Below are positions 1-64,000 of a DNA stretch of 64,000 bases, one piece after another. The notes beneath the pieces were generated by a model, which saw nothing but the letters and a program-made list of their open reading frames with translations, had not been told where the DNA came from and searched no databases. This stretch comes from Hydrogenophaga taeniospiralis (GTDB lineage Bacteria > Pseudomonadota > Gammaproteobacteria > Burkholderiales > Burkholderiaceae_C): assembly GCF_020510445.1 (NCBI RefSeq), contig NZ_JAHBAG010000001.1, positions 2,394,501 through 2,458,500 of the forward strand. The letters are read 5' to 3'. The position numbers and the translations under genes are program-made. Each line of letters opens with the position of its first letter. Position 1 is the first letter of the stretch.

Positions 1-44
1 TGATCTTCCGGCCCAAAGGTCTGTTGGGCACAAGGGAAGGTTGA
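1..44 (+). CDS. livH: LivH-type ABC permease, C-terminal end only (partial)
   Basis: Reading from base 3 in frame gives the tail IFRPKGLLGTREG followed by TGA at 42-44. RPKGLLG is the usual last stretch of LivH-type branched-chain amino acid ABC permeases. The gene starts before the window, so only 13 codons and the stop are visible. It ends 6 bases before the start of the LivM-type permease, which fits the usual livH-livM-livG-livF order. The identification rests on this short tail plus context. Confidence 0.7.
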   Translation, partial: IFRPKGLLGTREG

Positions 45-50
45 CCGACC

Positions 51-1343
51 ATGTCAAAACCGTATTACGAATTCAAACCCTACAACGTCGGCCGCTGGAT
101 CGTGTGGTCGCTGTTCGCGCTGGTGCTGCTGGGCGCGCCGCTGGTGTTCAGTGGCAACCTGTCCATCACCATGCTCTCGCAGATGGGCATCGCCATCATC
201 GCCTGCCTGTCCTACAACATCCTGCTCGGCCAGGGCGGCATGCTGAGCTTCGGCCACGCGGTCTACACCGGCCTGGGTGCGTACATGGCGATGCACGCGC
301 TCAACGCGGCGGCCGACGGGCAATGGCCGATTCCGGTGAGCCTGATCCCCTTGGTGGGCGGTGTGGCCGGGCTGTTCTTCGCCATCCTGTTCGGCTATGT
401 GACGACCAAGAAGGCCGGCACGCCGTTCGCCATGATCACGCTGGGCATGGCCGAGCTGGTGTTCGCCATGTCGCTGATGTTCTCCGAGTTCTTCGGCGGC
501 GAGGCTGGCATCTCGGGCAACCGGGTGGTGGGCGAGGCCTTCATGGGCATCAGCTTCGGCCCGCCGCGCCAGGTGTATTACCTGATCGCGGCCTACACCT
601 TCGTCTGCGTGGGCCTCATGTTCGCCTTCACGCGCACGCCGCTGGGCCGCATCCTGAACGCCGTGCGCGACAACCCCGAACGCGTGGAGTTCATTGGCTA
701 CAACACGCAGAAGGTGCGCTACCTGGCGTTCATGATCGCGGGCTTCTTCGCCGGCATCGCGGGCGGCCTGGGCGCGCTGAATTTCGAGATCGTCACCGCC
801 GAGGTGGTGGGCGCGGCACGCTCGGGCGGCTATTTGCTGTTCACCTTCCTGGGCGGCGCCACCTTCTTCTTCGGCCCCATCATCGGCGGCATCCTGATGG
901 TGCTGGCCGCGGTGCTGCTCTCGGAGCTGACCAAGGCCTGGCTGCTCTACCTGGGCCTGATCTTCCTGTTCATGGTGATGTACGCGCCGGGCGGCATCGC
1001 CAGCCTGATCATGATGAACCTGCGCGTGGCCTCGTTCGGCAAGCTGCGCGAGGTCTGGGTGGCCTACCTGGCGCTGGGCGTGACGGCGCTGGTGGTCTTG
1101 CTGGGTGGCGGTGCCATGGTGGAAATGATCTACCACCTGCAGCTCGACGCGGCCATGGGCGACGTGGTGAAGTACCTCGGCATGTCGCTGCACCCGAAAG
1201 ACGCGGGCAGCTGGTTCGGCGCGGCCTTCGTCACGCTGACCGGCCTGGGCATCTTCGAGCTGACGCGGCGCCAGTTCAGCGCCCAGTGGGCCGAGATCCA
1301 GACCGAGATCGAAAAAGAAATCAAGCGCCGGGAGACGCAATGA
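51..1343 (+). CDS. livM: LivM-type branched-chain amino acid ABC transporter permease
   Basis: This 430-residue inner-membrane permease has about ten hydrophobic segments. It also carries the LivM family stretch with a GGMLSFGHAVYTGLGAY-like motif near residues 63-80 and the EAA-like loop around LGRILNAVRDNPERVEFIGY (about 200-220). With LivH it forms the membrane channel of a high-affinity importer for branched-chain amino acids or, in many Burkholderiales, other small carboxylic acids. The protein is longer than the E. coli type because of an extra C-terminal segment (about 325-430) with a further hydrophobic stretch. Its stop overlaps an ATG (1340-1343). The substrate cannot be told from sequence; the following beta-oxidation genes hint at an acid that is catabolised as a CoA ester. 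Confidence 0.9.
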   Translation: MSKPYYEFKPYNVGRWIVWSLFALVLLGAPLVFSGNLSITMLSQMGIAIIACLSYNILLGQGGMLSFGHAVYTGLGAYMAMHALNAAADGQWPIPVSLIPLVGGVAGLFFAILFGYVTTKKAGTPFAMITLGMAELVFAMSLMFSEFFGGEAGISGNRVVGEAFMGISFGPPRQVYYLIAAYTFVCVGLMFAFTRTPLGRILNAVRDNPERVEFIGYNTQKVRYLAFMIAGFFAGIAGGLGALNFEIVTAEVVGAARSGGYLLFTFLGGATFFFGPIIGGILMVLAAVLLSELTKAWLLYLGLIFLFMVMYAPGGIASLIMMNLRVASFGKLREVWVAYLALGVTALVVLLGGGAMVEMIYHLQLDAAMGDVVKYLGMSLHPKDAGSWFGAAFVTLTGLGIFELTRRQFSAQWAEIQTEIEKEIKRRETQ

Positions 1344-1347
1344 GCGC

Positions 1348-1398
1348 AGCGCCGGGCCGTTCCCAAGCAAGCTCGCACCGCAGCCCGCAGGGCGGAGG
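1348..1398 (+). repeat. Dispersed repeat at the livM/livG junction
   Basis: The stretch containing GCGCCGGGCCG and CCCAAGCAAGCTCGC lies directly after the ATGA overlap that ends livM. A close relative of it lies at 8246-8333, also directly after an ATGA stop/start overlap. Short G/C-rich repeats of this type are common between genes in Comamonadaceae. Here the repeat pushes livG away from livM and leaves an in-frame, probably unused, upstream ATG at 1340. Confidence 0.6.
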
Positions 1399-1405
1399 AA
1401 CAACG

Positions 1406-2245
1406 ATGAGCACAGCGACCGCGAACCCCATGCAGCCGCACGACAAGACCATGAGCCATGTGCATGCCGGTGGCTACGCGCTGGAACTGCGCGACCTGCG
1501 CAAGCGCTTCGGCAAGACCGAGATCATCCGCGGGGTGGACCTCGCGGTGCGCCCCGGCGAGCGCGTGGCCATCATCGGCCCCAACGGCGCGGGCAAGTCC
1601 ACGCTGTTCAACCTGATCTCGGGCCGCTTCGAGCCCAGCAGCGGCGAGGTGCTGCTCAACGGCCACCGCATCGACGGCAAGCGGCCGTTCGAGATCAACC
1701 GCCTGGGTCTTTCGCGCAGCTTCCAGATCACCAACATCTTCCCCAAGCTCAGCGTGTTCGAGAACCTGCGCTGCGGCGTGCTCTGGAGCCTGGGCTACAA
1801 GTACACGCTGTTCCGCTTCCTGGCCGGCATGGACGACGCGAATCAGCGTGCCGACGAGCTGATGAAGATGATCCGGCTCGACAAGAAGCACGACACCCTG
1901 GCCATGAACCTGACCTACGCCGAACAGCGCGCGCTGGAGATCGGCATCACCATCGCGGGCGGCGCCAACGTGATCCTGCTCGACGAACCCACGGCCGGCA
2001 TGAGCAAGAGCGAGACCAGCCGCTTCATCGACCTGATCCGCGAGGTGACCGTGGGCAAGACGCTGCTGACCGTGGAGCACGACATGGGCGTGGTGTTCGG
2101 CCTGGCCGACAAGATCGCCGTCGTGGTGTACGGCGAGGTGATCGCCTTCGACACGCCCGAGGCGGTGCGCGCGAACCCGAAGGTGCAGGAAGCCTATCTG
2201 GGCTCGGTGCTCGCCGACGAGCAGGCAGCCTCCGCCGGCCACTGA
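1406..2245 (+). CDS. livG: LivG-type ABC transporter ATP-binding protein
   Basis: A cytoplasmic ATPase subunit of 279 residues that powers the importer. Walker A GPNGAGKST is at about 58-66. The LivG-type signature LTYAEQRALEIG and Walker B ANVILLDEPTAGM follow, then the switch-region His in TVEHDMGVVF. I start it at ATG 1406 because GGCGGAGG lies just upstream. The ATG at 1340 overlapping the livM stop is also in frame, but it would add only repeat-derived residues. The remaining N-terminal tail of about 25 residues before YALELRDLRKRFG is unlike other LivG proteins, so ATG 1451 is a further possible start. It lies between livM and livF in the same operon. Confidence 0.9.
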   Translation: MSTATANPMQPHDKTMSHVHAGGYALELRDLRKRFGKTEIIRGVDLAVRPGERVAIIGPNGAGKSTLFNLISGRFEPSSGEVLLNGHRIDGKRPFEINRLGLSRSFQITNIFPKLSVFENLRCGVLWSLGYKYTLFRFLAGMDDANQRADELMKMIRLDKKHDTLAMNLTYAEQRALEIGITIAGGANVILLDEPTAGMSKSETSRFIDLIREVTVGKTLLTVEHDMGVVFGLADKIAVVVYGEVIAFDTPEAVRANPKVQEAYLGSVLADEQAASAGH

Positions 2246-2258
2246 GAAGGGACGCACC

Positions 2259-2954
2259 ATGCTGAAAATCGAAAACCTCCACGCCTACTACGGCAAGAGC
2301 CACGTGCTGCACGGCGCTTCGTTCGACGTGGGCCAGGGCGAGATCGTGGCCCTGCTCGGACGCAATGGCTCGGGCCGCTCCACCACGGCCAAGGCCATCA
2401 TGGGGCTGGTGGAGTGCGAGGGCTCCATCCGGTGGAAGGGGCAGGAGATCCGGGGCCGCAAGTCCTTCGAGATCGCGCATCTGGGCATCGGCTACGTGCC
2501 CGAGAACCGCGACATCTTCCCCAAGCTCACCGTGCAGCAGAACCTGCTGCTGGGCCAGAAGGGAAAGGGCAAGGATGCCCGCTGGAGCTTCGACGACATG
2601 TACGCCATGTTCCCGCGCCTGAAGGAGCGCCAGCACACCGAAGCCGGCGTGCTCTCGGGCGGCGAGCAGCAGATGCTCACGCTGTGCCGCACGCTCATGG
2701 GCGACCCGGACCTGATCATCATCGACGAGCCCACCGAGGGCCTGGCGCCCAAGATCGTGGAGCTGGTGGGCGAATATCTGCAGAAGCTCAAGGCCCGGGG
2801 CGTGTCGGTGTTGCTGATCGAACAGAAGCTCACCATCGCCATGGCCATCTCCGACCGCGCCTTCGTCATGGGCCACGGCAGCATCGTGTTCCACGGCACG
2901 CCGGAAACGCTCAGAGCCGACCCGTACACCAGAAAAGAGTGGCTGGAGGTCTGA
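2259..2954 (+). CDS. livF: LivF-type ABC transporter ATP-binding protein with variant Walker A
   Basis: The second ATPase subunit, 231 residues, has signature LSGGEQQML and Walker B DLIIIDEPTEGL. In the P-loop the motif reads GRNGSGRSTT (34-43): Arg40 (codon 2376-2378) replaces the Lys of GxxGxGKST. LivG has a normal P-loop, so the pair may have one canonical and one altered ATP site. The start has AGAAGGGACG upstream. It ends the liv gene set; the next gene follows after 104 bases with its own likely promoter. Family assignment is secure. The effect of the Lys-to-Arg change is not known from sequence. Confidence 0.9.
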   Translation: MLKIENLHAYYGKSHVLHGASFDVGQGEIVALLGRNGSGRSTTAKAIMGLVECEGSIRWKGQEIRGRKSFEIAHLGIGYVPENRDIFPKLTVQQNLLLGQKGKGKDARWSFDDMYAMFPRLKERQHTEAGVLSGGEQQMLTLCRTLMGDPDLIIIDEPTEGLAPKIVELVGEYLQKLKARGVSVLLIEQKLTIAMAISDRAFVMGHGSIVFHGTPETLRADPYTRKEWLEV

Positions 2955-2975
2955 CCCGCTTGCGACAGGTGGCAC

Positions 2976-3003
2976 TTGCCGCACCGCACAAATTCCCTAA
3001 AAT
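2976..3003 (+). promoter_or_regulatory. Possible sigma-70 promoter for the fadB-type gene
   Basis: A -35-like TTGCCG (2976-2981) and a -10-like TAAAAT (2998-3003) are separated by 16 bases, 56 bases before the start codon at 3059. This lies in the largest gap between liv and the beta-oxidation genes. It is a pattern match only. Confidence 0.4.
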
Positions 3004-3009
3004 CGCACG

Positions 3010-3030
3010 ACCGTTCGTTTTTTGAACCGT
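3010..3030 (+). promoter_or_regulatory. Imperfect inverted repeat, possible operator
   Basis: ACCGTTC (3010-3016) and GAACCGT (3024-3030) form inverted arms with one mismatch around a T-rich spacer. They lie just downstream of the predicted -10 element. The position would suit a repressor of the TetR kind that often controls acyl-CoA degradation genes. No regulator gene is adjacent, so this is tentative. Confidence 0.3.
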
Positions 3031-3058
3031 TTTCCCCGTATCCAACAGAGGAGATTCC

Positions 3059-5167
3059 ATGACCGCTGAGTACCAGGTCCACGGCGATGTGGCCGTCATC
3101 ACGCTGAACAACCCGCCGGTCAACGGCCTGGGGCTGTCGACCCGGCAGGCCATCACCGCCGGGCTGGAGAAGGCCGAGAACGATGCCGCCGTCAAGGCCA
3201 TCGTGCTCACCGGCGCCGGCAAGGCGTTTTCGGGCGGCGCGGACATCCGCGAATTCGGCTCGCCCAAGGCGATCCAGGAGCCCAATCTGCTGAGCGTGAT
3301 CCTGGCGGTGGAAAACACCCGCAAGCCGGTGGTCGCGGCGGTGCACAGCGTGTGCATGGGCGGTGGCCTCGAACTGGCGCTGGGCGCGCATTACCGCATC
3401 GCGGCCCCCGGCTGCAACGTGGCCCTGCCCGAGGTGAAGCTGGGCCTGATCCCCGGCGCCGGTGGCACGCAGCGCCTGCCGCGTGTGCTGGGCGTGGAAG
3501 CCGCGCTGAACATGATCGTCAGCGGCGAGCCGGTCAAGAGCGAGATGCTGGCACAACTGCCCGGCCAGAAACTGTTCGACAAGCTGGCCGCCTCGCCCGA
3601 GTCGCTGGCCGAAGAGGCGCTGGCCTTTGCCCGTGAAGTGGCCGCCAAACACGCCGACGGCTCGGCCTTGCCGCTGGTGCGCAACCTGCCTTGCAAACAC
3701 AAGGACGGCGACGCCTACTTCCAGTTCGCGCGCAACATGGTCAAGGGCATGGCGAAGAACTTCCCGGCGCCCGCCAAGTGTGTGGACGCGGTGGAAGCCG
3801 CGACCAAGAAGAAGTTCGCCGACGGCATGGCCTTCGAGCGCGAGACCTTCATCAACCTGATGTGGACGCCCGAGTGCAAGTCGCTGCGCCATTTGTTCAC
3901 GGCCGAGCGCGCCGCGAGCAAGATCCCCGACGTGCCGGAAGACACGCCCAAGCGCGAGATCGCGTCCGTCGCCGTCATCGGCGCCGGCACCATGGGTGGC
4001 GGCATCACCATGAACTTCCTCAACGCCGGCATCCCGGTGAAGATCCTGGAAATGAAGCAGGACGCGCTGGACCGTGGCATCGGAACCATCCGCAAGAACT
4101 ACGAAGCCCAGGTGAAGAAGGGCAAGCTGAAAGCCGACAAGTACGAGCAGCGCATGAGCCTGCTCTCCACCACGCTGAGCTACGACGAGATCGGCTCGGC
4201 CGACCTGGTGATCGAGGCCGTGTTCGAAGAGATCGGCGTCAAGGAAGCGGTGTTCAAGGAGCTCGACCGCGTGATGAAGCCCGGCGCGATCCTGGCCTCC
4301 AACACCTCCACGCTGGACGTCAACAAGATCGCCCATTTCACGAAGCGCCCGCAGGACGTGGTGGGCCTGCACTTCTTCAGCCCGGCCAACGTGATGAAGC
4401 TGCTGGAAGTGGTGCGTGGTGAAGCCACCGCCAAGGACGTGCTGGCCACGGTGATGGCGGTGGCCAAGAAGATCAAGAAGACGGCGGTGGTCTCCGGCGT
4501 CTGCGACGGCTTCATCGGCAACCGCATGATCGAGCAGTACGGCCGTCAGGGCGGTTTCCTGCTCGACGAAGGCTGCACGCCCGAGCAGGTGGACAAGGCG
4601 ATGGAGAAGTTCGGCATGGCCATGGGCCCGTTCCGCATGGGCGACCTGGCCGGCAACGACATCGGCTGGGCGATCCGCAAGCGCCGCTACCAGGAAAAGC
4701 CGGACATGAAGTACAGCAAGACCGCCGACCTGCTGTGCGAAAAAGGCCGCTTTGGCCAGAAGGTGGGCAAGGGCTGGTACGACTACGTCGAAGGCAAGCG
4801 CGACGCAGTTCCGAACGCCGAGGTGGTGGCCATGATCGAAGACCACCGCAAGGCGTTGGGCATCACGCCACGCAAGATCTCCGACGAAGAGATCGTGCAG
4901 CGCCTGGTGTTCTCGCTGGTGAACGAGGCCGCGCACATCCTGGAAGAGGGCATCGCCAACAAGGCCAGCGACATCGACGTGGTCTACATCTTCGGCTACG
5001 GCTTCCCGGTGTACCGCGGCGGCCCGCTGAACTACGCCAACGAGGTCGGTCTGTTCAACGTGGTCCAGGCCATGAAGCGCTTTGCCAAGAACCCGCTGGA
5101 CGACGCGAAGTTCTGGCAGCCCGCACCGCTGCTGGCCCGCCTCGCCGCCGAAGGCCAAACCTTTTGA
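3059..5167 (+). CDS. fadB: Bifunctional enoyl-CoA hydratase / 3-hydroxyacyl-CoA dehydrogenase
   Basis: This 702-residue FadB/FadJ-type fusion catalyses two steps of beta-oxidation: hydration of 2-enoyl-CoA, then NAD-dependent oxidation of 3-hydroxyacyl-CoA. The N-terminal crotonase half shows the oxyanion-hole stretch FSGGADIREFG and the catalytic glutamates in GGGLELALG (Glu105) and LPEVKLGLIPGAGGTQ (Glu125). The dehydrogenase Rossmann motif VAVIGAGTMGGG begins near 303, followed by the catalytic-His stretch VVGLHFFSPANVMKLLEVV and a duplicated C-terminal helical domain to about 690. Length is normal. GAGGAGATT-like sequence precedes ATG 3059. The thiolase that would complete the cycle starts 33 bases downstream, so the two probably act as one beta-oxidation module. 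Confidence 0.92.
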   Translation: MTAEYQVHGDVAVITLNNPPVNGLGLSTRQAITAGLEKAENDAAVKAIVLTGAGKAFSGGADIREFGSPKAIQEPNLLSVILAVENTRKPVVAAVHSVCMGGGLELALGAHYRIAAPGCNVALPEVKLGLIPGAGGTQRLPRVLGVEAALNMIVSGEPVKSEMLAQLPGQKLFDKLAASPESLAEEALAFAREVAAKHADGSALPLVRNLPCKHKDGDAYFQFARNMVKGMAKNFPAPAKCVDAVEAATKKKFADGMAFERETFINLMWTPECKSLRHLFTAERAASKIPDVPEDTPKREIASVAVIGAGTMGGGITMNFLNAGIPVKILEMKQDALDRGIGTIRKNYEAQVKKGKLKADKYEQRMSLLSTTLSYDEIGSADLVIEAVFEEIGVKEAVFKELDRVMKPGAILASNTSTLDVNKIAHFTKRPQDVVGLHFFSPANVMKLLEVVRGEATAKDVLATVMAVAKKIKKTAVVSGVCDGFIGNRMIEQYGRQGGFLLDEGCTPEQVDKAMEKFGMAMGPFRMGDLAGNDIGWAIRKRRYQEKPDMKYSKTADLLCEKGRFGQKVGKGWYDYVEGKRDAVPNAEVVAMIEDHRKALGITPRKISDEEIVQRLVFSLVNEAAHILEEGIANKASDIDVVYIFGYGFPVYRGGPLNYANEVGLFNVVQAMKRFAKNPLDDAKFWQPAPLLARLAAEGQTF

Positions 5168-5200
5168 TGACCGCACGAACAACGAATTGAGGACTCCATC

Positions 5201-6376
5201 ATGACCAACGCCGTCATCGTCTCCACCGCCCGCACGCCCCTGGCCAAGAGCTGGAAGGGCGCCTTCAACATGACCCACGGCGCCACGCTCGGCGGCCACG
5301 CCGTGCAGCATGCCGTGCAACGCGCCGGCATCGACGCCGCCGAAGTCGAAGACGTGATCATGGGCTGCGCCAACCCCGAGGGCGCCACGGGCGCCAACAT
5401 CGCGCGCCAGATCGCGCTCAAGGCCGGCCTGCCCATCACGGTATCGGGCATGACCGTCAACCGTTTCTGCTCATCCGGACTGCAGACCATCGCCCTGGCC
5501 GCGCAACGCATCATCGCCGGCGAAGGCTCGGTGTATGTGGCCGGTGGTGTGGAGAGCATTTCCTGTGTCCAGCAGGAGATGAACCAGCACATGCTCAAGG
5601 ACCTGGCGCTGGAAAAGCAGAAGCCAGAGATCTACTGGAACATGCTGCAGACCGCCGAGCAGGTGGCCAAGCGCTACGGCATCGGCCGCGACGCCATGGA
5701 CGAGTACGGCGCCGCCAGCCAGCAGAAAGCCACGGCCGCGCTGGAAGCCGGCCTGTTCAAGGCCGAGATCGCCCCCATCACCGTGACCGCCGGTGTGGCC
5801 GACAAGGTCATGGGCCTGATGACCAAACAGGTCACGGTCGAGAACGACGAAGGCATCCGCGCCGGCACCACGTTCGACGGCATCCACGGCCTGCGCTCGG
5901 CGTTGCCGGGTGGCCTGGTGTCGGCGGGCAACGCCAGCCAGTTCAGCGACGGCGCCGGTGCCTGCGTGGTGATGGACGAAACCCTGGCCGAGAAGCGTGG
6001 CCTGCAACCGCTGGGCCGGTTCCTGGGTTTTGCGGTCGCGGGTTGTGAACCCGACGAAATGGGCATTGGCCCGGTGTTCGCGATTCCCAAGGTGCTCGCG
6101 CGCCTGGGTCTGAAGGTGAGCGACATCGACCTCTGGGAACTCAACGAAGCTTTCGCCGTGCAGGTGATCTACTGCCGCGACAAGCTGGGCATTCCGGGTG
6201 ACCGCCTCAACGTGAACGGCGGCGCCATCGCCGTGGGCCACCCCTACGGCGTGTCGGGCCAGCGCCTGACCGGCCACGCGCTGATCGAAGGCAAGCGCCG
6301 CGGCGCCAAGCGGGTGTGCGTGACCATGTGCATCGGCGGCGGCATGGGTGCGGCGGGCATCTTTGAAGTTCTGTAA
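5201..6376 (+). CDS. Acetyl-CoA C-acyltransferase (thiolase)
   Basis: A degradative thiolase of 391 residues that cleaves 3-ketoacyl-CoA with CoA. The nucleophilic Cys90 lies in [11 protein letters not shown], His347 in [10 protein letters not shown], and the second Cys377 in [14 protein letters not shown]. All three catalytic positions are intact and the length is typical. TTGAGGACTCC precedes the ATG. It follows the fadB-type gene in the same orientation, and the thioesterase gene begins 9 bases after its stop, suggesting co-transcription. The chain-length preference (FadA-like or broader) cannot be decided by eye. Confidence 0.92.
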
Positions 6377-6385
6377 GGGCTTCTG

Positions 6386-6826
6386 GTGAGCGACGTCACC
6401 GTCAGCCCCGAGGTGTTTCTGGCGATGGGTCGCGAGGTCCTGGCCTCGCAGCCTTTTTCCACGCTCATTGGGGCCGAACTGGCGGCGCTCTCGCCGGGGC
6501 ATTGCGAACTGCATGTCCCGATCACGGAGGTGATCAAGCAGCAGCACGGCTTCGTGCACGGTGGTGTGGTGAGCTACGCGGCCGACAACGCGCTCACCTA
6601 CGCCGGCGGCACGGCGCTGCGCGTGCCGGTGGTCACCTCCGAGTTCAAGATCAACTACCTGCGCCCGGCCATCGGCGAGCGCCTGATCGCGCGCGCCCAC
6701 GCGGTGCACACGGGCAAGTCGCAGGCGGTCTGCCGTTGCGATGTGTTCGTGGTGAAAGACGGGGAAGAAAAGCTCTGTGCCGTGGCGCAGGGCACCATCG
6801 CCGCGTTGCCTGCGGCCACGGCCTGA
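6386..6826 (+). CDS. PaaI-family hotdog thioesterase
   Basis: This 146-residue single hotdog-fold protein is of the PaaI/YdiI type and is predicted to hydrolyse acyl- or aryl-CoA thioesters. The motif HGFVHGGVVSYAADNALTYAGG (hotdog helix, about 51-72) and the following strands are typical. The start is GTG 6386, 9 bases after the thiolase stop. Such enzymes release CoA from dead-end intermediates in catabolic operons. A second paralogue lies at 12313. Substrate unknown. Confidence 0.85.
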   Translation: MSDVTVSPEVFLAMGREVLASQPFSTLIGAELAALSPGHCELHVPITEVIKQQHGFVHGGVVSYAADNALTYAGGTALRVPVVTSEFKINYLRPAIGERLIARAHAVHTGKSQAVCRCDVFVVKDGEEKLCAVAQGTIAALPAATA

Positions 6827-6889
6827 GCGAGCGGTGGCGCCGGGGTTCACCCCATGGCTCGCGCTCGCAAACCGAGACACACTGCCTTG

Positions 6890-8245
6890 ATGACCCCCTA
6901 CCGCATCGGCTCCGGTGCCGGCTACGCCGGTGACCGCATCGACCCCGCGCTGGATCTGGCCGAGCGCGGCGAGCTCGATGCCCTGGTGTTCGAGTGCCTG
7001 GCCGAGCGCACCATCGCCCTGGCCCAACTGCGCCGTGCCAGCGATCCGCAGGCCGGCTACGACCCCATGCTCCAGGCGCGCATGCGCGCCGTGCTGTCGG
7101 CCTGCGTGCGCAACGGGGTGACGGTGATCACCAACATGGGCGCCGCCAACCCGATGGCGGCCGGGCAGGCGGTGCTGGACGTGGCGCGCGAACTGGGCCT
7201 GTCGCGCCTGCGCGTGGCGGTGGTGACGGGCGACGACGTGCTGCCCTGGATGCAGGCGAACGACGCGCCGCTGATCGATTCGCCCGACACGGTGCGACGT
7301 CTGGACGGTCGCCTGATCTCCGCCAACGCCTACCTCGGCGCCGACGCCTTGCTGCCCGCGTTGCAGGCGGACGTGAACGTGATCATTACCGGCCGCGTGG
7401 CCGACCCTTCGCTGTTCGTTGCGCCGCTGATGGCGCATTTCGGCTGGGCTCCGGACGACTGGCACCGCCTGGGCCAGGGCCTGCTGGTGGGGCATCTGCT
7501 CGAATGCGCGGCCCAGGTCAGCGGCGGCTATCTGGCCGACCCGGGCCACGTGGACGTGCCCGACCTGCACCGCGTGGGCTTCCCGCTGGCCGAGGTGTCT
7601 GCCGATGGCAGCGTGGTCGTCACCAAACTGCCGGGCACCGGCGGGCGCGTGGACCGGCTCAGCTGCACCGCGCAACTGCTCTACGAAGTGGAAGACCCGG
7701 CGCATTATCTGCAGGCCGATGTGGTTGGGGACTTTTCTCAAGTGCGTTTCAGTGAGTTGGCACCCGACCGCGTGCAGGCACAGGGCGCCAGCGGTCAGGC
7801 GCGCCCTGAACATTTGAAAGCCACGCTGGGCTACCGCGACGGTTTCATCGGCGAGGGCCAGATCTCCTACGCCGGCCCGGGCGCCCGGGCGCGTGGCGAG
7901 CTGGCGCTGTCCATCCTGCGCCAGCGCCTGCAGGACGCCACGCTGTCCCATGGCCTCAGCGGTCTGGAGCACCGCGCCGAGCTGATCGGCGTGAACGCCA
8001 TGCACGGCCCGCAGCTGGGCCTGGACCGCGAGCCATATGAGGTTCGTGTGCGTCTGGCGGTGCGCTGCGCCAACCGTGCGCAGGCCGAAGCGGTGGGGCA
8101 GGAGGTGGAGGCGCTCTACCTCAATGGCCCGGCCGGCGGCGGCGGTGTGACGCAGTCGGTGCGCGAGGTGATCGCCGCGGCCTCGGCCCTGGTGCCGCGT
8201 TCGGCCGTCCATGCCCGCTGCGACATTCTGGAGTGGACGGTATGA
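6890..8245 (+). CDS. AtuA-like (DUF1446) acyclic terpene utilisation family protein
   Basis: This 451-residue protein has the N-terminal family signature YRIGSGAGYAGDRIDPALDL and later GAANPMAAG, ITGRVADPSLFVAPL and the C-terminal NGPAGGGGVTQSVRE. The AtuA family is linked to citronellol/geraniol and related catabolism in Pseudomonas, but its chemistry is not well established. I prefer ATG 6890 because the conserved block begins 3 residues later; ATG 6854, 12 codons upstream, is also open. The small partner gene overlaps its stop by ATGA (8242-8245). No geranyl-CoA carboxylase genes are present here, so a terpene role is only a suggestion. Confidence 0.8.
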   Translation: MTPYRIGSGAGYAGDRIDPALDLAERGELDALVFECLAERTIALAQLRRASDPQAGYDPMLQARMRAVLSACVRNGVTVITNMGAANPMAAGQAVLDVARELGLSRLRVAVVTGDDVLPWMQANDAPLIDSPDTVRRLDGRLISANAYLGADALLPALQADVNVIITGRVADPSLFVAPLMAHFGWAPDDWHRLGQGLLVGHLLECAAQVSGGYLADPGHVDVPDLHRVGFPLAEVSADGSVVVTKLPGTGGRVDRLSCTAQLLYEVEDPAHYLQADVVGDFSQVRFSELAPDRVQAQGASGQARPEHLKATLGYRDGFIGEGQISYAGPGARARGELALSILRQRLQDATLSHGLSGLEHRAELIGVNAMHGPQLGLDREPYEVRVRLAVRCANRAQAEAVGQEVEALYLNGPAGGGGVTQSVREVIAAASALVPRSAVHARCDILEWTV

Positions 8246-8640
8246 GCACGAGCGCCGCGCCGGGCCGCCCCAAGCAAGCTCGCGCCCCCTCGGGGGGCAG
8301 CGCAGTACACGAAGTGACAAGCGTGGGGGCAACATCTCGCCGCACCCTGCGCGACATCGCCCTGGCCCGCTCGGGCGACAAGGGCAACCGCGCCACGCTG
8401 AGCGTGATCGCGCTGAACCCGGCAGACTACCCTGAGCTGGAGCGCCTGCTCACCGCCGAGCGGGTGCGCGCGCACTTCGCGGGCGTGGTGCAGGGCGCCG
8501 TGCAGCGCTACACCCTGCCGCACCTGGGCGCCGTGCATTTCGTGATGTTCGATGCCCTGGGTGGCGGCGTCACGCGCTCGCTGGCGCTCGACGCCCACGG
8601 CAAGACCCTGAGCGCGGCCGTGCTGGACTTGCCGCTTTGA
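8242..8640 (+). CDS. Small AtuA-associated protein with a repeat-encoded N-terminus
   Basis: The conserved part, from about residue 36 (RRTLRDIALARSGDKGNRAT) to the end, matches the small domain often fused to or encoded next to AtuA-like proteins. Its function is unknown; the pairing suggests a complex. The first 25 or so residues (STSAAPGRPKQARAPSG and on) are encoded by a dispersed G/C-rich repeat that also occurs after livM, so this extension is probably not functional. The start ATG 8242 overlaps the AtuA stop. A later internal start is possible if the repeat is not translated, but I see no better ATG. Confidence 0.7.
   Translation: MSTSAAPGRPKQARAPSGGSAVHEVTSVGATSRRTLRDIALARSGDKGNRATLSVIALNPADYPELERLLTAERVRAHFAGVVQGAVQRYTLPHLGAVHFVMFDALGGGVTRSLALDAHGKTLSAAVLDLPL
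8246..8333 (+). repeat. Dispersed G/C-rich repeat inside the AtuA-partner gene
   Basis: The repeat starts with GCGCCGGGCCGCCCCAAGC and continues through CCCCCTCGGGGGG (a small hairpin) to GTGACAAGCGTGGGGGC. The first part is shared with 1348-1398. It is inserted immediately after the ATGA junction and is read in frame, adding about 28 residues to the downstream protein. Confidence 0.65.
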
Positions 8641-8689
8641 GAGACTTGAGACCGAACCTGTTTTCACAACCCACCAGAAGGAGACTCCG

Positions 8690-9658
8690 ATGAAGCCTGT
8701 TGTCCGATTGATCGCCGCCACCGTGGCCGTGCTCGCGTTGTCATCCACCGCCTTCGCCCAGGCCTGGCCCGAGCGCCCCATCAAGGCGGTCGTGCCCTTT
8801 GCCGCGGGCAGCGCCACCGACACCATCGGCCGCGCCTTCGCGCTGAAGATGCAGGAGGTGCTGGGGCAGACCATCGTGGTGGACAACAAGCCCGGCGCCA
8901 GCGGCCTGCTGGGGGCCGACGCGGTGGCCAAGGCCGCACCCGACGGCTACACCATCCTGATCGGCACCAACAGCACCAACGCCGCGCTCAAGAGCCTGAT
9001 GAAGAAGCTGCCCTACGACCAGGACACCGCGTTCGCGCCCGTGGCCTACATGGGCTCGGTGCCGCTGATCATGGCGGTCAACAACGACGTGCCGGCCAAG
9101 ACGCTGAAAGAGCTGGTGGACATGGCCAAGGCCAAGCCCGGCAGCATCAACTTCGCCAGCGCCAGCACCTCGCAACTCGTGTCCACCGAGATGATGGCTG
9201 GCATGGCCGGCATCCAGCTCACCAACGTGTCGTACAAGAGCGGCCCCGCCGCCATGACCGACCTGATCGGTGGCGTGGTGCAGATGTTCAGCGCCGACTT
9301 CGCGGTGATGCTGCCGCAGGTCAAGGCCGGCAAGGTGCGCGGCCTGGCGGTCACCTCAAGCAAGCGCTCGCCGGCCGTGCCCGAGCTGCCCACCGTGAAC
9401 GAGGCCCTGGGCCTGAAGGACTACGAGTTGATCGCCTATTTCGCGGTGTTCGCGCCCGCAGGAACGCCGCCCGATGTCGTGGCCAAGCTCAACAAGGCGG
9501 TGAACGCCGCAGCCAGCAGCAAGGAGATCCAGGACCGCTTCGCCGGCATCGGCTTCGCGGTCGAACCCGGCACCCCCGAAGACCTGGCCAAGCGCAGCGT
9601 GACCGAAACCGCCAAGTGGGCCAAGGCCATCAAGGACGCGAAGATCGAACCGCAATAA
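8690..9658 (+). CDS. Bug-family (TctC-like) periplasmic substrate-binding protein
   Basis: This 322-residue Bug/TctC receptor has a Sec signal peptide (cleavage near STAFAQA, about 22-25). Family blocks follow: WPERPIKAVVPFAAGSATDTIGR, the VVDNKPGASGLLGADAVAKAAPDGYT region and YKSGPAAMTDLIGG. It would bind an organic acid in the periplasm, either for a tripartite tricarboxylate transporter or as an orphan sensor receptor. No TctA/TctB genes are next to it. GGAGACTCC precedes the ATG. Its position inside a beta-oxidation block suggests the ligand is the acid degraded here, but that is inference. Confidence 0.9.
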   Translation: MKPVVRLIAATVAVLALSSTAFAQAWPERPIKAVVPFAAGSATDTIGRAFALKMQEVLGQTIVVDNKPGASGLLGADAVAKAAPDGYTILIGTNSTNAALKSLMKKLPYDQDTAFAPVAYMGSVPLIMAVNNDVPAKTLKELVDMAKAKPGSINFASASTSQLVSTEMMAGMAGIQLTNVSYKSGPAAMTDLIGGVVQMFSADFAVMLPQVKAGKVRGLAVTSSKRSPAVPELPTVNEALGLKDYELIAYFAVFAPAGTPPDVVAKLNKAVNAAASSKEIQDRFAGIGFAVEPGTPEDLAKRSVTETAKWAKAIKDAKIEPQ

Positions 9659-9672
9659 GAGCCGGTAGAGCC

Positions 9673-11496
9673 ATGAGTCTTCGTCCCACCATCGACTTTC
9701 TGCTGCACGACTGGCTGGGCGCCGAATCGCTCAGCGAGCGCGAGCGCTTCAAAGACCACAGCCGCGAAACCTTCGACGCCGTGCTCGACACCTGCGAGCG
9801 CATCGCGCGCGAGAAGTACGCGCCCTTCAACCGGCTGGTGGACACGCAGGAGCCGCATTTCGATGGCGAAAAGGTGATCCTGCCGCAGGCCACGCACGAC
9901 GCGCAGAAGGCCTATGCCGAGAGCGGCATGCTCAGCGCCGCGCAGGACTACGAGATTGGCGGCATGCAGCTGCCCTACACCGTGGAGGCGGCGGCCAACG
10001 CCTTCTTCGCCATGGCCTCGGTGAGCATCGGCAGCGGCATGCTCACCACGGGCAACGCCAACCTGTTGATGAAGCACGGCACCGAGGCTCAGAAGCGCGT
10101 GTTCGCGCTCAACGAGTTCAGTGGCCGCTTCTCCGGCACCATGTGCCTGAGTGAACCGCAGGCCGGCTCGTCGCTCAGCGACGTGACGACGCGGGCCGTG
10201 CCGGACGGCGAGGGCAGCGGAGCCGACCCGCTGGGCCCGCGCTACCGGCTCAAGGGCAACAAGATGTGGATCTCGGCCGGCGAACACGAGCTGACCGAGA
10301 ACATCATCCACCTAGTGCTGGCCAAGATCCCCGACGAACACGGCAAGCTCATCCCTGGCGTGAAAGGCATCTCGCTCTTCATCGCGCCCAAGAAACTGGT
10401 GGACACCGAAGGCCAACTCACCGGCGAGCGCAACGACGTGGCGCTGGCCGGCCTGAACCACAAGTGCGGCTGGCGCGGCACGACCAACACCTTGCTGAAC
10501 TTCGGCGAAGGCAAGTACCCGGTGCGGGGTGAAGCCGGCGCGGTGGGCTATCTGGTCGGCCAGCCCGGCAAGGGCCTGCAGTGCATGTTCCACATGATGA
10601 ACGAGGCCCGCATCGGTGTCGGCATGGCGGCCACCATGCTGGGCATGGCCGGTTACCACGCGAGTCTCGACTATGCGAAGAACCGGCCGCAAGGACGCCC
10701 AGTTTCAGCTGGGGGAAAAGACGCGGCCGCACCCCAGGTGCGCATCATCGAACACGCCGATGTGAAACGCATGTTGCTGGCGCAGAAGAGCTACTGCGAA
10801 GGCGCGCTGGCCCTGGAGCTGTATTGCGCCCGCCTCGTGGACGAACAGCACACCGGGGCGCCCGAGGCCGCCGACGACGCACGCCTGCTGCTCGAAGTGC
10901 TCACGCCCATCGCCAAGAGCTGGCCCAGCGAATGGTGCCTGGAAGCCAATTCGCTGGCGATCCAGATCCACGGCGGTTACGGCTACACGCGCGACTTCCC
11001 GGTGGAACAATACTGGCGCGACAACCGCCTCAACATGATCCACGAAGGCACGCACGGCATCCAGGGCATGGACCTGCTGGGCCGCAAGGTGCTGATGGAA
11101 AACGGCAAGGGCCTGCAGCTGCTGGCCGGCCGCATCAACGCCACCATTCAACGCGCGATCCAGGTGCCCGAACTCGCGGCGCACGCCAGCGCGCTGGGCC
11201 AGGCGCTGGCGCAGGTGGGCGCGGCCACGAAAGCCGGCTGGGCCACCGGCGACCCGGGTGACGCGCTGGCCAACGCCGTGCCCTACCTGCAGGCCTTTGG
11301 CCACACCGTGCTGGCCTGGATCTGGCTCGACGTGGCGCTCGCGGCGCAGGCCTCGGCTGAATCGCCTGCGCGCACCGGGCGCCTGGGCGCCATGCGTTAT
11401 TTTTTCCATTACGAACTGCCGAAAATCGGCGCCTGGCTGCAGGTGGTGAGCGCGCGCGACCAGACCTGCGCCAGCCTGCCCGAAGCCGCTTTCTGA
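9673..11496 (+). CDS. Acyl-CoA dehydrogenase (long FadE-like type)
   Basis: This 607-residue FAD-dependent dehydrogenase belongs to the roughly 600-residue group with an extra C-terminal domain. Conserved stretches are MCLSEPQAGSSLSDVTT (FAD/substrate contact), NKMWISAGEHEL, the flavin-binding IQIHGGYGYTRDFPVEQYWRD, and NMIHEGTHGIQGMDLLGRK, which carries the likely catalytic Glu. The start is ATG 9673, with GCCGGTAGAG upstream, rather than the longer open frame. It follows the Bug gene by 14 bases and precedes an SDR. It would perform the first oxidation of beta-oxidation for an unidentified acyl-CoA. Confidence 0.9.
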   Translation: MSLRPTIDFLLHDWLGAESLSERERFKDHSRETFDAVLDTCERIAREKYAPFNRLVDTQEPHFDGEKVILPQATHDAQKAYAESGMLSAAQDYEIGGMQLPYTVEAAANAFFAMASVSIGSGMLTTGNANLLMKHGTEAQKRVFALNEFSGRFSGTMCLSEPQAGSSLSDVTTRAVPDGEGSGADPLGPRYRLKGNKMWISAGEHELTENIIHLVLAKIPDEHGKLIPGVKGISLFIAPKKLVDTEGQLTGERNDVALAGLNHKCGWRGTTNTLLNFGEGKYPVRGEAGAVGYLVGQPGKGLQCMFHMMNEARIGVGMAATMLGMAGYHASLDYAKNRPQGRPVSAGGKDAAAPQVRIIEHADVKRMLLAQKSYCEGALALELYCARLVDEQHTGAPEAADDARLLLEVLTPIAKSWPSEWCLEANSLAIQIHGGYGYTRDFPVEQYWRDNRLNMIHEGTHGIQGMDLLGRKVLMENGKGLQLLAGRINATIQRAIQVPELAAHASALGQALAQVGAATKAGWATGDPGDALANAVPYLQAFGHTVLAWIWLDVALAAQASAESPARTGRLGAMRYFFHYELPKIGAWLQVVSARDQTCASLPEAAF

Positions 11497-11520
11497 ACAA
11501 CCATCCACAGGAGACACCAC

Positions 11521-12312
11521 ATGACCCGAAACATCCAGCAACTCTTTGACCTCAAGGGCAAGACGGCCCTCGTCACCGGCGGCTCGCGTGGCCTGGGCCT
11601 GCAGATGGCCCACGCGCTCGGCGAAGCCGGCGCCCGCGTGGTGATCAGCTCGCGCAAGGCCACCGACCTCGAAGAGGCCACGGCCGAGCTGCAGGCCGCC
11701 GGCATCGACGCGCGCTGGATCGCCGCCGACTGCTCGCTCGAAGAAGACATCCGCCGCCTCACCAGCGAAACCCTGCAGCGTGTCGGCGACGTGGACATCC
11801 TCGTCAACAACGCCGGCGCGGCCTGGGGCGCGCCCGCCGAAGACCACCCGCTCGAAGCCTGGGACAAGGTGATGAACCTCAACGTGCGCAGCTACTTCCT
11901 GCTCAGCCAGCTGATCGCCAAGGCCAGCATGATTCCGCGCCGCGCGGGCAGCATCATCAACACCGCCAGCATCGCCGGCCTGGGCGGCAACCCCTCCGGC
12001 ATGAAGACCATTGCTTACAACACCTCCAAGGGCGCCGTGATCAACTTCACCCGCGCGCTGGCCGCCGAGTGGGGCGAACACGGCATCCGCGTCAACGCCA
12101 TCTGCCCGGGCTTCTTTCCGAGCAAGATGACGCAGGGCACCTTGAAGGCCATGGGCGAAGAAAAGCTGGCTTCCCACGCCCCGCTGCGCCGCCTGGGCGA
12201 CGACGAAGACCTGAAGGGCCTGACTGTGCTGTACGCGTCGGATGCGGGCAAACACATCACGGGGCAGTGGCTGGCCGTCGATGGTGGCGTGTCCGTGATC
12301 ACCGGAGGTTGA
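11521..12312 (+). CDS. SDR-family oxidoreductase
   Basis: A classical short-chain dehydrogenase/reductase of 263 residues. The cofactor motif TGGSRGLGLQMA is at 19-30, NNAG follows, the catalytic Ser lies in INTASIAGL, and YNTSKGAV carries the Tyr and Lys. The ending ITGQWLAVDGGVSVITGG is usual. ACAGGAGACACCAC precedes the ATG. It lies between an acyl-CoA dehydrogenase and a thioesterase that starts at the base after its stop, so they are surely co-transcribed. Likely substrate: a 3-hydroxyacyl-CoA or hydroxy acid; not determinable. Confidence 0.88.
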   Translation: MTRNIQQLFDLKGKTALVTGGSRGLGLQMAHALGEAGARVVISSRKATDLEEATAELQAAGIDARWIAADCSLEEDIRRLTSETLQRVGDVDILVNNAGAAWGAPAEDHPLEAWDKVMNLNVRSYFLLSQLIAKASMIPRRAGSIINTASIAGLGGNPSGMKTIAYNTSKGAVINFTRALAAEWGEHGIRVNAICPGFFPSKMTQGTLKAMGEEKLASHAPLRRLGDDEDLKGLTVLYASDAGKHITGQWLAVDGGVSVITGG

Positions 12313-12738
12313 GTGGAGTTCTCGGTCCATATCCCTTTTGTCGAGCTGCTCGGCTTCGAACTGCAGACGTTCGAGGGCGGCGAGGCGCAGATCGCTTTCG
12401 CGCCCCGGCCCGAGCATGAAAACTCCTTCAACGTGGTGCACGGCGGCGCCAGCATGACGCTGCTCGACGTGGTCATGGCGCACGCCGCGCGTTCGGTGGA
12501 GCCGGCCATGGGCTGCGTCACCATCGAGATGAAAACCAGCTTCATGCGCGCGGCCAAAGGGCCGCTGCTCGCCAAAGGCAAGCTGCTGCACCGCACCGCC
12601 ACCATGGCCTTCACCGAAGGCAGCATCTTCGACGCCAGCGGCAAGCTCTGCGCCCACGCCACCGGCACCTTCAAGTTCGTGCCGCGCCTGCCCGTGGGGA
12701 AAACCACGCAGGGCTTGAACACCATCCAGACCGACTGA
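12313..12738 (+). CDS. PaaI-family hotdog thioesterase (second copy)
   Basis: A hotdog-fold protein of 141 residues with NVVHGGASMTLLDVVMAHAAR as the helix motif, followed by a strand carrying TIEMKTSFMRAAKG. It starts with GTG immediately after the SDR stop, so translation is probably coupled. It is only distantly like the thioesterase at 6386. Predicted acyl-CoA hydrolysis in the cytoplasm; substrate unknown. Confidence 0.85.
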   Translation: MEFSVHIPFVELLGFELQTFEGGEAQIAFAPRPEHENSFNVVHGGASMTLLDVVMAHAARSVEPAMGCVTIEMKTSFMRAAKGPLLAKGKLLHRTATMAFTEGSIFDASGKLCAHATGTFKFVPRLPVGKTTQGLNTIQTD

Positions 12739-12771
12739 ACGTCGATTCCCCTCAAACCACCGGAGACACCC

Positions 12772-13788
12772 ATGCCCGCCAACCAACAGATCCTGCTCGA
12801 CAACCGCCCGCAAGGCGAAGCCACGGTCGACAACTTCAAGCTCGTCACCACCGACACCCCGGCCCTCGCCGAGGGCCAGGTGCTGGTGCGCCACCACTTC
12901 CTGAGCCTGGACCCGTACATGCGCGGGCGCATGAACGACAGCAAGAGCTACGCGGCTTCCCAGCCGTTGGGCGAGGTCATGATCGGCGGCACCGTGGGCG
13001 AGGTCGCCGAGTCCAGGCACCCCAAGTTCCAGCCCGGCGACAAGGTCGTGGGCATGGGCGGCTGGCAGGAATACAGCGTGGTCAACGCCGGCGATCCCGG
13101 CGCCCTGCGCAAGGTGGACACCACGCACGTGCCGCTCTCGTACTACCTGGGCGCGGTCGGCATGCCGGGCGTGACCGCCTGGTACGGCCTGGTGAAGATC
13201 ATCAACCCCAAGGCCGGCGACACCGTGGTGGTGAGCGCGGCCACCGGCGCCGTGGGCAGTGCGTTTGGCGCGCTGGCCAAGGCGCGGGGCTGCCGTGCGG
13301 TGGGCATCGCGGGCGGGCCGGACAAGTGCCAGTACGCGGTCGAAGAGCTGGGCTTTGACGCCTGCATCGACTACAAGCAGCACAAGGACATGTACTCCCT
13401 GGCCAAGGCCCTCAAGGAAGCCTGCCCGGATGGCATCGACGGCTACTTTGAGAACGTGGGCGGCATGATTCTGGACGCCGTTCTGCTGCGCATGAACGCC
13501 TTCGGCCGCATCGCGGTCTGCGGCATGATCGCCGGCTACGACGGCGCGCCGCTGCCGCTGACCAACCCGGCGCTGATCCTCATCAACCGCCTGAAGATCG
13601 AGGGTTTCATCGTCAGCGAACACATGGAAGTCTGGCCCGAGGCGCTGACCGAGCTGGGCACGCTGGTCGCCCAAGGCAAGCTGCGCCCGCGCGAAACCGT
13701 GGCGCAGGGCCTGGCGTCAGCCCCCGAGGCTTTCATGGGTTTGCTCAAGGGCCGGAATTTCGGTAAACAGCTGGTGAAACTGATTTGA
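12772..13788 (+). CDS. NADP-dependent oxidoreductase, zinc-free MDR (CurA-like)
   Basis: A medium-chain reductase of 338 residues from the leukotriene B4 dehydrogenase/CurA/YncB group. It shows SLDPYMRGRMND near residue 45, GMPGVTAWYGL, the NADP motif AATGAVGSAFGALAK and FENVGGMILDAVL. Zinc-ligand residues of alcohol dehydrogenases are absent. These enzymes reduce the C=C bond of 2-alkenals and enones. CGGAGACACC precedes the ATG. It sits in the same gene run as the SDR and thioesterase and may reduce an unsaturated intermediate or detoxify enals. Confidence 0.88.
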   Translation: MPANQQILLDNRPQGEATVDNFKLVTTDTPALAEGQVLVRHHFLSLDPYMRGRMNDSKSYAASQPLGEVMIGGTVGEVAESRHPKFQPGDKVVGMGGWQEYSVVNAGDPGALRKVDTTHVPLSYYLGAVGMPGVTAWYGLVKIINPKAGDTVVVSAATGAVGSAFGALAKARGCRAVGIAGGPDKCQYAVEELGFDACIDYKQHKDMYSLAKALKEACPDGIDGYFENVGGMILDAVLLRMNAFGRIAVCGMIAGYDGAPLPLTNPALILINRLKIEGFIVSEHMEVWPEALTELGTLVAQGKLRPRETVAQGLASAPEAFMGLLKGRNFGKQLVKLI

Positions 13789-13808
13789 ACACCCTCCAGG
13801 AGCACACC

Positions 13809-14348
13809 ATGTCACACACGCCCCTTGCCATCACCGTTCTCGCCGCTGCCCTCGCACTCGCGGGTTGCGGGCATCCCATGCAACGCGGTGAACACCACAC
13901 CGGCAAGGGGTACGGCGCCATGTCGCCCGAAACCGCGCCTCCCGCACAGGCCAAGGTCACGGCGAGCATGCCCACCCTGTCGTCCGGCTACAAAAAGGTC
14001 GAGGCGCCTGCGGGGGCCAGGCTGTACTTCGTGAATCTGCGCAACGGCATGACCGTGGGCAGTCCGGTGAAGGTGGTGTTCGGCCTGAGCGGCATGGGGG
14101 TGGCACCGGCCGGCATCGAGAAGGTGGGCACGGGCCACCACCACCTGCTGGTGAACGTGAGCGAATGGGATGCCAATGCACCGCTGCCGGCCAACGAGCA
14201 GTTCCGGCATTTCGGCGCCGGCCAGACCGAAACCTCGCTCGAACTCAAGCCCGGTCAGCACACCCTGCAACTGGTGCTGGGCGACCAGAACCACATCCCG
14301 CACCACCCGGTGGTCATGAGCGAGCGCATCACGATCACGGTGAAGTGA
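13809..14348 (+). CDS. DUF4399-type predicted lipoprotein
   Basis: A 179-residue exported protein. The signal ends in a lipobox LALAGC (Cys at about 20), so it is probably membrane anchored. The DUF4399 domain covers about 70-179, with GHHHLLVN, a His-rich stretch near the middle, and HTLQLVLGDQNHIPHHPVVMSE near the end. Function unknown; the histidines could suggest metal contact, which is speculation. ATG 13809 has CCAGGAGCAC upstream. It lies between the MDR and AidB-like genes in the same direction. Confidence 0.75.
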   Translation: MSHTPLAITVLAAALALAGCGHPMQRGEHHTGKGYGAMSPETAPPAQAKVTASMPTLSSGYKKVEAPAGARLYFVNLRNGMTVGSPVKVVFGLSGMGVAPAGIEKVGTGHHHLLVNVSEWDANAPLPANEQFRHFGAGQTETSLELKPGQHTLQLVLGDQNHIPHHPVVMSERITITVK

Positions 14349-14379
14349 GGTTTCGGTCCGGCGGTTCAGGAGACCCACC

Positions 14380-16020
14380 ATGCAAGCCACCCACGAAGTC
14401 CTCAACCAGCCCGAGCCGCTGGTGGATGTGAACCTGTTCGATGGCAACCGGGCCATGCAGGACGCCTTGCGTTTCAACGCGCCGTCGCTGGACACGGCGC
14501 CATTGCAGGCGCTGGGCCAGCAGGTGGGCAGCGCCGAGATGCAGCAGCACGCCCGGCTGGCCAATGTGTTTACGCCGCAGCTCAAGAGCCACGACCGTTT
14601 CGGCCACCGCATTGATCAGGTGGAGTTCCACCCGAGTTACCACGCGCTGATGACGGCGGCCACGGCGGCTGGGTTGCATGGCACGCCTTGGGGTGAGGGT
14701 GCTGCGAACCCTCACCTCTCCCGCGCCGCCGGCTTCATGCTCTTCACCGAGCTGGAGCCCTCCACCTTGTGCCCCATCTCCATGAGCTACGCGGTCACGC
14801 CCGCGCTGCGCGACAACCCGGCCATCTACGCCGACTGGGCGCCGCAGCTCACCAGCCGCGCCTACGACCCGGCGCTCAAGCGCTGGAAAGACAAGGCCGG
14901 TGTGACCATGGGCATGGGCATGACGGAGAAGCAGGGCGGCTCGGACGTGCGGGCCAACACCACGCAAGCGGTGCCGGCTGGCAGCGATGACTGGGGCCAG
15001 CGTTTCAGCGTCACCGGCCACAAGTGGTTCTTCTCGGCGCCCATGTGTGACGCCTTCCTGGTCCTGGCGCAGACGCCGAACGGCCTCTCCTGCCTGTTCC
15101 TGCCGCGCGTGCTGCCCGATGGTTCGCTCAATCGGCTCTTCATCCAGCGCCTGAAAGACAAGCTGGGCAACAAGGCCAACGCCAGCTCCGAGGTGGAGTT
15201 CGCCGGCGCCACCGCCTGGCTGGTGGGCGAAGAAGGCCGGGGCGTGCCGCAGATCCTGGCCATGGGCACCATGACGCGGCTGGACTGCGCGCTCGGCACC
15301 AGCGGCCTGATGCGCCAAGCCTTGTCGATCGCGCTGAACCACACCTCGCAGCGCATGGCCTTTGGCAAGAAGCTGATCGACCAGCCGCTGATGAAAAACG
15401 TGCTCGCCGATCTGGCGCTGGAGTCCGAAGCCTCCACCGCGCTGGCCCTGCGGCTGGCGCGCAGCTTCGACCGCCCGGGCGACGCGCACGAGCAGGCCAT
15501 GCAGCGACTGCTCACGCCCGTGGCCAAGTTCTGGATCTGCAAGCGCGGCAGCCATTTCGCCGAAGAGGCCATGGAGTGCCTGGGTGGCAACGGCTACGTG
15601 GAAGAGGGCGGCGAGGGCATCATGGCGCGCATCTACCGCGAGATGCCGGTCAACAGCATCTGGGAAGGCGCCGGCAACATCATGGCGCTGGACCTGCTGC
15701 GTGCATTGCGCAAGGCCGACGCCGCCGCCGCGCTCGCGCAGGAACTGGCGCCCGCCAAAGGCATGCACCCGGCGCTGGACCACATGGCTCAGAGCCTGCC
15801 CACCCGCGTGGAGCAGATGGCCACCGAAATGGAAGCGCGCCGCCTCGCGCAGGACGTGGCCCTGGCCGTGCAGGCCGCGCTGCTGGCGCAGACCGCGCCG
15901 GCCGCCGTGTTCAGCGCCTTCTGCGATTCGCGCCTGGCCGGTCATTGGGGCCACAGCTTCGGCTCGCTGGGCGCGGGCGTCGATTTCGATGCCATCATTG
16001 CCCGCGCTCAACCCCGCTGA
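14380..16020 (+). CDS. AidB-like acyl-CoA dehydrogenase family protein
   Basis: This 546-residue flavoprotein belongs to the AidB branch. It has the AidB-type segment RAAGFMLFTELEPSTLCPISM (about 120-140), then GMGMTEKQGGSDVRANTT, the VTGHKWFFSAPM block, and MECLGGNGYVEEGG plus NSIWEGAGNIMALDLLRAL, which carries the catalytic Glu position. E. coli AidB belongs to the adaptive response to alkylation and binds DNA; relatives are often annotated as isovaleryl-CoA dehydrogenase. An Ogt gene lies 2.5 kb downstream in the same gene run, a loose link to alkylation defence. The start has CAGGAGACCC. Confidence 0.85.
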   Translation: MQATHEVLNQPEPLVDVNLFDGNRAMQDALRFNAPSLDTAPLQALGQQVGSAEMQQHARLANVFTPQLKSHDRFGHRIDQVEFHPSYHALMTAATAAGLHGTPWGEGAANPHLSRAAGFMLFTELEPSTLCPISMSYAVTPALRDNPAIYADWAPQLTSRAYDPALKRWKDKAGVTMGMGMTEKQGGSDVRANTTQAVPAGSDDWGQRFSVTGHKWFFSAPMCDAFLVLAQTPNGLSCLFLPRVLPDGSLNRLFIQRLKDKLGNKANASSEVEFAGATAWLVGEEGRGVPQILAMGTMTRLDCALGTSGLMRQALSIALNHTSQRMAFGKKLIDQPLMKNVLADLALESEASTALALRLARSFDRPGDAHEQAMQRLLTPVAKFWICKRGSHFAEEAMECLGGNGYVEEGGEGIMARIYREMPVNSIWEGAGNIMALDLLRALRKADAAAALAQELAPAKGMHPALDHMAQSLPTRVEQMATEMEARRLAQDVALAVQAALLAQTAPAAVFSAFCDSRLAGHWGHSFGSLGAGVDFDAIIARAQPR

Positions 16021-16035
16021 AGTCCGGAGACACTC

Positions 16036-16968
16036 ATGACCGACCTGATCCTGCACCACTACCCCATGTCGCCCTTCTCGGAAAAGGTGCGGCTGATCCT
16101 GGGCCACAAGCAGCTGGCCTGGAAGAGCGTGCTGATTCCCAGCGTGATGCCCAAGCCCGACGTGGTGGCGCTCACCGGCGGCTACCGGCGCACGCCCTTC
16201 CTGCAGATCGGTGCCGACATCTATTGCGACACCGCGCTGATCTGCGACGTGCTCGAACACCGCCAGCCCGCGCCCATGCTCTACCCCGAGCACAACAAGG
16301 GCATCGCCCGCGTGCTGGCCCAGTGGGCCGACAGCACGCTGTTCTGGGCCGCCATGGCTTACACCCTCAGCCCCAAGGGCGCAGCGGCCCTGTTTGCCAA
16401 CCAGCCCGAAGTGGGCCAGGCCTTCGCGGCCGACCGTGGCGCCATGCGCGGCGGCATGACCAGCCTGCGCCCGGGCGATGCCACCGCCGCCTACAAGAGC
16501 TACCTGCGCCGCCTGGCCAACATGCTGCACGAGCAGCCGTTCCTGCTGGGTGCGGCGCCCTGCGTGGCCGACTTCGCCGCCTACCACCCGCTGTGGTTCA
16601 CGCGCGTGATCAACCCGAGCATGGCCGGCATCCTGGAGGCGACGCCCGACGTGCTGGACTGGATGGACCGCATGGCCACCTTCGGCCACGGCCACCTGGC
16701 CAAGCTCTCGTCCACCGAGGCGATCGCCATCGCGGCGGCGGCCGAGCCGGTCCCCTTGCACGACGAAGCCTTCCAGGACGAACACGGCATCCCGTTGGGC
16801 AGCCGTGTCACGGTGGCGGCCGAGAGCTTCGGCCAGGAACCGACCGAAGGCATCCTGCGCGCGGCCTCGCGCACGCACTACACGCTGGAGCGCAGCGACG
16901 AGCGCGCCGGCCGGCTGCATGTGCATTTCCCGCGCATCGGCTTTGTACTGCGGGAAGTGCGCGCTTGA
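16036..16968 (+). CDS. Glutathione S-transferase family protein
   Basis: A 310-residue protein with an N-terminal thioredoxin-like GST domain (LILHHYPMSPFSEKVRLILG at about 4-23, then RRTPFLQIGADIYCDTALI) and a helical C-terminal domain containing LGAAPCVADFAAYHPLW. About 80 extra C-terminal residues form an additional region unlike classical GSTs. SPFSEKVR places a Ser at the usual active-site region. It starts 15 bases after the AidB-like gene. Substrate unknown; glutathione conjugation or isomerisation is expected. Confidence 0.85.
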   Translation: MTDLILHHYPMSPFSEKVRLILGHKQLAWKSVLIPSVMPKPDVVALTGGYRRTPFLQIGADIYCDTALICDVLEHRQPAPMLYPEHNKGIARVLAQWADSTLFWAAMAYTLSPKGAAALFANQPEVGQAFAADRGAMRGGMTSLRPGDATAAYKSYLRRLANMLHEQPFLLGAAPCVADFAAYHPLWFTRVINPSMAGILEATPDVLDWMDRMATFGHGHLAKLSSTEAIAIAAAAEPVPLHDEAFQDEHGIPLGSRVTVAAESFGQEPTEGILRAASRTHYTLERSDERAGRLHVHFPRIGFVLREVRA

Positions 16969-17582
16969 GCCGGCCTGCTTTGATGCCGGTGGCGTGGCGC
17001 TGCCTGCCGTTTGACGCGCTGCTGCCGCGCACGCTGTACGCGCTGCTCCAGCTGCGCAGCGCGGTGTTCGTGGTGGAGCAGGCCTGCGCGTTCCAGGACC
17101 TGGACGGCGCCGATGCCGACTGCATGCATCTGCTGGGCGAAGCTGTTGATCCAAATGGACAGCCGCAACTGCTGGCCTACACCCGCCTCGTCCCCGCCGG
17201 TCTCAAGTACCACGAGGCCAGCATCGGCCGCGTGGTCACCGCACCGGTCACGCGCGGCAGCGGCATGGGTCACGCGCTGATGGCCGAGTCCATCCGCATG
17301 CTGCACAGCCTGTGGGGCGTGCAGCCGATCCGCATCGGCGCGCAGGCGCACCTGGAACGTTTCTACAACGCGCACGGCTTCGTGTCCGACGACAAGCCCT
17401 ATATCGAAGACGGCATCCCGCATCTGGAAATGCTTAGGCCAGAAGCCCCCCTGCGCCGCTTCGCGGCTTCCCCCCAGGGGGACCACGCCCTTGGACCGGC
17501 AGAGCCGGATCTTCGGCGTGTGCTGAATGGCTCCCCCTCAGACCCGCAGACCCCCGCCAGCCCATCAGGAGACAAGACGTGA
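16965..17582 (+). CDS. ElaA-like GNAT N-acetyltransferase with a repeat-derived tail
   Basis: The GNAT core runs from about residue 7 (MPVAWRCLPFDALLPRTLY) to IPHLEML, with RSAVFVVEQACAFQDLDGAD and the acetyl-CoA loop VVTAPVTRGSGMGHALM, typical of ElaA. TTG 16965 overlaps the GST stop; ATG 16983 is an equally good start. After the natural end of the domain, near base 17436, the frame runs on for roughly 50 residues through a G/C-rich repeat, and the stop TGA (17580-17582) overlaps the GTG start of the next gene. The tail is probably not functional. Acceptor substrate unknown. Confidence 0.8.
   Translation: MSRPALMPVAWRCLPFDALLPRTLYALLQLRSAVFVVEQACAFQDLDGADADCMHLLGEAVDPNGQPQLLAYTRLVPAGLKYHEASIGRVVTAPVTRGSGMGHALMAESIRMLHSLWGVQPIRIGAQAHLERFYNAHGFVSDDKPYIEDGIPHLEMLRPEAPLRRFAASPQGDHALGPAEPDLRRVLNGSPSDPQTPASPSGDKT
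17440..17535 (+). repeat. G/C-rich palindromic repeat at the 3' end of the GNAT gene
   Basis: The stretch contains the inverted pair CCCCCCTG...CCAGGGGG around GCCGCTTCGCGGC, then CCGGCAGAGCCGG. The same layout (C-run, G-run, then CCGGCAAAGCCGG) appears at 60049-60145, so both belong to one dispersed repeat type. It lies across the expected end of the GNAT reading frame. Confidence 0.55.
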
Positions 17583-18484
17583 TTTCAGACTTCAAAGGCA
17601 AGACGGCGGTGCTGACCGGCGCCGGCTCGGGCTTCGGCCTCGAATGCGCGCGCATCGGCGCACAGCTCGGCATGAACCTTGTGTTGGTCGATGTGCAGCA
17701 GGACGCGCTGGACAAGGCCGAAGCGGAAATGAAGGCGGCCGGTGCGCAGGTGCTGGCCAGGCGCGTGGACGTGTCCAGCGCCGAACAGATGGAAGCACTC
17801 GCCGCCGACGTGGTGCAGCGCTTCGGCGCGCCGCATTTCGTGTTCAACAACGCCGGCGTGGGCTCCGGCGGCCTGGTCTGGGAAAACTCGGTGAAAGACT
17901 GGGAATGGGTGCTGGGCGTGAACCTCTGGGGCGTGATCCACGGCGTGCGCCTGTTCACGCCGCTGATGCTCGCCGCCGCAAAAGCCGACCCCGCGTTCCA
18001 GGGCCACATCGTCAACACCGCCAGCATGGCTGGCCTGCTCACGCCGCCCAACATGGGCATCTACAACGTGAGCAAACACGCGGTGGTGAGTCTCACCGAA
18101 ACGCTCTACCAGGACCTCAAGCTGGTGAGCGACCAGATCAGCGCCAGCGTGTTGTGCCCGTACTTCGTGCCCACCGGCATCAGCCAGAGCCACCGCAACA
18201 AACCCGCCGAACTGGTCGACGAGAAAGCCACGCAGAGCCAGCTGATCGGCCAGGCCATGAGCGACAAGGCCGTGAGCTCGGGCAAGGTCACGGCGGCCGA
18301 GGTGGCGCAGAAAGTGTTCGACGCCATCGCGGCCGACCGGTTCTACATCTTCAGCCACCCCAAGGCGCTGGGCAATGTGCGCGCGCGCATGGAGGGCATC
18401 GTCAACCAGACCAACCCGGCCGATCCGTTCCTCGAACGGCCCGAGATCGGCGTGGGTTTGCGCGCGGCGCTGCGCGCCGTGTGA
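17579..18484 (+). CDS. SDR-family NAD(P)-dependent oxidoreductase
   Basis: This 301-residue short-chain dehydrogenase begins at GTG with CAGGAGAC upstream, overlapping the GNAT stop. The cofactor motif TGAGSGFGLECA is at about 13-24, NNAGVGSGGLVWE follows, Ser lies in VNTASMAGL, and YNVSKHAVVSL carries the Tyr and Lys. The C-terminal third (about 200-301) is longer than in minimal SDRs and resembles the group acting on hydrophobic alcohols or ketones. It is followed after 13 bases by ogt. Substrate unknown. Confidence 0.87.
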   Translation: MISDFKGKTAVLTGAGSGFGLECARIGAQLGMNLVLVDVQQDALDKAEAEMKAAGAQVLARRVDVSSAEQMEALAADVVQRFGAPHFVFNNAGVGSGGLVWENSVKDWEWVLGVNLWGVIHGVRLFTPLMLAAAKADPAFQGHIVNTASMAGLLTPPNMGIYNVSKHAVVSLTETLYQDLKLVSDQISASVLCPYFVPTGISQSHRNKPAELVDEKATQSQLIGQAMSDKAVSSGKVTAAEVAQKVFDAIAADRFYIFSHPKALGNVRARMEGIVNQTNPADPFLERPEIGVGLRAALRAV

Positions 18485-18497
18485 GACCGAGGCGGCC

Positions 18498-19055
18498 ATG
18501 GCTGAGGGCGGTCACACCCTGTTCGACACCACCATCGGTGTCTGCGGCATCGCCTGGGGGCCGGAGGGTGTGGTCGCGGTGCAGCTGCCCGAGGCCGATG
18601 CCGCCCGCACCCGTGCGCGGTTGCTCATAGGACTGCCGCCACTGACCGAGGTGGCCCGGCCGCCGGCACCCGTGCAGGCCGCCATCGAAGGCATCCAGGC
18701 GCTGTTGAAGGGCGAGGCGCGGGACCTGCTCGAAGTGCCGCTGGACATGACCCGCCTCACGCCGTTCCAGCGCGAGGTCTATGCAATGGCCCGCGCCATA
18801 CCGCCCGGCCAGACCCGCACTTACGGCGAGATGGCCCGGGCCCTGGGCGATGCCGGCCTGGCGCGCGCCGTGGGGCAGGCCCTGGGCCACAACCCGTTTG
18901 CCCCGGTCGTGCCCTGCCATCGCGTGCTCGCGGCGGGCGCCCGCTCGGGTGGCTTCTCGGCCCGCGGCGGCGTGGCGACCAAGTTGCGCATGCTGCAGAT
19001 CGAAGGCGCGCAGATCGGTGGTGGGCCCGGTCTGTTCGATGGAGACGGCGCGTGA
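18498..19055 (+). CDS. ogt: Methylated-DNA-[protein]-cysteine S-methyltransferase
   Basis: A 185-residue suicide DNA-repair protein that takes the alkyl group from O6-alkylguanine onto its own cysteine. The active site is [12 protein letters not shown] (about 138-149), preceded by the helix-turn-helix with [26 protein letters not shown]. Length and layout fit Ogt rather than Ada. ATG 18498 was chosen over the longer open frame, which runs back into the SDR gene. Its last 4 bases overlap the start of the AraC-type gene (GTGA), an arrangement typical of ogt next to an Ada-like regulator, although the regulator here is not Ada. Confidence 0.88.
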
Positions 19056-19972
19056 TCACCGCCACCGAGCTGCTGACGGGCGCCATCCGGGTGGTGGATT
19101 ACCGCTGCAGCGCCGGCCCCGCCGAGCAACCGTTCACCGAGCTGCACACAAGCCACTCGGTCTCCTACGTGCGCAAGGGGACCTTCGGCTACCGGGCGCG
19201 TGGCGCCTCGTACGAGCTGGTGGCCGGCTCGGTGCTGGTGGGTCACCCGGGCGACGAGTTCATGTGCACGCACGACCACCACGTCTGCGGCGACGAATGC
19301 CTGGCGTTTCACCTCTCGCCCGGCTTCGTCGATCTGGTCGGCGGCAACCAGGCCACCTGGCGCACCGGCGGTCTGCCGCCGCTGCCGGAACTCATGGTGC
19401 TGGGCGAGCTCGCGCAGGCGGTGGCCAGCGGCCGCAGCGATGCCGGTCTGGACGAAGTGGGCCTGTGGTTCGCGTCCCGCTTCGTGGACGTCGTGGCGGG
19501 CCGCCAGCGGGCGGCACAGACCGCGACCGGGCGCGACCGCCGCCGCGCCGTGGAGGCGGCGATGTGGATCGCCGCCCACTCGCACGAGGACATCGACCTG
19601 GACAGGGCGGCCGGCGAAGTGGCCTTGAGCCCGTTTCATTTCCTGCGGCTGTTCTCGCGCGTGCTGGGCGTCACGCCGCACCAGTACCTGGTGCGTTCGC
19701 GGCTGCGCCACGCGGCGCGGCTGCTCGCCGACAGCGAGCAACCGGTGACCGAGGTGGCCCTGGAGGTCGGGTTTGCCGATCTCAGCAACTTCGTGCGCAG
19801 CTTCCACCGCGCGGCCGGCGTCTCGCCGCGCGGCTTTCGCCAGGCCGCCCGAAACGGCCTGAAAAAGGACCGCAAGATTCTCCAAGACCGCGTGGCCGCC
19901 CTGATCGACGATGACCGCCTGATCAACCCATCAAGCAGGAAGCCATCGCCATGTACGACCACCTCGGACTGA
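19052..19972 (+). CDS. AraC-family transcriptional regulator
   Basis: A 306-residue regulator. The N-terminal cupin-like sensor domain has [14 protein letters not shown] and the Cys/His-rich segment [18 protein letters not shown] at about 70-87. Two C-terminal helix-turn-helix motifs (about 168-270) include [19 protein letters not shown] and [19 protein letters not shown]. The GTG start overlaps ogt by 4 bases, and its end overlaps the VOC gene by 22 bases (19951-19972). The Cys/His cluster could bind metal or sense an electrophile. Target genes unknown; ogt or the VOC gene are likely candidates. Confidence 0.85.
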
Positions 19973-20310
19973 AAGTCAAAGACCTCGCCGCGAGCATCCG
20001 CTTCTACGAAGTCGCGCTCGCCCCACTCGGCCACGAGCTGGGTTCCCACGACGACACCTGCGCCGGTCTGGGCCCGAAAGGCGCGCCCGCGCTGTGGCTC
20101 TATGCGACGAAGGGCGCCAAAGGCCCGGGCACGCACATCGCTTTCCGCGCCGCCGACCACCGGGCGGTGGACGCGTTCTACCAAGCGGGCCTGAAGGCTG
20201 GCGCCAAAGACAATGGCGGCCCGGGCCCGCGCCCCGACTACAGCCCGACCTACTACGCGGCCTTCTTGATCGACCCCGACGGCAACAACGTCGAAGCCGT
20301 CTGCCCCTGA
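19951..20310 (+). CDS. VOC-family (glyoxalase/dioxygenase fold) protein
   Basis: This 119-residue single-domain vicinal-oxygen-chelate protein has [20 protein letters not shown] at the start, then [19 protein letters not shown], and the C-terminal [17 protein letters not shown] with a metal-ligand Glu. Members include lyases, dioxygenases and resistance proteins. It overlaps the AraC-type regulator, so the two are translationally linked. AAGCAGGAAGCC lies before the ATG. It ends the long + strand gene run; a hairpin follows. Confidence 0.85.
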
Positions 20311-20353
20311 AGAAGGGGGGGGAGAAGCGCCACGGCCACCGTCGGTGGCCAGC

Positions 20354-20370
20354 CCACGGGCTATCACCAC
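20354..20370 (+). terminator. Hairpin after the VOC gene
   Basis: GGCCACC and GGTGGCC form a 7-bp perfect stem around GTC, 44 bases after the VOC stop. There is no T-run after it, so it may slow or end transcription only weakly. Confidence 0.35.
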
Positions 20371-20644
20371 ACGCCACCGCATGCCAGCACCGCTGTTCGC
20401 CGACGGCGCACGGCGCAGCCGCTTCGTCTGGTGTCGATTCAGGGTGTATGTGTGAGAAAGTAGTCATTTAGTCGTTAATAAGTATTGCGAAAGATGTACA
20501 AATGATCACAATCGCTTTCGTGTGATGCAACTTTGTAAGTGCAAGCAAGGGAGGTGCAAGCAGTGCACCGCAAAGAGCACCTCACTCCGTCATTGGTCGC
20601 TCATGGGGGGTGGCCGATGTTTCAACCTTGCTTGGAGTGTCATC
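20371..20644. other. A/T-richer gap before the pilin gene, no gene seen
   Basis: The 334 bases between the VOC gene and flp1 hold no convincing gene. Bases 20455-20520 are clearly A/T-rich. They contain TTGCGA (20485-20490) and CACAAT (20507-20512), 16 bases apart, a weak match to a sigma-70 promoter for the pilin gene. The following 120 bases would be an untranslated leader. Confidence 0.35.
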
Positions 20645-20845
20645 ATGGAAAAGCTGCTGATCGCAACCCGCCGTTTCCTTCGCGACGAAGAAGGCGTGAC
20701 CGCCATTGAGTACGGCCTGATCGCCGCGTTGATCGCTGTGGTGATCATCGTGGGGGCTGGTCTGGTGGGGACCAACCTCAACACCCTCTTTACCGATATC
20801 TCTGGCTGCCTGCAATCGCCGCCGGCGGGAGCCATCTGCGGCTGA
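20645..20845 (+). CDS. flp: Flp-type IVb pilin 1
   Basis: A prepilin of 66 residues. The leader ends in DEEG, and the mature part begins VTAIEYGLIAALIAVVIIVG; the Gly before the cut and Glu at +5 followed by Tyr are the Flp signature. The hydrophobic segment then assembles the Tad pilus fibre. The C-terminus has two cysteines (GCLQSPPAGAICG) that could form a disulphide. ATG 20645 was chosen because upstream in-frame sequence is not pilin-like. It is first in the Tad locus and probably strongly expressed from the A/T-rich region upstream. Confidence 0.93.
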   Translation: MEKLLIATRRFLRDEEGVTAIEYGLIAALIAVVIIVGAGLVGTNLNTLFTDISGCLQSPPAGAICG

Positions 20846-20959
20846 CCGGTGCTGGGTTGGCTGACCGAGAGGCCCAGCGATGGGCGGGCGGTCAGCCCAC
20901 CCGCGGCGGGCGATGCTCTTTTCCCCGCTGACCCGGTGAACACATCCAAGGTTTCCACC

Positions 20960-21142
20960 ATGCCAAGACCATCCCTCGGGTTTCGCCACTGGCAGCAAGG
21001 CGTGAGCGCCATCGAATATGGCTTGCTCGCCGCGCTGATCGCCTTGGTGGCCATCGTGGGCATGACGGCGCTGGGGAATGCCAATGAAGCGGGCTGGGAT
21101 GCGTGGGTGGCACGTGTGCTCGCCGTGATTTCACCTCCCTGA
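20960..21142 (+). CDS. Flp-type IVb pilin 2
   Basis: A second prepilin of 60 residues. The leader ends HWQQG and the mature start is VSAIEYGLLAALIALVAIVG, again with Glu+5-Tyr+6. The tail (GNANEAGWDAWVARVLAVISPP) lacks cysteines and differs from pilin 1, so this may be a minor pilin. ATG 20960 is used; the open frame extends upstream to 20849 but encodes nothing pilin-like. It lies 114 bases after pilin 1 and before the prepilin peptidase gene. Confidence 0.88.
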   Translation: MPRPSLGFRHWQQGVSAIEYGLLAALIALVAIVGMTALGNANEAGWDAWVARVLAVISPP

Positions 21143-21266
21143 ACCGGGCAGGCCTGCTTGCAGGCCGGGAGCGGTGCAGACGGCAAGGTCTGCGCGCCCG
21201 AATGAGAAAAACCATCGGTCCAACCCTTGGAGGGTGGCCGAGAGAGCGATAGAGACGACCGTTACC

Positions 21267-21287
21267 GGTTTTGCCGCTGGCAAAACC
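21267..21287 (+). terminator. Perfect hairpin between flp2 and the prepilin peptidase gene
   Basis: GGTTTTGCC and GGCAAAACC form a perfect 9-bp stem around GCT, 18 bases before ATG 21305. It has no T-run, so it could be an attenuator or mRNA-stability element separating abundant pilin mRNA from the assembly genes. It may also shape the leader of the peptidase gene. Confidence 0.4.
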
Positions 21288-21304
21288 CGAACTGGGAGTT
21301 GAAC

Positions 21305-21910
21305 ATGAACATCGGCATGGCACCTGGCGATTGGCAGGTAGGGGGCTTCGGCCTGCTGGCGTTGTGTCTCGCGCTGGCCGCGCTCTCCGATGGGCGGCGG
21401 CGCCGCATCCCGAACACGCTGGTGCTGGTGACCCTGCTGGTCGGCGTGTTGTTGAACACCTTCGGCCCCCAAGCTTTCCGCGACAACGACGGCCTGTTCT
21501 CGCTTTACCCCGGTGCCCTCGGCCTGGGGGCCAGCCTGCTGGGCGCGCTGGTGGCGCTGTTGGTCTTCCTTCCCTTTTACGCCTTGCGCGCCCTGGGCGC
21601 CGGTGACGTGAAGCTGTTTGCCGCCGTGGGCGCTTTCGCCGGCCCGGCCGCGAGCGTGAACCTCGCCCTGTGTGTGCTGCTGGCCGGTGGCCTGCTGGCG
21701 CTGGCCCGCATGGCCATGGCGCACAACGCCCGCCTGGTGGTGCGGAACACGCTGGCCGCACTGGGCCAGATGCTGCCGGGCTCGGTCGGTTCTTTCGATG
21801 CCGGCACCCAGACCGCCTGGCGCATGCCGTACGCGGTGGCCATCGCGCTCGGTGTCGTGGCCTACGCGGCCTGGCTGTTCAGCGGGCGCGAGCCCATCCT
21901 CAACTTTTGA
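21305..21910 (+). CDS. cpaA: Prepilin peptidase, TadV/CpaA type (A24)
   Basis: A 201-residue integral-membrane aspartic protease with about six hydrophobic segments. The two catalytic aspartates lie in LSDGRRRRIPN (about 29-39) and ALGAGDVKLFAAVGAF (GxGD motif, about 97-112). It cuts and probably methylates Flp prepilins and TadE/F pseudopilins. It lacks the N-terminal methylase domain of PilD, as TadV usually does. ATG 21305 lies after the hairpin and GAGTTGAAC. It is followed 9 bases later by an AAA+ ATPase gene. Confidence 0.9.
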   Translation: MNIGMAPGDWQVGGFGLLALCLALAALSDGRRRRIPNTLVLVTLLVGVLLNTFGPQAFRDNDGLFSLYPGALGLGASLLGALVALLVFLPFYALRALGAGDVKLFAAVGAFAGPAASVNLALCVLLAGGLLALARMAMAHNARLVVRNTLAALGQMLPGSVGSFDAGTQTAWRMPYAVAIALGVVAYAAWLFSGREPILNF

Positions 21911-21919
21911 AAGCCAGCC

Positions 21920-23272
21920 ATGCAAGAGCTTTCACTTTCCAGCACCTCCCCACTGCTCAAGGCCGCCGTGGCCGAGCCCTTCGTCGACGCGGTGGATGTG
22001 GAGGGCCTGCCCGCGTCGTTCGTGATCGACCTGGCCCTGCGGCATTTCGCGCGCAAGGGCGAGCTCAAGCTGTTCGCCGTGGCGCAGCAGCTGGGCCTGC
22101 CGGTGCCGGTGATGGACAACCTGATGTCCCAGATGCGCGGCCTGGGCCTGCTGGAGGTGCCGCGGCGCGGCACGCTGGAGGGCGACATCAGTTTTGCGCT
22201 CACCGACGCTGGCCAGCGCATGGCGCGCATGGCGTTTGACAAGTGCCAGTACGTGGGCCCGGCGCCCGTGCCGCTGGCCGACTACGTGGCCCAGGTCCGG
22301 GAACAGGCCCAGCACCAGGCCCCGGTGCGCGCCGAGCGCCTGCAGCAGGTGCTCAAGGACATGGTCCTGCCGCCCGAGCTGCTGCCCACGCTGGGCAGCG
22401 CGCTCAACTCGGGCAAGGCGATCTACCTGCACGGCGACAGCGGCACCGGCAAGACCTACCTGGCCGAGCACCTGGTGCGCACCCTCGAGGGGCACATCTG
22501 GGTGCCCCACGCGCTGTACGTCGATGGCGAGGTGGTGCAGGTGTTCGACCCCATCGTGCACAAGCGGGTGACCCTGGCGCCGGTGCCCGATCGCACGCTC
22601 GCCCGCGATCTGTCGGCCGACGGCCGCTGGGTGCGCAGCGAGCGGCCGGTGGTGATCGCCGGTGGCGAGCTCACCCTGGACACGCTCGACCTGGAATACG
22701 ACACCCACACCCGCCTGCACACGGCATCGCCCCAGTTGAAGGCCAACAACGGCATCTTCGTGATCGACGACCTGGGCCGCCAGCGCGTGAGCCCGAGCGA
22801 GCTCATGAACCGCTGGATCGTGCCCCTGGACCGCCACGTGGACTACCTGACGCTCAACACCGGCACCAAGTTCGCCGTGCCGTTCGACGTGCGGGTGATT
22901 TTCGCGAGCAACCTGCCGCCCGACGATCTGGTGGACCCGGCCTTTGCCCGCCGGCTGGGCTACAAGATCCGGATCGACGCGCTCGATGCCGCCCGCTACC
23001 GCAGCGTGGTGACGCAGGCCTGCGCGCGCACCGGCGTGCCCGAGGACCCGGCCGGGGTCGACCACCTCATCCACTTGCTGCACCCGCGCGACGGGCGGCC
23101 CTATTACCCCTGCATTCCCTTTGACGTGATCAGCAAGATCGCGGACCTCGGCCGCTACCTGGAGCAGCCCGCCCGCATGACCCCCGAGCGGCTGGAGTGG
23201 GCCTGGAACACCTACTTCGGCCGTGAGGATCACCACGGCATGGCCGCCATTCCTACGCATTCAGGAGAATGA
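21920..23272 (+). CDS. AAA+ ATPase with N-terminal winged-helix-like domain, inside the Tad locus
   Basis: A 450-residue protein that is not one of the standard Tad components. Residues 1-105 look like a DNA-binding-type helical/winged domain (LKLFAVAQQLGLPVPVMDNLMSQMRGLGLLEV). The AAA+ part has Walker A GDSGTGKTYL (172-181), Walker B GIFVIDDLGRQ (278-288), and a sensor-1 Asn in IFASNLPP (328-335). It has no membrane segment. It could be a chaperone-like ATPase or a regulator for pilus genes. Its stop overlaps the region of the cpaB start, so it is part of the operon. Function unknown. Confidence 0.8.
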   Translation: MQELSLSSTSPLLKAAVAEPFVDAVDVEGLPASFVIDLALRHFARKGELKLFAVAQQLGLPVPVMDNLMSQMRGLGLLEVPRRGTLEGDISFALTDAGQRMARMAFDKCQYVGPAPVPLADYVAQVREQAQHQAPVRAERLQQVLKDMVLPPELLPTLGSALNSGKAIYLHGDSGTGKTYLAEHLVRTLEGHIWVPHALYVDGEVVQVFDPIVHKRVTLAPVPDRTLARDLSADGRWVRSERPVVIAGGELTLDTLDLEYDTHTRLHTASPQLKANNGIFVIDDLGRQRVSPSELMNRWIVPLDRHVDYLTLNTGTKFAVPFDVRVIFASNLPPDDLVDPAFARRLGYKIRIDALDAARYRSVVTQACARTGVPEDPAGVDHLIHLLHPRDGRPYYPCIPFDVISKIADLGRYLEQPARMTPERLEWAWNTYFGREDHHGMAAIPTHSGE

Positions 23273-23274
23273 AA

Positions 23275-24129
23275 ATGCAAAGCAAACGCGCCTTCGTGAT
23301 GCTGGCCCTGTCGGTGCTGGCCGGTGTGGCCGCCGTGATCCTGGCCGCCCGCTGGATGGGGCAACAGGCTTCGGGCGAACGGACCACCGTGCTGGTGGCC
23401 ACGAGCGATCTCGATCTCGGTCAGGCGATCACCGCCCAGATGCTGCGCCCTGTTGCCTGGCCGGCCGGCGCGCAGCCGGAGGGGGCGTTCAACGACGCCA
23501 CCAAGCTCGAAGGCCGGGTGGTGCGCACCAGCATCTACAAGGGCGAGCCGGTGCTGGAGCCCAAACTGGCCCCCGAAGGGACCAAGGCCGGCCTGGACTC
23601 GGTCATCAAGCCGGGGCACCGCGCCATCACCGTCAAGGTCAACGAGGTGGTGGGCGTGGCCGGCTTCCTGGCACCGGGCAGCCATGTGGACCTGCTGGTG
23701 AACATCAAGGACGACCGCGAAACGACCATTTCGCGGGTGGTGCTGGAACGCATCATGGTGCTGGCCGTGGCCCAGGAGGCCCGGCGCCCGGAAGAAACCA
23801 AGGCCCGCGTGGTCAACGCCGTCACCCTGGAGGTGACCCCCGAGCAGGCCGAAAAGATCGACCTGGCCCGCAATGTGGGCACCTTGTCGCTCATGTTGCG
23901 CAACCAGGTGGACACGCAGGACAGCGCCACCGAGGGCATCACCCGCAAGGACCTGTTCGGCGATGAACCGCCCGTGGTGAGCCCCCCGGCGGCCGTGGCC
24001 GTCGTCAAGAAGGCCGCACCGGTGCGCCGCGCCACCGCGCCGCGCAAGCCCGCACCCAGCGCCCCGGCCGAGCCCACCAACACGGTGGAGTTGATCCGCG
24101 GCATCCAGAAGTCTTCGTCCCCCTACTGA
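23275..24129 (+). CDS. cpaB: Flp pilus assembly protein CpaB/RcpC
   Basis: This 284-residue protein has an N-terminal membrane anchor, then a SAF domain (about 40-100, with VLVATSDLDLGQAITAQML) and an RcpC/CpaB domain containing VNEVVGVAGFLAPGSHVDLLV. A Pro/Ala-rich tail follows. It works in the periplasm with the secretin. AGGAG at 23263-23267 is 7 bases before ATG 23275 but only 1 base before ATG 23269, so 23275 is the better start. It lies between the AAA+ gene and the secretin gene. Confidence 0.9.
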   Translation: MQSKRAFVMLALSVLAGVAAVILAARWMGQQASGERTTVLVATSDLDLGQAITAQMLRPVAWPAGAQPEGAFNDATKLEGRVVRTSIYKGEPVLEPKLAPEGTKAGLDSVIKPGHRAITVKVNEVVGVAGFLAPGSHVDLLVNIKDDRETTISRVVLERIMVLAVAQEARRPEETKARVVNAVTLEVTPEQAEKIDLARNVGTLSLMLRNQVDTQDSATEGITRKDLFGDEPPVVSPPAAVAVVKKAAPVRRATAPRKPAPSAPAEPTNTVELIRGIQKSSSPY

Positions 24130-24138
24130 GGAAGCATC

Positions 24139-25707
24139 ATGAAAACACCCGTTCTGCATGCACTGAGCGCTTCCATCTGGGCAGCGGGCCTGCTCACCGC
24201 GACCACCTGGGCGCAAACCCCCCAAACCCCCGTGACCAAGGGCGTGACCACCACCAAGGTGGCCGCGGCGCCGATGTCGGTCGATGTCGGCACCGATCTG
24301 GCCGCCATCGGGCCATCGCTGAACCTGACCATCGGCAAGTCGACCCTGCTGCGCATGCCGTCGGCCGTGACGCGGATTTCGCTCGGCAACCCCAGCGTGG
24401 CCGACGTGACGCTGATCAGCGCGACCGAGCTGTACCTGCTGGGAAAGACCTACGGCTCGACCAACCTCATCGTCTGGCGCAAGGGGAGCGGGCCGACCGC
24501 CATCGACGTCAACGTGAACATCGACCACCAGCGCATGGAGGCCAAGCTGCGCGAGTTGCTGCCGAATGAAAAGGGCATCCAGGTGCGCCCGGCGGCCGAC
24601 TCGGTGATCCTCACCGGCATGGTGTCGAGCGCCGTCAAGGCCAAGGCGGCCGAGGAGATCGCCGCGGCCTTCGTGCGCGACGTGAACAAGAGCCTGGTGC
24701 TGCCGGTGGTGGCGGGCGACAACCGGGCCGAGTCGGGCACCAAGCTGGCGGTCAGCAGCGGTGGCGGCGGCGGCGCGGCGGCGGCCAACACGGCGGGCGC
24801 CAAGGTGGTCAACCTGCTGAGCATTGCCGAGGCCCAGCAGGTGATGCTGGAAGTGACTGTGGCCGAGGTGTCCAAGACGCTCATGGACAAGATGGGCGCC
24901 AACCTGCTCTTCACCCGCACCAACGGCAGCTGGACGTATGGCATCTCGTCGGCTTTTGGCGGCGATGGCCGCGGCCTGCTCAGCGCCCTCAAGAGCAACG
25001 GCAATGGCATCGATATCGACGCCGAGAAGAGCAACGGCCTGGTGAAGATCCTCGCCGAGCCCAATCTGGTGGCCATCAGCGGCCAGGAAGCCAGCTTTCT
25101 CGCGGGCGGCAAGATATTCATCCCGGTGGCGCGCAGCAACGACGCGACCGGTGGCACCACCATCACGCTGGAAGAGAAGGAGTTTGGCGTGGGCGTGAAA
25201 TTCACCCCCACGGTGCTCGAAGGCGGCCGCATCCACCTGAAGGTCGCGCCCGAAGTGTCCGAGCTGTCGCAGACCGGCACGCCGTTCACCACGGTGAATG
25301 GCCAGACGGCGATCCTGCCCAGCTTCACCACCCGCCGCGCACAGACCTCGGTGCAGCTCATGGACGGCCAGAGCCTGGCGATTGCCGGCCTGATCAAGAA
25401 CAACGTGCGCCAGGCCATGGACGCGTTGCCCGGCCTGGGTGAGGTGCCGGTGCTGGGCGCCCTGTTCCGCAGCAACGAGTTCCAGGGCGATCGCAGCGAA
25501 CTCATGTTCGTGATCACGCCGCGCCTGGTCAAGCCGATCGACCCGGGCTACATCCTGCCCACCGACGGCTACAAGCCGCCCAGCCGGTCCGAGTTCTACC
25601 TCGGCAACCAGCTCGAAGGTTCGGGCCGTGTCGACGTGCCCGCCGACCGACCCGCCGCCATGCCACCGGCCCCGGCCGCGGGCAGCGGCGGCATGGAAGT
25701 GAAGTAA
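24139..25707 (+). CDS. cpaC: Tad secretin RcpA/CpaC
   Basis: An outer-membrane secretin of 522 residues through which the Flp pilus leaves the cell. A signal peptide comes first (cut near TTWAQT). Two N-domains follow, the first with SLNLTIGKSTLLRMPSAVTR and ISLGNPSVADVTLI. The C-terminal secretin domain has ILAEPNLVAISGQEASFLAGG, VGVKFTPTVLEGGRIHLKV and LMDGQSLAIAGLI. A Gly/Ala-rich linker lies near 210-220. GAGGAAGC precedes the ATG. Length is normal. Confidence 0.92.
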   Translation: MKTPVLHALSASIWAAGLLTATTWAQTPQTPVTKGVTTTKVAAAPMSVDVGTDLAAIGPSLNLTIGKSTLLRMPSAVTRISLGNPSVADVTLISATELYLLGKTYGSTNLIVWRKGSGPTAIDVNVNIDHQRMEAKLRELLPNEKGIQVRPAADSVILTGMVSSAVKAKAAEEIAAAFVRDVNKSLVLPVVAGDNRAESGTKLAVSSGGGGGAAAANTAGAKVVNLLSIAEAQQVMLEVTVAEVSKTLMDKMGANLLFTRTNGSWTYGISSAFGGDGRGLLSALKSNGNGIDIDAEKSNGLVKILAEPNLVAISGQEASFLAGGKIFIPVARSNDATGGTTITLEEKEFGVGVKFTPTVLEGGRIHLKVAPEVSELSQTGTPFTTVNGQTAILPSFTTRRAQTSVQLMDGQSLAIAGLIKNNVRQAMDALPGLGEVPVLGALFRSNEFQGDRSELMFVITPRLVKPIDPGYILPTDGYKPPSRSEFYLGNQLEGSGRVDVPADRPAAMPPAPAAGSGGMEVK

Positions 25708-25718
25708 GGAGCATCAAC

Positions 25719-26009
25719 ATGTCCACCACCACCTTGTCCCTTCGCCTGGCCTCTGTGTTGGCCACCGCCAGCCTGCTGGCGGCCTGCGCCAGCACCACGC
25801 CGCAGCTCGACGCCGCGTTCGGCGACGCGGTGCGCGAGGCCCGCGCGGCCCAGACCCTCAACCCCAAGGCTTCGGAGAACACCGATCCGGTGCTGGGCAT
25901 CGACGGCAAGGCCGGGGCCGCGGCGCAGCAGCGCTACCAGGAGTCGTTCCAGGCGCCGCCCAAGACCTTCGAGATCATCAACATCGGCGGGACCATCACG
26001 GGCAACTGA
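25719..26009 (+). CDS. Small predicted lipoprotein of the Tad locus
   Basis: A 96-residue protein with a signal peptide and lipobox LLAACA (Cys at 23). The rest is short and polar, ending FEIINIGGTITGN. Its place directly after the secretin suggests a pilotin-like or CpaD-like helper for secretin placement, but the sequence has no recognisable domain. AAGGAGCATCAAC gives a strong ribosome site. Role inferred from position only. Confidence 0.7.
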   Translation: MSTTTLSLRLASVLATASLLAACASTTPQLDAAFGDAVREARAAQTLNPKASENTDPVLGIDGKAGAAAQQRYQESFQAPPKTFEIINIGGTITGN

Positions 26010-26051
26010 GCCTCGATGGCCCAGGCCCGGTCCCGTTTTCTGGAGAGAAGC

Positions 26052-27344
26052 ATGCAACTGCACCATCGCCGCGCAAAGCTTCGCCACCAGCGCGGTGCGG
26101 TGGCGATCATCCTGGGCCTGACCATCGTTGTGCTGATCGGGTTTGCCGGGCTGGCCATCGACCTGGGCCGCTTCTTCACGATCAAGACCGAGTTGCAGAA
26201 CGGGATGGACGCCTGCGCGCTGGCCGCTGCCTCGCAACTGAGACCCGGGCAAAACAACCCCACCGCGTTGACCAAGGCCATTGCCTACGGGCGCGTCTTT
26301 TCCACCGGGGGTGTGGACGATCCGGCCACCCCGGCGGGGGAGGGCAACACCGATGCGATCAAGAACCGGGCCAATTTCCAGAGCCTGGTGATCGACATCG
26401 CGGCCAGCCAGATCACGTTTTCGGACACCCTGGCAGGCCCGTACGAAGTGGCCGCTGAGGCCAACTACAACACGGCCGCCTTTGCCAAGTGCACCTATCC
26501 CCTGGCCGGGCTGCCCATCCTTTTCATGCGGGTGCTCAACCCCTTGTTGAGCACGCAGACCGTCTCGGCCATGGCGGCCGCCACCTTGGCGCCTTCGGCG
26601 TCGGCCTGCGCGATACCGGTGGCCGTGTGCAAGGAGCCCGGAAGCACGGCATCGTCCAACTTCGGGTTGACGGTCGGACAGTGGATGAGCCCGCCGGAGG
26701 GGGCCGGCTCGCCCTACGGGACCGGCAACTTCGGCTGGATCGACTTCACCCCGCCTGGCGGGGGCGCCTCCGAGCTGGCGGATCTGTTGACGGGGCCGGG
26801 GCAGTGCAGCATCACCGTCGGTGCCGAGGTGGGAGAGCCGGGTTCGATCGCTTCGCTGGACGTCGCCTGGAACTCCCGGTTTGGCCTGTACAAGCCTGGC
26901 GCCGGGAACCCCCAGACGGGTACAGCACCACCGGACGTGACGGGTTACGGCTACACCATCACCAACTGGACACTGGGCGCCAACGCCTACACCGGGACGG
27001 TGGCGGGGCAGTTCAACTACGGAAACGCCGCCGCGAACTACCGGCCCTACCAGGTCGATCCGCCCAACCCCTACAACCGGTTGACCTCTACCCAGCACAA
27101 CGAGCTGGGCCGTTTCCGGCGGGTGGTGGTGGCCCCCATCGTGGACTGCACCACGTGGAACACCGGCGGTGCGAACCCCGTGGTGGACGGCTGGGCCTGC
27201 GTGCTGATGCTCAGCCCGATGCTGGCGGTGGGGGATGTCCCCGGTCTCGAATTCCTGGGGCTGAGCACCACGGCTGGCAGCCCCTGCTCGACCAACGGCG
27301 AGCCCGGCATCTTCGGGCCGCTCGTGCCCCAACTGGTGCAATGA
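26052..27344 (+). CDS. tadG: TadG-like pilus assembly protein
   Basis: A 430-residue protein with one N-terminal membrane segment after QRGAVAIILGLTIVVLIGFAGLAIDLGRF, the usual TadG/TadE-like putative Flp-pilus start. A large exported domain follows with six or more cysteines. The pseudopilin Glu at +5 is absent, as is common for TadG. I choose ATG 26052 because GGAG lies 6 bases before it; ATG 26016 has no such site. It overlaps the next gene by ATGA (27341-27344). Confidence 0.85.
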   Translation: MQLHHRRAKLRHQRGAVAIILGLTIVVLIGFAGLAIDLGRFFTIKTELQNGMDACALAAASQLRPGQNNPTALTKAIAYGRVFSTGGVDDPATPAGEGNTDAIKNRANFQSLVIDIAASQITFSDTLAGPYEVAAEANYNTAAFAKCTYPLAGLPILFMRVLNPLLSTQTVSAMAAATLAPSASACAIPVAVCKEPGSTASSNFGLTVGQWMSPPEGAGSPYGTGNFGWIDFTPPGGGASELADLLTGPGQCSITVGAEVGEPGSIASLDVAWNSRFGLYKPGAGNPQTGTAPPDVTGYGYTITNWTLGANAYTGTVAGQFNYGNAAANYRPYQVDPPNPYNRLTSTQHNELGRFRRVVVAPIVDCTTWNTGGANPVVDGWACVLMLSPMLAVGDVPGLEFLGLSTTAGSPCSTNGEPGIFGPLVPQLVQ

Positions 27345-27841
27345 CCATGCGCAGCCCAATCCATTCACAACGGGGCGTCGCGGCCGTGGAGATGGCGATC
27401 ATCCTCATCCCGATGCTGGTGCTCTGTTTCGGCATCACCGAGCTGGGGCGCGCGCTGTACCAGTACAACGGTCTGGTGAAGGCCACGCGCGGCGCGGCGC
27501 GATACCTGTCGCAGCAGAGTCTGGCCAGTCCGCCGGCCGGGGAGACGGTGGACGGCATCCGCCTCAAGGCCCGTTCACTGGCGCTGTGCGGGGCCTTCGA
27601 TTGCGACGGCTTGCCCGCCCTGGTGCCCAACCTCACGCTGGCCATGATTTCCGTGTGCGATCCCGTGGCCTGCGCGGGCACCCATGCCAATGTGCTGACC
27701 GGCGAGGGCACCACCAGCCTGGTGACGGTGACCGTCGGCGCCGGGGACGCCGGTTACGGCTTCCTCTCCGTGGTGCCCTGGGTGGTGCCGGACATCACCT
27801 TCGGCCCGATCAGTATCACCATGGCGTCGAGCACGAACTGA
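27341..27841 (+). CDS. tadE: TadE-family pseudopilin
   Basis: A 166-residue protein with the prepilin-like cut site SQRG followed by VAAVEMAIILIPMLVLCFGI; Glu+5 is present, so CpaA probably processes it. The exported domain has four cysteines. Start ATG 27341 overlaps the TadG stop; ATG 27347 is an alternative. It is translationally linked with TadG and the next TadE-like gene. Confidence 0.87.
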   Translation: MTMRSPIHSQRGVAAVEMAIILIPMLVLCFGITELGRALYQYNGLVKATRGAARYLSQQSLASPPAGETVDGIRLKARSLALCGAFDCDGLPALVPNLTLAMISVCDPVACAGTHANVLTGEGTTSLVTVTVGAGDAGYGFLSVVPWVVPDITFGPISITMASSTN

Positions 27842-27851
27842 GGCCACTGCC

Positions 27852-28316
27852 GTGAAACTCACCCGCCACCCCTTTTTCCAGCGTGCCAGGCGCCGCGCCC
27901 AGCGCGGTGTGGCCGCGGTCGAGTTCGCGCTGATCGCGATCTTTTTCCTGACCCTGTTGCTGGGCATCATGGAGTTCGGTCGCTGGCTCTTTCTGCTCAA
28001 CGGGGCCAACGAGGCCACCCGCCTCGGTGCCCGGCTGGGGGTGGTGTGCAGCGTGGAGGCGCCAGGGGAGCTCACGCTCATCAAGGCGCGCATGAGCGCG
28101 ATGACCGGGGGCGGCATTCCGGCCGCCAACATGGTGCTCGACTACGTTCCGGTGAACTGCGACGCGTCGAATTGCCAGACCGTGACGGCGCGCATCGTCG
28201 GGGCCAACTTCACCCCGGTCAGCCCCTTCTTTGGCGGTGCTTTTCCGATCCCCCAGTTCCCCACCAGCCTGCCGCGCGAGTACATGACCAGCGCGGGCAA
28301 TCCCGTGTGCCCATAA
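27852..28316 (+). CDS. TadE/TadF-family pseudopilin
   Basis: A 154-residue protein with the cut site AQRG followed by VAAVEFALIAIFFLTLLLGIMEFGRWLF; Glu+5 is present. The exported part has several cysteines (VPVNCDASNCQTV and the final PVCP). The start is GTG 27852, ten bases after the previous stop. Paired TadE/TadF pseudopilins are needed for pilus assembly in known Tad systems. Which of the two is TadF cannot be decided here. Confidence 0.85.
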   Translation: MKLTRHPFFQRARRRAQRGVAAVEFALIAIFFLTLLLGIMEFGRWLFLLNGANEATRLGARLGVVCSVEAPGELTLIKARMSAMTGGGIPAANMVLDYVPVNCDASNCQTVTARIVGANFTPVSPFFGGAFPIPQFPTSLPREYMTSAGNPVCP

Positions 28317-28328
28317 GACCCAAACACC

Positions 28329-29504
28329 ATGTCCCACAACGTTTCCCTCATTTTCGAAACCACCGAGGAGCGCGACCAGCTCATCGGGACGTTCAAGCCC
28401 CTGACCAATGTGAGCGTCAATGCCCACGTGGGAGGGCCCCGAAACCTGCAGGCCGTGATGCACAAGGACAAGCCCGACCTGGTGCTGCTGGCCCTGTCGC
28501 GCCCTGACGATGCGGCTTTCGAGCTGATCGAGGCGGCAACCCTGCGTCACCCGACGGTGATGCTGTTGCTGGTGAGCTATGAAACGGGCATGGCCACACT
28601 CAAGCGCGCCATGCGGGCCGGGGTGCGCGATGTGTTGCCCGGGCCGCTGAGCGCCGCGTCCGTCAAGGCGGGCGTGGCCTACGTCGAGGAATCCAAGTCG
28701 ATCACCTCGCAGTTCGTGGACAACGAGGGAACGCTGTACGCGTTCATGCCGGCCAAGGGCGGCTGTGGCTGCACTTTTCTCGTCACCAACCTGGCCTATC
28801 TGCTCGCCGAGGCATCCAAGCGGGTGCTGATCGTGGACCTGAACCTGTACTTCGGCGACGCGGTCAGCTACCTCACGAGCCGCAAGCCCGAGGCCAGCGT
28901 GGTCGACATGGCGCGCCAGAGCCACCGGCTCGACGCCGCGCTGCTGGCGGTGAGCGTGCTCAAGGTGCGGGACAACCTGCACGTGCTGTGTGCGCCGGAG
29001 CTGCCCTACCAGCTCGAAGCGGTGACGCCCGAGACCGTGGCGGCCATCCTGGGCCTGGCGCGCACCGAATACGACTTCGTGCTGCTCGACATGGCACGGG
29101 TCATGGACCCGGCGGCGGTGAAGGCGCTGGATCTGGCCGAGCGCATCCACGTGGTGGCCGGGCAGACCTTGCCCGCCCTGCGGGATGCCCAGCGAATCAT
29201 CGGCGTGTTCGAAGGCCTGAGCTACCCCCGCGAAAAAATCCAGCTGGTGCTCAACCGCTACAGCAAGGGCGGCCAGATCCCCCTGGGCGAAGTGGAGCGG
29301 GCCACGGGGCACAAGGTGGCCCGGGTCCTGCCGGCCAGCGATGAAGCGGTGCTGGTCTCCATCAACCAGGGCATTCCACTGGCCAAGCTGGCGGCGCGCG
29401 ATCCGGTGGCGCGCGCGCTGCAGGAGTGGGTACAAGAGCTTTCGCCGGTCGCGGTGAACGCGGGCAAGCAGAGCTGGTTTTCGACGATCGCAGGACGGCT
29501 GTGA
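28329..29504 (+). CDS. cpaE: TadZ/CpaE localisation ATPase with altered P-loop
   Basis: This 391-residue ParA/MinD-like protein directs the Tad machine to its site in the cell. The N-terminal receiver-like domain (about 1-125) lacks the phosphorylation residues. The ATPase domain has [19 protein letters not shown] (141-159). The conserved P-loop Lys is Cys148 (codon 28770-28772), while the upstream Lys143 is kept. [17 protein letters not shown] follows. Some TadZ proteins also have non-standard P-loops, so this may be a lineage feature. It sits 12 bases after the TadE-like gene. Confidence 0.88.
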
Positions 29505-29554
29505 CCTTCATCGCTCCACCCCATCCTCTCCATTTTTTACCGAGCACCAACACC

Positions 29555-30916
<1,362 letters not shown>

Positions 30917-30919
30917 CGT

Positions 30920-31897
30920 ATGAACATCGGCCTGACTCTGTTTGTGGTGATGGGGTTTCTGGCGGTGGTGCTGCTGCTGGAGGGCCTGTACGTCTACTGG
31001 AGCGACACCAAGAGCCCCGAGGTGCGCCGCCTGGAGCAGCGCCTGCGCGCCATATCGGCGGGCGGTCAGGTCGACAACACCGCGCTCAAGCTGCTCAAGC
31101 AGCGCATGCTCAGCGACAGCCCGGCCATGCAGCGCCTGCTGCAGAGTCTGCCGCGGATGCACCACCTCGATCGGCTGATGCTGCAGGCCGGGGACAACAA
31201 CACCGTGTCGCACCTGCTTTCCATCAGCGCCTTGCTGGCCGTGGCGGGCCTGCTGGGTGGCCTGGTGCTGCGCTTGCCCTGGTTCGCGTTGATCGTCCTG
31301 TGCCCGATCCTGGCGGCCTTGCCCATTGCGCTGCTGCTGCGCCGGCGCACCAAACGCCTGCAGAAGATCGAAGGGCAATTGCCCGATGCGATGGACCTGA
31401 TGTCGCGCGCGCTGCGTGCGGGCCATGCCTTTCCGTCGGCCCTGTCCATGGTGGGCAGTGAGGCCCCCGATCCGATCGCGACGGAGTTCCGCATCGCCTC
31501 CGACGAAATCGCCTATGGCGTGGCCACCGATGCCGCGCTGGGCAACCTGGCCGCGCGCGTGCCCAGCCCCGACGTGCGGTATTTCGTGATGGCGGTGGTG
31601 ATCCAGCGCGAGACCGGGGGCAACCTGTCCGAGCTGCTGGGCAAGCTGTCGGAGCTGGTGCGCGAGCGCTTCAAGCTCTTCGCCAAGGTGCGGGCCCTGG
31701 CGGCCGAGGGCAAGCTCTCGGCCTACATCCTCGTGGGCCTGCCGATCGTGGTGGGGGCGGTGATCCAGCTGCTCAACCCCAAATACCTCTCGGTGCTGTT
31801 TTCCGACCCGGTGGGGCTGATGCTGGTCTACGGCGCGATCGGCCTGATGCTGCTCGGCATTTTTGTGATGTGGCGGATTATCGATATCAAGGTCTGA
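30920..31897 (+). CDS. tadB: TadB inner-membrane platform protein
   Basis: This 325-residue type II secretion F-domain protein has one N-terminal and three later membrane segments. The family motif GQLPDAMDLMSRALRAGHAFPSA (about 152-175) and VIQRETGGNLSELLGKLSELVRERFKL are present. It forms the inner-membrane platform with TadC and interacts with the TadA ATPase. Start ATG 30920 lies 3 bases after the TadA stop. Confidence 0.92.
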   Translation: MNIGLTLFVVMGFLAVVLLLEGLYVYWSDTKSPEVRRLEQRLRAISAGGQVDNTALKLLKQRMLSDSPAMQRLLQSLPRMHHLDRLMLQAGDNNTVSHLLSISALLAVAGLLGGLVLRLPWFALIVLCPILAALPIALLLRRRTKRLQKIEGQLPDAMDLMSRALRAGHAFPSALSMVGSEAPDPIATEFRIASDEIAYGVATDAALGNLAARVPSPDVRYFVMAVVIQRETGGNLSELLGKLSELVRERFKLFAKVRALAAEGKLSAYILVGLPIVVGAVIQLLNPKYLSVLFSDPVGLMLVYGAIGLMLLGIFVMWRIIDIKV

Positions 31898-31906
31898 GGT
31901 GACGTC

Positions 31907-32863
31907 ATGAATCAGCAAACCCTTGTTCTGGTGCTCGTGTTCCTGGCGGTGATGGGCATGACCATGGGCGTCGCGCTCTGGCTGAACCGGCGGGAGGGTC
32001 TGCAGCAGCGCGTCGAGCAGATCGGTGGCGACGCCGCTGGCGCTCGCGCCGATGAAGGGCTGGAGGGCAATGCCCAGTGGCACGCCAAGGTGGTCAAGGC
32101 CGTGGGGCCGGTGGCCAAGCTCTCGGCGCCCAAGGAGGGCTGGGAAAATTCGAGCCTGCGGGTGCGTTTCATGCAGGCGGGCCTGCGCGAGGCGAGCTGG
32201 CCGGTGGTGTTCTTCGCGGCCAAGACCCTGCTGGCGCTCGGCATGCCCATGCTGTTCATGCTCTACCGTGGATTGACGAAGCTGGAGGCGGGCGCCGATG
32301 TCAACCTCCTGTGGCTCCTGTTGCTGGCGGCCTTGGGTTACTACCTGCCCAACATGATCCTGGCGCGCATGGTGGCGTCCCGCAAGGAGCAGGTGGGCAA
32401 CGCTTTGCCCGACGCGCTGGACCTGATGACGGTGTGCGTGGAGGCGGGCCTGGGCCTGGACGCCGCGATGGCGCGCGCCGGCAGCGAGATCGGCCTGCGC
32501 AGCCCCGAACTGGAAGAGGAACTGGGCCTGCTGGCGCTGGAGCTGCGCATGGGCGTGAAGCGCGAGAGCGCCTTGCGCAACCTGGCGCTGCGCACCGGGG
32601 TGGAGGAGGTGGCCTCTTTCGTGGCGATGCTGGTGCAGGCCGACCGTTTCGGCACCAACGTGGCCGAGGCGCTGCGCATCCAGGGCGAGACCATGCGGGT
32701 GCACCGGCGCCTGCGCGCCGAGGAGCGCGCGGCCAAGATCCCGCTCAAGCTGCTGTTTCCGCTGATCTTCTTCATCTTCCCGTCGTTGATGCTGGTGCTC
32801 ATGGGGCCGGCCATGATCAGCATCTACCGTGTGCTTCTGCCGACCTTGGGAGGCGGTCGTTGA
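31907..32863 (+). CDS. tadC: TadC inner-membrane platform protein
   Basis: The second F-domain platform protein, 318 residues, has NALPDALDLMTVCVEAGLGLDAAM (about 165-188), MLVQADRFGTNVAEALRIQGETMR and membrane segments at the start, middle and end. GAGGTGACGTC precedes the ATG. It completes the platform with TadB. The final 30 residues are hydrophobic (FPLIFFIFPSLMLVLMGPAM). Confidence 0.92.
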   Translation: MNQQTLVLVLVFLAVMGMTMGVALWLNRREGLQQRVEQIGGDAAGARADEGLEGNAQWHAKVVKAVGPVAKLSAPKEGWENSSLRVRFMQAGLREASWPVVFFAAKTLLALGMPMLFMLYRGLTKLEAGADVNLLWLLLLAALGYYLPNMILARMVASRKEQVGNALPDALDLMTVCVEAGLGLDAAMARAGSEIGLRSPELEEELGLLALELRMGVKRESALRNLALRTGVEEVASFVAMLVQADRFGTNVAEALRIQGETMRVHRRLRAEERAAKIPLKLLFPLIFFIFPSLMLVLMGPAMISIYRVLLPTLGGGR

Positions 32864-32889
32864 GTCCGTTCAACCAGGAGATCAAGACC

Positions 32890-34038
32890 ATGAAACTCAA
32901 GACATTGGCCTCGTTGTCGGTGCTGGGCAGCCTGATGGGCTGTTCAAGCCTCATGCCGGGCGCCTTGCACGGCACCCAGATTCCGCGCGCCGGTGGTGGT
33001 GCGGCGGTCCCGGTGAAGATGGCGCCCTTGCCCGCGCCCGGCCCGGCCATGGCCGAGCACGAGGTGTTGTACGCGACCGGGCGCTCCGCGCACGGCGCGG
33101 GGCACTTCGCCCGGGCGGTGGCGTATTACGAACGAACGCTGGCCCTCAAGCCGGACCACGTGGGCGCCCTGAATGCGCTGGGCGTGTTGCGTGCGCAGGC
33201 GGGGCGGACCGCCGAGGCCCTGGCCTTGTTTGACCGGGCGGTCGTGCTCGAACCCCTGGCCGCCCATGTCTACAACAACATGGGTTTCACACTGCTGAAC
33301 GCCCACCGGCTCCAGGAAGCCGAGCTCAGGTTGCGCACGGCCCGCGCACTGGACCCGGACAGTCGGCAGATTCGGGAGAACCTCGATCTGCTGGCGAAAG
33401 CCCAGGTCGAGCACGACGAGCGCAACCGGCCGGCCCTGCAAGGGGCGCCGGCGGGTGGGGCCTACGTGGTGCAGGAGGTGGACCGCCGATCCTCGGGGCC
33501 GCAACTGGTGGCCGTGGCGCCCCAGGTGTTTGAACTTCGCACCGCCGGGCCACAGGCCATCGAAGCGATGGCCAGGGCACAAGCCCCGGCGGTGGACCCG
33601 CCCGCGAACGGCCCGGCGGTGGCGCCGCAGCCCCTGGCCCCGAGCCGGGAAGTGGCTGCCGCCCCGGCGGTGGCGCAGGCGGAGCCACCCCGCCCGGCGC
33701 GGATAGAGGTCTCGAACGGCACAGGCGCGCCCCGCCTGGCCCGGCGCACGGCGGACAGGCTGGCACCGGCGGGCATCCTGGCAAACCGGCTGACCAATGC
33801 CAGCTCCTTCCAGCAGCCACAGACCCTGCTCCAGTACCTGGCCGGGCAGGAGGTGGCGGTGAACGCGCTCCAGGCCTCGCTGCCCACGCCGGTGCTGGCC
33901 GTGAAAGTGGGCACGCTGGGGGGCGGGACGCAGGTTCGCCTGGTGCTCGGGCATGACGGCGCGGGCAAGGCGATCACACGGTGGGCCCAACCCGAACCCG
34001 ACCGTCTGGCAACGGCAGGGCTGAAACCTCGCAGCTGA
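32890..34038 (+). CDS. tadD: TadD-like TPR lipoprotein with LytR C-terminal domain
   Basis: A 382-residue lipoprotein (lipobox SLMGC, Cys18). Three TPR units lie at about 56-160 (ARAVAYYERTLALKPDHVGALNALG and the next two). A Pro/Ala-rich linker follows, then a LytR_C-type domain at about 268-355 (ARIEVSNGTGAPRLARRTADRL). TadD proteins help assemble the secretin; the added LytR_C domain could touch peptidoglycan or the cell wall. CAGGAGATCAAG is the ribosome site. It is the last gene of the Tad run and converges with the operon on the other strand. Confidence 0.85.
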   Translation: MKLKTLASLSVLGSLMGCSSLMPGALHGTQIPRAGGGAAVPVKMAPLPAPGPAMAEHEVLYATGRSAHGAGHFARAVAYYERTLALKPDHVGALNALGVLRAQAGRTAEALALFDRAVVLEPLAAHVYNNMGFTLLNAHRLQEAELRLRTARALDPDSRQIRENLDLLAKAQVEHDERNRPALQGAPAGGAYVVQEVDRRSSGPQLVAVAPQVFELRTAGPQAIEAMARAQAPAVDPPANGPAVAPQPLAPSREVAAAPAVAQAEPPRPARIEVSNGTGAPRLARRTADRLAPAGILANRLTNASSFQQPQTLLQYLAGQEVAVNALQASLPTPVLAVKVGTLGGGTQVRLVLGHDGAGKAITRWAQPEPDRLATAGLKPRS

Positions 34039-34092
34039 GAGGAAACACCCACCGCCGCGCTGCGCGCGACCCCGCTCCGGCGTCGTGAGCTT

Positions 34093-35274
34093 TCACCGGA
34101 TGCGGCTGCGCCAGCTCTCGGGCATCCAGTCGAACAGCGGCGATGGCTCGCGCTGCAGCCGGTAGCCCGCGGCGGCGTTGCCCAGGGCGGGGATGACCTG
34201 GGAAAGGTCCACGTAGGCCAGTTGTCTCATCCACTCGATGTTGACGCCGCCGTCCGGCGCGGGTCGGGACGAGATCAGCGCCAGCATCCGGCCCGCCTCG
34301 TCGCTGCCGGCCGCCTCGGCCTGGCGGTACAGGCGCAGCGCCTCGCTGTAGTTGGCGGTCACACCTTCGCCCCGGTGTTGCCTTCTGGCCTCCAGCAGCA
34401 GCTGTCGGGCCTGCTGAGCGCTGCCTGCGTTGGGCGATTGTTCCCGGGCGAGTATGTCGCGGACCACGGTCACATTGGCGGCGGCCGCCGCCGAGCGGGG
34501 CGCCGCCAGCTCCAGCAGCGCGAGCGCCGCCGCCCACTGGCGGGCGGCCGCCAGCCCCATGGCCATTTCAATGCGCGCATGGGGATCTCCGGCATTGGCC
34601 GCCCGGGTCAGAAGGTCTTGCTCGGGCAAGGCGACCGTGGCGCTGGTGCCCGGTTCCTGGCCCGGGGTGAAGGTGATGGGAGAGAGCCGGTACGCCACCA
34701 GCCACTCCAGGAACAGCGCACGCGACGCGTCGGTGCGTCGCAGCTGCTGTATCCAGGGCGTGGCGGCGCGGGGATTCGCGGGCCCCGTGCAGCCGTCGAT
34801 CTCGCACAGGGCCAGACCGGCGCTGGCCAGCGGATGGCCCAGATGCTGGGCTCTCGTGAACCATTGTTGGGCCTGCGCCAGGTTTTGCTGCACCCCGGCA
34901 CCGTGAAAGTGGATCAGGCCCAGATGCCAGGCGGCCTGCGCCGCGTTGCGCCGTTGCCGGGCCGTGCTCTTTCCCTGGGCGGCCAGATCCACGCCCATGG
35001 CCTGTGTCTTCAGGCGTTCGATCTCCGCGGTGACCCAGGGGTCGTTCAGTGGAGACACGCGCAGGGGGGCGGGCGCCTCGTTCCGAACGGGCGGAACGGC
35101 CAGGGGGGGCAGCAGGCGGATGTCCGGGTTCTGTGGGGGCGGCGTCTGAATGGCGTCTTCGCCAGAGGGGGCGATTCGGATGGGCTGGGTCGGCGGGATT
35201 TCGACCGCGGTTGCCGCACCGGCGGCCATCGCCAGCAGCATCCAGACGGTGCGGACCGGGCGCGGCGGGGCCAT
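34093..35274 (-). CDS. Sel1-like repeat protein of the CsgG-like operon
   Basis: An exported 393-residue protein (signal peptide ending ATAVEI). Sel1-like helical repeats are visible in AAWHLGLIHFHGAGVQQNLAQ with AQQWFTRAQHLGHPLASAGLAL (about 112-155) and in NYSEALRLYRQAEAAGSDEAGRML (about 305-330). Such repeats mediate protein contacts. It is the last gene of a four-gene - strand set, 13 bases after the CsgG-like gene, so it is probably a periplasmic partner of that secretion channel. Specific role unknown. Confidence 0.75.
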   Translation of the reverse strand: MAPPRPVRTVWMLLAMAAGAATAVEIPPTQPIRIAPSGEDAIQTPPPQNPDIRLLPPLAVPPVRNEAPAPLRVSPLNDPWVTAEIERLKTQAMGVDLAAQGKSTARQRRNAAQAAWHLGLIHFHGAGVQQNLAQAQQWFTRAQHLGHPLASAGLALCEIDGCTGPANPRAATPWIQQLRRTDASRALFLEWLVAYRLSPITFTPGQEPGTSATVALPEQDLLTRAANAGDPHARIEMAMGLAAARQWAAALALLELAAPRSAAAAANVTVVRDILAREQSPNAGSAQQARQLLLEARRQHRGEGVTANYSEALRLYRQAEAAGSDEAGRMLALISSRPAPDGGVNIEWMRQLAYVDLSQVIPALGNAAAGYRLQREPSPLFDWMPESWRSRIR

Positions 35275-35287
35275 GGCACCACCCGCC

Positions 35288-36991
35288 TCAGCGGGCCGCT
35301 GCCGTCGCCGCCGCGCGCCTGGGCACCACCCGCCACTTCAGCGTCTGCTCGGTGACGCCCTGATTGCCCGCGGCCGTGCGGTAGGCCTCCCGGATGCTCT
35401 GCAGACCGACAAACCCGGTGATCGGGCGCAGGCCCGGAGTCTGCAGACCCGCCGGCAGCTTCGCCTGCAGATCGGTGTCGGAGGTCAGGCACATGACCGA
35501 CTCTTCGCCCAGTCCGCCCGCATCCAGCACGAAGCCGGGGTTGGGCACCATCCAGTCCGGGATGCGCACCGCCTGGTTGGCCGACACCTGCGAGCTGCTG
35601 TTGGTGGGGTTGGGCAGCAGCCGCATCACGGCACCCTGCGCCTGTTCCATGTAGCAGTACAGGTGGGCGTTGCGGGACACGGTGGCCGAGAGGAATATCT
35701 GCGTCCCTTGCTCGAACACCGTCTTGTCCGCCGCCAGGTTCTCGATCTGGAGGTCCAGCTCAAGGGGGCCGGTCTCGGTGCCAAGGGGCGGGCCCATCGG
35801 GGCGGCGGTGACCTGCCCGTCGAAGACCGTGGGCACCGGGGGCCGCGACGAATCGGGGCTCCAGCCCACGCGAATGAACTGCCCGTTTTCGCCCAGCATC
35901 ACGTAGTTGCGCAGGGCGCGCTCGTAGGTGGCGAAGTTCAGCTCGCCCGAGGCCACCATGCCCTGATCGACCTGGTACCTGGCCAGGGCCGAGCGCACCG
36001 TGGGGTGGTTGATCGGCAGCTGCGCGGTCTGGGCCGTGAGGTAGCCACTGCCGGTCAGGGACTTCTTGACCAGGGTCTGGTGCACGTTGGCGTCGCCTTC
36101 GTCGTACCAGTCGCGCAGCTGGCGCTGAAAGCCGGGGTGGGTCTGGTCCAGCGTCAGGCATTGCCAATAGGGAACCCGGGCCCACTTGCCGGCCAGCTCG
36201 ATCATGGCCAGCTCGATGAGGGTGCGCATCGCCGCGCCCGATCCCTGGGTGTAGTTCCGCCCGACGTTGAACTGCCAGCCGTAGTCCGAGATGCGGCCCG
36301 CCAGGTCCAGGCCTTGGCCGCCGGTGCCGATGATGACTTCGTTGGCCGAATCCAGGCCCGGAATCAGGGTGCGGGTGCGGAAGTCGCCAAGATGGAGTTC
36401 CATGCCGATGATGGTCGCGTTCTTGTCCCGGCTGTAGCCCGTTTCCAGGCGGGACGCCGACGTGCCCACGTCGAACCGGTTGTTGATCACGTTCTGGTCC
36501 ACGAAAGCGACCGCGCCCGAGACATACAGCGCAGGGCGCTGCAGCTGGATCTGGTTGCTGTTGAGCAGCAGGGTCGTCAGGTTCTGGACGGTGTCCTGCC
36601 TGGCAATGTCCACTTCGAAATCGACGTAGCGGAACGCGTTGCTCAGTCGGGACATCTGGGAAATGGCGGTGACGATCATGTCCTTGGTCGCCACGGGAAT
36701 GCGGCCCGAAAAGTCGGGGATCTGCTTGCTGGTGATCAGCGTGGTGGGAATCTGCGCGTCCCGGAAAAGGCGGTCCATGCACACGAGGGAGTCCGAAAAG
36801 CTCGACAGCGATCGCATGGGGCGATGGGTCGGCCGGTCGGCCATGTGCGCATAGGACTGGAATGACGTGTCCTTGCGGGCGTCCATCGGTGTGGAGCACC
36901 CTGCGGCAAGCACGGACGCGGCCAACAAGGTCCACCCCAGAATGCCTCGACGTGGATGTGTGGCTTTGATGCCTGGACGCAGGATGTTCAT
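35288..36991 (-). CDS. CsgG/HfaB-like lipoprotein with DUF4384 C-terminus
   Basis: This 567-residue lipoprotein (lipobox LAAGC, Cys32) begins with a CsgG/HfaB-like region at about 45-300. LYVSGAVAFVDQNV matches the CsgG strand that starts the transmembrane part, and the region ends with IELAMIELAGKWARVPYWQCL. A peptidoglycan-binding-like helical segment follows (about 310-370, INHPTVRSALARYQVDQGMV). The C-terminal DUF4384 domain covers about 430-540, with LPNPTNSSSQVSANQAVRIPDW. CsgG and HfaB form outer-membrane pores for amyloid subunits (curli, holdfast anchor). Ribosome site GAGGGC lies before the start. The presence of a small repeat protein upstream supports an export role. Confidence 0.75.
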   Translation of the reverse strand: MNILRPGIKATHPRRGILGWTLLAASVLAAGCSTPMDARKDTSFQSYAHMADRPTHRPMRSLSSFSDSLVCMDRLFRDAQIPTTLITSKQIPDFSGRIPVATKDMIVTAISQMSRLSNAFRYVDFEVDIARQDTVQNLTTLLLNSNQIQLQRPALYVSGAVAFVDQNVINNRFDVGTSASRLETGYSRDKNATIIGMELHLGDFRTRTLIPGLDSANEVIIGTGGQGLDLAGRISDYGWQFNVGRNYTQGSGAAMRTLIELAMIELAGKWARVPYWQCLTLDQTHPGFQRQLRDWYDEGDANVHQTLVKKSLTGSGYLTAQTAQLPINHPTVRSALARYQVDQGMVASGELNFATYERALRNYVMLGENGQFIRVGWSPDSSRPPVPTVFDGQVTAAPMGPPLGTETGPLELDLQIENLAADKTVFEQGTQIFLSATVSRNAHLYCYMEQAQGAVMRLLPNPTNSSSQVSANQAVRIPDWMVPNPGFVLDAGGLGEESVMCLTSDTDLQAKLPAGLQTPGLRPITGFVGLQSIREAYRTAAGNQGVTEQTLKWRVVPRRAAATAAAR

Positions 36992-37018
36992 GATGCCCTC
37001 ACCTATTTCTTTGTTGTT

Positions 37019-37456
37019 TCAGCGGCAGACGTTGACCAGGTCGCCGCGCAGGACCACGACCTGTTCTCGTGTGTCGGGTCCGTACCGGGTACCCAGCGCA
37101 TCGGCAGCCTGGGTGTTGCTGCCCACCTCCTGCACGCAGGTCTTCCTGAATCCATCGGTCTCGACGGTCGTGACCACATCGCTGTCGGTGTAGATCGTGC
37201 CGTCCTCGCCGGCGATCCCATACGCCTTCGCCACGTAGCGGGTCATGCGTGCGCGCATCCAGGCGGGCAGGTCGGTGGGGCCGTCCATGCCGCCCGATCG
37301 TTGCGGCGGCGCGGTCGGCATGCTCAGGTACTTCACCGGTCCCTTGAGCTCGATGGTGTCCTCGCCCGGGGCGCCGTGCGCCAGCTGGAGGGACAGCAGG
37401 GGGACCACGGCCATGGCAACGCCCAGTTTCCGCGCCTGTATCAGATACCTCTTCAT
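37019..37456 (-). CDS. Small exported protein between the repeat protein and the CsgG-like gene
   Basis: A 145-residue protein with a signal peptide (cut near LAHGAPG). No domain is recognised. Two cysteines near the end (KTCVQEVG and the final NVCR) could pair. A strong AGGAGG lies 5 bases before the start. By position it corresponds to the small periplasmic helpers (CsgE/CsgF or HfaD-like) that accompany CsgG-type channels, but there is no clear sequence likeness. It starts after a strong hairpin (37492-37519). Confidence 0.65.
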   Translation of the reverse strand: MKRYLIQARKLGVAMAVVPLLSLQLAHGAPGEDTIELKGPVKYLSMPTAPPQRSGGMDGPTDLPAWMRARMTRYVAKAYGIAGEDGTIYTDSDVVTTVETDGFRKTCVQEVGSNTQAADALGTRYGPDTREQVVVLRGDLVNVCR

Positions 37457-37491
37457 GGGGGACCTCCTGAGGTCATGTGATCAGAAGACAG

Positions 37492-37519
37492 CGCCCCCTG
37501 AAAAGGGGTTCAGGGGGCG
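37492..37519 (-). terminator. Strong hairpin after the repeat-protein gene (attenuator or terminator)
   Basis: CGCCCCCTGAA and TTCAGGGGGCG form a perfect 11-bp stem around a 6-base loop. On the - strand it lies 17 bases after the stop of the repeat protein and before the ribosome site of the next gene, followed by a pyrimidine-rich TGTCTTCTG. It probably ends most transcripts after the first gene, giving much more subunit than channel. Confidence 0.65.
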
Positions 37520-37536
37520 TGCTGGGCCAGGGCCGT

Positions 37537-37989
37537 TCAGTGGTGGCCAGACTTGGGCGCGCAAGCCACGCAGCCGTTGTTGCTGGCGAGGTTCTGCACC
37601 GCCTGGGTGTCTTCCCCGGCGATGTTGTACACGCCCGAGTTCTGCAAGGCGGTCATCTGCAGCGAGTAGCCAGCGATGGTGACGTCGCCGATGTTGGACG
37701 ACACGTTCTGGCTGGCGTAGGCGTCTTCGCCAGCCGCGTAGTTCGCCACAAAGGAGCCGGAGGCGGCGGTCAGCTGGTAGGAGGTGCCTGCGCCCGTGAC
37801 AGTGACGTTGCCCGAGTTGCTCGAGACGTTCTGCTGCGCATAGGCGTCTTCACCCGAGGCGGAGTTGTAGAAGATCGTCGAGGTGGCGGCCACGGCCTGG
37901 ACCGAGGTGCCGTCGATGACGATTTCCGGATCGGCGAAAGCCGACGTGGAGGCGATGGCTGCGAAAGCGATGATGGCGAGCTTTTTCAT
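37537..37989 (-). CDS. Small secreted three-repeat protein, candidate amyloid-like subunit
   Basis: A 150-residue exported protein with a Sec signal peptide (cut after STSAFA, residue 19). Three imperfect repeats of 38-41 residues follow. Each has GED (46-48, 87-89, 125-127) and QN (53-54, 94-95, 132-133), in the pattern GEDAYAxQNVSSNxGxV. They are rich in Asn, Ser, Gln, Thr and Gly and poor in charge, like curlin and HfaA-type subunits. Two cysteines occur only near the C-terminus (CVAC). TTGAGGAACC precedes the start. It is the first gene of the CsgG-like operon. Amyloid formation is inferred, not shown. Confidence 0.7.
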   Translation of the reverse strand: MKKLAIIAFAAIASTSAFADPEIVIDGTSVQAVAATSTIFYNSASGEDAYAQQNVSSNSGNVTVTGAGTSYQLTAASGSFVANYAAGEDAYASQNVSSNIGDVTIAGYSLQMTALQNSGVYNIAGEDTQAVQNLASNNGCVACAPKSGHH

Positions 37990-38498
37990 GATGGTTCCTC
38001 AAAAAGTTGGTTCACATTTCCCCGGTGAACCGGAGGATTCCGGGATCACCAGCCTGATCGACGCCGCTTGGTGCAGAGGCTCGCCCTTTTGGGGCTTTGC
38101 CTCACGTCCTGCTTTGTCTGGCTCCAGTTTCGTGAGGGAACGCACACCGGCCAATGACCTGAACTGTGTACCGAAGATGGACGACCACAAATGAGGTAAA
38201 TCGGGTGACTTCACTGGCTGTTTCCGAGGGAAACGAACCGCTTGGTGCTATGGAATTTGAGTACTTTTGGGTGTGAAAACTGGGTAGTTACAAATTGTCA
38301 ATTGGCAAACAGAATGCAAAGTAGTCAAAATCCGTCCAAGTTCTGTATCAAATTTGCAGCGTCAGCGGGCTTTTCGCACGACTTGACAGGGGCTCGGATC
38401 GCCGATTTGTGATATCGGAAAGTTTCCGTCACACAGCGACATGTTGCGCAACAGTCGAAACGATTGGGGTACTTGATGCGTTCCTTCAGGGAGGATTC
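37990..38498. other. Regulatory gap between the repeat-protein operon and the response-regulator gene
   Basis: These 509 bases separate divergent genes and show no credible coding sequence; they are A/T-rich at 38250-38480. Features seen: a perfect inverted repeat GTTTCC-GAG-GGAAAC (38220-38234), a second one CGGAAA-G-TTTCCG (38416-38428), a near-palindrome TTGTCAATTGGCAA (38295-38308), and an 11-base direct repeat CCGCTTGGTGC (38064-38074 and 38238-38248). TTGACA at 38383-38388 is a possible -35 element for the regulator gene, without a clear -10. It probably holds both divergent promoters. Confidence 0.5.
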
Positions 38499-39278
38499 AT
38501 GGAAAAACAGATGAACATGGATGGGCTCGTCAGCACATCCTCGACCGCGGTGCCGACGCTCAACCGTCAGTTCGCGATGCACACCAACCAGCCCTCTGTG
38601 TGGCCCGACTTCATGGTGGGGCAAAGCATGCAGCCCGTGCGCGTGCTGCTGGTGGACGACGACCCCCACATCCGGCACGTGATCGCGCAGGAGCTGCTGG
38701 CCGACGATCGCATCAACCTGGTGGCGCAGGCCGGTGGCCTCAAGGAGGGCCGGCGCAAGGTGGCGATGCACGACTTCGACGTGCTCGTGGTCGATCTCAA
38801 CCTGGGCGACGGCAATGGCTACGACCTGATCGAGCAGGTCAAGTCGGTGCGGCCGCAGGCCGAGGTGGTGGTGATCTCCGCCAGCGAAGACGACGAGCAT
38901 GCGATGCACGCCTTCGGGTTGGGGGCCAATGGCTACCTGATCAAGAACTCCTGGTTCGGCAACTTCCCGCAGGCGGTGCTGCAGGTGGTCAACGGCGGGG
39001 CTTCCATCACACCGAATCTGGCCAGGCGCCTGCTGCACCGGCTCGAGCCCACCAAGTCCTCGGGCAACATGATTCGCGGCAGCCGCGACCGGCTCTCAGA
39101 GCGCGAGCGCGAGGTGTTGAAGATGGTCGCGGCCGGCTACACCAGCGGCGAGATCGGTGCGCGGCTGGCGATCAGCGGTCAGACGGTGAACACACACATC
39201 CGCAACATCTACCGCAAGCTCAACGTCAGGACCCGCGCGCAGGCGGTCAGCTGCGCCACGGATCGCGGCCTTTTATAG
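38499..39278 (+). CDS. NarL/LuxR-type response regulator
   Basis: This 259-residue two-component regulator has an unusual N-terminal extension of about 45 residues. The receiver domain follows (VRVLLVDDDPHIRHVIAQEL; likely phosphorylated Asp99 in VLVVDLNLGDGNGYDL). A LuxR-type helix-turn-helix lies at about 192-255 (LSEREREVLKMVAAGYTSG and TVNTHIRNIYRKLNV). ATG 38499 has AGGGAGG just upstream. The histidine kinase gene follows 26 bases later. It lies next to the Tad locus and the CsgG-like operon, so regulation of surface attachment is likely but unproven. Confidence 0.88.
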   Translation: MEKQMNMDGLVSTSSTAVPTLNRQFAMHTNQPSVWPDFMVGQSMQPVRVLLVDDDPHIRHVIAQELLADDRINLVAQAGGLKEGRRKVAMHDFDVLVVDLNLGDGNGYDLIEQVKSVRPQAEVVVISASEDDEHAMHAFGLGANGYLIKNSWFGNFPQAVLQVVNGGASITPNLARRLLHRLEPTKSSGNMIRGSRDRLSEREREVLKMVAAGYTSGEIGARLAISGQTVNTHIRNIYRKLNVRTRAQAVSCATDRGLL

Positions 39279-39304
39279 ACACCCGCTTGCGCGTTGGCCC
39301 CACC

Positions 39305-40813
39305 ATGCTGTCGAGTTTTCTACACCCCGGCAGAATGGTCTGGACCGCGCTGGGCCTTGTTCTGGGACTGGCCGCGCTGTTCCTGATCGCCCTGCCCGAA
39401 CTCCCGTTCGGGGAGGGCGATTCCGAGCGTCTCCTGCGTCTGGTCACCGGCGTGTTTGGGGCCATGGCGGTGATCGTGGTGGCCGCGGTCCTGGTGTGGG
39501 TGGGTGTGATCGGCCGAAGCCCATCGAGTGCGTCCGTGGACCAGGCATTCCTGCTGGCCGCGCTGTGCTGGTTGCTCCTGGTGGGCTCGGGCGCTGTGTG
39601 GGCGGGCAATGACCCTGTGGCGCGCCTTGCCGCGCATGCGGTCTACCAGTTGGCGGTCGCCGGTGTGGTGTTCCTGTTGCTGGTGTGCGTGTCCTCCGTG
39701 TCGGTCGGCAGCGCTGTGCTGAGTGGGCTGCAGGCGGTGCTGGCGCTGGGGCTGCTGGGCTGGTATTTCCAGGGCGGCCCCGAACTGGCCTACCTCGCCT
39801 GGAAAGTGCTCAATGTGCTGTGGGTCACGACCGTGTTCCTGATGCTGGGCGTGACCCTGCGGCAGGGTCCGCATGGCCGTTCCTGGCTGGTGTCGGGCGC
39901 GGGCCTGATCGGGCTGGGCATCCTGCTGCGCGACATGGTGCAGGCCGACGGCCTGCACGTGCCCATCACGACCATCCACCACGTCTATGCCGCCTACCTG
40001 GCCGTGCTCTGGTTGCTGGTCACGGGCCGCATCGGGGACCTCGACAGCCTGTCATCCATGGCCCCTGTGCGCTCCGAAAACAGCGTGCTGGCGAACGACT
40101 TCGCGCACACGGACCTGATCGTCGACGAGCCGGAGACGGTGCCCTCGACACCCGAGGTGACGGTGAGCCAGGAGCGCCGCCGCATCGCGCAGGACCTGCA
40201 CGACGGCGTGGGTTCGCAGCTCGTGAGCATCCTGTCGTCGCTGGACCGCGGCATCCCGCAGCAGCGCTCGCTGTCGTTCGCGCTGGAGCAATGCCTGCTC
40301 GATGTGAAGATCCTCGTCGATGCGATCGACGAAAGCAGCGAGAGCGTGACCGACGCGCTGGGCCGGCTGCGCTACCGCGTCCAGCATTCGCTGGACAAGC
40401 TGGGCATCCAGATGGTTTGGGACGTGGACGTGGATGGCCCGCTTCAAACGCTGCGGGACGACCGCAGCCGGCAGGTTCTGCGCATCGCGCAGGAGTCGAT
40501 CGCCAACGTGATGCGCCACTCGAAGGCCCGCACGGTCTGGCTGTCGTGCCACTGCCTGGCCGATCAGCAGACCCTGGCGCTGGAGGTCCGCGACGACGGG
40601 GTTGGATTCGAGCAGTGTGCCGGCGGGCCTGGCCGGGGCAAGGGCCTGGAGGGCATGCGCCGGCGGGCCGAGGCCTGTGGCGGGCGGTTCGACATCGAGA
40701 GCGCGCCCGGGCGGGGGACGCGGGTGCGCGTCACGATGGCGGTGGGCGAGCGGCGTCCGGCGGGCCCGAACGGCACCCCCGACAGCCGGTACGCCCGGCC
40801 GCGAAAGGCCTGA
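39305..40813 (+). CDS. Membrane histidine kinase, HisKA_3 (NarX/DegS-like) type
   Basis: This 502-residue kinase has an N-terminal part of about seven hydrophobic segments (10-245) that probably senses a signal within the membrane. A linker follows, then the dimerisation/phosphoacceptor motif RRRIAQDLHDGVGSQL with His299. The HATPase domain has IAQESIANVMRHSKA, DDGVGF and GKGLEGMRRRAEACGG. The final 30 residues are Pro/Arg-rich. It forms a pair with the response regulator just upstream. ATG 39305 is the first start after that gene. Confidence 0.87.
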   Translation: MLSSFLHPGRMVWTALGLVLGLAALFLIALPELPFGEGDSERLLRLVTGVFGAMAVIVVAAVLVWVGVIGRSPSSASVDQAFLLAALCWLLLVGSGAVWAGNDPVARLAAHAVYQLAVAGVVFLLLVCVSSVSVGSAVLSGLQAVLALGLLGWYFQGGPELAYLAWKVLNVLWVTTVFLMLGVTLRQGPHGRSWLVSGAGLIGLGILLRDMVQADGLHVPITTIHHVYAAYLAVLWLLVTGRIGDLDSLSSMAPVRSENSVLANDFAHTDLIVDEPETVPSTPEVTVSQERRRIAQDLHDGVGSQLVSILSSLDRGIPQQRSLSFALEQCLLDVKILVDAIDESSESVTDALGRLRYRVQHSLDKLGIQMVWDVDVDGPLQTLRDDRSRQVLRIAQESIANVMRHSKARTVWLSCHCLADQQTLALEVRDDGVGFEQCAGGPGRGKGLEGMRRRAEACGGRFDIESAPGRGTRVRVTMAVGERRPAGPNGTPDSRYARPRKA

Positions 40814-40826
40814 GGGTGGGGGTGCC

Positions 40827-40911
40827 GTGGAGCCGCTGGACGGCGGCGCCACGGTGCCCTTCATCGCCGCTGTCGCAGGAAGTCACAGACGGGTTGGACG
40901 ACATCCAGCTG
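40827..40911 (+). pseudogene. Decayed fragment of tex
   Basis: These 85 bases align with 46260-46346 of the intact tex gene 5.4 kb away, in the same direction. Shared stretches include GCTGGACGG, GCCACGGTGCCCTT and TGGACGACATCCAGCTG (tex: TGGACGATGTCCAGCTG). The matching tex codons encode VELLDGGATVPF to GGLDDVQL. Small length changes break the frame. It marks the left side of the accessory island and suggests that tex once followed the kinase gene directly, or that part of tex was duplicated when the island came in. Confidence 0.75.
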
Positions 40912-41463
40912 AGCCGGGGGCCTTGCTGCCCGAAGCGGTAGTCTCCGCGCTGCGGGTCACCAGCAGGCCAGGACGCAGAAGGTGGTTGCCAACTTGTGAC
41001 AAAACGTTGCAGAATGGCCGCTGGAACGGACAACAACCAACAACGTTCTAGACCAGAGGGAGGCTATGGTCCACCAACATCCGACACCACAGCGAAGCCG
41101 CGCCGAATCATCGGGCTGCCAGGCTTCGGCATTCGAGTTCACCCAGGAGCTTTCATTCGATTCGCCACACGGGCGCACGAGAGTCCCGTGGTTGGCGTTC
41201 AGATCGCATTTGCTGAAAAGGGCCATCGGTCCCGTGCCCGCGCCGTTGGTGCGACGTGAGATTCGTCAGCCCGCCAGTGGAAAACGCCACTCCAGTCGGT
41301 CGAGATGCTCGGCTTGATGGAGCAGATACGCAAGCTCGACCAATGAGTTGGATGAATATGGATTCCATATCTATCCAGAAAATCTGCATCTATCCAAATG
41401 TGGATACATGTGGCTTGCGGTCGAGTCGTTTAAATCAAAGTTGGAACTCTCCAAAGGAACCCG
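40912..41463. other. Gap at the left of the island; repeated TGGAT/ATCCA motifs before the TIR gene
   Basis: No credible gene lies here: two short open frames (40996-41259, 41066-41317) have no family likeness and poor starts. From about 41340 the base content turns A/T-rich. ATATGGA-T-TCCATAT (41356-41370) and TATCCA-AATG-TGGATA (41391-41406) are perfect inverted repeats, and further TGGAT or ATCCA copies lie at about 41349 and 41373. They could be operators of the TIR gene. GTTGGAAC at 41440 is a possible left cassette junction. Confidence 0.4.
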
Positions 41464-42372
41464 ATGAAGGTATTTATTAGTTGGTCAGGGACCGTTAGCC
41501 ACAAGGTTGCCACTGTATTTCGTGATTGGCTTCCGTCGGTAATACAGAGCATAGAACCATATGTATCATCGGAAGACATCGACAAGGGGGCTCGATGGTC
41601 TACGGACATAGCAGGCGAACTCAATGCTTCGAGTTATGGACTTGTATGCATGACCAAAGACAACCTTGATGCTCCATGGATCAACTTCGAGGCTGGCGCA
41701 CTTGGGAAGAGCATTGAGAAAAGTCGTGTCAGTCCATTCCTGTTTAGGCTTAAGCGATCTGAAGTTGAAGGCCCAATTCTGCAATTCCAGTCCACAGTGT
41801 TCGAACGCGATGACGTTCTAAAGCTGCTCAAGTCGATTAATGCTGCTTGCACCCAAGATGCTTTGGAGGACGCTCGTCTTGAAAAAGCTTTTGAAGTTTG
41901 GTGGCCTCAGTTGGAAGCGCAACTGTCAGCAATCGTTGATGCCCCGACTACCGAGCCTGATGAAAAATCGGTTCCAGTTGAGAATGGTGTGTCCGACAAA
42001 TCTGCTCGCGTTCTAGAAGAAATTCTTGAACTGACCCGTAATAACCACAAACTACTTCGCGACCCGACCTCACTGTTGCCTCCGGACTATGTGGAGCATG
42101 TAATTCGTCGTCGCCCTCCACGCGATCACGAGCCTCTAGGGATTCGTGGGTTTGAGGGAGAAATCGAGCCCGAAGCGATCCGTGATGTAGTTGAGCGCTA
42201 CAGAGATGCACTGAAATTCTTCGCTCGTGCTCGTCCATTACTCGATCGCCATCCTGAGTACATGGAGCTTTACGAAATCATGGAACGGATGGATGCCCCT
42301 CTTCGATACATCAGTAGCAAGATGAACATGCGAATTCCGAAGGAGCCATTCAATGACAAAGGACAGTTCTAA
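41464..42372 (+). CDS. TIR-domain protein (integron cassette 1)
   Basis: A cytoplasmic protein of 302 residues. Residues 1-130 form a TIR domain: KVFISWSGTVSHKVA, then SSEDIDKGARWSTDIAGEL and the catalytic-type Glu76 in PWINFEAGAL. Bacterial TIR domains with this Glu cut NAD+ or make cyclic ADP-ribose signals in anti-phage defence. Residues 165-302 are helical with no known domain; they may sense the trigger. CTCCAAAGGAAC precedes the ATG. The stop lies inside the attC that follows (42367-42432). Base content and codon use are more A/T-rich than the chromosome around, a sign of transfer. Confidence 0.85.
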   Translation: MKVFISWSGTVSHKVATVFRDWLPSVIQSIEPYVSSEDIDKGARWSTDIAGELNASSYGLVCMTKDNLDAPWINFEAGALGKSIEKSRVSPFLFRLKRSEVEGPILQFQSTVFERDDVLKLLKSINAACTQDALEDARLEKAFEVWWPQLEAQLSAIVDAPTTEPDEKSVPVENGVSDKSARVLEEILELTRNNHKLLRDPTSLLPPDYVEHVIRRRPPRDHEPLGIRGFEGEIEPEAIRDVVERYRDALKFFARARPLLDRHPEYMELYEIMERMDAPLRYISSKMNMRIPKEPFNDKGQF

Positions 42373-42432
42373 CATGGCGGTCAACCGGACCTGAGCGAAA
42401 AGCCGCGCAGGCCGGTTACCTTCACGTTAGAT
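42367..42432 (+). other. attC recombination site 1
   Basis: The site starts with TTCTAAC (42367-42373) and ends with GTTAGAT (42426-42432), the R'' and R' boxes. Inside, GGTCAACCGG and CCGGTTACC pair with one unpaired C, the extrahelical base typical of attC. Spacers of 5 bases separate the boxes. It overlaps the stop of the TIR gene, as attC sites often do. The central part shares GCGAAAAGCCGCGCA-like sequence with site 2. Confidence 0.8.
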
Positions 42433-42470
42433 CACAGCAGCACCCGCTATCGCACCTAAGGAGCGAGTAA

Positions 42471-43898
42471 ATGAGCGATCTAATACCGAAGCCCCAGATG
42501 CAGTTGGTTGACCCGCAAGCACAGATTGTTGTCGACTTCTTGAGGAACGTCGGGCTGCCGCACGACAACATAATTGCCGCGCATGATCAGAGGGCGATCA
42601 TCGGACAAAACCTACCGAACTTCATTGAGTCGTTGCCTGCCGAAGTAAAGCAAGGCGCCCGATATCTTTCGAAGTTCGTTGTCGGAGCCGGCTTCGGCTT
42701 ATTCGACTATTCGCTGAATGCTATTTGGAACGAGGTTGTTCTCGATCTACACAAGAAGGCGATAGCCTACGGGCTTGATATTTTCTACGACGCCGCAATT
42801 GGTGGAAAGGCCAGAGAGTTTTATCAGACTGAGGACGATCTTCGTTCCCTCAAGGATGCAGTGCTTCTTGATACGTGCAGAAAGCTCGAACTAATCAGCG
42901 ATACAACGCATAAGAAGCTCAAGCATATTCTTGACATGCGAAACGATATTGGTATTTCGCATCCAACCAACTACACCATCAATGCCTTTGAACTGTTGGG
43001 CTGGCTGCAAACATGCATTCAAGACGTACTAAACGATCGCCCGACAGAAGCCGCCCTTCAGGTGCAAGCGTTCATACAAAACCTGAAGACATACACTCAG
43101 CTACTAGACCCAGCTAATCTAGCGAGTATCTCGAACAAAATAGGTGCGCTGGCCTCGCACCACTGCGGCAACATTCTTCGAACAATGTTCGGGATCTACG
43201 TCGCTCCCGACACAGATCCACAAGTGCGCAAGAACATTTCTCTCTTGGCCGTGTCGGTCTGGAAAGCGAGCAGCGATGACACCAAATACAGGCTGGGCTT
43301 GACTCTAGAAGGCTACAACACCAATCTCTACCGCGAGAAATATCAACTTGGTGAACAGTTCTTCCAGTCAGTTGGAGGGAACGCCTTTCGCTCAAATGCC
43401 GAGCGGGCCATTATTGTCGATGGTCTTATTGATCAGCTTCTGGAAAAGCACAATGGCTGGGACAACTTCCATCACGAGGCGCCAGTTGCCGATAGCATCT
43501 CTTCATACATAAATGGCCAACAAGACATTCTGCCGAATTTTGCACCCAAGCTAATCAAGGTCGTCCTCATGTGCCGCATAGGTCGCGGTATGTCGTACTG
43601 CAATGGTGTATCTCCACGCGGCCGCTCATACTATGACCGAATTATTGGCTTGCTCGGCGACCAGTTCACTCCGACAGCGCTTGCCGCTCTTACTCAATAT
43701 GAGATTCAGGCAAGGCTAGACCGTGATATTTGTCGCCAGCAAGCATGTTTGGCTCTGGGCGTCTTAAAGGCCAGCATCGTGAACCAGCGATTACAAGAGT
43801 GCATCGACTTCCTAATTGCCAATCTTCCAGCCACAGGAAAAGCCGTCTTTGATAGTCGCTTTAAGACACTATCGTCTGGCTACATTACGTGGCCGTGA
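42471..43898 (+). CDS. Unknown protein with HEPN-like RNase motif (integron cassette 2)
   Basis: A 475-residue protein without a family I can name with certainty. Residues 130-185 hold a helical segment with RNDIGISH (157-164), an R-x6-H motif of the HEPN type, followed by PTNYTINAFELLGWLQ, as seen in HEPN ribonucleases of toxin and defence systems. The C-terminal half (190-475) is largely helical and could sense a trigger. TAAGGAGCGAG precedes ATG 42471. It lies between two attC sites, so it is a complete gene cassette. It has lower G/C than the surrounding chromosome. Confidence 0.7.
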   Translation: MSDLIPKPQMQLVDPQAQIVVDFLRNVGLPHDNIIAAHDQRAIIGQNLPNFIESLPAEVKQGARYLSKFVVGAGFGLFDYSLNAIWNEVVLDLHKKAIAYGLDIFYDAAIGGKAREFYQTEDDLRSLKDAVLLDTCRKLELISDTTHKKLKHILDMRNDIGISHPTNYTINAFELLGWLQTCIQDVLNDRPTEAALQVQAFIQNLKTYTQLLDPANLASISNKIGALASHHCGNILRTMFGIYVAPDTDPQVRKNISLLAVSVWKASSDDTKYRLGLTLEGYNTNLYREKYQLGEQFFQSVGGNAFRSNAERAIIVDGLIDQLLEKHNGWDNFHHEAPVADSISSYINGQQDILPNFAPKLIKVVLMCRIGRGMSYCNGVSPRGRSYYDRIIGLLGDQFTPTALAALTQYEIQARLDRDICRQQACLALGVLKASIVNQRLQECIDFLIANLPATGKAVFDSRFKTLSSGYITWP

Positions 43899-43963
43899 TC
43901 TAACCTCTCGTCCGAGAGGACCTGCGAGAAAAGCCGCGCAAGCCCTCAACTCAAACGTTAGAC
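43898..43963 (+). other. attC recombination site 2
   Basis: It starts with ATCTAAC (43898-43904) and ends with GTTAGAC (43957-43963), 66 bases like site 1, and shares GCGAGAAAAGCCGCGCA with it. The inner pairing is less regular than in sites 1 and 3. It starts at the last base of the stop codon of cassette gene 2. Confidence 0.75.
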
Positions 43964-43983
43964 CTATTTCGAAGGATATGCCA

Positions 43984-44409
43984 ATGAACGAGAAGAAATA
44001 CGAAGAAGTCGGTCATGCTTATCGCTTCTTCCTTGGCTGGAGGCATGCGGCATTCGCCGGGAACATTGTCGTGCTTTACGGGGTCGTTTCGCTCTGCGTT
44101 TCTTTGGCAAAAGATGCGCCGCTCCAATTGTGGGTAGTTCCTCTCGGCGCCTCACCACTTGGGGTCTTCTTCTGGTGGATAGACCGCAGAACTAGAGATC
44201 TCTACCACGCCGCAATGAACGCTGGGAAAGAACTCGAAGGGGAAGAAGGTGGCTTCTATACCCACCTCAGCAAGATTGCTCTCCCCGCCGGTTCGTCGGC
44301 GTTCTCTCGGGCCAGTCAGTCAGGGGCACTAAGCACATTTTTCCTTGGCTCCTCGGCGGTGCTGCTAATCACAGGCATAAGTTTGTGTATTCGTCAGTTC
44401 TGCCGATGA
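43984..44409 (+). CDS. Small membrane protein (integron cassette 3)
   Basis: A 141-residue protein with three likely membrane segments (about 20-40, 45-65 and 115-137). Polar stretches between them include WWIDRRTRDLYHAAMNAGKELE. No family is recognised. ATG 43984 is preferred over ATG 43978 because AAGGA lies 7 bases before it. The gene lies between attC sites 2 and 3 and fills its cassette. Membrane effectors are common in small defence cassettes, but there is no direct sign of that here. Confidence 0.75.
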   Translation: MNEKKYEEVGHAYRFFLGWRHAAFAGNIVVLYGVVSLCVSLAKDAPLQLWVVPLGASPLGVFFWWIDRRTRDLYHAAMNAGKELEGEEGGFYTHLSKIALPAGSSAFSRASQSGALSTFFLGSSAVLLITGISLCIRQFCR

Positions 44410-44410
44410 C

Positions 44411-44503
44411 GTCTAACATCTCGCTCCAGGGAACCTGCCGGCTACGCCGGCAGGTTCCCTCCGGCCTTCGGCCTCCGATCGTCCCTGAGCTAGCACGTTA
44501 GCC
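44411..44503 (+). other. attC recombination site 3
   Basis: The site starts with GTCTAAC (44411-44417) and ends with GTTAGCC (44497-44503). Next to the boxes, GCTCCAGGGA and TCCCTGAGC pair with one unpaired C, as in site 1. The middle holds a perfect 14-bp hairpin: GGGAACCTGCCGGC and its complement around TAC (44429-44459). The site begins one base after the stop codon of cassette gene 3. The longer centre is within the known range for attC. Confidence 0.8.
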
Positions 44504-44559
44504 ACAATCCACAGAAACATGTCGCCGACGAAATTAGCCAAATTAAAGCGAGAAGATAT

Positions 44560-44997
44560 ATGTATTACCATGCAATAGTAGAAACCACGGACAAGAACAA
44601 AAAAGGTGACTATGAACGCTGCTATGAACTGGACTGCGAAAATCTTGACGAGATTATTGATCTGATTGTTCGACCATTTTCAAGAAATGAACAGATTTAC
44701 GTTAGTGGTATGCACATCGACCGGCAAAAGGTTAGGCTGCTAAAGATCAAGTCCTCCGAAAGACCATTGGCAGAGTTACGCGATATTGCTCAGAGCACCG
44801 TAGGTCTAGGTGTTATTTTTGGGGTCACACACACACAACACACACAATGGGGTCAGGTCTGGCCTTTTGCCTATTGGTTCTCATTGGGGCAAGACGCAAG
44901 ACTTGACCCCATTTCTGCTCCGTCCGGATCAAGCGAACTCTTTGACGCATCCGCACGAGGGGGGAGGTATAGCGGAAACACTACGTTCATCTCTTAA
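44560..44997 (+). CDS. Cassette gene with a C-terminus replaced by a palindromic repeat (probably broken)
   Basis: The first 90 or so residues (MYYHAIVETTDKNKKGDYER to LGVIFGVT) look like a real small domain. It resembles N-terminal domains found before TIR-like nucleotide hydrolases in some defence proteins, which I hold at low confidence. From about base 44825 the frame runs through a CA-rich tract and a 68-base palindromic element (44846-44913), and the rest (HTQHTQWGQVWPFAYWF and on) is not protein-like. The original 3' end is lost, so this is likely a remnant. No attC is visible after it. Confidence 0.5.
   Translation: MYYHAIVETTDKNKKGDYERCYELDCENLDEIIDLIVRPFSRNEQIYVSGMHIDRQKVRLLKIKSSERPLAELRDIAQSTVGLGVIFGVTHTQHTQWGQVWPFAYWFSLGQDARLDPISAPSGSSELFDASARGGRYSGNTTFIS
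44825..44845 (+). repeat. CA-rich short tandem repeat
   Basis: Runs of CA (TCACACACACACAACACAC and on) lie directly before the palindromic element inside the broken cassette gene. Length changes here would shift the reading frame. Confidence 0.6.
44846..44913 (+). repeat. REP/RAYT-like palindromic element
   Basis: AATGGGGTCAGGTCT (44846-44860) and AGACTTGACCCCATT (44899-44913) are inverted arms matching at 14 of 15 positions around 38 bases. GGGGTCAGGTCT...GACCCC palindromes are widely spread in proteobacteria and often mobilised by REP-associated transposases. None is coded in this window. It interrupts the end of the cassette gene. Confidence 0.65.
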
Positions 44998-45028
44998 TGT
45001 TCACGTCCAACTAATCTCAGGAGAACTT

Positions 45029-46030
45029 ATGAAATCAGGTGCGAGCAAACCGGCCCAATTGATCGCAATCTCGATCATGATGGTCACATCGTCAGTGGCT
45101 GTCGGGCAGAACCTTCAGTGCCCAGATATAGCCAAGACGCTAAAAGAGTACTCGATCGATTCTTCATCTAGCAGCTACCTAAACGCCGTATTTAGTCAAC
45201 ATTGCCAGCAAGACGGGAGTCGCAAGTCCGACGGTGGTGGAATTGGTCTGGAAGCAGTCGTCAAAGCCATTCCCATCAAGTTCACTGGTAGCTACTCCAA
45301 CTCAGAAGAGGCAGTGTCAAATTTTTGCAAGACATACGCCTCGCAGACAGCTGCCACGGCCGCCAGCGACAGCTACAAGGAAACGATCTCGTTGAAGGCG
45401 CTAGAAACGATTCAGCAATGCAACGCGCTTCAGGGGAGTGGTGTGACCATCATTCATCAAGTGAACAACGTAGAGGCAGCAAACTTCTACCTCCGAAGGT
45501 CTGTGATACAACCCCTTGAGTTGCAGGGCGTTGCCGCTACTGGCAATGTTACCTGCGAGGGCCTAGTTGGAGGAAAGAAAAAGGTGTTCGACTCTTCCAT
45601 CAGCGTTTCCGTAAAGACCACTCAAAGTTTTGCCTGCAAGCGAGTAGGTCAGCGTCAAGCAGCGGGAAGCCCCCTCTTTTTTTCTGAATCCATTATTACT
45701 GTCTTGACAAATCAAGGGAACTATTCGCTCTTTTGGCCCAGGGATGAGCGGCAAAGCGAAAACATGGCGACGCAGATCGATCGTCGAATCACGTTGGCTG
45801 AAGGCGAACTCGCGGTAACCAAGGCAAACGTTGTCCCGCTTGTAAAGGCGTCCTCTCTGGCTATCTACAAATGTCCATCAGGCGCTGCAGTTTCCTACAA
45901 CGCAGCCTGGATGTATCTAGGTTGCAACGGCCAGCTGTCTGCAGAAAGCACATGTAGCAACGTTTGGTACAACAAACCGGTCGAAGTTCGCCAATGCGCA
46001 CCGGCCGGAAATTTGCGACTTTTCCAATAG
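45029..46030 (+). CDS. Secreted ten-cysteine protein of unknown function
   Basis: A 333-residue exported protein with a signal peptide (cut near SSVAVGQ, about 26). Ten cysteines are spread over the mature part, an even number that suggests disulphides outside the cytoplasm. Residues 60-75 have a Gly-rich stretch (SDGGGIGLEA). No domain is recognised. CTCAGGAGAACTT is a good ribosome site for ATG 45029. It has lower G/C than the chromosome and lies between the broken cassette gene and tex; whether it is itself a cassette is unclear because no attC follows it. Confidence 0.7.
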   Translation: MKSGASKPAQLIAISIMMVTSSVAVGQNLQCPDIAKTLKEYSIDSSSSSYLNAVFSQHCQQDGSRKSDGGGIGLEAVVKAIPIKFTGSYSNSEEAVSNFCKTYASQTAATAASDSYKETISLKALETIQQCNALQGSGVTIIHQVNNVEAANFYLRRSVIQPLELQGVAATGNVTCEGLVGGKKKVFDSSISVSVKTTQSFACKRVGQRQAAGSPLFFSESIITVLTNQGNYSLFWPRDERQSENMATQIDRRITLAEGELAVTKANVVPLVKASSLAIYKCPSGAAVSYNAAWMYLGCNGQLSAESTCSNVWYNKPVEVRQCAPAGNLRLFQ

Positions 46031-46048
46031 ACAAGCTTAGTCGAGGCT

Positions 46049-46076
46049 GCTTGGCGCGGCCTGACCCGCGCCAAGC
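46049..46076 (+). terminator. Hairpin after the secreted-protein gene
   Basis: GCTTGGCGCGG and CCGCGCCAAGC form a perfect 11-bp stem around a 6-base loop, 18 bases after the stop. There is no T-run. It may end transcription of the island before tex. Confidence 0.5.
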
Positions 46077-46193
46077 CACTGGCCGATTGGCTGTTCCGTA
46101 CCTAAGCGTCCCGCTAGCGGCCCCGGTAGCCGCGCACCCCTGTGGCAAACTCGCCCGCTTCGTTTGAAACCGGGCCGCAGGCCCCCGAGGGAC

Positions 46194-48641
<2,448 letters not shown>

Positions 48642-48643
48642 AG

Positions 48644-48692
48644 GGGGGCGCAACGCCCCCAGGGTTTCCCCGAATCGCGGGCGATTTCGGGG
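48644..48692 (+). terminator. Two hairpins after tex
   Basis: GGGGGCG and CGCCCCC (48644-48660) form a 7-bp stem around CAA just after the tex stop. A second, imperfect stem (CCCCGAATCGC with GCGATTTCGGGG, 48668-48692) follows. Neither has a strong T-run. They are the likely end of the tex transcript. Confidence 0.5.
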
Positions 48693-48771
48693 CTCAAGTT
48701 GGAGGGGGAGCCTGCCGATATCTGGTGCAGTCACACCCCCTTTTTTCCATCACGGACTTCATCCTCCTCCC

Positions 48772-49599
48772 ATGCAACTTGAAGCCCTGCTCAACTATCC
48801 CCGCGCCCTGCCGGCCATGCCGCGCGCCGTCTCGGACCTGTTGGCCGAGATGAACAAGGAAGACCCCAGCCCCAAGCGGGTGGGGGAACTCATCGGGCAC
48901 GACCCGGCGCTCACCACGCGTGTGCTGCGCCTGTCCAACTCGGCCTTTTTCCGCGTCAGCCGCAAGGTCGGCAGCGCCGACGAAGCGGTGGCACTGCTCG
49001 GCATGACCCATGTGCGTTCGCTGGTCATGGCCGCCGCCCTGGGGGCGAGCTTCAAGAACGTGCCCGGCATGGACCTGCAGCAGTTCTGGCGCTACAGCCT
49101 GCGCGTGGCCGAGATCTCCCGCTCGCTCGCGGGGCTGTTGCACCAGAACCCCGGCAACGCCTTCACCGCCGGCCTGATCCACGCGATCGGCATTCTGGTG
49201 ATGCACATCGCCATGCCCGACGAGATGGCCCTGGTGGACATGGGCACTCCGCCGCTGGATCTGCAAAGGGCGCTGGCCGAGCGCAACCACCTGGGCTACA
49301 CCTACGCCGAGGTGGGTGCCGGCATGGCGGAGAAATGGCAGTTTCCCCAGGAAATGGTGACGGCGCTGGCCTGCCAGAACGAGCCCTTCGAAGGCGACAA
49401 CTACGACCGCCTGGCGGGCCTGCTGCACCTGGCGTCGTGGCGCGCACGGGCCGAGGAAATCCAGCTCGACAACGCCGGCCTGGTCGCGACCTTTCCAGAC
49501 CTGATCGGCCTCACCCTGGGCCTGGATCTGGACAACGTGCTGGAGAAGGACCCCTCCGAGTGGTCGTTCAGCCAGGCGCTGGGGGCCTTCATCGAATAG
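48772..49599 (+). CDS. HDOD-domain protein 1
   Basis: A cytoplasmic protein of 275 residues. The HDOD domain covers about 10-210 with LTTRVLRLSNSAFFRVSRKV, DEAVALLGMTHVRSLVMAAAL and AFTAGLIHAIGILVMHIA. The HD metal-binding pair of true phosphohydrolases is not kept, as is usual for HDOD, which serves in signalling. ATG 48772 follows a pyrimidine-rich stretch. A paralogue of nearly the same length follows after 93 bases. HDOD proteins often act in motility, c-di-GMP or stress regulation; role here unknown. Confidence 0.88.
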   Translation: MQLEALLNYPRALPAMPRAVSDLLAEMNKEDPSPKRVGELIGHDPALTTRVLRLSNSAFFRVSRKVGSADEAVALLGMTHVRSLVMAAALGASFKNVPGMDLQQFWRYSLRVAEISRSLAGLLHQNPGNAFTAGLIHAIGILVMHIAMPDEMALVDMGTPPLDLQRALAERNHLGYTYAEVGAGMAEKWQFPQEMVTALACQNEPFEGDNYDRLAGLLHLASWRARAEEIQLDNAGLVATFPDLIGLTLGLDLDNVLEKDPSEWSFSQALGAFIE

Positions 49600-49692
49600 G
49601 TACCCGAAAGCGCTCAAGTCCATGGCCACCGGGACGATGTATTTCCTGCAGATACCGCTCATTTTGAGTCCCACCCGATTGGCAGGCACCCC

Positions 49693-50517
49693 ATGCAGCT
49701 CGACAAACTTCTCCGGCAGCCGAACGCGCTTCCGTCCGCGCCCAAGGTGGTGCGCAAGCTGATCGAGACTTTTGACCAGGAGGATGTCGATCTGCTCAAG
49801 GCGGCCGACCTCGTCGAAGACGATCCGGTGCTCACGGTCAAGCTGCTCAAGATGGCCAACTCGGCGTTTTTCGGCCTGCACCGCGCGGTGACCAACGCCC
49901 GCGACGCGATCAGCGTCATGGGCCTGATCAAGGTGCGCGCACTCGTCATCGGCGCCGCGCTGGGCGACGGCTTCCACAGCGTGGGCGGCATGAACCTCAA
50001 CCAGTTCTGGCGCTACAGCATCAACACCGCCAACCTCTCACGCTACATCGCGCTGCCGATCAAGATCGACGAGAACACCGCGTTCACCGCCGGCCTGATC
50101 CACTGCATCGGTGAGCTGGTGATGCACGCCGGCATGCCCGAGGCCATGATCGACCTGGACCGAAGCATCCCCATGCTCGACCTCAAGCGCGCACGCGCCG
50201 AAAAGGGCATGTTCGGCTACAGCTATGCCGAGGTGGGCGCGGCCCTGGCGCGCGAATGGCGCTTTCCGAAGCGGATGGTCGACGCCATCGGGCACCAGAT
50301 CGCGCCCTTCGACAACGACGTGTACGAACCCATCGCCGGCGTGATCCACATCGCCTCGTGGCGCGCCCGTGCCGAAGAGCTGTCGCTGGGCAGCGAGGGC
50401 CTGATCAACACCTACCCCGACCCGATCGGCCTGGTGCTGGGCATCGACCCGGACACGGTGATCGGCGAAGAGATCCCTGCGCTGACGCGGCAGGACGCGG
50501 TGCTGGAACACGCCTGA
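49693..50517 (+). CDS. HDOD-domain protein 2
   Basis: This 274-residue paralogue of the preceding protein shares PSAPKVVRKLIE, LTVKLLKMANSAFFGLHRAV, LNQFWRYSINTANLSRYIALP and AFTAGLIHCIGELVMHAGMPE in the same order. The likeness runs along the whole length (for example, Y-AEVGA and the final SWRARAEE), so it is a tandem duplicate that has diverged. Cytoplasmic signalling protein; partner and signal unknown. Confidence 0.88.
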   Translation: MQLDKLLRQPNALPSAPKVVRKLIETFDQEDVDLLKAADLVEDDPVLTVKLLKMANSAFFGLHRAVTNARDAISVMGLIKVRALVIGAALGDGFHSVGGMNLNQFWRYSINTANLSRYIALPIKIDENTAFTAGLIHCIGELVMHAGMPEAMIDLDRSIPMLDLKRARAEKGMFGYSYAEVGAALAREWRFPKRMVDAIGHQIAPFDNDVYEPIAGVIHIASWRARAEELSLGSEGLINTYPDPIGLVLGIDPDTVIGEEIPALTRQDAVLEHA

Positions 50518-50557
50518 GGCCTCCTGGAGGCCCTGGATCGGGTGGTCCGCGGGGCGG

Positions 50558-51562
50558 TCAGGCCTTGAGCTTGAGCATCATCGCCACGGCGCTGGCCATG
50601 GCCTGCTCGATCATCAGCACCTTGGTGAATTCGTCGCCGTGCATCAGGGCATTGGTCCACTTTTCCTTTTGCAGCGATTGCTTCCAGGAGGGGGTCTGGG
50701 TGGCGGTGATCACAATGTTGCGCAGGTTGGACCGATCCGCCTCCGAGATCTGGCCGGGGCCGAACACGGCCCGCCAGTTGCCCAGATCGGTGTTGACGCC
50801 CAGTTCGTAGAGTGACGGAATGCCGTGCAGCGACTTGCGCGACGACACGGCCAGCGGGATGAGTCTTTTGCTCTCGATCGCGGTCTGAAACTCGCTGTAG
50901 CTGGAGATGGCGATCTGGGCCTCGCCCTTCTCCAGCAAGTCCATGGCCTCGCGACCGCTGCTCGTGGGCAGGTATTTCAGCCGACCGACATCGAGGCGCA
51001 ACTGGCGCGCGATCATGCCGGCGAGCATGTGATCGACCCCACCCGCCGAGCCCCCCGTGAACCCCACCGCCGACAGGTCTTTGCGCATCGCTGCCGTGAG
51101 CGCGTTCATGTCGGGGAAGCGGCCGCCACTGGGCGCCACCAGCACCATGAAGTCGTTGGTCAGGCGCGCGATCGGACTGACCTGCGCCAGCGTGACCGCC
51201 GGGCGGTTCACCGCAATGGCTCCCAGCATGACCATGCCACCGATCAGCAGCGCTGCGGGGTCGCGGTTGAACCGCTCCACGAAGTCGGTCAGGCCGATCG
51301 TGCCCCCCTTGCCGCCCTTGTTCTCGTAGACAACTTCGCGGGCCAGGCCGGCCGACTGGATCGCGGCCCCGAGGGCCCGCCCGGTCTGGTCCCAGCCTCC
51401 GCCCGCGCCACCCGGGATGTAAAGGCTGAGCTTCGTCAGCGGCGTGGCGGCGTTCGCCGGACTGGCTGCGACGGGCGCATCCGCATCCTTCTGAGCGAAC
51501 GACGGTGCCGCCCACAGTGCCGTGGCGGCGCCACAGGTCTTCAGCAAACTTCTGCGGAACAT
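50558..51562 (-). CDS. Bug-family periplasmic receptor 1 (Tat-like signal)
   Basis: A 334-residue TctC/Bug receptor. Its signal begins FRRSLLKTCG, a twin-arginine-like motif, and ends near APSFAQ. Family blocks are SLYIPGGAGGGWDQTGR, VYENKGGKGGTIGLTDF, GFTGGSAGGVDHMLAGM and YLPTSSGREAMDLLEKGEAQ. The GGGWDQTGR type binds tricarboxylates such as citrate in TctC. No membrane subunits are adjacent. It is followed on the - strand by nothing close and preceded by a paralogue, so the two are a tandem pair. Confidence 0.9.
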   Translation of the reverse strand: MFRRSLLKTCGAATALWAAPSFAQKDADAPVAASPANAATPLTKLSLYIPGGAGGGWDQTGRALGAAIQSAGLAREVVYENKGGKGGTIGLTDFVERFNRDPAALLIGGMVMLGAIAVNRPAVTLAQVSPIARLTNDFMVLVAPSGGRFPDMNALTAAMRKDLSAVGFTGGSAGGVDHMLAGMIARQLRLDVGRLKYLPTSSGREAMDLLEKGEAQIAISSYSEFQTAIESKRLIPLAVSSRKSLHGIPSLYELGVNTDLGNWRAVFGPGQISEADRSNLRNIVITATQTPSWKQSLQKEKWTNALMHGDEFTKVLMIEQAMASAVAMMLKLKA

Positions 51563-51774
51563 GGGCGGTGCCTTTGGGGTGAGGGGGGAACTGGAATTCC
51601 ACCGTCGAAGGCTGTCATTTTGCTGTCAATCTTGTCGGGGAAAACCCGAGCGCCGACGGAACGCGGGACGGCGGGCGCAGCCGGTCGCTTACGGCTGGCG
51701 CCCACCCGCCCCCCAGCGGATCAGCCGCGCACGCCGCTGGTTGGCATCGGTGCCTTCGTGACCGAGGCCTGGAA

Positions 51775-52773
51775 TCAGCTTCTGAGCTTGAGCATCATGG
51801 CCATGGCGTTGGCCATGCCCTGCTCGATGACCAGCCTGCTGGCGAAGTCCGGCCCGTGCAGCAGGGCGTTGAACCACTTGTTTTTCTCCAGCGCCTGCGC
51901 CCAGGTGGGGTGCTGGGTGGCCGCGACCACGATGCGGCGCAGGTTCTCGCGTTGCGCCGCGCCAATGCCACCGGGCGCGAACACCGCACGCCAGTTGCTC
52001 AGGTCGGTCTGCAGGCCCTGCTCATGCAGGGAGGGCACCCCATAGAGCGAGCGGCGGGAGGAGATCGCCAGCGGCGTGAGCAGCTTCTTTTCGATGTCGG
52101 CCTGGAACTCGCTGTAGCCCGATATCGCCACCTGCGCTTCGCCCTTCTCCAGCAGCGCCGCGGCTTCGGGGCCGCTGCTGGTGGGCAGGTACCTGAGTTG
52201 CGTCACGTCCTGCCGCAGCTGCAGGGCGATCATGCCCGCGAGCACATGATCGACCCCGCCGGCCGAACCGCCCGTGAACCCGACCGCGCCAAGGTTGGCG
52301 CGCATGGCCGTGGTCAGCGCCGCCATGGAGTCCAGCGCTTGCCCCGTCCGGGACACCATCACCATGAAGTCGTTGGTCAGCCGGGCGATCGGGCTGACCT
52401 GTTTCAGCGTGGCCTTCGACTGCCCGAGCGCAATCGCGCCGAGCATCACCATGCCACCGATCAGCAGCGCGGCCGGGTCGCGGTCGTAGCGGGCGACGAA
52501 GTCGGCCAGCCCGATGGTGCCGCCCTTGCCGCCTTTGTTCTCATAGGTCACCCGCTCGGCCAGGCCCGCGGCCTGGATGGCCGCACCCAGGGTTCGCCCG
52601 GTCTGGTCCCAGCCACCGCCGGCACCGCCGGGAATGTAGATGTGCAGTTCGGGCAAGCGGGTGGGGGCCGGTGATGCGGCGGGTGCCGGGGCGGCTGTCT
52701 GGGCGAACGCTGCCGGCCCCATGCCCAGCAACGCGCTGGCCCCACACGCCGTCAGCAGGCTTCGTCGATCCAT
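51775..52773 (-). CDS. Bug-family periplasmic receptor 2 (Tat-like signal)
   Basis: This 332-residue paralogue of the preceding receptor has MDRRSLLTACG as a twin-arginine-like signal, cut near GPAAFAQ. Blocks such as IPGGAGGGWDQTGR, VTYENKGGKGGTIGLADF and FTGGSAGGVDHVLAGM match its neighbour. GGGAG lies 7 bases before ATG 52773, so I prefer it to the TTG two codons upstream. The two receptors probably arose by tandem duplication and may bind different acids. Confidence 0.9.
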   Translation of the reverse strand: MDRRSLLTACGASALLGMGPAAFAQTAAPAPAASPAPTRLPELHIYIPGGAGGGWDQTGRTLGAAIQAAGLAERVTYENKGGKGGTIGLADFVARYDRDPAALLIGGMVMLGAIALGQSKATLKQVSPIARLTNDFMVMVSRTGQALDSMAALTTAMRANLGAVGFTGGSAGGVDHVLAGMIALQLRQDVTQLRYLPTSSGPEAAALLEKGEAQVAISGYSEFQADIEKKLLTPLAISSRRSLYGVPSLHEQGLQTDLSNWRAVFAPGGIGAAQRENLRRIVVAATQHPTWAQALEKNKWFNALLHGPDFASRLVIEQGMANAMAMMLKLRS

Positions 52774-52914
52774 GTGCAAACTCCCTTGAGTATCGGTTCC
52801 AATCGGGGGTCCATTACATTGGCGCCAGCTGTCAATCGGCTGTCAGCCGCCGGTTCATTTCGAGGCCCCGATACCGGCCGCCCCATCTTTCCCGTTCGTC
52901 TGCATCGCGTTCCC

Positions 52915-54030
52915 ATGTCTTCCTTGCGCTTCTACGCCGGCCCCGCGGCCCGCTCCCACATCGAACAGCACGGCCTGCGCGCGCGGGACGTGGGCATCAT
53001 TCCCGCTGCGGCCGGCGGCCCCAAGGGCCTGATCCTCGGGCCGCTGGACCGCTTCATCTTTGGCCACTGGCTGACGCACAGCGCCCAGCCGGTGCACCTG
53101 GTGGGCGCGTCCATCGGGGCCTGGCGCATGGCCACCGCCTGCCTGGACCAGCCCCTGGCCGCGCTGGCGCGGCTGGAGCGCGACTACATCGCCCAGCACC
53201 ACGAGCTGCCGCCCGGCCAGAAGCGGCACAGTCCCGACCAGATCAGCGCGGGCTTTGGCGCCGACCTGCGGCGCTTCTTCGGCGGACGCATCGACGAGGT
53301 GCTGCACCACCCGCGTTACCGGCTGCACCTCGTGGCCTCGCGCGGGCGGCACGTGCTGGCGCAGGACGGCCGGTGGCGCACGCCGCTGGGCTACCTGGGG
53401 GCCTTCGCGGCCAACGCCGTGCACCGCAAGGCGCTCGGGGCCTGGCTGGAACGGGTGGTGTTCTCGTCCCGCGACAGCGACATGGAGAGCGATGGCGCCA
53501 CCAGCGACAAGGCCACCCCGCTACCGTTTTCCACGCAGGACCTGCGCACCCGCCAGGTCGCGCTGCGTGGCGACAACTTCATGGACGCGCTGCAGGCCAG
53601 TTGCTCCATTCCCTTCATGCTGCGGCCGGTGCGCGGCATTGCCGGCGCGCCACCCGGCGCCTATTGGGACGGCGGCATCACCGACTACCACCTGCACCTG
53701 CGCTACCAGCCCGACGCCGCGTCGCCCATCGTGCTCTACCCGCACTTCCAGAAGAACGTGGTGCCCGGCTGGCTCGACAAGGCGTGGAAGCGCCGCCACC
53801 GCAGCAGCCCCGCGCTGGACCACATGCTGGTGATTGCGCCCGACCCGGCCTGGGCCCAGACCCTGCCCAACGGCCGCCTGCCGGACCGCAGCGACTTCGC
53901 CCGCTACGGCCAGGACATCGCCGCGCGCATGAAGGTCTGGAGCGCCGCCACCGCCGCGAGCCAGCGTCTGGCCGACGAGTTCGCACAGTGGCTGGAGCGG
54001 CCCGACCTCTCGCGCGTGGAGGCGCTGTGA
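52915..54030 (+). CDS. Patatin-like phospholipase family protein
   Basis: A 371-residue patatin-fold hydrolase. The oxyanion stretch AAAGGPKGLILG lies near residue 30, the nucleophile elbow GASIG with the catalytic Ser near residue 65, and the catalytic Asp in the DGG motif YWDGGITDYH near 250. No signal peptide is apparent from ATG 52915, so it is probably cytoplasmic. It would release fatty acids from lipids. The longer open frame upstream is not needed. Its stop overlaps the GTG start of an AraC-type gene (GTGA). Confidence 0.87.
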   Translation: MSSLRFYAGPAARSHIEQHGLRARDVGIIPAAAGGPKGLILGPLDRFIFGHWLTHSAQPVHLVGASIGAWRMATACLDQPLAALARLERDYIAQHHELPPGQKRHSPDQISAGFGADLRRFFGGRIDEVLHHPRYRLHLVASRGRHVLAQDGRWRTPLGYLGAFAANAVHRKALGAWLERVVFSSRDSDMESDGATSDKATPLPFSTQDLRTRQVALRGDNFMDALQASCSIPFMLRPVRGIAGAPPGAYWDGGITDYHLHLRYQPDAASPIVLYPHFQKNVVPGWLDKAWKRRHRSSPALDHMLVIAPDPAWAQTLPNGRLPDRSDFARYGQDIAARMKVWSAATAASQRLADEFAQWLERPDLSRVEAL

Positions 54031-54788
54031 ACGCCGGCGTGCGTATTTTTGCGGCCCAGCGCTACCGGCTGAGCACGCTCACCCTGCGGTCCGACGCGCT
54101 CATCCTCGTGCTGAGGGGCCGCAAATCGCTGCATGCGCCGGGGCAACGTTTCGATGCCGGTCCAGGGCAGGCGGTGCTGATCGCGCGGGGCTCGCAGTGG
54201 GACGTGGTCAATGACCCACGCGGGCAAGCTTGCTATGAGGCCCTGGTGCTGGCTTTCGACGACGACATGGTGCGCGATGTCGAGTCGCTCACCCATGCGC
54301 CGGGCAACGCTGCCGTGGTGGGGGCGAGGGTGGTCCGCGTGGACGGCGAGCTGGACGATGCCGTGCGCCGCTGTCTGCCCGCGCCCAACGTGAAGCTGTC
54401 CGATGCGTTGATGCGCCACCGAGCGAAGGAGGTTCTGTTGCTCTTGGCGGAGCGCGGGCACCGGCTGGTGTCCACACTCGGGCTGGACTGGGGCGAGCGC
54501 GTGCGCCGGCTGGTGTCGCAGCGTCCCGATGCCGACTGGAATGTGGCCGCGCTCGCCGACGCGTTTCACCTGAGCGAATCCACCTTGCGCCGCCGCCTGC
54601 AAAGCGAAGACCTCTCGCTGGCGGCGCTGGTGCGAGAGGTGCGGCTGGAGACCGCCTTGGGCCTCCTGCAAACCTCGGCCTTGTCGGTGGGCGAGGTGGC
54701 GCAGCGCTGTGGCTGGGCATCGCACAGCCGCTTCAGTGCGGCGTTCCGCGCGCGCTGGGGTGTGCCGCCTTCCGTCGTTCGCACCTGA
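54027..54788 (+). CDS. AraC-family transcriptional regulator
   Basis: A 253-residue regulator. The N-terminal cupin-like half (about 1-150) includes SDALILVLRGRKSLHAPGQ. The C-terminal double helix-turn-helix (about 165-253) has NVAALADAFHLSESTLRRRLQ and SVGEVAQRCGWASHSRFSAAFR. The start is GTG 54027, which overlaps the patatin-like gene, so they are translated together. It resembles regulators of the GadX/virulence group in layout. Target unknown; the adjacent hydrolase gene is a candidate. Confidence 0.85.
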   Translation: MNAGVRIFAAQRYRLSTLTLRSDALILVLRGRKSLHAPGQRFDAGPGQAVLIARGSQWDVVNDPRGQACYEALVLAFDDDMVRDVESLTHAPGNAAVVGARVVRVDGELDDAVRRCLPAPNVKLSDALMRHRAKEVLLLLAERGHRLVSTLGLDWGERVRRLVSQRPDADWNVAALADAFHLSESTLRRRLQSEDLSLAALVREVRLETALGLLQTSALSVGEVAQRCGWASHSRFSAAFRARWGVPPSVVRT

Positions 54789-54882
54789 CCGGTCGCGCAC
54801 AGGGATTGACCGAAATCGGGCAGCGGTCGGCCCGAGAAGGGGCGAGCATTCAGCTCTGTTCACACCTTCATGGAGCTTGCTT

Positions 54883-55431
54883 TTGAAACCCGTCCTCATT
54901 CTTCTTCTTCTTGCTGGTCTGGCCGGCACCGCCGGTGCCGCCGACTTCACCCTGACCAGCCCCACGGTGGAACCCAATGGAACGCTGGGAACGTCCCAGG
55001 TGTTCAACGGTTTTGGCTGTACGGGAGGCAATGTGTCGCCGGCGCTCGCGTGGCAGAACCCGCCTGCGGGTACACGCAGTTTCGCCCTCACCGCCTACGA
55101 CCCCGACGCGCCCACGGGCTCGGGATGGTGGCACTGGGTGGTCTACAACATCCCGGCGACGGTCAGCGCATTGCCCGAAAACGCCGGTCGCGTCGACGGA
55201 TCGGGCCTGCCCGCTGGCGCCCAACAGGGCCGCACCGACTACGGTGTCGCTGGCTTTGGCGGTGCCTGCCCACCGGTGGGAGACAAGCCGCACCGCTACC
55301 GGTTCACCTTGCACGCGCTCAAGACCGACCGGTTGGACGTGCCAGCCGACGCCTCGGCGGCCCTGATCGGTTTCATGATCTCGGGCCAAAGGTTGGGCAG
55401 CGTGACGCTGCAGGCCACCTACGGGCGCTGA
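54883..55431 (+). CDS. YbhB/YbcL-family (Raf-kinase-inhibitor-like) exported protein
   Basis: A 182-residue protein of the phosphatidylethanolamine-binding fold. The signal peptide (LILLLLAGLAGTAGAADF) is followed by FGCTGGNVSPALAWQNPPAGT, the YDPDAPTGSGWWHWVVYNIP core and RYRFTLHALKTD. The start is TTG 54883: GGAGC lies 6 bases before it, and no ATG fits this frame. The ATG at 54870 belongs to another frame. Function in bacteria is unclear; it would be periplasmic. Confidence 0.85.
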   Translation: MKPVLILLLLAGLAGTAGAADFTLTSPTVEPNGTLGTSQVFNGFGCTGGNVSPALAWQNPPAGTRSFALTAYDPDAPTGSGWWHWVVYNIPATVSALPENAGRVDGSGLPAGAQQGRTDYGVAGFGGACPPVGDKPHRYRFTLHALKTDRLDVPADASAALIGFMISGQRLGSVTLQATYGR

Positions 55432-55476
55432 GGGCACAAAGGCGGAAGGCCGTACTGAGGCGCGGATAATCGCGCC

Positions 55477-56418
55477 ATGTCCCGCTACCTCACCGCCGCT
55501 CTCTACAAGTTCGTCGATCTGCCCGACTTCGCCACGCTGCGCGAACCCCTGCTGGCGGCGTGTGAGGGCCATCAGGTCAAGGGCACGCTGCTGCTGGCCT
55601 GCGAAGGCATCAACGGCACCATCGCCGGCCCCGAGGCCGGCGTGCGCGCGGTGCTCGCGCACCTGCGCGCCGACCCGCGCCTGGCCACGTTGCAGCACAA
55701 GGAAGCCTGGGCCAGCCGCCCGCCGTTCCTGCGCATGAAGGTGCGGCTGAAGAAGGAGATCGTCACCCTGCAGGTGCCCGGGCTCGACCCGAACAAGACC
55801 GTGGGCCAGTACGTGAAACCGCAGGCCTGGGACGCCCTGCTGGCCGATCCGGATCTGCTGCTGATCGACACCCGCAACGACTACGAGGTCGCCATCGGCA
55901 CGTTCAAGGGCGCGATCAACCCGTCCATCAAGACCTTCACCGAACTGCCCGCCTGGCTCGACGCCCAGCCCGCGCTGCAGGGCGACAAGAAGCCCCGGGT
56001 GGCCATGTTCTGCACCGGCGGCATCCGCTGCGAAAAGTCCACCGCGCTGCTGAAGATGCGCGGCTTCGACGAGGTCTACCACCTCGAAGGCGGCATCCTC
56101 AAATACCTCGAAGAGATCCCGCCCGCGCAGAGCAGCTGGGAGGGCGAGTGCTTCGTGTTCGACGAACGCGTGAGCGTGGGCCACGGCCTGCGGCCCGGCC
56201 CCCACGAACTCTGCCGCTCCTGCCGCTGGCCGCTGGCCGACGCCGACAAGGCCTCGCCGCACTACGTCAAGGGCGTGAGCTGCCCGCACTGCCACGACCA
56301 GCGCACGCCCGAAGAAAAGGCCGGCCTGGCCGAACGCCAGCGCCAGGTGGAGCTGGCCGAAGCCCGTGGCGAGGTGCATGTGGGCGCGCGCATGCCGGAG
56401 CACGAGCCACCCCATTGA
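55477..56418 (+). CDS. trhO: tRNA U34 hydroxylase TrhO (rhodanese-domain protein)
   Basis: A 313-residue cytoplasmic protein that makes 5-hydroxyuridine at position 34 of certain tRNAs (TrhO/YceA family). The N-terminal acylphosphatase-like domain has [14 protein letters not shown]; the central rhodanese domain has the active-site loop [16 protein letters not shown]-terminal Cys-rich stretch includes [10 protein letters not shown] and CPHCHDQ. Length is normal. It converges with cbbR, whose stop lies 20 bases after its own. Confidence 0.9.
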
Positions 56419-56437
56419 TGCGGTGGCGCAGGCCGGC

Positions 56438-57379
56438 TCACTGCGCCTGCGGCAGGCGCAGCAGGCTCCCGTACTTTTCCGCCAGGTGGCTTTCGGCCCG
56501 CTCCAGCATGAAGTAGCGGAACGCCTCGGCCGCGGGTGAGAGCAGCTTGGACAGGGTGTGCACCACGTTCCAAGCGCGCACGATGGGCGTGCCTTCCACG
56601 TCGAGCGTGGCGATGAGCCCGTGTTCGAGTTCCAGGCCAATGGTGTGCAACGAGAGGAAGCTGATGCCCATGCCGGCCATCACGGCCTGTTTGATGGTCT
56701 CGTTGCTGCCCATCTCCATCACCACGCGCGGCTCCATGCGCGATTTCTCCAGAAAGTTTTCCATCGCGGCGCGCGTGCCCGAGCCGCGTTCGCGCAGGAT
56801 GAAACCGTAGGGCCGCAGGCTGTCCACCGTGGGGTGGCCCACCTTGAGCAGCGGGTGGTCGGTGGGGGCCACGAACACATGGGGGTGCGCGGCAAAAGGC
56901 TCGGCGCGCGTGGCCAGTTCTTTGGGCGGGCGGCCCATGATGGCGATGTCCACCTCGTTGCCGTGCAGCATCTTCACCAACTGTTCGCGGTTGCCCACCG
57001 CGAGGCGGATTTCCACGCCCTCGTGTTCGCGCTGGAACTCGGCCAGCAGCCGCGGCAGGAAGTACTTGGCGGTGCTGACCATGCCGATGGTGAGCGTGCC
57101 CACCTCCAGCCGCTGCAGGCGCGCGGCGGCGTCTTCGGCGTCTTTCAGCGTGGCGAGCACCTTGCGCGCGTACACCAGCATGTATTCGCCCGCCGTGGTC
57201 AGCGCCACCTGGCGCCCGGTGCGCTCGAACAGCGGCAGGCCCACATGGCCTTCGAGCTCCTTGACCTGCATGGTCACGGCCGGTGGCGAGAGGTGCAGCA
57301 CCTCGGCCGCGCGGGCAAAGCTCAGGTGCTTGGCGACCTCGACGAAAACCCGGAGCTGGCGAAAGGTGGCGTTCTTCAT
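56438..57379 (-). CDS. cbbR: LysR-type regulator CbbR of the Calvin cycle
   Basis: A 313-residue LysR regulator. The N-terminal helix-turn-helix (1-60) has FRQLRVFVEVAKHLSFARAAEVLHLSPPAVTMQVKELE, and the effector domain has VGTLTIGMVSTAKYFLPRLLAEF, typical of CbbR. It responds to intermediates such as ribulose-1,5-bisphosphate or NADPH in known cases and activates cbb operons. ATG at 57379-57377 is chosen because the longer frame runs across the neighbouring gene. It is divergent from cbbY with 111 bases between, where candidate binding sites lie. Confidence 0.9.
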   Translation of the reverse strand: MKNATFRQLRVFVEVAKHLSFARAAEVLHLSPPAVTMQVKELEGHVGLPLFERTGRQVALTTAGEYMLVYARKVLATLKDAEDAAARLQRLEVGTLTIGMVSTAKYFLPRLLAEFQREHEGVEIRLAVGNREQLVKMLHGNEVDIAIMGRPPKELATRAEPFAAHPHVFVAPTDHPLLKVGHPTVDSLRPYGFILRERGSGTRAAMENFLEKSRMEPRVVMEMGSNETIKQAVMAGMGISFLSLHTIGLELEHGLIATLDVEGTPIVRAWNVVHTLSKLLSPAAEAFRYFMLERAESHLAEKYGSLLRLPQAQ

Positions 57380-57430
57380 TAAGAAATAACTTAACTGAAA
57401 TTGAATAAATCGTGAATTTACCTTATTTAA
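57379..57430 (+). promoter_or_regulatory. cbb control region: candidate CbbR sites and promoter
   Basis: The A/T-rich region between cbbR and cbbY contains a palindrome TTAAG-N6-CTTAA (57379-57394). It also has three matches to the CbbR consensus TNA-N7-TNA (57396-57408, 57413-57425, 57418-57430). TTGAAT (57401-57406) and TATTTA (57424-57429), 17 bases apart, could be the cbbY promoter. High A/T makes chance matches likely, but the layout fits a LysR-controlled promoter. Confidence 0.5.
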
Positions 57431-57490
57431 GTCCGTGCCTATAGTCCGTTCATCCCCCCGACCACCCGGTCTTTGAAAAGGTGAACGGAC

Positions 57491-58198
57491 ATGTTGAAGG
57501 CCCTGATTTTTGATGTCGATGGCACCCTGGCCGACACGGAAAGCGTGCACCTGGAAGCGTTCAACCACGCTTTCAGAGAAGAGGGCCTGGACTGGCACTG
57601 GACGGTGGAGCAGTACACGCGGCTGCTCGACATCTCGGGCGGCAAGGAGCGCATGCTGCACCACTGGCGCACGGTGGACCCGGACATGACCGAGGTGGAC
57701 GCCGGCGCGGTGAACGACACCATCCACCGCCTGCACGAAACCAAGACCGCGTACTACGAAAACGCGGTCAACAACGGCGCGGTCACGCTGCGCCCGGGCG
57801 TGCTGGCGCTCATGAGCGAAGCGCGGGGCCAGGGCCTGCAGCTGGCCATTGCCACCACCACCTCGCCGGTCAACATCGCCGCGCTGCTGCGCTCGGCCAT
57901 CGGCCTGGACTGGCGCTCGCACTTCCTGTCGGTGGGCGACGCGAGCAACGCGCCGATGAAGAAGCCGCACCCGCAGGTCTACATGAAGGTGCTCGCCGAC
58001 CTGGGCATCCGCGCGGCCGACTGCGTGGCCTTTGAAGACTCGGCCAATGGCCTGCGCGCCGCCACCGCGGCCGGCCTGCCCACGGTGATCACCCCGAGCA
58101 GCTTCACGGCGCACCACGACTTCACAGGCGCCCTGCGCGTCGTGCCCGATCTGGGCGCGCTCGACGTGGCCCGTCTGCGCCAGTGGCACGGGCGCTGA
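57491..58198 (+). CDS. cbbY: CbbY-type HAD phosphatase
   Basis: This 235-residue HAD hydrolase has motif [11 protein letters not shown] (9-18), motif II ATTTS and motif [17 protein letters not shown] with [11 protein letters not shown]. It matches CbbY, which removes xylulose-1,5-bisphosphate, an inhibitor that RuBisCO makes by mistake. The CbbY-type block [10 protein letters not shown] is present. AAAAGGTGAACGG precedes the ATG. It is the first gene of the divergent cbb operon, although RuBisCO genes normally come before it. Confidence 0.88.
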
Positions 58199-58233
58199 AC
58201 CCTTTTCCTTCCTCTTTCCAGCAGGCGTCGTCC

Positions 58234-58920
58234 ATGACCATCCGCATCGCACCGTCCATCCTCTCCGCCGACTTCGCCCGCCTGGGCGACGAGGTGCGCG
58301 CCATTGAAGCCGCCGGGGCCGACCTGGTGCACTTCGACGTGATGGACAACCACTACGTGCCCAACCTCACCATCGGCCCGCTGGTCTGCGAAGCGATCCG
58401 CCCCCACGTGAAGATCGGCATCGACGTGCACCTGATGGTGGAGCCGGTGGACGCGCTGATCCCGCTGTTCGCCAAGGCCGGCGCCAACCTCATCAGCTTC
58501 CATCCAGAGGCCAGCCGCCATGTGGACCGCACGCTGCAGCTGATCCGCGACCACGGCTGCAAGGCCGGCCTGGTGTTCAACCCCGCCACACCGCTGGCGC
58601 TGATGGACCATGTGATGGACCGGCTCGACCTGGTGCTGCTCATGAGCGTGAACCCCGGTTTCGGCGGGCAGGCGTTCATCCCCAGCACCTTGCCCAAGCT
58701 GGCCGAGGCGCGCCGCCGCATCGACGCCCACATGGCCACGGGCGGCCAGCCCATCTGGCTCGAAGTGGACGGCGGTGTGAAGGTGGACAACATCGGCGGC
58801 ATCGTGGCCGCGGGTGCCGACACCCTGGTGGCCGGCAGTGCCGTGTTTGGCGCGCCCGACAACGACGGTGGCTACAAGACCGTGATGAAAACGCTCAGGA
58901 CGAACGCGTCCGCACACTGA
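58234..58920 (+). CDS. rpe: Ribulose-phosphate 3-epimerase
   Basis: A 228-residue TIM-barrel enzyme that interconverts ribulose-5-phosphate and xylulose-5-phosphate in the Calvin and pentose-phosphate paths. It has [33 protein letters not shown] with catalytic Asp and His, [14 protein letters not shown], and [13 protein letters not shown] with the second catalytic Asp. ATG 58234 is chosen. It lies 35 bases after cbbY in the operon, so cbbE would be an equally apt name. Confidence 0.93.
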
Positions 58921-58947
58921 ATTCCAGCAACTCCCCGAAAGCCTCCC

Positions 58948-60045
58948 ATGACCACGCGCCGCCGCTTCACGCTCACGCAATACCTGATCGAACAACGCCG
59001 CCGCTTCCCCGGCGCCAGCGGCGACTTCAACGCGCTGCTGCTCGACGTCGCCCTGGCCTGCAAGGCGATCGCGCGCACGGTGGCCTTTGGTGAGCTCGGC
59101 AGCGTGCTCGGCCAGCCGGCGCCCGAGGTCACGACCAGCGTCAACGTGCAGGGCGAAGAGCAGAAGAAGCTCGACGTGATCAGCAACGAGTACTTCACGC
59201 AGATGACGGAGTGGGGCGGCCACCTGGCGGGCATGGCGTCCGAAGAGATGGACCACCCGTACCAGATCCCGGCCACCATGCAGCGCGGCAAGTACATGCT
59301 GGTGTTCGACCCGCTGGACGGCTCCAGCAACATCGACGTGAACGTGACCGTGGGCAGCATCTTCAGCGTGCTGCGCGCGCCGCAGGACGTGATCGACAGC
59401 GGGCGCGACGTGGTCGAAGCCGACTTCCTGCAGCCCGGCACCCAGCAGCTCGCCGCCGGCTACGCGCTCTACGGCCCCACCACCATGCTGGTGCTCACGG
59501 TGGGCAACGGCGTGGCCGGCTTCACACTGGACCCGAACCTCGGCCAGTTCATGCTCACGCACCCGAACCTGCAGATTCCTGAGGATACGCACGAGTTCGC
59601 CATCAACGCGTCCAACAGCCGCTTCTGGGAAGCACCGGTCAAGCGCTACGTGGACGAGTGCCTGGCCGGCAAGACCGGCGCGCGCGGCAAGGACTTCAAC
59701 ATGCGCTGGATCGCCAGCATGGTGGCCGAGGCGCACCGCATCCTCATGCGCGGTGGCGTCTTCATGTACCCGCGCGACACCAAGGACCCGAGCAAGAACG
59801 GCCGCCTGCGCCTGCTCTACGAAGCCAACCCGGTGGGCATGATCATCGAACAGGCCGGCGGTCGCGCCAGCACCGGCCGCGAACCCATGTTGTCCGTGCA
59901 GCCGACCGCGCTGCACCAGCGCATCGGCCTGGTGTTCGGTAGCAAAAACGAAGTGGAGCGCATCGAGCGCTACCACCGCGAGCCGGGTGCCTACAAGGAC
60001 GACAGCAATCCGCTGTTCGCCGAGCGCTCGCTTTTCCGGGCCTAG
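58948..60045 (+). CDS. fbp: Class 1 fructose-1,6-bisphosphatase
   Basis: A 365-residue enzyme that converts fructose-1,6-bisphosphate to fructose-6-phosphate in gluconeogenesis and the Calvin cycle. It has [19 protein letters not shown], the metal-binding [38 protein letters not shown] and [18 protein letters not shown]. Length is normal for the bacterial group. It lies 27 bases after rpe (cbbF in operon terms) and is followed by a repeat and then prk. Confidence 0.93.
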
Positions 60046-60048
60046 AGG

Positions 60049-60145
60049 CCACCCCGCGCCGCGCCCAAGGGCGCGTCACCCCTCAAGGGGGCGGCACTGG
60101 CGGCCCGGCAAAGCCGGTTCCGCGGTGCCCTCGGTGGGACCTTCT
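60049..60145 (+). repeat. G/C-rich palindromic repeat between fbp and prk
   Basis: It contains GCGCCC-AAGGGCGC, CCCCTCAAGGGGG and CCCGGCAAAGCCGG in turn, then GGTGCCCTCGGTGGGACC. The layout is that of 17440-17535. It adds about 100 bases between two genes of the cbb operon and could reduce read-through or stabilise mRNA. Confidence 0.55.
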
Positions 60146-60178
60146 TCGGTCGAATTGATTTGTTTTTTGGAGATACAA

Positions 60179-61063
60179 ATGTCTGAACGCCATCCCATCA
60201 TCGCGATCACCGGTTCATCGGGAGCCGGAACGTCCACCGTCACCCGCACCTTCCAGAACATCTTCCGTCGCGAGAACGTGACGGCCGGCATCATCGAGGG
60301 CGACAGCTTCCACCGCTACGACCGCAAGGAAATGAAGGTCAAGGCGGCCGAGGCGGAGAAGGCGGGCAACAACAACTTCAGCCACTTCGGTGCCGAGGCC
60401 AACCTGTTTGGCGACATCGAGAACCTGTTCCGCACCTACAGCGAAACCGGCCAGGGCAAGTGCCGCAAGTACCTGCACAACGCCGAAGAGGCCGCGCCTT
60501 ACAAACAGGACCCGGGCACCTTCACCGCCTGGGAAGACCTGCCGGCCAACACCGACATGCTGTTCTACGAAGGCCTGCACGGCGCCGTGGTCACGCCCGA
60601 ACACAATGTGGCGAAGTACCCGGACCTGCTGGTCGGCGTGGTGCCCGTGATCAACCTGGAATGGATCCAGAAGCTCTATCGCGACAAGAACATGCGCGGC
60701 TACAGCGCCGATGCGGTGACCGACACCATCCTGCGCCGCATGCCCGACTACGTGAACTACATCACCCCGCAGTTCCAACACACGCACGTGAACTTCCAGC
60801 GCGTGCCCATCGTGGACACCAGCAACCCCTTCGTGGCGCGTGACGTGCCCACCGCCGACGAGAGCATGGTGGTGATCCGTTTCGCCCAGCCCAAGGGCAT
60901 CGATTTCCAGTACCTGCTGAGCATGATCAACGGCTCCATGATGAGCCGCGCCAACACTATCGTGGTGCCGGGCGGGAAGATGGAGTTGGCGATGCAGCTG
61001 ATCTTCACGCCCTTTATTTGGCGCATGGTTGAGCGGAAAAAACGGGCCATGGGAGTGGCCTGA
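60179..61063 (+). CDS. prk: Phosphoribulokinase
   Basis: A 294-residue class I phosphoribulokinase that makes ribulose-1,5-bisphosphate, the hallmark enzyme of the Calvin cycle with RuBisCO. The P-loop GSSGAGTSTVTRTF (12-25) has Thr where other kinases have Lys; this is normal for this family. GDSFHRYDRKEMK and FYEGLHGAVV with the catalytic Asp/Glu region and MINGSMMSRANTIVVPGGKM follow. GGAGATAC precedes ATG 60179. In operon terms this is cbbP. Confidence 0.94.
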   Translation: MSERHPIIAITGSSGAGTSTVTRTFQNIFRRENVTAGIIEGDSFHRYDRKEMKVKAAEAEKAGNNNFSHFGAEANLFGDIENLFRTYSETGQGKCRKYLHNAEEAAPYKQDPGTFTAWEDLPANTDMLFYEGLHGAVVTPEHNVAKYPDLLVGVVPVINLEWIQKLYRDKNMRGYSADAVTDTILRRMPDYVNYITPQFQHTHVNFQRVPIVDTSNPFVARDVPTADESMVVIRFAQPKGIDFQYLLSMINGSMMSRANTIVVPGGKMELAMQLIFTPFIWRMVERKKRAMGVA

Positions 61064-61086
61064 ACTTTTGATCGGCGCTGCTTCAC

Positions 61087-61200
61087 GCGGGCCCCCATCC
61101 CCGCCTTCCCCCAGAGGGGGAAGGAGTGAAAGCCCGAATGCCATGGCTTCCCCGCATAGCTCCCTCCCCCGCTGGGGGAGGGCAGGGGTGGGGGCCCGCC
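61087..61200 (+). repeat. MITE-like inverted-repeat element between prk and tkt
   Basis: Imperfect terminal inverted repeats (GCGGGCCCCCATCCCCGCC at 61087-61105 and GGGCAGGGGTGGGGGCCCGC at the right, ending 61200) flank two inner hairpins, TTCCCCC-AGA-GGGGGAA and CCTCCCCC-GCT-GGGGGAGG. The element fills most of the 180-base gap and has no coding sequence. It could form a long folded structure in the cbb mRNA. Confidence 0.6.
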
Positions 61201-61243
61201 AGAAGACACCTCCGTAAGAAACCCGAACCTCCAAAGGTCACCC

Positions 61244-63322
61244 ATGAACAACCCCTCTCCCGAACTCGCCCGCCAGATGGCCAACGCCATCCGCATGCTC
61301 GCCGTGGACGCGGTGGAAAAAGCCAAGAGCGGCCACCCCGGCGCACCCATGGGCATGGCCGACATCGCAGAGGTGCTGTGGAACCGCCACCTCAAGCACA
61401 ACCCGAGCAACCCCCACTGGCCCGACCGCGACCGCTTCGTGCTGTCCAACGGCCACGGCTCGATGCTGATCTACGCGCTGCTGCACCTGACCGGCTACGA
61501 CCTGCCGATGAGCGAGCTGAAGAATTTCCGCCAGCTGCACAGCAGGACTGCGGGCCACCCCGAGGTGGGCATCACCCCCGGCGTGGAAACCACCACCGGC
61601 CCGCTGGGCCAGGGCATCAGCAACGCGGTGGGCATGGCGCTGGCCGAGAAGTTGCTCGCCCAGGAGTTCAACCGCGAAGACGAAGACGTCACGCACACCA
61701 TCGTCGACCACTTCACCTACGCCTTCCTGGGCGACGGTTGCATGATGGAAGGCATCAGCCACGAAGCCTGTGCACTGGCCGGCACGCTGCGCCTGTCCAA
61801 GCTGGTGGCGTTCTACGACGACAACGGCATCTCCATCGACGGTCACGTTGAAGGCTGGTTCACCGACGACACGCCCAAGCGCTTCGACGCCTACGGCTGG
61901 CACGTGATACCGAACGTGGACGGCCACAACCCGGCCGCGATCGAGGCCGCGCTGGTGGAAGCGAAAAAGCAGGGCGCCCGCGCCGACGGCAAACCCACGC
62001 TGATCTGCTGCAAGACCGTGATCGGCATGGGTTCGCCCAACAAGGCCGGCACGCACGACGTGCACGGCGCCGCACTGGGCGCCGCCGAGGTGCAGGCCAC
62101 GCGCGACGAGCTGGGCTGGACCGCGCCACCGTTCGAAATCCCCACCGAGATCGCGCAGGCCTGGAACGCCGTGGAGCGCGGCGCCGAGGCCGAACGCGCC
62201 TGGCGCCAGCGCTTCGAGGCCTACCGCACGCAGTACCCGCTGGAAGCGGCCGAGTTCGAGCGCCGCATGGCCGGGGACCTGTTGCCCGACTTCGCGCAGA
62301 AGCTGCCCGAGGTGCTGGAGGCCATCGCCGCCAGGGCCGACGCCTTCGCCACACGCAAGGCCAGCCAGAACGCGCTGGACCTGCTGGCGCCGCTGGTGCC
62401 CGAGTTCTTCGGCGGCAGCGCCGACCTGACCGGCTCCAACCTCACCAACTTCAAGGGTTGCGTGAAGGCCGGGCGCGATGCCTGGGGCAACCACCTGAGC
62501 TACGGCGTGCGCGAGTTCGGCATGGCCGCGATCATGAACGGCGTGGCCCTGCACGGTGGTTTCATTCCCTACGGCGGCACCTTCCTCACGTTCTCCGACT
62601 ACAGCCGCAACGCCATCCGCATGGCCACGCTGATGAAGCAGCGCGTGATCCATGTGTTCACGCACGACTCCATCGGCCTGGGCGAAGACGGGCCAACGCA
62701 TCAGAGCGTGGAGCACGTGCCCAGCCTGCGCATCATCCCGGGGCTGGATGTCTGGCGCCCGGCCGATGGCCTGGAAACCGCCGTGGCCTGGGCCTGCGCC
62801 ATCGAGCGCCGGGATGGCCCGAGCGCGCTCTGCCTCTCGCGCCAGAATCTGCCGCGCCTGAGCGACGCCAGCATGGTCGAGAAGATCCGCAAGGGCGGCT
62901 ACATCCTGGCCGAAGGCAAGCACCCGCAGGCGGTCATCCTGGCCACGGGTTCCGAAACCTCGCTCGCCATGGAGGCGCACGTGGCGCTCGCGCTGGAGGG
63001 CATCAGCACCCGTGTGGTGTCCATGCCCAGCAGCAACGTGTTCGACCGCCAGCCCGCCGCCTACCAGGACATGGTGCTGCCGCTGGCGCTGCCCACGGTG
63101 GCGGTCGAAGCTGCGCATCCGGACTTCTGGCGCAAGTACGTGGGGCGTACCGGTGTGGTGGTGGGCATCGCCACGTTCGGCGAGTCGGCGCCGGCCAAGG
63201 ACCTGTACGCGCACTTCGGCATCACCAGCGCACGCGTGTGCGAGGCGGTGAAAGCCTGTGTGCTCACCCACAAAGCCGTTGGCCCTGAGCCTGTCGAAGG
63301 GCTCACCGCCGGCGTGGTGTGA
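61244..63322 (+). CDS. tkt: Transketolase
   Basis: A 692-residue thiamine-diphosphate enzyme that moves two-carbon units between sugar phosphates (Calvin and pentose-phosphate paths). It has [19 protein letters not shown] near 27-45, the ThDP-binding [15 protein letters not shown], and [19 protein letters not shown] with catalytic His residues. The last residues ([15 protein letters not shown]) are coded by a REP-like repeat that covers the 3' end, so the natural C-terminus was shorter or different. CTCCAAAGGTCACCC is the ribosome site. In operon terms this is cbbT. Confidence 0.93.
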
Positions 63323-63349
63323 AGGCTTTCACAAGCTCGGCCCGAACGG
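63277..63349 (+). repeat. Pair of inverted REP-like repeats at the end of tkt
   Basis: The first unit (63277-63302) contains CCTGAGCCTGTCGAAGGGC, the complement of the repeat in tex (46967-46992). The second (63324-63349) is a degenerate copy in the other direction, with CTCGGCCCGAACGG. They are 21 bases apart and contain the tkt stop, forming a BIME-like pair that could fold in the mRNA. Confidence 0.6.
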
Positions 63350-63360
63350 AGTCCCCATCC

Positions 63361-64000
63361 ATGAACCTTCCCTACGACCTGATCCTGTTCGACCTGGACG
63401 GCACGCTGATCGGCACCGCGCCCGAGATCGCCGATGCGGTCAACGACACGCTCACCGCCCTGGGCCACCCCGCGGTATCGCAGCAAGAGGTGACCGACTG
63501 GATCGGCCACGGCACGCGCGAGCTGCTGATCCAGGCGCTGGCCAAGCTGCTCAACACCAGCACGCAGCAGGTGCGCGAGGCCGAGGCCTTTCCGGCCATC
63601 GAAGCCGAGTTCGGCCAGCACTACCAGCGGCGTTGCGGCACGCGCAGCCACCTGTACCCCCACGTGCGCGAAACGCTGCAGGCGCTGCGCGCCGCGGGGG
63701 TGAAGCTTGCGGTGGTGACCAACAAGGAAGGCCGCTACACCCAGACCGTGCTGGATGCACACCAGCTCGCGCCGCTGTTTGACCGTGTGGTCAGCGGCGA
63801 CACCTTGCCGGTGAAGAAACCCGACCCGGCCGGCATTCACGACTGCCTGCGGCGTTTCGGCGTGGCGCCCGAACGCGCGCTGTTCGTGGGCGACTCCAGC
63901 ATCGACGTGGCCACCGCGCGCAACGCGGGCATTGCCGTGTGGGTGCTGCCCTATGGCTACAACATGGGTGAGCCCATCGAGGCCTGCGGGCCCGATCGCG
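63361..64000 (+). CDS. gph: Phosphoglycolate phosphatase (partial, cut by window end)
   Basis: The first 213 residues of a HAD phosphatase are visible: motif I LFDLDGTLIGTAPEIADAVND (9-28), motif II VVTNKEG, motif III/IV KKPDPAGIHDCL and FVGDSSIDVATARNAG. This is the Gph/CbbZ type that hydrolyses 2-phosphoglycolate made by the oxygenase reaction of RuBisCO. It starts 38 bases after tkt, separated by the REP pair, and continues past the window. It belongs to the same operon. Confidence 0.9.
   Translation, partial: MNLPYDLILFDLDGTLIGTAPEIADAVNDTLTALGHPAVSQQEVTDWIGHGTRELLIQALAKLLNTSTQQVREAEAFPAIEAEFGQHYQRRCGTRSHLYPHVRETLQALRAAGVKLAVVTNKEGRYTQTVLDAHQLAPLFDRVVSGDTLPVKKPDPAGIHDCLRRFGVAPERALFVGDSSIDVATARNAGIAVWVLPYGYNMGEPIEACGPDR

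Follow-up and report, generated by a model that had tools for sequence, protein, structure and literature searches.

A likely integron relic upstream of tex in Hydrogenophaga taeniospiralis: an attI-like site and three cassettes, two with a likely defence function

Structure of the locus

The analysed DNA, a stretch of 64,000 nt from Hydrogenophaga taeniospiralis (hereafter the window), contains three cassettes in a row between a sensor histidine kinase gene and a gene which we take to be tex. They are preceded by an attI-like site, each ends in an attC site, and a probable fourth cassette gene follows (Table 1). About 5.4 kb separate the kinase gene from tex, and this stretch opens with a leftover fragment of a second tex copy, followed by a segment with counterparts upstream of tex in relatives. 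Genome G066, the closest relative by tex, has kinase gene and tex adjacent, about 90 nt apart. In loci L051, L052, L053 and L068, tex likewise has a kinase gene as its neighbour, at 47-51% kinase identity. An earlier note on this DNA had named the same genes in fixed position in all relatives, without these boxes, as a pattern that would tell against a cassette cluster; this is not what the relatives display, since kinase gene and tex are neighbours in 5 of their 20 tex loci, several of which end at contig ends.

Table 1. Features of the cassette cluster and its flanks (positions within the window)
Feature	Position	Strand	Basis or remark
Response regulator gene	38409-39278		precedes the kinase gene
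Sensor histidine kinase gene, left flank	39305-40813	+	start codon chosen; counterpart at this place in G066 (L049) is 81% identical
Leftover 5' tex fragment, second copy	40824-40914	+	88% to G066 tex; repeat D2 links it to the tex of the window at 84% over 44 nt
Segment found upstream of tex in relatives	40948-41130	+	74-89% identical in tex loci of G047, G016, G059 and G060
attI-like site, type C	41342-41442	+	core; 78% over 101 nt to G016, also G040
attI core GTTTAAATCAAAGTT	41428-41442	+	recombination GTT at 41440-41442; window copy of the conserved element ending in TTTAAATCAAAGTT
Cassette 1, 986 nt	41441-42426	+	attI core and R' of site 1, with GTT boxes taken as boundaries
TIR-domain protein, 302 aa	41464-42372	+	PADLOC TIR-TM, Pfam TIR_2, Glu76
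attC site 1	42367-42432	+	geometry, covariance model, DNA folding
Cassette 2, 1531 nt	42427-43957	+	R' boxes of attC 1 and 2; copies of direct repeat D1 start 1531 nt apart
Protein of 475 aa with HEPN-like N-terminal domain and HEAT/ARM-like C-terminal repeats	42471-43898	+	motif, homologs
attC site 2	43898-43963	+	covariance model, geometry test
Cassette 3, 540 nt	43958-44497	+	R' boxes of sites 2 and 3
Membrane-like protein, 141 aa	43984-44409	+	hydropathy peak 2.03 over 19 residues
attC site 3	44411-44503	+	DNA folding, covariance model, geometry test
Probable fourth cassette gene, match stops after 93 codons	44560-44838	+	PADLOC PDC-S35, 43.6 bits, positions 1-93 of 278 only
Inverted repeat, GGGGTCAGGTCT type	44846-44913		repeat pair I1, close to the end of the fourth-gene match
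tex, right flank	46194-48641	+	ORF; match in 66 of 67 genus genomes, some only partial

The attC sites

The three pairs of R boxes described in the earlier note were all recovered in place: TTCTAAC (42367-42373) with GTTAGAT (42426-42432) in site 1, ATCTAAC (43898-43904) with GTTAGAC (43957-43963) in site 2, and GTCTAAC (44411-44417) with GTTAGCC (44497-44503) in site 3. All three sites are on the + strand and begin at a stop codon or one base past it. In particular, the TAA of the TIR gene sits within R'' of site 1, the TGA of cassette 2 and R'' of site 2 overlap by the last base of the codon, and the TGA of cassette 3 ends two bases before R'' of site 3 starts (one base between). Strands and stop positions thereby agree with the description of three sites in one direction, directly behind + strand genes.

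With the attC layout fixed as R'', 5 nt, 3 nt, one extrahelical base, 6 nt, loop, 9 nt, 5 or 6 nt and R', the inner arms of sites 1 and 3 form 9/9 pairs around a bulged C, and the extrahelical base is C in each of the three sites. No further 9/9 match occurs in the 64-kb window, and none arose in 100 Markov-1 randomised sequences of 64 kb, searched on both strands, which bears out the paired arms and unpaired C noted earlier for these two sites. Site 2, to which the earlier note gave no inner arms, has only 6/9 pairs, with C at the bulge position. Matches of at least 6/9 arise by chance 1.41 times per randomised 64 kb (0.076 per 3.1 kb of insert composition), and site 2 therefore needs other support.

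A covariance model was built from 20 attC sites, none of them in the window, two from elsewhere in the same genome, and without any Vibrio-type sites. Run with filters off, it gives site 2 the top score in the window (37.7 bits) and site 1 33.5 bits, and the next-best place reaches 10 bits. Site 3 is missing from the filters-off listing and scores 33.2 bits (E 4e-5) under default filters; it is also found in the search of the own genome (E 9.3e-4). An attC covariance search as proposed in the earlier note thus returned all three sites with this purpose-trained model. Sites 1 and 2 moreover match each other as a direct repeat, at 70% over 64 nt. Rfam yielded nothing at gathering threshold across the window, and at E up to 10 only two weak, unrelated matches between 40000 and 46500.

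Folding of the bottom strand as DNA, the other check proposed, gave z values against shuffles of -5.5, -1.7 and -6.2 for sites 1, 2 and 3. This speaks for sites 1 and 3, but site 2 folds poorly, not much better than its shuffles. The top strands (-4.8, -1.0 and -5.2) fold nearly like the bottom strands, and we therefore interpret the folding as reflecting palindromes, with no strand preference. Taken as an observation, the attC sites are confirmed.

The attI-like site

At the starts of other attC places in the same genome a conserved element ending in TTTAAATCAAAGTT lies just 5' of the first cassette, and in related genomes the same element family is found upstream of some integron integrase genes. 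The core pattern GTHTAMATCAAAGTT was found 21 times, spread over 12 of the 67 genomes of the genus; none of the 67 has the reversed pattern. Integrase similarity was found at 14 of the 21 core loci, directly beside the core at 13. Four of these adjacent matches exceed the family cut-off, namely two in G035 (positions 1-291 and 1-284 of 315), one in G040 (positions 72-315) and one in G056, which has one internal stop; several of the 13 span only 28-36 residues and are mostly attI-region read-through plus first codons. The exact core adjoins 4 of the 19 above-cut-off integrase places in the genus and was not found beside the other 15.

The attI elements fall into at least three types, of which the cores of types A and B adjoin integrase genes. 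The window element belongs to type C, which is common to G016 (101 nt) and G040 (102 columns), and neither integrase nor remnant lies alongside any of these three copies, so that the identity of type C rests on the core. Judged by its sequence, we regard the element as attI-like, which would place an attI at the start of the array. The available part of PMC12901181 gives the class 1 attI core as AAACAAAGTTRRRY. As far as the core box alone is compared, the window core AAATCAAAGTTGGAA likewise ends in CAAAGTT before the crossover, but it has an extra T before CAAAGTT and A instead of Y at the last box position.

Related genomes have comparable arrangements upstream of tex. In G016 five attC matches lie between a type C element and tex. 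G040 shows two attC matches at a contig end, and G060 has a short attI type B stretch with one weak attC match (24.6 bits). The tex place thus has attC matches in four genomes, weak in one, and has been used repeatedly in the genus.

Integrase search

The genome (5.28 Mb in 3 contigs, rated 100% complete) has nothing above the cut-off of 265 with profile TIGR02249; the best score is 87.1 bits, and XerD as a whole protein scores 127. The best match in the genome is a 51-residue C-terminal integrase fragment at C1:650014, about 1.8 Mb from the window, with a shorter mirrored integrase piece some 20 bases away. At 0.93, 2.38 and 2.88 Mb, attI elements are accompanied by N-terminal integrase remnants 26-29 residues long. 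Other matches are a XerC-like protein (318 bits, slightly below the XerC cut-off of 335) and XerD (360 bits, above its own cut-off), and the genome also has one distant tyrosine recombinase. Nine integrase frames searched by tblastn against the 64-kb window found no integrase. Integrase matches above cut-off occur in 15 of the 67 genus genomes.

The absence of intI from the window, as first noted, therefore holds, and the whole-genome search that was called for adds fragments only. A CALIN-type cluster, that is cassettes without neighbouring integrase, is supported. The attI-like site and the six other attC places of the genome agree less well with this label as the earlier note had used it: because the attI-like site is kept, the cluster reads as an integron minus its integrase and not as loose cassettes, and with this element 5' of cassette 1 it comprises attI, three cassettes and a broken fourth.

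Cassette genes

The cassette-1 protein matches the PADLOC model of the candidate defence protein TIR-TM over nearly the full model length (406.5 bits) and Pfam TIR_2 just below the cut-off (27.7 against 28 bits). Unlike what the TIR-TM label implies, it has no transmembrane segment by hydropathy (highest 19-residue value 0.76). Glu76, presumably the catalytic glutamate, is conserved in 121 of 121 aligned sequences, comprising the window protein and the best 120 of 4604 relatives. Two of the 18 family relatives of the TIR gene are attC cassettes: that of L079 lies between 112-nt attC sites with the same arms, and in L077 R'' begins on the first base after the stop. Both proteins score about 200 bits against TIR-TM.

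In the cassette-2 protein the Rx4-6H motif is present, with R157, N158, H164 and P165 invariant in 24 aligned sequences, and many homologs carry the precomputed tag PF27235. No solved relative was found by sequence at E up to 1. Relatives of the gene occupy 22 loci in named genomes (one named host is Hydrogenophaga), of which one, with a match cut on its 3' side, was excluded, leaving 21. The box NYCTAAC lies within 30 nt of the homolog stop in 9 of the 21 loci versus 4 of 507 control stops, and 7 of the 9 also have a GTT box at 45-165 nt (controls 3 of 507), where the controls are other ORF stops in the same loci and the box criterion was chosen after reading the sequences. The covariance model puts an attC at the stop in 3 of the 22 loci, L092 (40.3 bits), L102 (41.9 bits, in the training set) and L107 (21.2 bits). 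In L092, from Xanthomonas arboricola, the gene has three additional attC sites around it, each of which belongs to the training set. In the family genome G092, a relative with 26% identity is the first gene beside an integron integrase (486.9 bits) and is followed by an attC, which also belongs to the training set. Some other cassette-2 loci resemble Vibrio-type attC by eye, a type on which the model was not trained.

For cassette 3, none of the 53 proteins found (itself included) carries a Pfam tag.

Other attC places on the chromosome

The covariance search of the own genome, which scored 150 of 2201 candidates, gave at least 20 places at E <= 10 and 16 at E <= 0.06 (two of them in the training set). 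They form seven groups at 0.65, 0.87, 0.93, 2.38, 2.44 (the window), 2.88 and 3.99 Mb, and all listed places are on the + strand. Several of the six further groups are opened by attI elements without a complete integrase gene. Flanking similarity places the 2.38 Mb group at the same chromosomal position in G066, and the 2.88 Mb group at the same position in G066 and G020. Genes associated with attC elsewhere in the genome include an AbiU2-type HEPN protein and a DUF4062 protein; for ten chosen genes of this kind PADLOC gave no match at E <= 0.01.

An attI module of roughly 310 nt, with a left border that is sharp by eye, occurs at seven loci in five genomes, and a complete integrase gene lies beside none of the seven. 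Related species share two occupied places of the chromosome and differ there in their integrase remnants. We regard these scattered attI modules without complete integrase gene as the less ordinary part of the findings. Many such elements of the genus might be docking sites that a single shared integrase serves in trans, with the tex site of the window among them; we consider this tentative idea unlikely to be correct. If true, integrons of the genus would be networks of docking sites on one chromosome and not single arrays.

Origin of the cluster

We consider it very probable that the locus is a chromosomal integron minus its integrase gene, consisting of attI, three complete cassettes and a broken fourth between the histidine kinase gene and tex, with presumably immobile cassettes and a cargo that is probably directed against phages. 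Attachment sites and cassette structure suggest that the cassettes were added in succession at attI by an integron integrase. Its gene was probably lost here, and the profile search found no full copy elsewhere in the genome; the cassettes should therefore stay in place as long as no integrase arrives from elsewhere. Expression of cassette 1 may start from a putative promoter in or close to attI. Phage defence cassettes are known from integrons. For the present cargo, sequence and fold suggest protection against phages. The cassette-1 protein would be a TIR enzyme with NAD or a related nucleotide as substrate, and the cassette-2 protein a HEPN ribonuclease whose repeat domain may serve sensing or binding, both as abortive-infection effectors.

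Alternatively, the integrase of another integron may have put the cassettes into an ordinary attG-type chromosomal site, with no local attI. Cassettes can enter attG sites, as mentioned in the available parts of PMC9024848 and PMC12444791, and both the cassettes at seven places of the genome and the lack of integrase remnants beside the window cluster and the type C elements of G016 and G040 are consistent with such an origin. We nevertheless judge it improbable, as the DNA 5' of cassette 1 has the attI core and 101 nt in common with G016, where they also open an array upstream of tex, and as type A and B cores adjoin integrase genes. An active integron with its integrase on a replicon missing from the assembly is a highly improbable alternative: the search covered three contigs only, but these are rated 100% complete and hold no match above cut-off, and the integron-type integrase pieces are fragments.

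The long GC-rich hairpin at site 3 and the weak arms of site 2 might also suggest chance palindromes, transcription terminators or REP-type repeats mistaken for attC. This has next to no credibility, given that 100 randomised windows yielded no 9/9 match and that the three sites agree in the position of their bulge C, and in view of the covariance scores and the attC-type boxes after the cassette-2 gene elsewhere. The integron that lost its integrase gene is thus our preferred reading, and the locus is likely a real and well-bounded relic with two cassettes of likely defence function.

Comparison with known systems

The cluster is of a known kind, as CALINs and lost integrases have already been described; the papers listed by a limited literature search included no report of such integrons in Hydrogenophaga. 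The locus adds a clear case of a chromosomal integron without integrase that keeps attI and a phage-defence-like cargo, and it singles out a family of HEPN-like plus HEAT/ARM-like proteins with attC-type boxes 3' of the gene in distant bacteria. According to the available part of PMC3710099, the HEPN superfamily is marked by the Rx4-6H motif and includes proteins of integron cassettes. The cassette-2 protein resembles these members in its R-N-x5-H at a helix end and loop start, with a polar residue after R, and in its location in integron cassettes, but differs in its length of 475 aa with a HEAT/ARM-like C-terminal half.

CALINs, which the accessible text of PMC9024848 describes as common and as two or more attC sites without integrase, are matched by the three attC sites in a single direction with no integrase nearby. 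Unlike them, the window cluster retains an attI-like site, so that its integron origin is still readable. In chromosomal integrons of Xanthomonas, as far as PMC12444791 was available, intI was repeatedly inactivated and CALINs occur at conserved places outside the ilvD locus. The present pattern is similar in the repeated loss of intI and in cassettes stranded at fixed chromosomal positions. It differs in that attI elements, belonging to three or more types, persist at several places, and in that the tex site carries attC in several species.

Insertions upstream of tex

Between the histidine kinase gene and the insert lies a partial second copy of the 5' end of tex (window:40824-40914), on the basis of which we suggest that the insert may have arrived together with a tex copy by recombination. 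The place upstream of tex carries a further insertion in a relative, genome G047 (locus L055), in which a 358-aa ORF is flanked by two ORFs with identical first 70 residues.

An inverted repeat of the GGGGTCAGGTCT type is found at window:44846-44913, and similar sequence lies 3' of the cassette-2 gene in locus L098. The 333-aa protein encoded beyond the array (see table) has no family match, and no attC was found 3' of its gene.

Genes between the array and tex and at other attC places of the own genome
Feature	Coordinates	Location
333-aa protein, hydrophobic N-terminal stretch	window:45029-46030	between array and tex
AbiU2 HEPN match, 1.5e-10	L134:6509-7129	attC-associated gene, own genome
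Cthe_2314-like HEPN match, 4e-4, below cut-off	L133:5640-6536	attC-associated gene, own genome
DUF4062 match, 3e-28	L136:4373-5449	attC-associated gene, own genome

Other attC places and integrase remnants

All attC model matches listed for the own genome (n=20; contig C1, seven places, 0.65 to 3.99 Mb) lie on the + strand. Given the position of dnaA (716 kb), and provided that the terminus lies opposite it, the matches at five of the seven places would point in the direction in which the replication fork moves. One of these places, at C1:650002-653999 (L008:6003-10000), is a second, eroded integron, in which a C-terminal integrase fragment and a shorter mirrored copy of this fragment accompany attC sites, and a gene for an IS110-family transposase lies close to an attC-like stretch.

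A stretch of about 310 nt is common to seven loci of five genomes (L133, L134, L135, L141, L149, L151 and L162). Its left border (CGACCCGGAGCGGG) appears sharp when judged by eye, and its right end holds attI, without a complete integrase gene adjoining in any of these loci. Integrase remnants of two species, in L144 (genome G066, 8255-8554) and L150 (G007, 4588-4849), share a near-identical internal deletion, such that they match query residues up to 54 and then 311-356.

Relatives of the cassette-2 protein on plasmids

Relatives of the cassette-2 protein are present on 75 of 72,556 plasmid records (20 of them listed, H1-H20), 47 of these 75 being predicted to be conjugative. Among the matches listed are relatives from enterobacterial plasmids, with about 50% identity to the cassette-2 protein.
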